Shown here piece by piece: positions 1 through 20,074 of a DNA stretch of 20,074 nt. The stretch spans positions 1 through 20,074 of the forward strand of contig CAMHPW010000001.1 of assembly GCA_946187095.1 (NCBI GenBank). Reading direction: 5' to 3'. Below the pieces are notes generated by a model that saw only the letters and a list, made by a program, of their open reading frames with translations, was not told the DNA's origin and made no database searches. Every line of letters begins with the position of its first letter. Within the stretch, counting starts at the first letter, position 1. The DNA is from an uncultured Clostridia bacterium. GTDB lineage: Bacteria; Bacillota; Clostridia; Oscillospirales; Acutalibacteraceae. The position numbers and the translations under genes are program-made.

Positions 1-1
1 A

Positions 2-346
2 GGAACATTCGAAGAAACAAGTTATCAAAGACAAATATTTTCTCAAGGATCAAGTCGACCTCAAATAGTAGAACAATCTAAAACCCAAACCGCAACAGGT
101 TCAGCCTTGCCCAAATTAAAAGCGAATAAATCCGAATCAAGACTAGTAACCAAGACAAAAATAGAATCAACTTCAGGACCACAAACAACCGAATCAACTA
201 CTACAAAAACAAGAACAACAAAAACTACAACAACAACAAAAACAGAATCTTCAAAGCCTGCTCAATCAGTCACAGCAAAAGCTGAAAAAATCACTGAAAC
301 AACAATGAAAAGAAGAAACGAAGGTACAGGCATCAATTCGCTGTAG
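2..346 (+). CDS. 3' end of a Thr/Lys-rich low-complexity protein (5' truncated by window edge)
   Basis: An open frame runs from the first bases of the window to a TAG at 344-346, giving at least 114 residues with no stop. An internal TTG at 107 is in the same frame, but the frame stays open upstream of it, so the true start lies outside the window. The visible part has no recognisable domain. Its last ~60 residues are dominated by Thr, Lys, Ser and Glu with runs such as TTTKTRTTKTTTTTKTE, which looks like a disordered tail or linker. There is no sorting signal or transmembrane segment at the C-terminus. Codon choice (ACA for Thr, CAA for Gln, AAA for Lys) is more A-rich than in the neighbouring aro genes. 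Function unknown. The frame is probably real because of its length and biased composition, but low-complexity A-rich DNA can stay open by chance. Confidence 0.55.
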   Translation, partial: GTFEETSYQRQIFSQGSSRPQIVEQSKTQTATGSALPKLKANKSESRLVTKTKIESTSGPQTTESTTTKTRTTKTTTTTKTESSKPAQSVTAKAEKITETTMKRRNEGTGINSL

Positions 347-373
347 ACAAAAGCATATATTTCATGTTAAAAT

Positions 374-413
374 GTTACAGCGGAAATATTCCTGTGTAAC
401 GCACAACTTTTTT
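374..413 (+). terminator. Possible terminator after the first CDS
   Basis: GTTACA (374-379) pairs with TGTAAC (395-400), and inside it GGAA (382-385) pairs with TTCC (389-392), separated by a 2x2 internal loop. A run of six T lies at 408-413, but seven bases separate it from the stem, which is more than usual for an intrinsic terminator. The position 28 bases after the TAG of the first gene fits a terminator role. Confidence 0.4.
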
Positions 414-446
414 CTACCTATTAAATCTTATTAGTTATTGCCCGCT

Positions 447-476
447 TTGTCAATATCAAATTTACAATTTTACTAT
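447..476 (+). promoter_or_regulatory. Candidate promoter for aroE-aroK
   Basis: TTGTCA (447-452) and TACTAT (471-476) are separated by 18 bases in the AT-rich gap between the first gene and aroE. Both boxes deviate from consensus, so this is a weak call. The rest of the 347-545 gap is plain AT-rich sequence with an AAGGAGAG ribosome binding site just before aroE. Confidence 0.3.
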
Positions 477-545
477 TTGTTCATATTTTATTATCAAGTT
501 GTTAATATTTTATGCATTTCACATAATAAAAAGGAGAGATTCTTC

Positions 546-1385
546 ATGCCTGAAAGAAAATTTGCCGTGATAGGTCATCCTATCGGACATACCATGTCAC
601 CGTTTATCCATAAAAGGCTCTTTGAACTTGCCCATGCAGACGGTGAATATGCTATTTTCGATGTATCACCTGATGAATTGTCCGTCAAAATCAAAACTCT
701 CGATGAACTGTCGGGATATAATATCACCATTCCGAATAAACAGGCGATCATCCCATATCTTGACAGACTCGACAAAAAAGCCGCTTTATACGGCTCTGTC
801 AATACCGTCAGAAACGGCTCGGAACGTGTCGGATTCACAACTGATCCGAATGGCTTTCTCAAAGCCCTTGCATATGCCGATATCAGTTTCAGCGGCAATA
901 TTGCCATCATAGGCTGCGGCGGTGCGGCAAGGACATTTCTCTATGAAGCCGCCCTTGCAGGCTGTCATATCACTCTCGCTGCCCGTGATATCGGCAAGGC
1001 TGATGTCCTTGCAAAAGAGGCTGTCAGTAAAATTCCCGATGCCGATATCAGCACCTGTCTGATATCCGATTTAAACGGAGAATTCGATTTGCTGGCAAAT
1101 GCTACACCTGTAGGAATGTATCCCCATGTCGATCACATTCCTGTAAGTGACAAGGCTCTTGCCAAATGCAAAAACGTCTTTGATGCGATATACAATCCGC
1201 TTGAGACAGTTCTGATACAGAAGGCTAAAGCTAACGGCTCGAATGCAGTGGGCGGAATGTCCATGCTTGTATGGCAGGCTGTAGCCGCCCATGAGATATG
1301 GGACGGAAGCACTTATGATATCAATGACATTGACCAATTGATTGAGGACAGTGCGGTTGAAATGAAAAAGATTTTTTATAAATGA
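546..1385 (+). CDS. aroE: Shikimate dehydrogenase (AroE)
   Basis: This gene encodes the NADPH-dependent reduction of 3-dehydroshikimate to shikimate, the fourth step of the cytoplasmic shikimate pathway. The product is 279 residues, normal for the family. The N-terminal substrate domain has GHPIGHTMSP (10-19, family SxS/SPxxH region), the catalytic Lys65 in NITIPNK, Asn86 in SVNT and Asp100 in TTDPNG. The NADP domain carries the GCGGAAR glycine-rich loop (123-129), and the C-terminal GGMSMLVWQ segment closes the active site. The ATG at 546 is chosen because AAGGAGAG sits at 531-538; the frame stays open upstream to a TTG at 438, but that adds hydrophobic residues not found in AroE. Its TGA (1383-1385) overlaps an upstream in-frame ATG of aroK, so the two genes are almost certainly co-transcribed. 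Confidence 0.96.
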   Translation: MPERKFAVIGHPIGHTMSPFIHKRLFELAHADGEYAIFDVSPDELSVKIKTLDELSGYNITIPNKQAIIPYLDRLDKKAALYGSVNTVRNGSERVGFTTDPNGFLKALAYADISFSGNIAIIGCGGAARTFLYEAALAGCHITLAARDIGKADVLAKEAVSKIPDADISTCLISDLNGEFDLLANATPVGMYPHVDHIPVSDKALAKCKNVFDAIYNPLETVLIQKAKANGSNAVGGMSMLVWQAVAAHEIWDGSTYDINDIDQLIEDSAVEMKKIFYK

Positions 1386-1396
1386 GGAATGGAAAA

Positions 1397-1903
1397 ATGA
1401 AAAAGAAAAATATCGTTTTATGCGGATTCATGGGCAGCGGCAAGAGTACCATCGGAAAACTGCTTTCACGCAAAATGGGCATGGCATTCGTTGACCTTGA
1501 CGCTTATATAGAGAAAAAGGAAAGTAAATCCGTTTCACAGATATTTGCCGACAGCGGAGAGGACTATTTCCGACAGCTTGAAAGAGATGCCGTAAAGGAA
1601 TTGGCATATAAAAAAAGCATAATCCTTGCGACAGGCGGCGGCACTCTGACATTTCATGAAAATGTTGCTGTTCTCAAAAATGCGGATAATAAAATCATTT
1701 TGCTGGATTTGCCCGTAGAAGTCGTTTCAAAGCGTCTGAAAGGCGATACCAAACGCCCTCTTTTGAATCGTCCCGACAAGGAGCAAGTCATGCGTGAACT
1801 GTATGAAAAGCGTCTGCCGCTTTACAGGAATGCGGCGGATATTGTCGTGAATGCGTCCAACTCTCCCATGCAGGTCTGCATGGAAATCATGGCAAATCTT
1901 TAA
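1397..1903 (+). CDS. aroK: Shikimate kinase (AroK)
   Basis: This gene encodes the ATP-dependent phosphorylation of shikimate to shikimate 3-phosphate, the step after AroE. The 168-residue product is a typical small P-loop kinase: Walker A GFMGSGKST (10-18), shikimate-binding DLD (33-35) and Arg59 in YFRQLE, the GGG loop at 80-82, and the lid with TKRPLL near residue 118-123. The start is taken as ATG 1397, which has GAGGA eight bases upstream and gives the usual MKKKNIVL opening. An in-frame ATG at 1382 overlaps the aroE stop but has no ribosome binding site. Translational coupling with aroE is likely. No obvious terminator follows before the aroF promoter. Confidence 0.96.
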   Translation: MKKKNIVLCGFMGSGKSTIGKLLSRKMGMAFVDLDAYIEKKESKSVSQIFADSGEDYFRQLERDAVKELAYKKSIILATGGGTLTFHENVAVLKNADNKIILLDLPVEVVSKRLKGDTKRPLLNRPDKEQVMRELYEKRLPLYRNAADIVVNASNSPMQVCMEIMANL

Positions 1904-1933
1904 CGCAACGCTTTAAAGTGATAAAATTTCTAC

Positions 1934-1962
1934 TTGACAAATCGGAAAAATAGTATTATCAT
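1934..1962 (+). promoter_or_regulatory. Promoter for the aroF leader
   Basis: A perfect -35 box TTGACA (1934-1939) is followed after 17 bases by TATCAT (1957-1962). Transcription would start near 1969, about 30 bases ahead of the leader peptide start, which is the layout of an attenuator-controlled gene. Confidence 0.75.
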
Positions 1963-2000
1963 TCTGTTTGTAAAAATAATTTCAGAAAGGAAATGTTACC

Positions 2001-2120
2001 GTGAAAACTTTGTCTGCACGATTTTTCAATAGCTTCCGCTCATGGTATTTTACATGGGCAAGTCATTTGTGCAGTCATGAAAAAGCGGTCATTCCTTGTT
2101 ATCAGTCCGTGTGTATTTAG
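2001..2120 (+). CDS. Aromatic-rich leader peptide of the aroF attenuator
   Basis: A 39-codon frame opens with GTG at 2001, nine bases after an AAAGGA ribosome binding site (1986-1991), and ends with TAG at 2118-2120. Its centre reads FFNSFRSWYFTW, so 7 of 12 residues (codons 8-19) are Phe, Trp or Tyr. The frame lies between a strong promoter and a terminator that precedes a DAHP synthase gene, exactly where a regulatory leader peptide would be. It is probably not a functional protein: ribosome stalling at the aromatic codons would report low charged tRNA-Phe, -Trp or -Tyr. The aromatic cluster ends about 20 codons before the stop, unlike the short enterobacterial trp and phe leaders. Coding status is inferred from codon content and context. 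A competing ATG at 1993 yields only three codons. Confidence 0.8.
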   Translation: MKTLSARFFNSFRSWYFTWASHLCSHEKAVIPCYQSVCI

Positions 2121-2161
2121 ATATATATACATACTGAATTTGTTTATCCGACGGAATCCGC
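2085..2161 (+). promoter_or_regulatory. Candidate antiterminator pairing of the aroF attenuator
   Basis: GCGG (2085-2088) plus ATTCC (2091-2095) are complementary to GGAAT (2153-2157) plus CCGC (2158-2161), giving 9 base pairs with a 2-base bulge. This pairing would occupy the 5' arm and loop of the downstream terminator and prevent its formation. In turn CCGCT (2036-2040) can pair with AGCGG (2084-2088), a possible protector stem that would be blocked by a ribosome stalled at the Trp/Tyr/Phe codons (2043-2057). Pairings were found by eye, not by folding software. Confidence 0.55.
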
Positions 2162-2184
2162 AGAGGGTTCCGTCTTTTTATTTT
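2150..2184 (+). terminator. Attenuator terminator upstream of aroF
   Basis: GACGGAATCC (2150-2159) pairs with GGGTTCCGTC (2165-2174), ten pairs including one G-T, around a five-base loop. It is followed directly by TTTTTATTTT (2175-2184). The hairpin ends about 35 bases before the aroF start and after the leader peptide stop, so it must be read through for aroF to be expressed. Confidence 0.88.
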
Positions 2185-2210
2185 ATCAAAAATTTTTGGA
2201 GGTCATTGAA

Positions 2211-3239
2211 ATGATTATCGTACTGAAACCGAATGCCGAAAAGGAAAAAATCCTGCTTTTGAAAAATGCTTTGGAAGAAAACTACAAAGTTACCGTCAAT
2301 ACTTGGGTAGGCGTGGAATCGACCGTACTCGGACTGATAGGCGATACCACTCACATTGATGAAGACTGGGTATATGCTCAGGATGTCGTTGAAAACGTCA
2401 AGCGTGTGCAGGAGCCGTATAAAAAGGCGAACCGTAAATTTCACCCCGACAATACCGTGATAGAACTCCCCACAGGTCAGAAGATCGGTGACGGCAGTCT
2501 CTGCATTATGGCAGGTCCCTGTTCCGTTGAAACGGAGGAACAAATCAATTACGTTGCACAGAGAGTGAAAGAAGCAGGTGCGACTTTTTTAAGAGGCGGT
2601 GCATTCAAGCCCAGAACGTCACCCTACTCATTTCAGGGCTTGAAATCCGAAGGCTTGGATTTGCTCAAAGGTGCAAGAAAAGTGACAGGCTTGCCTATCG
2701 TGACGGAAATCATGCGTGTATCGCATATCGATATGTTTGAAAGTGTGGATATTATACAGGTCGGTGCAAGGAATATGCAGAATTTTGAACTTCTCAAAGA
2801 ACTCGGCAAAATCGACAAGCCGATTTTATTGAAAAGAGGTCTTTCCAGTACGATAGAAGAATGGCTGATGAGTGCGGAATACATCATGGCAGGCGGCAAT
2901 AACAAAGTTATCTTGTGCGAGAGAGGTATCAGGACTTATGAAACCGCTACAAGAAATACACTTGACTTGTCGGCAGTGCCTGTTATCAAGAAAAAGTCAC
3001 ATTTGCCCGTAATCGTCGATCCGAGCCATGCCACAGGAAAATCTTCACTTGTCGAGCAGATGTCGCTTGCAGCGGTTGCGGCAGGGGCTGATGGCTTGAT
3101 GATAGAAGTACACAACGATCCCAAACATGCCCTTTCGGACGGTGCACAGTCATTGACTCCCGAACAATTTGATATCGTTGCCAAAAAAGTTTTTGCCCTC
3201 AAAAAAGCCTACGATGAAATAATGAGGAATGAGGAGTGA
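2211..3239 (+). CDS. aroF: DAHP synthase, class I-beta with N-terminal regulatory domain
   Basis: The enzyme condenses phosphoenolpyruvate and erythrose 4-phosphate to DAHP, the committed step of aromatic synthesis. The 342-residue product has an N-terminal ferredoxin-like domain (about 1-70), which in the Thermotoga-type enzymes binds Tyr or Phe for feedback inhibition, then a TIM barrel. Family motifs are AGPCSVE (101-107, metal Cys104), [16 protein letters not shown] (128-143), GARNMQNF (185-192), and DPSHATGK (270-277, metal His273). The ATG at 2211 follows GGAGG (2198-2202) by eight bases. Expression is probably governed by the upstream attenuator, so this step would have both transcriptional and allosteric control. 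The last codons and stop are made from a GAGGAAT-type repeat that runs on into the intergenic region. The symbol could equally be aroG or aroA(G); the function is secure. Confidence 0.95.
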
Positions 3240-3246
3240 GGAATTA
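3222..3246 (+). repeat. Short GAGGAAT-type tandem repeat overlapping the aroF stop
   Basis: The sequence consists of three imperfect seven-base units of the type TGAGGAA/G, and it supplies the final codons (RNEE) and TGA of aroF. A close relative lies at 7163-7190. Confidence 0.55.
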
Positions 3247-3254
3247 ACAATAAC

Positions 3255-3270
3255 ATGAAGTTGACTTCAT
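3255..3270 (+). repeat. Perfect short inverted repeat after aroF
   Basis: ATGAAGT (3255-3261) and ACTTCAT (3264-3270) form a 7-pair hairpin with a two-base gap, 15 bases after the aroF stop. There is only a broken T stretch afterwards, so it may be a weak terminator or mRNA end. The remaining 3271-3420 is AT-rich and holds only a small direct repeat (ACTATGCA twice near 3373-3391); I see no gene in it. Confidence 0.4.
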
Positions 3271-3420
3271 ATTTGATATTTCTATTGCAGAATAATGCAG
3301 GGTTTGCAGGGTTATACTATTCCTTTCATGAAAAAAAAGAAAAATCAAAATTTATATAAAAAGTATGTATCAACTATGCAAACTATGCATTATGCGAATA
3401 AAGAATTATAAAATGTATTG

Positions 3421-3449
3421 TTGACGATACATTCAAAATATTATATAAT
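3421..3449 (+). promoter_or_regulatory. Promoter of tyrA-aroB
   Basis: TTGACG (3421-3426) is followed after exactly 17 bases by a perfect TATAAT (3444-3449). The start site would be near 3456, leaving a leader of under 30 bases before tyrA, with no room for an attenuator like that of aroF. Confidence 0.85.
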
Positions 3450-3483
3450 ATCTTCAAATAGGCGAAAGTGAGGATTTATATCA

Positions 3484-4314
3484 ATGAATGTAGTAGTTGT
3501 GGGATTGGGAATTATCGGCGGTTCAATGGCAAAGGCTGTTTCGGAATATACGGACTGCCATGTCATAGGCATCAACAGAAGTGACGAGGCACTTCAGAAG
3601 GCAATGGAATGCGGTGCAATAGATGAGATTGGCACATTGGATTCTCTTAAAAAAGCCGATTTGATTATATTGGGCGTATATCCCGAAGTGGCAGTCGAAT
3701 TTATCCGCAAAAATGCACACAGGATTCCGAAAGACTGCATTGTGACGGATACTTCGGGAATTAAGTCAAAGATATGCCCTGCACTGTCGGCAATCGCCGA
3801 TGAATACGGATTCACGTTCATAGGCTGTCACCCGATGGCTGGAAAAGAAAAAAACGGCTTTGACGTATCGGAAGCAACGCTTTTCAGGAATGCAAGCTGT
3901 ATTATATTGCCATGTAATGCACCTCAGGAAAAAGTTGACTTTTTATCGGACTTCATGATGAAATTAGGTTTCGGCAGGGTTGTCTATACCACGCCTGAAG
4001 AACATGACAGAATGATATCTTTCACATCACAGTTGCCCCATGTGATAGCCTGTTCGTATGTATTCAGCCCGTGCTGTCCGAATCACAAGGGCTTTTCGGC
4101 AGGCAGTTACAGAGATGTTTCAAGAGTGGCGAATATCAACGGGGTTTTATGGTCTGAATTGTTTATAGAGAATAAAGAGCCTTTACTTGCTGAAATAGAT
4201 ACGTTTATCGGCAATATGACGGAGATAAGAAATGCCATTGAAAAGGGCAGCAGGCAGGAATTGGCTGAGTTGCTGAATAAAGGAAAGGAAATAAAGGAGA
4301 TGTTGGGGGAATGA
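3484..4314 (+). CDS. tyrA: Prephenate dehydrogenase (TyrA)
   Basis: This gene encodes the NAD-dependent oxidative decarboxylation of prephenate to 4-hydroxyphenylpyruvate, the tyrosine-specific branch. The 276-residue product begins with a Rossmann nucleotide-binding fold (GLGIIGGSMAKA, 7-18). Further family motifs are GCHPMAGKEKNGF (about 115-127), which contains the prephenate-site His, and SQLPHV (about 182-187). There is no C-terminal ACT domain and no chorismate mutase fusion, so it is the short monofunctional form. An AGGA ribosome binding site lies nine bases before ATG 3484. Its TGA overlaps the aroB ATG (ATGA at 4311-4314), which points to coupled translation. Arogenate specificity cannot be excluded from sequence. 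Confidence 0.94.
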   Translation: MNVVVVGLGIIGGSMAKAVSEYTDCHVIGINRSDEALQKAMECGAIDEIGTLDSLKKADLIILGVYPEVAVEFIRKNAHRIPKDCIVTDTSGIKSKICPALSAIADEYGFTFIGCHPMAGKEKNGFDVSEATLFRNASCIILPCNAPQEKVDFLSDFMMKLGFGRVVYTTPEEHDRMISFTSQLPHVIACSYVFSPCCPNHKGFSAGSYRDVSRVANINGVLWSELFIENKEPLLAEIDTFIGNMTEIRNAIEKGSRQELAELLNKGKEIKEMLGE

Positions 4315-5360
4315 AAAAGGTTGAAGTGAAAACAGGCAGACCTTATGATATACTCATCGAACACGGTATTCTTGACAATGCAGGGGAACATATCAGACCG
4401 CTTACCAAAGCCATCAGAGCGGTTATTATCAGCGATACGAATGTTTCACCGATCTATTCCGACAGGGTGAAGGATTCTCTTGAAAAGAGCGGTTTTGAAA
4501 CGTCTGTATTTGTCTTTGAAGCGGGGGAGAGTTCCAAAAGGCTTTCCACGATAGAAAAGATGTATACACATCTTTTTGAAAATAATATCACAAGGACGGA
4601 TATCATAGTGGCATTGGGGGGCGGTGTCACAGGAGATATGGCAGGTTTTGCGGCGGCGACGTATTTAAGGGGAATCGACTTTGTACAGATTCCGACAAGT
4701 CTGCTGGCACAGGTGGATTCTTCCGTAGGCGGCAAAACCGCCGTTGATTTGCCGGCAGGTAAAAATTTAGTGGGTGCATTCTGGCAGCCGGTATTGGTTC
4801 TGATAGATCCCGATACTTTGCATACACTTCCCGGAAAGTTCTTCAAGGACGGCTTGGGAGAAGTCGTGAAATACGGCTGTATCAGGAGTGCAAGCCTTTT
4901 TGAAAGGCTTGAAAACGAAAATGCCAGAGATTTCATTGACGATATCGTTTTTGAATGCGTTTCGATAAAAAGAGATGTTGTGGAACATGATGAACGTGAC
5001 ACAGGGGAGAGGGCAATACTGAATTTCGGTCATACACTCGGTCATGCCCTTGAAAAGCTGAACGGCTATACGAATTTGACTCACGGTGAAGCGGTTGCGG
5101 CAGGTTCTGCTATTATTACACGCATTTCGGAACGTCACGGCTTGACGGCACAGGGTACGGCACAGCGTCTTGAAAATCTGCTGAAAAAATATGACTTGCC
5201 TGTAACGTCTGAATTTTCGCTGGCGGAGATAGTAAATGCCACTCGTGGTGATAAAAAGAGTACAGGCAAAAGCATCAAATTTGTTTTCCTGAAAGAGACA
5301 GGGGAATGTTTTGTACAAAAAATCAATACAGCGGATTTCGGTGAATTTTTCGGAGAGTGA
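4311..5360 (+). CDS. aroB: 3-Dehydroquinate synthase (AroB)
   Basis: This gene encodes the NAD- and metal-dependent cyclisation of DAHP to 3-dehydroquinate, the second shikimate pathway step and the one directly after AroF. The 349-residue product is full length. Visible motifs are ALGGGVTGDMAGFAAATY (101-118), the phosphate and substrate loop QIPTSLLAQVDSSVGGKTAV (126-145), Glu184 in DGLGEVVKYG, His241 and His245 in NFGHTLGHALE, and His258 in THGEAV; Glu184, His241 and His258 match the family metal ligands. The start overlaps the tyrA stop by four bases and has AAGGAGA about 14 bases upstream plus a GGGGGA stretch close to the ATG. It shares the tyrA promoter and ends at a strong bidirectional terminator. 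Confidence 0.96.
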   Translation: MKKVEVKTGRPYDILIEHGILDNAGEHIRPLTKAIRAVIISDTNVSPIYSDRVKDSLEKSGFETSVFVFEAGESSKRLSTIEKMYTHLFENNITRTDIIVALGGGVTGDMAGFAAATYLRGIDFVQIPTSLLAQVDSSVGGKTAVDLPAGKNLVGAFWQPVLVLIDPDTLHTLPGKFFKDGLGEVVKYGCIRSASLFERLENENARDFIDDIVFECVSIKRDVVEHDERDTGERAILNFGHTLGHALEKLNGYTNLTHGEAVAAGSAIITRISERHGLTAQGTAQRLENLLKKYDLPVTSEFSLAEIVNATRGDKKSTGKSIKFVFLKETGECFVQKINTADFGEFFGE

Positions 5361-5374
5361 CGGATATAAAAAAG

Positions 5375-5401
5375 CGGAACAGAAAATCTGTTCCGTTTTT
5401 T
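5375..5401. terminator. Bidirectional terminator between aroB and nadA
   Basis: CGGAACAGA (5375-5383) and TCTGTTCCG (5387-5395) form a perfect 9-pair stem around AAA. Six T follow at 5396-5401 on the + strand, and an A run at 5368-5373 gives a T run on the minus strand. It sits between the convergent ends of aroB and nadA and can serve both. Confidence 0.92.
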
Positions 5402-5418
5402 GAATTTTTATAATAATA

Positions 5419-6336
5419 TCAGCCGCCGAATTCTATCATCTTATTGATACATTTAACGGCTTTTTCGATGGTTTCAGAGGAGAGTTCTATGATCTCGCCG
5501 CCCTCGCCTTTGCAGCAGTCAAGAACGTCAATAAGAGTAGTTGCTTTCATGTTCTCGCAAATGAGAGATTTTGAAAGGAAATAGAATTTCTTGCCGGGAC
5601 ATTCATACTGGAGATGTTCGGCAATACTGTTTTCAGTGCCTATGATGAATTCCTTTTTATCGGACTTTTTGGCGTAATTCATGATACCTGCCGTTGAGCC
5701 TATATAATCGGCTAATTCTGTCACTTCAGGTCTGCATTCGGGGTGAACGAGCAGTTCTGCATTGGGGTGAAGTGCCTTGGCAGTTTCAGCGTGTTTTCTC
5801 GTGACAGCCGCATGAACGGGACAGCCGCCCTGCAGGAGCTTGATATTTTTATCGGGCAAGGACTTTGCCACGAATGCACCCAGATTGCAGTCGGGGATAA
5901 ATAAAATATTTTTATTTTCGATTTGCCTGACGATCTGAACGGCTGATGACGATGTGACACACACATCACATACGGTCTTTAATTCGGCAGTTGTATTGAT
6001 GTATGCTACTACTGTATAGTCGGGATATTGTGTTTTGATTTGTGAAATAATTTCTTTATCGAACTGTTCCGCCATGGGACAAGCCGCTATGGAATTGGAA
6101 AGAATGACGGTTTTTTCGGGGGACAGCATTTTGACGGTTTCCGCCATGAAGCGTACTCCGCACATTAAAACGGTTTTATTGGGGGCAGTTTTCGCCATTT
6201 TGCTCAGGGCATAGGAATCGCCCGTAAAATCGGCTATTTCAAGAATTTCCCTTGCCTGATAGCTGTGGGCAAGGATACAGATGTCCTTTTCTTTTTTCAG
6301 ACGAATGATTTCGTCCTGCACTTCTCTGATATTCAT
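5419..6336 (-). CDS. nadA: Quinolinate synthase (NadA)
   Basis: The enzyme joins iminoaspartate and dihydroxyacetone phosphate into quinolinate for de novo NAD synthesis, using a [4Fe-4S] cluster. From ATG 6336 the product is 305 residues, the size of the short bacterial and archaeal NadA type. The three cluster cysteines are visible as Cys86 in AACPMAE, Cys172 in GGCPVH and Cys260 in CENMK; their spacings (86 and 88) match the family. Other motifs are ILAHSYQ (21-27), IADFTGDSYALS (34-45) and HPECRPEV (198-205). The frame is open upstream to a TTG at 6390, but ATG 6336 has GGAAG eight bases before it and begins at the usual NadA N-terminus. The usual partners nadB and nadC are not adjacent. 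The gene is preceded by an operator-like cluster. Confidence 0.95.
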   Translation of the reverse strand: MNIREVQDEIIRLKKEKDICILAHSYQAREILEIADFTGDSYALSKMAKTAPNKTVLMCGVRFMAETVKMLSPEKTVILSNSIAACPMAEQFDKEIISQIKTQYPDYTVVAYINTTAELKTVCDVCVTSSSAVQIVRQIENKNILFIPDCNLGAFVAKSLPDKNIKLLQGGCPVHAAVTRKHAETAKALHPNAELLVHPECRPEVTELADYIGSTAGIMNYAKKSDKKEFIIGTENSIAEHLQYECPGKKFYFLSKSLICENMKATTLIDVLDCCKGEGGEIIELSSETIEKAVKCINKMIEFGG

Positions 6337-6362
6337 ATTGTTATCTTCCAATCTTTTAAAAA

Positions 6363-6402
6363 TTGTCAAGTTTAAAGGGAAATTTGACAAGTATACTTGA
6401 CA
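6363..6402 (-). promoter_or_regulatory. Operator-like cluster upstream of nadA
   Basis: Three copies of a TTGACAAG-type half-site lie within 40 bases: TTGTCAAG (6363-6370), TTGACAAG (6384-6391) and CTTGACA (6396-6402). The first two form an inverted pair. The last two overlap a perfect 12-base palindrome, CAAGTATACTTG (6388-6399), whose centre contains a TATACT that could act as a minus-strand -10 box. The arrangement suggests a repressor site for NAD-dependent control, for instance by a NiaR-type regulator, but the regulator identity is a guess. Confidence 0.45.
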
Positions 6403-6425
6403 TAACTCGACAGATGTGTTAAAAT
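6397..6425 (+). promoter_or_regulatory. Consensus-like + strand promoter with no + strand gene downstream
   Basis: TTGACA (6397-6402) is followed after 17 bases by TAAAAT (6420-6425). A transcript would start near 6432 and run antisense into the flavin reductase/rubredoxin gene. The -35 box is shared with the palindromic cluster ahead of nadA, so the match could be a by-product of that operator. Confidence 0.35.
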
Positions 6426-6439
6426 ATCAAGCGTAGAGA

Positions 6440-7087
6440 TCAGTCTTCTTTTCTGAAGACGGATTTGGGTGCGTTGCATATCGGACATGACCACGTTTCA
6501 GGCAGTTCTTCAAACGGTATGAGCGAATTTCTGTACTGATATTTGCATATCGTGCAGGTGTATTTTTCGGGCAGTTCCTCATGTTCGGGAATGTATGTAG
6601 GTGCATACAGAGGTGAAGTGCCTTTGATTTTATTTCTGTAGAAAGCGTAGGTCATGGGAGTGCCTTTGATTTTTTCACTGCCGGCGATAGGCTCTGCAAT
6701 AAAGATAGTGTGAGTGATCGTTTCAACGGAATTTACGACTCTGCACAAAAACCAGCAGCAGATATCTTCCTGAATGACAGGTGCACCTTCCATGAGAATC
6801 TTGTGTTTGACATTGTTGAGTTTGTTGCCGTCACGTCCCGAATTGAAACCGAGTGCACCGATGACGGCACCCGATGTATTTTCGGAAAGGACGCTGACAG
6901 TGAACTGACCTGTTTTTTTGATACATTCGTTGGTGTAGTTGCTGTGGTTCACGCTGACGGCTATGGTTGTGGGATAGGATGATACCTGTACAACGGAGTT
7001 TACGATGCAGGCAGTCGGGGCATGGTCACCTTTTACGCCGAGTGCAAACATTCCGTATGAGAGCGATGTCAATATATTGTCATACAT
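6440..7087 (-). CDS. hrb: Flavin reductase-rubredoxin fusion (high-molecular-weight rubredoxin type)
   Basis: The 215-residue product joins an N-terminal FMN-binding split-barrel flavin reductase domain (about 1-155) to a C-terminal rubredoxin-like domain. The iron-binding cysteines are Cys178-T-I-Cys181 and Cys201-P-I-Cys204. This is the layout of Hrb proteins of anaerobic clostridia, which in Moorella pass electrons from NADH to a flavodiiron oxygen or nitric oxide reductase. No such partner lies in the window. The rubredoxin part is short: only 19 residues separate the two CxxC pairs, so the usual loop is missing. ATG 7087 has GAGGGGG about 11 bases upstream and a plausible promoter at 7119-7147. 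A gap of about 100 bases and the nadA operator separate it from nadA. The role in oxygen or nitric oxide protection is inference. Confidence 0.85.
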   Translation of the reverse strand: MYDNILTSLSYGMFALGVKGDHAPTACIVNSVVQVSSYPTTIAVSVNHSNYTNECIKKTGQFTVSVLSENTSGAVIGALGFNSGRDGNKLNNVKHKILMEGAPVIQEDICCWFLCRVVNSVETITHTIFIAEPIAGSEKIKGTPMTYAFYRNKIKGTSPLYAPTYIPEHEELPEKYTCTICKYQYRNSLIPFEELPETWSCPICNAPKSVFRKED

Positions 7088-7118
7088 ATAAAATTTTTCC
7101 CCCTCGTTTTTTTAGAAT

Positions 7119-7147
7119 ATAATACCATATTTCAAAGCGTTTTACAA
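7119..7147 (-). promoter_or_regulatory. Promoter of the flavin reductase-rubredoxin gene
   Basis: On the minus strand TTGTAA (7147-7142) and TATTAT (7124-7119) are spaced by 17 bases. The start site would fall near 7112, about 25 bases before the ATG. Confidence 0.55.
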
Positions 7148-7162
7148 GAGAAAATTTATAAA

Positions 7163-7209
7163 ATTAGGAATGAGGAATGAGGAATGTGGAATTTTTTTAT
7201 CCACATTCC
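7163..7209. repeat. GAGGAAT repeat ending in a 10-pair hairpin
   Basis: Three tandem units of AGGAATG occupy 7166-7186. The last part, GGAATGTGGA (7181-7190), is a perfect inverted repeat with TCCACATTCC (7200-7209) around a T-rich nine-base loop. It lies just after the spoVAC stop (minus strand). The T run is in the loop rather than after the stem, so it is not a standard terminator. It resembles the repeat at the aroF stop. Confidence 0.6.
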
Positions 7210-7216
7210 CGATAGC

Positions 7217-7654
7217 CTATTGAAATACAAAAAGAACAAGTCCGTATATGATGGAAGTGACAATGCCGTAGACGATGACAGGACCGGCTATTACAAACAT
7301 TTTTGCAGCGAGTCCGCCGATATAGCCTTCACTTCTGAATTCCATAGCAGGCGATACAACGGCATTGGCAAAGCCGGTGATGGGTACAAGTGTGCCTGCA
7401 CCGGCAAATTTGGCGATATTATCATACCAGCTCAAAGCAGTGAATAAAGCACTTAAAAATATCAGTGAAATGCTTGTCAGACATCGGGCATCTTTGAGAT
7501 TCATTCCCAAAAACTGATAAGTGTCCGTCAGAGCCTGACCGATGATACATATAAAACCGCCTGTCCAGAAAGCATTGAGGCAGTTTTTAAAGACCTTGCT
7601 TTTGGGCGAGATATTTTCAACCATATTGGAATATTCGTTTTGCGATATATTCAT
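7217..7654 (-). CDS. spoVAC: Stage V sporulation protein AC (SpoVAC)
   Basis: SpoVAC is an inner-membrane protein that, in Bacillus and Clostridium, helps move dipicolinic acid across the spore membrane and behaves as a mechanosensitive channel. The 145-residue product has the family hallmarks: a short N-terminal region, NCLNAFWTGGFICIIGQAL (24-42), a middle hydrophobic segment with SALFTALSWYD, the highly conserved FAGAGTLVPITGFANAVVSPAMEF stretch (about 83-106, split here for description), and a last hydrophobic segment to the C-terminus. Three to four membrane segments are visible. The strong AAAGGAG lies eight bases before ATG 7654. The normal partners spoVAD and spoVAE are absent on both sides, so it is a single-gene unit. 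It might be part of a scattered sporulation set or a stand-alone osmotic channel. Confidence 0.9.
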   Translation of the reverse strand: MNISQNEYSNMVENISPKSKVFKNCLNAFWTGGFICIIGQALTDTYQFLGMNLKDARCLTSISLIFLSALFTALSWYDNIAKFAGAGTLVPITGFANAVVSPAMEFRSEGYIGGLAAKMFVIAGPVIVYGIVTSIIYGLVLFVFQ

Positions 7655-7673
7655 AAAAAAGTCTCCTTTGTGA

Positions 7674-7736
7674 AGTGTGGAAAGCTGAGAGTGGGGAAGT
7701 ATTCCGCTTCCCTCTGCACTCTCCGCACTCCACTCT
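7674..7736. repeat. Imperfect long inverted repeat between spoVAC and nifS
   Basis: A left arm at 7674-7699 and a right arm at 7707-7736 face each other around a seven-base centre (TATTCCG). By hand alignment 22 of 26 left-arm positions match the right arm with one four-base gap; the inner GGGAAG/CTTCCC and GAGAGTG blocks match exactly. The arms are purine-rich on one strand, like the GAGGAAT repeats. It fills the divergent gap (7655-7790) between spoVAC and nifS and could form a long hairpin in either transcript. Confidence 0.6.
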
Positions 7737-7790
7737 GAATATAATTTTGACCGATTATTTTTGATTTATTCGATAATGGAGTGTTGATTT

Positions 7791-8906
7791 TTGAAAGAAA
7801 TTTATTTGGATAACAGTGCCACTACAAAGGTGTGTTCACAGGCTGTTGAAAAGATGACCGAAATGATGACGGAACATTACGGTAATCCTTCATCTCTGCA
7901 TAGAAAAGGCTATGAAGCCCAGAAAGAATTGGAAGATGTACGAAAGACCGTGGCAGATTTTCTTTCGGCAGAGAAAGAGGAGATATATTTCACATCGGGC
8001 GGCACTGAGGGAAATAATACGGCTGTATTCGGTGCCGTCGGGGCATTGAAAAGGCGTGGCAACCGAATCGTCACGACTTCAACGGAACATTCTTCTGTGA
8101 TAGAGAGCGTTCAGAAACTGGAAAAAGACGGCTTTGAAGTCGTTTATATCGATTCCGCTGATGAATTGACGAATGTTATCACAAAAGATACGATACTTGT
8201 GAGTATCATGGCGGTCAATAATGAAACGGGATTGATCAATCCCATTGAGAAAGTGAAAAAAATGATTGAAAAGGTAAATTCGCCTGCACTGTTTCACGTT
8301 GATGCTGTACAGGCTTTCGGAAAGATTCCGTTAAAGCCTAAAAAATGGGGGATAGATATATTGACGGCAAGTTCGCATAAAATACACGGTCCAAAGGGTG
8401 CAGGGATTTTATATTTGCGGAGAGGTGCAAGGATAGTGCCTTTGCACTATGGCGGTGAACAGGAAAGAAAAATCCGCCCTGGGACAGAGCCTTTGCCGAA
8501 CATATGCGGCATGGGAGCGGCGATCAAAGCCCTGCCCGATATGAGTGAAGAAATGAGATTCATGCGTGAATTAAATATATACTGCCGTGAAAAGCTGAAA
8601 GATATCCCGAATGTGCATATCAATTCCGACGAAAGCTGTCTGCCGTATATACTGAATTTTTCGGTGATCGGGATCAAGTCGGAAACCATGCTGCATGATC
8701 TGGAAAGACAGGAGATATATATATCAAGCGGTTCGGCGTGTGCCAAGGGAAAGAAAAGCCATGTACTCAAAGCGATGGGACTGAGTGATGAAATCATCAA
8801 TTCAGCTTTGCGTGTGAGTTTCTCAAGATACAATGAAAAATCGGATATCGATGAATTGGTAAAAGCCGTTGCAAATGCAAACAATACTCTTGCAAAAACA
8901 AGATAA
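7791..8906 (+). CDS. nifS: Cysteine desulfurase (NifS/IscS family)
   Basis: This PLP enzyme takes sulfur from cysteine as a persulfide for delivery to acceptors. The 371-residue product has DNSATTKV at the N-terminus, HVDAVQAFGK (169-178), the PLP-binding Lys197 in ASSHKIHGPKG, and the persulfide Cys317 in SSGSACAKG. The start is TTG 7791: a stop TGA lies in frame at 7785-7787, GGAG is found nine bases upstream, and the encoded opening matches the family, so a non-ATG start is well supported. The next gene is thiI after a 46-base gap. The pairing resembles the NifZ-ThiI arrangement in Bacillus, where the desulfurase is dedicated to tRNA 4-thiouridine synthesis. A general role in Fe-S assembly is the alternative; no scaffold gene is adjacent. 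Confidence 0.93.
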   Translation: MKEIYLDNSATTKVCSQAVEKMTEMMTEHYGNPSSLHRKGYEAQKELEDVRKTVADFLSAEKEEIYFTSGGTEGNNTAVFGAVGALKRRGNRIVTTSTEHSSVIESVQKLEKDGFEVVYIDSADELTNVITKDTILVSIMAVNNETGLINPIEKVKKMIEKVNSPALFHVDAVQAFGKIPLKPKKWGIDILTASSHKIHGPKGAGILYLRRGARIVPLHYGGEQERKIRPGTEPLPNICGMGAAIKALPDMSEEMRFMRELNIYCREKLKDIPNVHINSDESCLPYILNFSVIGIKSETMLHDLERQEIYISSGSACAKGKKSHVLKAMGLSDEIINSALRVSFSRYNEKSDIDELVKAVANANNTLAKTR

Positions 8907-8952
8907 ACGTGATACACTTTTGGAAGACGTATTTTTAAGGAGATTTTCACAG

Positions 8953-10122
8953 ATGAAAGAAATTATACTGATAAAATTGGGCGAAATCGTTTTAAAGGGA
9001 CTCAACAGGAGAAATTTTGAGGACAGCCTGATGAAGAATCTCAAAAGGAGATTGGCAAAAATAGGCGAATTTCATGTGCAGATCGCACAGTCAACGATAA
9101 GTGTAAGCCCTGTTTATGACGATACAGACATGGACGAAGTGGAAGACTGTGTATCGAAAGTATTCGGCATAGCGGCATTTGCAAGGGCTTGCGTCACGGA
9201 AAAAGACCTTGACAGGATAAAAGAAGCGGCGGCTGAATATCTTGCGGATACGTTTGATTCTCCTAAGACTTTCAAAGTCGAGGCAAAGCGTTCGGACAAG
9301 AAATTTCCGTATAAATCGCCTGAAATCTGCGATGAAGTGGGCGGTTATCTGCTGGAGAAATTTCCCGATATATCCGTAGATGTGCATAATCCCGATGTCA
9401 CTGTAACGGTGGAGATAAGGGATTTCGGTGCATATATCAGGGCAGGGCTGATAAGAGGTGCAGGCGGCATTCCCGTAGGCACGGGCGGAAAGGCTTGTGT
9501 ACTGATATCGGGCGGTATCGACAGTCCCGTAGCGGCGTACATGATGGCGAAAAGAGGATTGGAACTGACCGCCGTACATTTTGCAAGTCCGCCTTATACG
9601 AGTATCAGGGCAGAGGAAAAAGTCGCTGAACTGCTGGAGAGAGTTGCAAAATACAGCGGCAGGATAAAGATGTTCACAGTGCCGTTCACGGAGATTCAGG
9701 AACAGATCAGAGAAAAGTGCAAGGAAGATTATTTTACGATAATCATGCGTCGGTTCATGATGGAGATAGCGGAAGAAATCGCAAAGAAAAACGGCTGTCA
9801 TGCATTGATTACAGGGGAAAGTCTGGGACAGGTCGCAAGTCAGACGCTGTATGCCATAGGCTGTACGGACAATGCCTGTAATATGCCTGTATTCCGTCCG
9901 CTGATCGGTATGGATAAAGAAGAAATTATTTCAATTTCGAGAAAGATAGACACGTTTGAAGTGTCGATACAGCCCTATGAGGACTGCTGTACGGTATTCA
10001 CGCCGAAACACCCGAAAACAAAGCCTGTGCTTGCGGAAGTGGTCAGAGAACAGGAAAAGCTTGACTGCAAGGGACTTGTTGAGAGAGCCGTTGAAGGCGT
10101 GAAGCTGACAAATATTGAATGA
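8953..10122 (+). CDS. thiI: tRNA 4-thiouridine synthase (ThiI), rhodanese-less form
   Basis: ThiI adenylates U8 of tRNA and inserts sulfur to make 4-thiouridine; in some bacteria it also serves thiamine thiazole synthesis. The 389-residue product has the N-terminal ferredoxin-like region, a THUMP domain (about 60-165), and a PP-loop ATPase domain with LISGGIDS (184-191). It stops without the C-terminal rhodanese domain, as is common in Firmicutes. A paired Cys345-Cys346 in YEDCCTVFTPKHP corresponds to the conserved Cys needed for sulfur transfer. ATG 8953 is chosen because AAGGAG lies at 8937-8942; the frame also extends upstream into nifS, but without the family N-terminus. The sulfur donor is most likely the NifS encoded just upstream. 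The downstream sortase gene begins 15 bases after the stop. Confidence 0.95.
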   Translation: MKEIILIKLGEIVLKGLNRRNFEDSLMKNLKRRLAKIGEFHVQIAQSTISVSPVYDDTDMDEVEDCVSKVFGIAAFARACVTEKDLDRIKEAAAEYLADTFDSPKTFKVEAKRSDKKFPYKSPEICDEVGGYLLEKFPDISVDVHNPDVTVTVEIRDFGAYIRAGLIRGAGGIPVGTGGKACVLISGGIDSPVAAYMMAKRGLELTAVHFASPPYTSIRAEEKVAELLERVAKYSGRIKMFTVPFTEIQEQIREKCKEDYFTIIMRRFMMEIAEEIAKKNGCHALITGESLGQVASQTLYAIGCTDNACNMPVFRPLIGMDKEEIISISRKIDTFEVSIQPYEDCCTVFTPKHPKTKPVLAEVVREQEKLDCKGLVERAVEGVKLTNIE

Positions 10123-10137
10123 TAGGAGTGAAACGGA

Positions 10138-12693
10138 ATGAATGCGGAAATATACTTTCCGAGAGAAGGAAAGTCTTTCGGACGTACTGCCGAAAAGAGT
10201 TTTGAAGATACGGTCAGAAAACTCAATGAAATAAATGTCAATATTATTTATAAGACGGAAGTGAATCTGACGGAAAAGAGTATTGCCGAGGCACTGAAAG
10301 TATCGGAGTCGGGCGATGAAAATATCGGGCTTATTATGATCGCCGATGTACTTTCCGAGGACAGTCCCGAAAAGGCAAAGGAATTCTTTGAAAAAATGGG
10401 CATACTGGGAAAAATCCGGCGTATTGAGGCTGAATATCTCGATCCGTTTGATGACGGCAGCCAGAAACAACATTCCGCAAAGCAGTCCGAAAAGAAAAAG
10501 AAAAGGAAAAAAGACAAAAATTCCGATGAGCCGATCGATATATCACAGAGTATCGTGACGATCGAAAATCGCCCTGTATACGCCTATGCCGTGGAGTATA
10601 ACAACAAGCTGCTTGTCATTCTGCCGAGATATGATGTGCTGAATATCGACTTCACAGCGGAATTGTACAGTGCAGCGAGTGCCGTTGCGAATCCGAGTTC
10701 CAAAGAGGCTTTCTGGAAAAGATTTATTCCCTGTGCAGGTGACGGACCGTTGGATGTTGTCAGAAAAATTATTTTGATCCTTGCAATATGTACTTTTGTG
10801 GTATCGTCATATATTCTGATACAGATGGTAATTGTCGAACCTGCCGCCAATGACGAGATCACGGACGGCATTAAGGAACTGTTGGTATCGACTACGGAAG
10901 GCGAACCCGATATCAATTCACCCAGAAAAGAGATATCCAAGCTGCCGACAGACGGCTCGGAAGGTGTCATATCCGATTTCACGCAGCTTCTCAAAGCCAA
11001 TCCCGATACGATAGGCTGGATCAATGTCCCCAATACGATTATCGATTTCGTTGTCGTGAAGCCGCAGGACGGTGTTGACAGTGAATATTATCTCCACAGG
11101 GATTTCTACGGAAATTACTCGAAATACGGTACGGTGTTCATGGATTACAGAAGTTCTCTTGATTCAAAGAATCTGATCATACACGGACATCATATGCATG
11201 ACGGAAGAATGTTTGCCGACCTTGCCAAGTACGTTGAAAGAGGAAACGGCTACGGCATCGATTTCTACAGGCAGACACCCGTATTTACGTTCAATACGAT
11301 CTATGAAAAGAGCAAATGGAAGATCATAGCATTCTTCAAGACGAATACACTGGAATCGCAGGGAGTGCCGTTCAATTATCTCAGAGGAGATTTTGTCAGT
11401 GATTATGATTTCCTTGACTTTGTCTATCATTTAAGAGTGCGTTCACTGGTGAACTGCCCTGTTGACATCAATGAAAATGATACGATCCTGACGCTTTCAA
11501 CGTGTTCGTATGACTTTGAGGATTTCAGGACGGTGATCGTGGCGAGAAAAGTCCGTGACGGTGAAACTGCCGATGTCGATGTTTCAAAGGCTGCGGAGAA
11601 TCCGTCACCGCTCTATCCTGATGTATGGTATCAGACTTACGGCGGCACAAAGCCGAATGTAACATCCTTCCAGAATGCCTATAATAACAATGAGATCAGC
11701 TGGTATGACGGCGAAAAGCAGTGGTCTCTGAATGACGATGAAGAATTGGCAAGAGTGCTGAATGAAGGCAAGAAGAATGCCGAAAATATGCTCAGGGCAT
11801 TCGTTGAAGAAATAGAATATGCCTATGAACAGCAGATGACGGTCAATGAACTTGTTGATCAATATATCGAGGAATTCAAAAATGCAGAGAGTGCGGCGGA
11901 AGTGAACAGACTCTATAATGAAGCCGTCACCGAGATCAGAAAGATCAAGACAAAGGATCAGGTCGATGCAGAAAGTTCCCTTGCAGCCGAGAACAGCCGC
12001 AGGGAAGCGGAAAAAGAAGCAAGCATACAGGCTCAGAATGAGCTGAAGGCGAAAAAGCAGTCTGCCGTATCGGAGATCAGAAGCTCTATTGCAGGAAATG
12101 AATACAGGATCAAGCAGGCTGATGAAGTCACAAAAATAATGGAAACGTATTCCAAGCAGATCAATGCATCCAAGGATATCGATGAAATAGAGGAACTCAA
12201 GAAAAAATGTATCGAAGAGCTTTCGAAGATCAGGACGGCTGAGGAAATGAATGAGGAAGAAAGCAAGGCTGCAGAAGAGGCTTCCAAGAAAGCGGCAGAG
12301 GAAGCATCAAAGAAGGCTGCCGAAGAAGCAAGCAGAAAAGAGGAAGAAAGAAAAGCTGCCGAAAGGTCTGCACAGGAAGTGGAAAATGCAAGAAGTGCAG
12401 CCGTTGAGGAAATTGAATCCTATGTCGATCCCAATGAACATCCTGCTGCCAGGACAAAGCTGCAGACGATCATCAGCAGTGCAAAGGCTACGATCATGGA
12501 TGAAAGAATACTGACGACAGTGAGTGCGATCGAAAGCATGGTATCAAGCACCAAAAAGCAGATCGATGACTGTATCGCTGAATTGGAAGTTTCGGAAGAA
12601 CAGTCTTCGGAAGAACAGTCTTCGGAAGAACAGTCTTCGGAAGAATCTGAAACAACAAGTATTCCTCCTGAAGAGACCAGTCCCGAAGGATGA
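10138..12693 (+). CDS. srtB: Class B sortase with cytoplasmic N-terminal region and long helical C-terminal extension
   Basis: Sortases cut cell-wall sorting signals and join the protein to peptidoglycan or a pilin. The 851-residue product is several times the usual 200-300. Order: an N-terminal region (1-205) with a Lys-rich stretch (119-127) and no signal peptide; one transmembrane segment (about 211-234); a sortase B domain (about 275-475) with His351 in HGHHMHDGRMF, Cys456 in LTLSTCSYDF and Arg464 in DFRTVIVAR; then a charged helical region (about 530-818) with related three-helix-like modules and three KAAEEASK units (710-733); last a Ser/Glu/Pro tail with SEEQS repeats. AGGAG precedes ATG 10138 by nine bases and thiI ends 15 bases upstream. 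All catalytic residues are present, so it should be active. The likely substrate is the large LPTG protein encoded by the converging gene at 14195-19762. Confidence 0.88.
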   Translation: MNAEIYFPREGKSFGRTAEKSFEDTVRKLNEINVNIIYKTEVNLTEKSIAEALKVSESGDENIGLIMIADVLSEDSPEKAKEFFEKMGILGKIRRIEAEYLDPFDDGSQKQHSAKQSEKKKKRKKDKNSDEPIDISQSIVTIENRPVYAYAVEYNNKLLVILPRYDVLNIDFTAELYSAASAVANPSSKEAFWKRFIPCAGDGPLDVVRKIILILAICTFVVSSYILIQMVIVEPAANDEITDGIKELLVSTTEGEPDINSPRKEISKLPTDGSEGVISDFTQLLKANPDTIGWINVPNTIIDFVVVKPQDGVDSEYYLHRDFYGNYSKYGTVFMDYRSSLDSKNLIIHGHHMHDGRMFADLAKYVERGNGYGIDFYRQTPVFTFNTIYEKSKWKIIAFFKTNTLESQGVPFNYLRGDFVSDYDFLDFVYHLRVRSLVNCPVDINENDTILTLSTCSYDFEDFRTVIVARKVRDGETADVDVSKAAENPSPLYPDVWYQTYGGTKPNVTSFQNAYNNNEISWYDGEKQWSLNDDEELARVLNEGKKNAENMLRAFVEEIEYAYEQQMTVNELVDQYIEEFKNAESAAEVNRLYNEAVTEIRKIKTKDQVDAESSLAAENSRREAEKEASIQAQNELKAKKQSAVSEIRSSIAGNEYRIKQADEVTKIMETYSKQINASKDIDEIEELKKKCIEELSKIRTAEEMNEEESKAAEEASKKAAEEASKKAAEEASRKEEERKAAERSAQEVENARSAAVEEIESYVDPNEHPAARTKLQTIISSAKATIMDERILTTVSAIESMVSSTKKQIDDCIAELEVSEEQSSEEQSSEEQSSEESETTSIPPEETSPEG
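12591..12645 (+). repeat. Perfect 15-base tandem repeat in the sortase tail
   Basis: TTCGGAAGAACAGTC occurs three times without a mismatch (12591-12605, 12606-12620, 12621-12635) and a partial fourth copy ends at 12645. It encodes the SEEQS repeats. The unit is a multiple of three, so copy-number change would keep the frame. Confidence 0.95.
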
Positions 12694-12700
12694 TCAAAAA

Positions 12701-12728
12701 AATCCCTGAATTATTTCAGGGATTTTTT
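12701..12728 (+). terminator. Terminator after the sortase gene
   Basis: AATCCCTGAA (12701-12710) pairs perfectly with TTCAGGGATT (12715-12724) around TTAT, and the T run continues to 12728. It starts eight bases after the sortase stop. A run of A precedes the stem. Confidence 0.92.
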
Positions 12729-12738
12729 GATGCAGAGC

Positions 12739-12774
12739 AACAGGATTGACAAATCCTGTTCAAAGTGATAAAAT
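12739..12774 (+). promoter_or_regulatory. Antiporter promoter with a palindrome over the -35 box
   Basis: TTGACA (12746-12751) and TAAAAT (12769-12774) are separated by 17 bases. The -35 box lies inside a perfect 9-base inverted repeat, AACAGGATT (12739-12747) and AATCCTGTT (12752-12760). This is the usual place for a repressor operator, so expression of the antiporter may be controlled. Confidence 0.75.
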
Positions 12775-12808
12775 GGCAGGCGAGAATATGAAAAAGAGGT
12801 AATTGGAA

Positions 12809-14110
12809 ATGGAATTCGATGTCATGAATATTTTATATTACTGTGCGGTGATACTGCTTTTCACGAAGCTGTTCGGTATCATCACAAGGCATTTCGGACT
12901 GCCGCAGGTGGTCGGGATGATCATAGCAGGTCTGCTGATCGGCCCTGCCATTGTCGGACAGCTTGGCTGGGGGGATTTCAGGGGGCTTGTCGTGCCGAGT
13001 CCTGTCGAAATGGATGTACTGAAGAGCTTTTCACAGATAGGCGTTGTGTTTATTTTATTTTCAAGCGGTCTGGAAACGGATTTCAATGAGCTGAAACGCA
13101 GCGGTGCTGCTGCAACGGTGATCGCTTTGGCAGGAGTTCTTGTTCCTGTTTTGTTTGGTACGGGAGTAGCCCTTTTGTTCATGGGCGGAGAGATGAGTCA
13201 GGCAAAGCTGATGAATGCGATCTTTGTCGGCATGATCCTTGCCGCAACGAGCGTAGGCATCACTGTCGAAACGCTCAAGGAATTGGGTAAATTGAATACC
13301 CGTGTGGGCACGACGATATTGAGTGCCGCCATTATTGACGATGTGCTTGGCATTATTTTATTAAGTGTCGTTACAGGTCTCAACGGCGGCGGAAATATCC
13401 TTACTACGCTTCTGAAAACGGTGGGATTCTTTGCATTTACCATCGGCATGGGTATGCTGCTCAGATTTGTATTCAAGTATTTGAGCAGTCATTATCCCCA
13501 TAAACGCCGCACAGGTATATTTGCCCTTGCCATGTGTTTCTTTTTTGCCTTCTGTGCCGAAAAGTTTTTTGATATTGCCGCCATCACGGGTGCCTATATG
13601 GCAGGACTTGTGCTCAGCGGACTGAATGATACGGATTTTGTTGACAGAAAAGTAGTCATCAGCGGCTATATGATATTCACGCCCATCTTTTTTGCCTGTA
13701 TCGGTATCAGTGCCGATTTCAGCAATTTCAAAAGTTCAGGTCTGGTCTTTGCCCTGATATTTGTGGCAGTGGGCATTATCGGAAAGATATTCGGCTGTTC
13801 ACTTGCAGCGAGACCGTTCAGATATTCCCGCCGTGAATCGCTGACAGTCGGCTGCGGAATGATCGCAAGAGGAGAAGTTGCCCTTGCCATTTATGCGACA
13901 GGACAGAATCTGATCTGTTATGAGGGCAAAGAGCTTGTCGGCATTGATCCTCTTGTGCCTACGATTTTTTTGATCGTCATATCGTCGATCCTGTGTCCTG
14001 TTTTCCTGAAGCTGGTATTCAAAAATCAGAAGCATGAGACAGTTGCGGTAAACGAAAATATGACGACCATTCATACGGAGGCAATCGAAAATTCCCCTGT
14101 CGAATCCTGA
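12809..14110 (+). CDS. Cation:proton antiporter, CPA2 (KefB/NapA-like) family
   Basis: This is a polytopic inner-membrane exchanger of monovalent cations (Na+ or K+) for protons. The 433-residue product has about 11-13 hydrophobic segments. Family marks are GLPQVVGMIIAGLLIGP (30-46), FSSGLETDFNEL (84-95), ATSVGITVETLKELG (146-160), and the ion-binding double Asp in AAIIDDVLGII (173-183, Asp177-Asp178). MIARGEVALAIY (351-362) is the conserved late segment. There is no C-terminal TrkA-N/RCK domain; the protein ends with a ~30-residue hydrophilic tail. ATG 12809 has AGAGG nine bases upstream; a TTG six bases earlier (12803) is in frame but too close to the ribosome binding site. It has its own promoter and lies between the sortase gene and the converging surface protein gene. 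The exact ion cannot be read from sequence. Confidence 0.9.
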   Translation: MEFDVMNILYYCAVILLFTKLFGIITRHFGLPQVVGMIIAGLLIGPAIVGQLGWGDFRGLVVPSPVEMDVLKSFSQIGVVFILFSSGLETDFNELKRSGAAATVIALAGVLVPVLFGTGVALLFMGGEMSQAKLMNAIFVGMILAATSVGITVETLKELGKLNTRVGTTILSAAIIDDVLGIILLSVVTGLNGGGNILTTLLKTVGFFAFTIGMGMLLRFVFKYLSSHYPHKRRTGIFALAMCFFFAFCAEKFFDIAAITGAYMAGLVLSGLNDTDFVDRKVVISGYMIFTPIFFACIGISADFSNFKSSGLVFALIFVAVGIIGKIFGCSLAARPFRYSRRESLTVGCGMIARGEVALAIYATGQNLICYEGKELVGIDPLVPTIFLIVISSILCPVFLKLVFKNQKHETVAVNENMTTIHTEAIENSPVES

Positions 14111-14171
14111 AAAAAATCCCATCACAAGGCGGCTCTGTGTGGGATATAGGGTGGTTGCTTTCTGATTCGCC

Positions 14172-14218
14172 AAAAAAGAGGAGAGCGGAGAGGCTTATGC
14201 CTCTTCACTCTCTTTTTT
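14172..14218. terminator. Bidirectional terminator between the antiporter and the surface protein gene
   Basis: AGAGGC (14189-14194) pairs with GCCTCT (14199-14204) around TTAT, extended by GAGAG (14181-14185) with CTCTC (14208-14212) across a 3x3 internal loop. An A run at 14172-14177 and a T run at 14213-14218 flank it, giving a T tail on either strand. The minus-strand surface protein stop codon lies in the loop, so the hairpin overlaps that gene's end. Confidence 0.8.
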
Positions 14219-17200
14219 ATGATGTGACAGAATGGCTGCGGCGGCAGCCGAACCCACCATGATCAGCAGAAAAACGGGAATGTGCATCTTTATGCCTGTC
14301 GGCAGTATGCCGTCAAGTGTGTTGGTGACGGCAAGTGTTATATCGCTGTCAAGAACAAAGGTCTTTTCATTGACTGCTTCTGCAGCGGCAGTTCCCAATC
14401 GGAAGGAAGCAGTATAATTTTCACTGTTTTCCGATATGGTGACGTTTTTTCCTCTCGGCAGGGAAATGGTACAGGTATCGTTATGCTTCAGGGTGAATGT
14501 TCCGCCTGAACGGAGTTTGACTGCCTGTGAAATTCCGTTTTTTGACCACGCATATTCATCTTCGGCAGAGGCGTTTTCAACTGTCAGGGTGAATGTGAAT
14601 TCCTGACCGATACTGCCGAAATTTCCCTTCACGGTCTTGGTGACGGTCAGCTTTGCAGGCGGCGTATTGGGAACGGTGAGGGAATAGGTGATGCTGTCTG
14701 TTCCTTCCACTGAAAGAAAGCTTTCATGTTCGGCACTGTCAATGACAAAATTGCCTGATCCCGAAATGGTAAAGATAATATCTGTATCAAGGGGCTGATA
14801 GTCTTTAGGAGGAGCAGTTTCGGTAAGATAATATCTGCCCGGAGGAAGTATGCCGTCAGAAAGCGGAACGATCCCGTCTGAATCGGTAACAAGATCACTG
14901 AAGCCAATGATGGGGGAGGTGTCCTTTACATAGCCGCCGATTCCCTGAACGCCTCGATAAAGGGCAAAATGGGCATTGCTGAGCGGCTGATGAGTCAGAC
15001 CGTCCACTTTGGTCACTCTGAGAGTATATGGCTTGTTGAAAAAGTCGATATATGCCGTGATACCGTCATTCAGGTTTTTCCATGACTGCCATTGGGATTC
15101 ATTTCCGCTGAGAGTGACATTTCCGTTGTCATCAATGGAAAATGTCGCTGAATTCGGCAAGCCGATATAGCCTGACGGAGGGGTGATCTCCGTGATCGTA
15201 TAATCGATATTATGCGTAAAGTCATAGATCACAGCTATCCTGCCGTCAGAATCGGAAGTGAATGTGGCAAGTTCGGTATCTCCCTGTCTGAAAACAAATA
15301 CACCGTTGGCAAGGGGTTCTCTTGTATACATATCATACAGGGTGAGTACGATGCCGCCCTCACGGACATTGGTGATCGTATTGGTTTTCATATTATCATG
15401 GGTTTGTTCGTCATATCTGACGGTATAGGAGAATGTATCGGAAATTCCTCTTTTGGAAACGATACCGACTTTTATTTTATCCTGATCATTCAGTCTGGTG
15501 ATACTGTCATAGCCTGTGACGGTTTCACCGTCAGGGGCAAGAACGGGATTTTCAATTTTTACTTCATATATGGAATAATCATTTAATTCCGTTCCGGCTC
15601 TGAGCGAGTCGAAATAATAGCGTACAGAAGTGTCGGGATGGCTGATCTGTCTGACAGTACCTGCAACGAGTTCATTTTTGTAATAAACCGCTGTATAGAC
15701 AGGATCATGCGAAGCGGCATAAAGGGTGTCAGTCCAGATCTTTTGGGCTTCCATGCCGCAGCCACGCTGATTTTTGATCAGCATGGACGGTGAATTGTTT
15801 TCTGTTACCTGTCCCATATTTTCGGGACTGCCCTCTGCAGCGAAATAGCTGTCACCGACTTTTTCATAGGAGATCAATTTGTAGCCAAGCGGGATTTCAT
15901 AGTCTCTTTCCGTCACAATGAATTTTGTACCGACAGGAAGATTGGGAACATGAACGGTATAGCCCGCAGGTATTTTGGAAATGGCACCGTTCATGGATGT
16001 ATCAAAAGTAACGGATTCCTTTTCGGAGGCTGTTAAAGCTGAGATATCGGCAATTTTGATCCCGACAGAAGCGAATGTCTGGGAATCGATATCCCATTTG
16101 CAGAGATAGCCTTCGGGGTTGGTGACATGATACTGATACATATTGGCAAGTGTGGGAGTATCTTCTGAATTTTTGGACAGCGATAAACGGAAACTGAAGG
16201 CAGTGGGATCATCTTCGGCGGTCAGTTCATGACCTGACTGATCGTACAGGACTTTTTTGAAACTCAGTGTACGGAGTGCATTGGGCTTCATATGGTTGTC
16301 AAAAACGACAGACGGTCTGCTTTTGATACTCTGCCAGCCCGAATCGAAGGATCGGCGGCTGGTATTGCCGTCAACGGAAGTTCCTGTGATATTGGCACCG
16401 TTTACATGAACACTGTCATATACATCCGTATTGATACCGCATTCGATCATGCGGTATTCCGTTGTTTTTTCGGGGAAATTGATATTGGCACTCATGCCGG
16501 GATTCAAAAAGTATACGGATTCATAGTGAGCCGTACTGTCGGGGGGAGTATAGTCTGACGTATAGCCGACTTTATGAGTAGAATCCTGATAAGTGACATT
16601 GGAAACGGAATCTGTATTTTTCAGCAGATGAATTTCATCTTTCTCATCTTTGTACCATATCTGGAAGGGATATTTCACAAGATGGAAGTCCATATCATCC
16701 GCACCGCTCACCTGTTTGGTAAGCATGACTTTGGAGGGGCTGGAGTGGCTCAGGTTGAACCTCATATGCAGATTGGAAGCACCTGCACCACGCTCCATAT
16801 AAAATAATTTCATTGTATGGGCAGAATGATCCTTGAAGATATTTTCGCCGTCCTTGAAATACTCTGCAAGATAGGCATCGATTTCAGCCTGTGTGGCAGT
16901 GGGATTGCGTTTTTGATAGTTTGACTCAAAAATTTCACGCAGGGTATAATGATTTTTTTCAACCCAAACATCACCTGTCGAGAAGTTGACACTTCCCGCA
17001 AGGGCGGAATGGATACCGCCAAGGTCGATCACAAGTTCATTGTCGACATAGAGCCAGAAGTCATCGTCACCTGTGAATTCAAAGATAATGTCATGTCCCC
17101 AGTTATCCTTGCCGTCAGGTGTCTGTATGAAATTCGCTTCCATTTCCATGCCGTTGTGATAGTTGGGATTCTTGCCGACAGTATGGAGGCGTTCATATTT

Positions 17201-19762
17201 TCGGGGATCGTCATCCGATAAAAGTCCGATACCGGCTTGTCCGGGAACGGCAACTGCACCATACAGATTTTCGGGATTTTCCTTTGAATACTCAGTGGGG
17301 GTAATGATGTCATACGGAAAGAACTGACCATGCTGAAGGGTAGTTTTGGAAGAATTTTCCGTAGTGCCAAGCTCTTTGTATACGGTAAAATTGCTTGTCA
17401 GATCACCGTTTTCGTTATAAAGAGTGGCGAAATTCTGACAACTGTCAAATTCAAAATAGCCGCTTTCCTTGTAAATGCTTTCTATAAAAAGATGATTGAC
17501 TTCAGTAAGATGATTGCCGCCGTTTTCGCCGTTATAAAGCTCAGAAAAATCCCTGCCTTCGATGGTTGTGGGATAGCCGTTCTCATTGAGCTGAGTGGAA
17601 AGCAGACCTTTTGTCGCAAAAGTCTTGTAATTGGTGTCTGTCGTTCCGAGAATGGCATTCTGGTCAGTCGCATCGGGAAAGTCTATCATCTTCATTTTGA
17701 TACCAAATTCATTGTTGTCAATGGTATCGATTTTTGTAAGAGTGGGAGTCGCTTTTTCGACTACGGCAAAGTAATAGGTTTCCGCTTTGGAACGGGGGGC
17801 GGAAATGATCCTGCCGTTTTCGTCATCGCTTTTCAGACCGGCATAGGAATAATACAGATCATCCCATGCAATGATATCAGTATAATATTCGCCCTCACAC
17901 CTGCCGGGCATATTGATGCCTATTTTATGATCGGAAAGCACCTGACCGTCTTTTAATTGCGGGGCGATATACTTTCTTGAATAGGGGTTATAGAGCTCAT
18001 AATAATATTTTGGTGAGCCGTCATCATATTGGTATTCAATGAATTCCCACTGCATTGTATTGATACGGTTGCCTACCCACATGATATTGTCGCCACGTTC
18101 ATAGCAGGGGTACAGAGTGCCGTCATGATCGACTGCATAGAAATCATATCTCTTTTTTTCATCATTCCAGACACGGGTGTAGACAATTACCATTGTTTTG
18201 CCGGCAACTTCCGAAACGCTTGTTTTATCCGCTGAATAGCAGACATAATCGTTATCTGCAAGACCTGACATTTTTGTCAGGGACAGCCACTGATTGCTAT
18301 CCTTCATATCGGTATCTGCCAGAGAAAAGCTGCTTCCGTCAAAGACGATACTTTTGTCCTGACAGGAAAGCATGATATTGCTGCCGTTTGAGATCAGTGA
18401 GAGCGGTGCGGCATTCTGTATATCATCCGTCAATGCAATATGATCGCCGCTGAAACTGATATATTTTGTCACACCGTTCACATTGGCGGAAAGTGTGTAC
18501 ATATTTTCTCTTACCGAATGGAATGTCCACATGGCGATATCGCAGTCCTGAGCAACATACAAAATTTTGCTGCCCCTTTCTGTGCGGACAACAAGGGATG
18601 TCATATCCACTGAATTATTTTCCGTATCCGACATGAGACCGTAGCCAAGCGTACCGCCCGAATATCGCATCAGACCGTAAGTTTTGCCGTTGAGACCATA
18701 CACATCATCGGGGTATCGGAAAGTATCAGCATAGAATATTTTGATATGCGTATTGTTATTTTCATTTTTATCATAATATCGGATACCCTTGCCGCTGTTG
18801 GAATACTGAAGATACATATTGCCGCTGTTCTTTAAAATAAAAGAATTATCTGCGGCATTGGGCGTGATTTCAAGAAGATCGGCGGCTGTACTGTTCAGTT
18901 CCGCAAATCTTTTGTCTGCTTGTGGAGTGTGCAGATATTTTTTGACTCCGTTGACATAGGTATACAGCTCATATCCGTTTGCTGTGTTTTCAAAATACCA
19001 TACTGCCGCCTCGGAAATATCTGCTGTCTGAATAAAGGCATGATTGTTGTTCAGAGCGGAGGAAATATAGCTTGGAGCGGAAACGGAACCTGTCAGGAGA
19101 CAGAACCCTGCCGCAGCTCTTGAACCTGTCAGTGCATCGGCAGAGGTCACCTGTTCAGGATCGGGAAAGAGATACGGTTCAGGGACATCAACAATAGCAT
19201 ATACGCTGAATCCCTCTGCGTAAAAGCTGATCTTTCCGTCTTTGACTGTAAAATTATTCACCTGTTCATATCTGCCGTCATCGGTAATGTGCCAGAGTCC
19301 TGCCACACGACCGGAAAAAATTTTCGGATCAACGATCTCTACCAGGATGGGATTGTCTTTGATAGGCTGGAAATCCCCCTTTTTGCCGGTGATGCTGATA
19401 TCATAGGCTGCCAGAACAGATGTTTCATCTGTATTGCCGCCGGTGTTCGTGACAGGGCGGAAATTTCCGGAGTACTGCTCGGTTACGTCAACAGCTTCGG
19501 CTGAAGCATTTTCAGGCATGACACCATTGAGGGTGATATATTTTTCATTATTTTTTTCATCAGGATACAGTTCCAGGCTCTGTTCAAGATATTTTTCCGA
19601 GACGGCACTGACCGGAACGGATGCTGCAGGGATACATGACAATGCGATCATAACGGCACATATGATACAAAGTGTGCATCTTATTTTCTCAAAGCCTGTT
19701 ACAGCAATAAAGGAGAACATATATCCTTCGGTCGCAAAAACATTTTTACGGATCGTTTTCAT
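14195..19762 (-). CDS. Giant secreted surface protein: fibro-slime domain, SpaA-like repeats, LPTG cell-wall anchor
   Basis: The 1855-residue product is built for export and wall attachment. Order: a long signal peptide, hydrophobic at about 29-48, with a possible cut after VSA (51-53); residues 60-200 unassigned; three related aromatic-rich modules (about 215-670); a fibro-slime/PA14-like domain (about 690-1005) centred on FEFTGDDDFWLYVDNELVID (894-913); several SpaA/Cna-B-like beta domains (about 1010-1815) with candidate isopeptide Lys (VTKVDG, 1583-1588) and Glu (YTITEITPPSGY, YYLTETAPP); and ILPTGI (1819-1824), a membrane segment (1827-1845) and the charged tail HHKKESEEA. ATG 19762 has AAAGGA about 12 bases upstream; ATG 19720 is a possible second start with a closer AAGGA. 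The likely role is adhesion or pilus-like display. Ligand unknown. The class B sortase at 10138-12693 is the probable anchoring enzyme. Confidence 0.88.
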   Translation of the reverse strand: MKTIRKNVFATEGYMFSFIAVTGFEKIRCTLCIICAVMIALSCIPAASVPVSAVSEKYLEQSLELYPDEKNNEKYITLNGVMPENASAEAVDVTEQYSGNFRPVTNTGGNTDETSVLAAYDISITGKKGDFQPIKDNPILVEIVDPKIFSGRVAGLWHITDDGRYEQVNNFTVKDGKISFYAEGFSVYAIVDVPEPYLFPDPEQVTSADALTGSRAAAGFCLLTGSVSAPSYISSALNNNHAFIQTADISEAAVWYFENTANGYELYTYVNGVKKYLHTPQADKRFAELNSTAADLLEITPNAADNSFILKNSGNMYLQYSNSGKGIRYYDKNENNNTHIKIFYADTFRYPDDVYGLNGKTYGLMRYSGGTLGYGLMSDTENNSVDMTSLVVRTERGSKILYVAQDCDIAMWTFHSVRENMYTLSANVNGVTKYISFSGDHIALTDDIQNAAPLSLISNGSNIMLSCQDKSIVFDGSSFSLADTDMKDSNQWLSLTKMSGLADNDYVCYSADKTSVSEVAGKTMVIVYTRVWNDEKKRYDFYAVDHDGTLYPCYERGDNIMWVGNRINTMQWEFIEYQYDDGSPKYYYELYNPYSRKYIAPQLKDGQVLSDHKIGINMPGRCEGEYYTDIIAWDDLYYSYAGLKSDDENGRIISAPRSKAETYYFAVVEKATPTLTKIDTIDNNEFGIKMKMIDFPDATDQNAILGTTDTNYKTFATKGLLSTQLNENGYPTTIEGRDFSELYNGENGGNHLTEVNHLFIESIYKESGYFEFDSCQNFATLYNENGDLTSNFTVYKELGTTENSSKTTLQHGQFFPYDIITPTEYSKENPENLYGAVAVPGQAGIGLLSDDDPRKYERLHTVGKNPNYHNGMEMEANFIQTPDGKDNWGHDIIFEFTGDDDFWLYVDNELVIDLGGIHSALAGSVNFSTGDVWVEKNHYTLREIFESNYQKRNPTATQAEIDAYLAEYFKDGENIFKDHSAHTMKLFYMERGAGASNLHMRFNLSHSSPSKVMLTKQVSGADDMDFHLVKYPFQIWYKDEKDEIHLLKNTDSVSNVTYQDSTHKVGYTSDYTPPDSTAHYESVYFLNPGMSANINFPEKTTEYRMIECGINTDVYDSVHVNGANITGTSVDGNTSRRSFDSGWQSIKSRPSVVFDNHMKPNALRTLSFKKVLYDQSGHELTAEDDPTAFSFRLSLSKNSEDTPTLANMYQYHVTNPEGYLCKWDIDSQTFASVGIKIADISALTASEKESVTFDTSMNGAISKIPAGYTVHVPNLPVGTKFIVTERDYEIPLGYKLISYEKVGDSYFAAEGSPENMGQVTENNSPSMLIKNQRGCGMEAQKIWTDTLYAASHDPVYTAVYYKNELVAGTVRQISHPDTSVRYYFDSLRAGTELNDYSIYEVKIENPVLAPDGETVTGYDSITRLNDQDKIKVGIVSKRGISDTFSYTVRYDEQTHDNMKTNTITNVREGGIVLTLYDMYTREPLANGVFVFRQGDTELATFTSDSDGRIAVIYDFTHNIDYTITEITPPSGYIGLPNSATFSIDDNGNVTLSGNESQWQSWKNLNDGITAYIDFFNKPYTLRVTKVDGLTHQPLSNAHFALYRGVQGIGGYVKDTSPIIGFSDLVTDSDGIVPLSDGILPPGRYYLTETAPPKDYQPLDTDIIFTISGSGNFVIDSAEHESFLSVEGTDSITYSLTVPNTPPAKLTVTKTVKGNFGSIGQEFTFTLTVENASAEDEYAWSKNGISQAVKLRSGGTFTLKHNDTCTISLPRGKNVTISENSENYTASFRLGTAAAEAVNEKTFVLDSDITLAVTNTLDGILPTGIKMHIPVFLLIMVGSAAAAAILSHHKKESEEA

Positions 19763-19798
19763 ATACGCTTGTTGTCCTTTCTGTATGTGAAAGTCTGT

Positions 19799-19864
19799 CA
19801 GGGGAAATACTGCTGTAAAAATTTGTATTCAGGCAGTCTCTTATCAAGAACTGCAGTTTCCCTG
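19799..19864 (-). promoter_or_regulatory. Structured 5' leader of the surface protein mRNA
   Basis: In the minus-strand transcript CAGGGAAACTGC (19864-19853) can pair with GCAGTATTTCCCCTG (19813-19799), twelve pairs with small bulges. An inner hairpin is possible between them (CAGTTCTT against AAGAGACTG, one mismatch). The structure lies between the promoter and the ribosome binding site. It does not match a riboswitch consensus that I know. Confidence 0.4.
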
Positions 19865-19878
19865 TCTTAATGCAAATC

Positions 19879-19907
19879 ATTATAATCTAAACTTCACTGA
19901 TTGTCAA
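19879..19907 (-). promoter_or_regulatory. Consensus promoter of the surface protein gene
   Basis: On the minus strand TTGACA (19907-19902) and TATAAT (19884-19879) are spaced by 17 bases, a full match to the housekeeping sigma consensus. Transcription would start near 19872, giving a leader of about 110 bases. Confidence 0.88.
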
Positions 19908-19971
19908 GAACATGGGGAATTCATCATAGAAATCATTTTTTATATAAAATTCCGTCAGTTTAACTAAATTA

Positions 19972-20000
19972 TTGGCATAAATCAGGTAATAAAGTATAAT
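19972..20000 (+). promoter_or_regulatory. Divergent promoter pointing out of the window
   Basis: TTGGCA (19972-19977) and TATAAT (19995-20000) are spaced by 17 bases on the + strand. A gene beyond 20074 is presumably its target. The 19763-20074 region otherwise holds only AT-rich sequence, the minus-strand promoter and the leader described above. Confidence 0.65.
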
Positions 20001-20074
20001 ATCAGGAGAATTTTTGTGATAATTTTTTGGCAGTCTTGTTATTTTTCACAATCTTGGCAAATAATGTTACAACT

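Follow-up and report, generated by a model that had tools for sequence, protein, structure and literature searches.

The window, that is, the whole stretch of DNA that was analyzed, spans 20,074 nucleotides from the genome of an uncultured Clostridia bacterium and carries, in this order, aroE, aroK, a leader region, aroF, a prephenate dehydrogenase gene and aroB. The aroF gene (2211..3239, plus strand), the predicted target of control, encodes a DAHP synthase that scores 488.6 bits against the NCBIfam model PRK08673 (cut-off 335) and 398.6 bits against TIGR01361 (cut-off 267.75). NCBIfam supports the gene names for the proteins tested; downstream it gives prephenate dehydrogenase (3484-4314), aroB (4311-5360) and NadA (5419-6390), and of all proteins in the window only DAHP synthase, aroB and NadA exceed an NCBIfam model cut-off. 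The prephenate dehydrogenase gene is preceded by a promoter-like site of its own (TTGACG-17-TATAAT, 3421-3449, 11/12 matches), so that this gene and aroB may escape the attenuator described below. The more distant genes, as judged by eye, include one for a sortase-like protein (10138-12693) with a long repetitive C-terminal part rich in Lys, Ala and Glu and, on the minus strand, one for a putative surface protein of 1855 aa (14195-19762). The host genome measures 1.69 Mb in 316 contigs and is 83% complete, and the named assemblies nearest to it are labeled 'uncultured Ruminococcus sp.' At this level of completeness it yields one DAHP synthase match, the gene at 2211-3239.

The leader element lies on the plus strand between aroK, which ends at 1903, and aroF. 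It begins with a sigma-70-type promoter (1934..1962; -35 TTGACA, -10 TATCAT, spacer 17) that matches at 11/12 positions. The promoter proposed in the sequence-only reading is therefore present, and yet the match alone is weak evidence, since the 2.1 kb scanned contain 6 promoter-like sites and shuffles contain 5.0. TTGACA also occurs 5' of the leader in 30 of 46 alignment rows, and several other rows end before that place. A Shine-Dalgarno-like AGAAAGGA (1984..1991) precedes the leader peptide ORF MKTLSARFFNSFRSWYFTWASHLCSHEKAVIPCYQSVCI (2001..2120 including the stop codon), which has a GTG start and 39 codons. Codons 8-19, FFNSFRSWYFTW (2022..2057), are the putative aromatic control codons; both the frame and its aromatic stretch were part of the sequence-only reading and are found as it described them.

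Several segments of this RNA can pair. The P0 5' arm, here called segment 1 or the protector, lies in the Shine-Dalgarno and start region of the leader (1987..2002), overlaps the Shine-Dalgarno-like sequence, and forms 13 pairs with 2085-2097; this duplex was read from locus L001, which is the window at 711-4736. The P1 5' arm GCACGA (2016..2021, codons Ala-Arg) belongs to a strongly conserved GCACGATTT box and pairs with the 3' arm TTGTGC (2067..2072). Within P1, the two arms of P2, around TCATG (2038..2044) and CATGG (2053..2059), pair with each other. The P1/P2 hairpin thus encloses the aromatic codons and is soon followed by segment 2, GCGGTCATTCCTT (2085..2097), whose partner is either 1987-2002 (P0) or, for GCGG..ATTCC at 2085-2095, the complementary GGAATCCGC at 2153-2161 (antiterminator). 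Because P0 and the antiterminator use the same bases of segment 2, the two pairings are mutually exclusive. Segments 3 and 4 form an intrinsic terminator hairpin of 10 pairs (2150..2174), in which 2153-2161 is the antiterminator partner, and a T tail, TTTTTATTTT (2175..2184), follows, so the terminator that had been proposed before aroF is present as well. When folded, the leader RNA gives z = -6.2, and 0 of 200 shuffles are as stable. The stretch with P0, P1 and P2 folded alone gives z -3.3 against shuffles and the terminator stretch z -4.8; the antiterminator stretch (2071-2170 of the window), folded alone, is no better than shuffles (z -1.0, 40/200 as stable).

The element is conserved within the genus. 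A DAHP synthase match was found in 53 of 61 genus genomes, host included, and readable upstream DNA was obtained for 49 loci, four of the 53 (G011, G033, G039, G056) having given no readable start. Loci L002-L006 appear to come from the same genomes as L083, L091, L105, L117 and L082 and are excluded from the genus counts. Such a leader is present in 44 of the 49 loci, one of them cut by a contig end (L086), and is absent from five (L090, L091, L093, L114, L100). Among these, L100 has before its aroF a terminator-like hairpin together with a leader-like remnant that is frame-broken and aromatic-poor, possibly a decaying attenuator. Under a strict criterion of at least 6 F/W/Y in 16 residues with a Shine-Dalgarno sequence, 38/49 genus loci qualify, compared with 64/980 shuffled sequences; here, as for the terminator criterion and the spacer test below, shuffles are first-order Markov resamplings. 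A terminator-like hairpin follows all 43 of the 43 complete genus leaders, a count without a shuffle control. In addition, a covariance model detects the element once per genome in 43 of the 61 genus genomes, each time beside a DAHP synthase locus, and at no gene other than aroF. Since 41 of these 43 matches are the model's own training sequences, the weight of this result lies on the absence of further copies per genome.

The swap and structure tests cover 41 of the 44 genus leaders, L086 (contig end), L126 (box missed by the pattern) and L097 (by hand) being omitted. Alignment fails for the rapidly changing P0 arms, and segment 1, taken as -22 to +5 of the leader start, was therefore tested against segment 2 by swapping partners between loci. 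The own duplex averages -15.96 kcal/mol, compared with -12.08 for swapped partners (sd 0.45; best of 2000 permutations -13.52; 41 loci), and it beats the median foreign partner in 39/41 genus loci. After thinning to 29 loci of <75% identity, the own value still lies beyond all 5000 permutations, and in the control with reversed segment 2 the values are -11.40 and -10.83 (p 0.07). Measured by the longest uninterrupted Watson-Crick run, the effect is modest, with runs of at least 6 in 26/41 own pairs and in 31% of foreign pairs. The covarying protector is not the one that had been claimed. CCGCT (2036-2040) is indeed complementary to AGCGG (2084-2088) in the window, but only 4/41 loci have CCGC at the corresponding columns, and this pairing was rejected as a general element; instead, it is the leader's own Shine-Dalgarno and start region (1987-2002) that covaries with 2085-2097. 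A wider region before and into P2 also pairs better with the segment 2 of the same locus (-8.51, compared with -7.47 when swapped, p 0.0015; -8.55 and -7.46, with 0/2000 permutations, once the four closest loci are dropped), and some contact of this region with segment 2 is conceivable.

For segment 2 and segment 3, the own duplexes in the genus average -11.30, compared with -10.43 when swapped (sd 0.27, p 0.001) and -7.57 with reversed segment 2; after thinning, p is 0.025. Covariation of the putative antiterminator inside the genus thus appears weak. Of the antiterminator that had been proposed, the complementarity and the swap result stand, while the weakness within the genus and the unremarkable local fold tell against it. 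In the P1/P2 hairpin, 94.1% of cells are paired (P1 91.5%, P2 96.0%), compared with 30-51% when the partner is slid. Its covariation score exceeds 500/500 shuffles, and neither doubly changed pairs nor pair types are in excess over shuffles (155 and 152 of 500). RNAalifold on a MAFFT alignment of the genus leaders recovers P2 alone. By script placement, the stop codon lies 17-68 bases past the P1 3' arm in 37/41 loci, the placements at L095, L096, L098, L101 and L106 being among the doubtful ones. Overall, the comparison of relatives that had been suggested as a check bears out covariation of P0 and, by score, of P1/P2 and the retention of aromatic density, but is weak on the antiterminator within the genus.

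The leader reading frame is probably real. Over the 16 codons from the first Phe, 48% of residues are aromatic in the leader frame, compared with 17% and 25% in the other two, and the leader frame is the most aromatic one in 41/42 genus loci; because leaders were picked by aromatic content, this enrichment arises partly by construction. The same codons contain no stops in the leader frame, by choice of ORF, and the +2 frame is stopped in 36 loci. Moreover, the start codon and the conserved box share one frame in all 42 of the 42 genus loci in which the box was located. The synonymous/nonsynonymous pattern, which had been named beforehand as a refuting test, did not favor the reading: genus leaders show no synonymous excess, and the codon positions in mid-peptide change at nearly the same rate (0.35, 0.44 and 0.40). 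Such an excess is not, as far as is known, a defining feature of ribosome-mediated attenuators. In six loci (L099, L102, L109, L118, L119, L123), the stretch ends in another frame, with FWYG or FWYE replacing FAW; here the RNA is still alike despite the frame switch, and new aromatic codons are present. In four others (L103, L107, L124, L125), a frame change after the cluster yields no new Trp. What is kept in the leader is the frame, the aromatic density and the RNA pairing, and our reading is that the tail is conserved as RNA and the middle is kept rich in aromatic codons.

Genus leaders hold 4-11 aromatic residues per 16 codons. Phe, Tyr and Trp account for 14.7%, 7.2% and 3.1% of residues in 42 genus leaders, with all three present in 37, and 17.2%, 10.7% and 1.1% in 117 leaders outside the genus, with all three present in 32; these percentages are inflated by selection of leaders for aromatic content. 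Trp amounts to 0.9% of the window's own aroF product and stands out in genus leaders only. The proposal that the leader senses all three amino acids therefore fits the genus, in which sensing of Trp is plausible, but the 1.1% outside it makes Phe and Tyr the general case.

A further regularity concerns codon choice. The Arg codon directly before Phe in the leaders, at 2019-2021 in the window, is CGA in 71/92 cases, although CGA accounts for only 59 of 2025 Arg codons (2.9%) in the 146 DAHP synthase genes of these loci, repeats included. It is found at this place in 38/42 leaders of the genus, 21/23 of other genera of the family and 12/27 of other families, compared with 5/56, 1/37 and 3/111, respectively, for the other Arg codons of the same leaders. 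No p-value is attached to these counts because related loci are not independent. In the genus, CGA can be explained by P1 pairing (CGA:UCG); support for P1 outside the genus is weak.

Leaders of this kind also occur outside the genus. Of 75 named loci there (L007-L081), which include Ruminococcus sp. zg-924, Clostridium weizhouense and C. thailandense, 45 satisfy the strict criterion, compared with 84/1500 shuffles. In the order, 195 of 297 genomes have a DAHP synthase match, and 92 loci from 18 numbered families were examined: 28 are the best among the matches listed, 60 more were hand-picked among the matches listed, mostly one per genus, and the last 4 come from genomes with weak covariance-model matches. 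This set overlaps the genomes of L007-L081, with identical leaders at L145/L007 and L162/L023. A leader was found in 75/92 loci and 46/920 shuffles, and a leader with terminator in 73/92 by script, or 72/92 after a locus with a T-box (L211) was removed by hand, compared with 9/920 shuffles; some likely leaders (L157, L167) are missed by the criterion. For 111 leaders outside the genus, from which identical peptides had been removed, swapping gives z = -10.2 for segments 1 and 2 (own better than the median in 86/111) and z = -9.4 for segments 2 and 3 (80/111). The reversed-segment controls, at -3.0 and -3.7, are not neutral here, which probably stems from shared base composition. P1 is weakly supported outside the genus, with -6.79 for own and -6.00 for swapped partners (sd 0.32; best permutation -7.14; 22 loci).

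In 300 family genomes, the covariance model has 9 matches, 4 of this genus and 5 weak. One weak match (G294, E 1.7e-4) sits slightly less than 100 bases 5' of its aroF; three others lie away from the aroF matches of their genomes, and one is in a genome without an aroF match. Five loci (L066, L069, L070, L073, L189) have very short leaders, 18-22 codons in length, with the aromatic run close to the end, an arrangement nearer to the textbook one. Several other families (e.g., L079, L194, L197) share a different recurrent core, GCTGAATAC...GGTAAGGCT (AEY...GKA), which looks nucleotide-conserved and may be the P1 equivalent in those families.

The effect of a translating ribosome on these pairings was explored with a model in which the ribosome footprint masks RNA and the pairing of the terminator 5' arm with any upstream RNA is scored; kinetics and polymerase pausing are ignored. 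The mean probability of such pairing is 0.45 for free RNA; it rises to 0.70 with a ribosome at the aromatic codons and falls to 0.31 when the ribosome is on tail codons and to 0.28 when it is at the stop. For the window, it is 0.88 at codons 2-24, 0.19-0.57 at codons 26-40 and 0.21 for free RNA. The state with the ribosome at the aromatic codons exceeds free RNA in 35/41 loci and is not favored over it in the other 6. With the native spacer the value is 0.67, compared with 0.46 when the spacer is shuffled, and the native spacer is higher in 38/41 loci.

Taken together, the conserved aromatic leader, the terminator and the mutually exclusive pairings in the genus, along with the same design in the order-level sample, make it likely that a ribosome-mediated transcription attenuator stands in front of aroF, as the sequence-only reading had held. 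Features of the attenuator class found here are a leader rich in end-product codons, a terminator between leader and first gene, a protector that competes with the antiterminator, and an antiterminator, weak inside the genus, that competes with the terminator. When the leader is untranslated, or its ribosome has finished, P0 would form between segments 1 and 2, segment 3 would be left free, and the terminator would stop transcription. When Phe- or Tyr-tRNA, and in the genus probably Trp-tRNA, is poorly charged, a ribosome would stall on codons 8-19, hold P1 open and keep segment 1 off segment 2; initiation by a following ribosome on segment 1 may contribute. The freed segment 2 would then capture segment 3, and RNA polymerase would read into aroF. 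With ample charged tRNA, the ribosome would instead move on into the tail of about 20 codons and cover segment 2, allowing the terminator to form. The mid-peptide cluster followed by a tail of this length, already remarked on as unlike textbook leaders, fits the model because the ribosome must travel on to cover segment 2. We infer that one stalled ribosome would open P0; for a ribosome on codon 8, the P0 5' arm would lie outside the usual footprint. Furthermore, since segment 1 is the initiation site, the off-state would also hide the leader start, and we propose that the leader is thereby self-limiting (superattenuation).

The involvement of the initiation site also suggests a variant in which initiation on the leader is the main input. 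Any initiating ribosome would then open P0, the aromatic codons would only tune how long the ribosome dwells, and the switch would also report general initiation capacity. Gating by translation agrees with the placement of segment 1, which coincides with the initiation region in the genus and, as an average in the swap test, also beyond it; the frame-specific enrichment in aromatic codons, however, is left unaccounted for by gating alone, and we regard this variant as unlikely, if worth keeping in mind. Stalling could otherwise be a property of the peptide itself. In TnaC, peptide-mediated ribosome arrest responds to tryptophan, and a nascent peptide that halts its ribosome when an aromatic amino acid is sensed, independently of tRNA charging, would suit the good conservation, within the genus, of an Arg-Phe pair and of several other residues that are not aromatic (ARF..., SC...). 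Yet the conserved non-aromatic codons form the P1 arms, most peptide positions vary without synonymous bias, at least 6 loci change frame after the cluster but keep a similar RNA, and leaders from the rest of the order are more alike in aromatic density than in sequence. Arrest by the nascent peptide is thus improbable.

It is slightly more improbable still that the RNA of P0, P1 and P2 senses an aromatic compound directly, as a metabolite-binding riboswitch with an incidental reading frame. Although the strong structure of the leader (z -6.2) and the strongly conserved box would suit such a riboswitch, aromatic codons are enriched in one frame (partly by construction), the start is in frame with the box in every one of the 42 loci, the RNA model barely extends past the genus while aromatic leaders do, and no Rfam family matches. 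Finally, with aroK ending about 250 bases 5' of it, the hairpin might be an ordinary terminator of the upstream transcript next to a chance aromatic ORF. This explanation is scarcely credible, because a promoter-like site lies between aroK and the terminator and because leader, pairings and terminator are conserved, the order-level combination occurring in 72/92 loci but in 9/920 shuffles. The ribosome-mediated attenuator therefore remains the preferred reading. A broader form of it is more tentative: an order-wide attenuator family might read initiation and aromatic stalling by one RNA switch, with the leader's own ribosome-binding site as protector, an off-state that also shuts leader translation, and CGA before Phe as a pacing or pause site, kept either for slow decoding or for CGAUUU as an RNA signal.

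The absence of a T-box core from this locus, noted earlier from the sequence, agrees with the Rfam 15 scan, in which no family, T-box, Phe_leader and Trp_leader included, reaches threshold in the window; a permissive scan gives 7 matches, all far under gathering scores. T-boxes do occur elsewhere in the same genome, with six matches, three of them above the family cut-off, that precede trpE, a trpB-like gene, tyrS, alaS, thrS and a cysE/cysS pair. The trpE and trpB-like genes were identified by family search (trpB-like under the family cut-off) and the others by eye. Because T-boxes precede trpE, the trpB-like gene and tyrS (L131, L133, L130, respectively) in the genome that carries this leader, the aromatic pathway seems to be served by two tRNA-sensing systems. 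A T-box precedes aroF itself in the relatives L026 and L211; the other 38 loci scanned, most of which fail the leader criterion, gave no match to an Rfam family.

These observations indicate how the entry step of aromatic amino acid synthesis is probably controlled in many Clostridia, largely of rumen and gut, judging by named relatives, where a T-box would be the usual guess. They also line up leader peptides in front of a single gene as an evolutionary series that includes two T-box loci and along which the replacement of one tRNA-sensing system by another can be traced. In addition, they offer two testable oddities, namely that the start site of the leader doubles as its protector and that a rare codon is conserved ahead of Phe. 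In contrast to a T-box, charging would here be read by a ribosome and not by the RNA.

The closest parallels are other leader-peptide attenuators. The Phe_leader and Trp_leader attenuators (pheL, trpL) of Gammaproteobacteria work by the logic of leader peptide, protector, antiterminator and terminator. The element before aroF resembles them in this logic, but its protector lies around the start of the leader, its control codons sit in the middle of a peptide with a long tail, its first gene is another one, and it has no Rfam match. An attenuator at aroR-aroF of Corynebacterium glutamicum was reportedly described by Neshat and colleagues in 2014. A leader peptide with Phe-Tyr-Phe is reported to precede the DAHP synthase gene there, and ribosome stalling is said to raise transcription under Phe limitation (PMC11802643, PMC4046766). 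The likeness, an aromatic-codon leader 5' of a DAHP synthase gene, is one of description; C. glutamicum is an Actinobacterium for which three consecutive aromatic residues are named, compared with 4-11 in 16 codons in the genus here. The uORFC-13-1 motif of Acholeplasma precedes the same gene, aroF, and is likewise compared by description only. It has a predicted uORF with at least one Phe codon, a promoter, a ribosome-binding site and an adjoining apparent intrinsic terminator, and it is termed a candidate by its authors, with 24 representatives from one genus and environmental sequences (PMC8632094). Within the Firmicutes, leader-peptide attenuators are reported for hisZ/hisS* (PMC2965389, PMC4833913) and for S. 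aureus ilv-leu (PMC5794164). Like the present element, they occur beside T-boxes in this phylum, but they respond to histidine or branched-chain amino acids, whereas the aromatic entry step is concerned here. Among the papers listed by a search of freely accessible journals, no title, abstract opening or consulted passage reports aromatic leader peptides at DAHP synthase in Clostridia, or their spread. Judged by that search, the kind of attenuator is known, and this member, its architecture and its range appear to be new.
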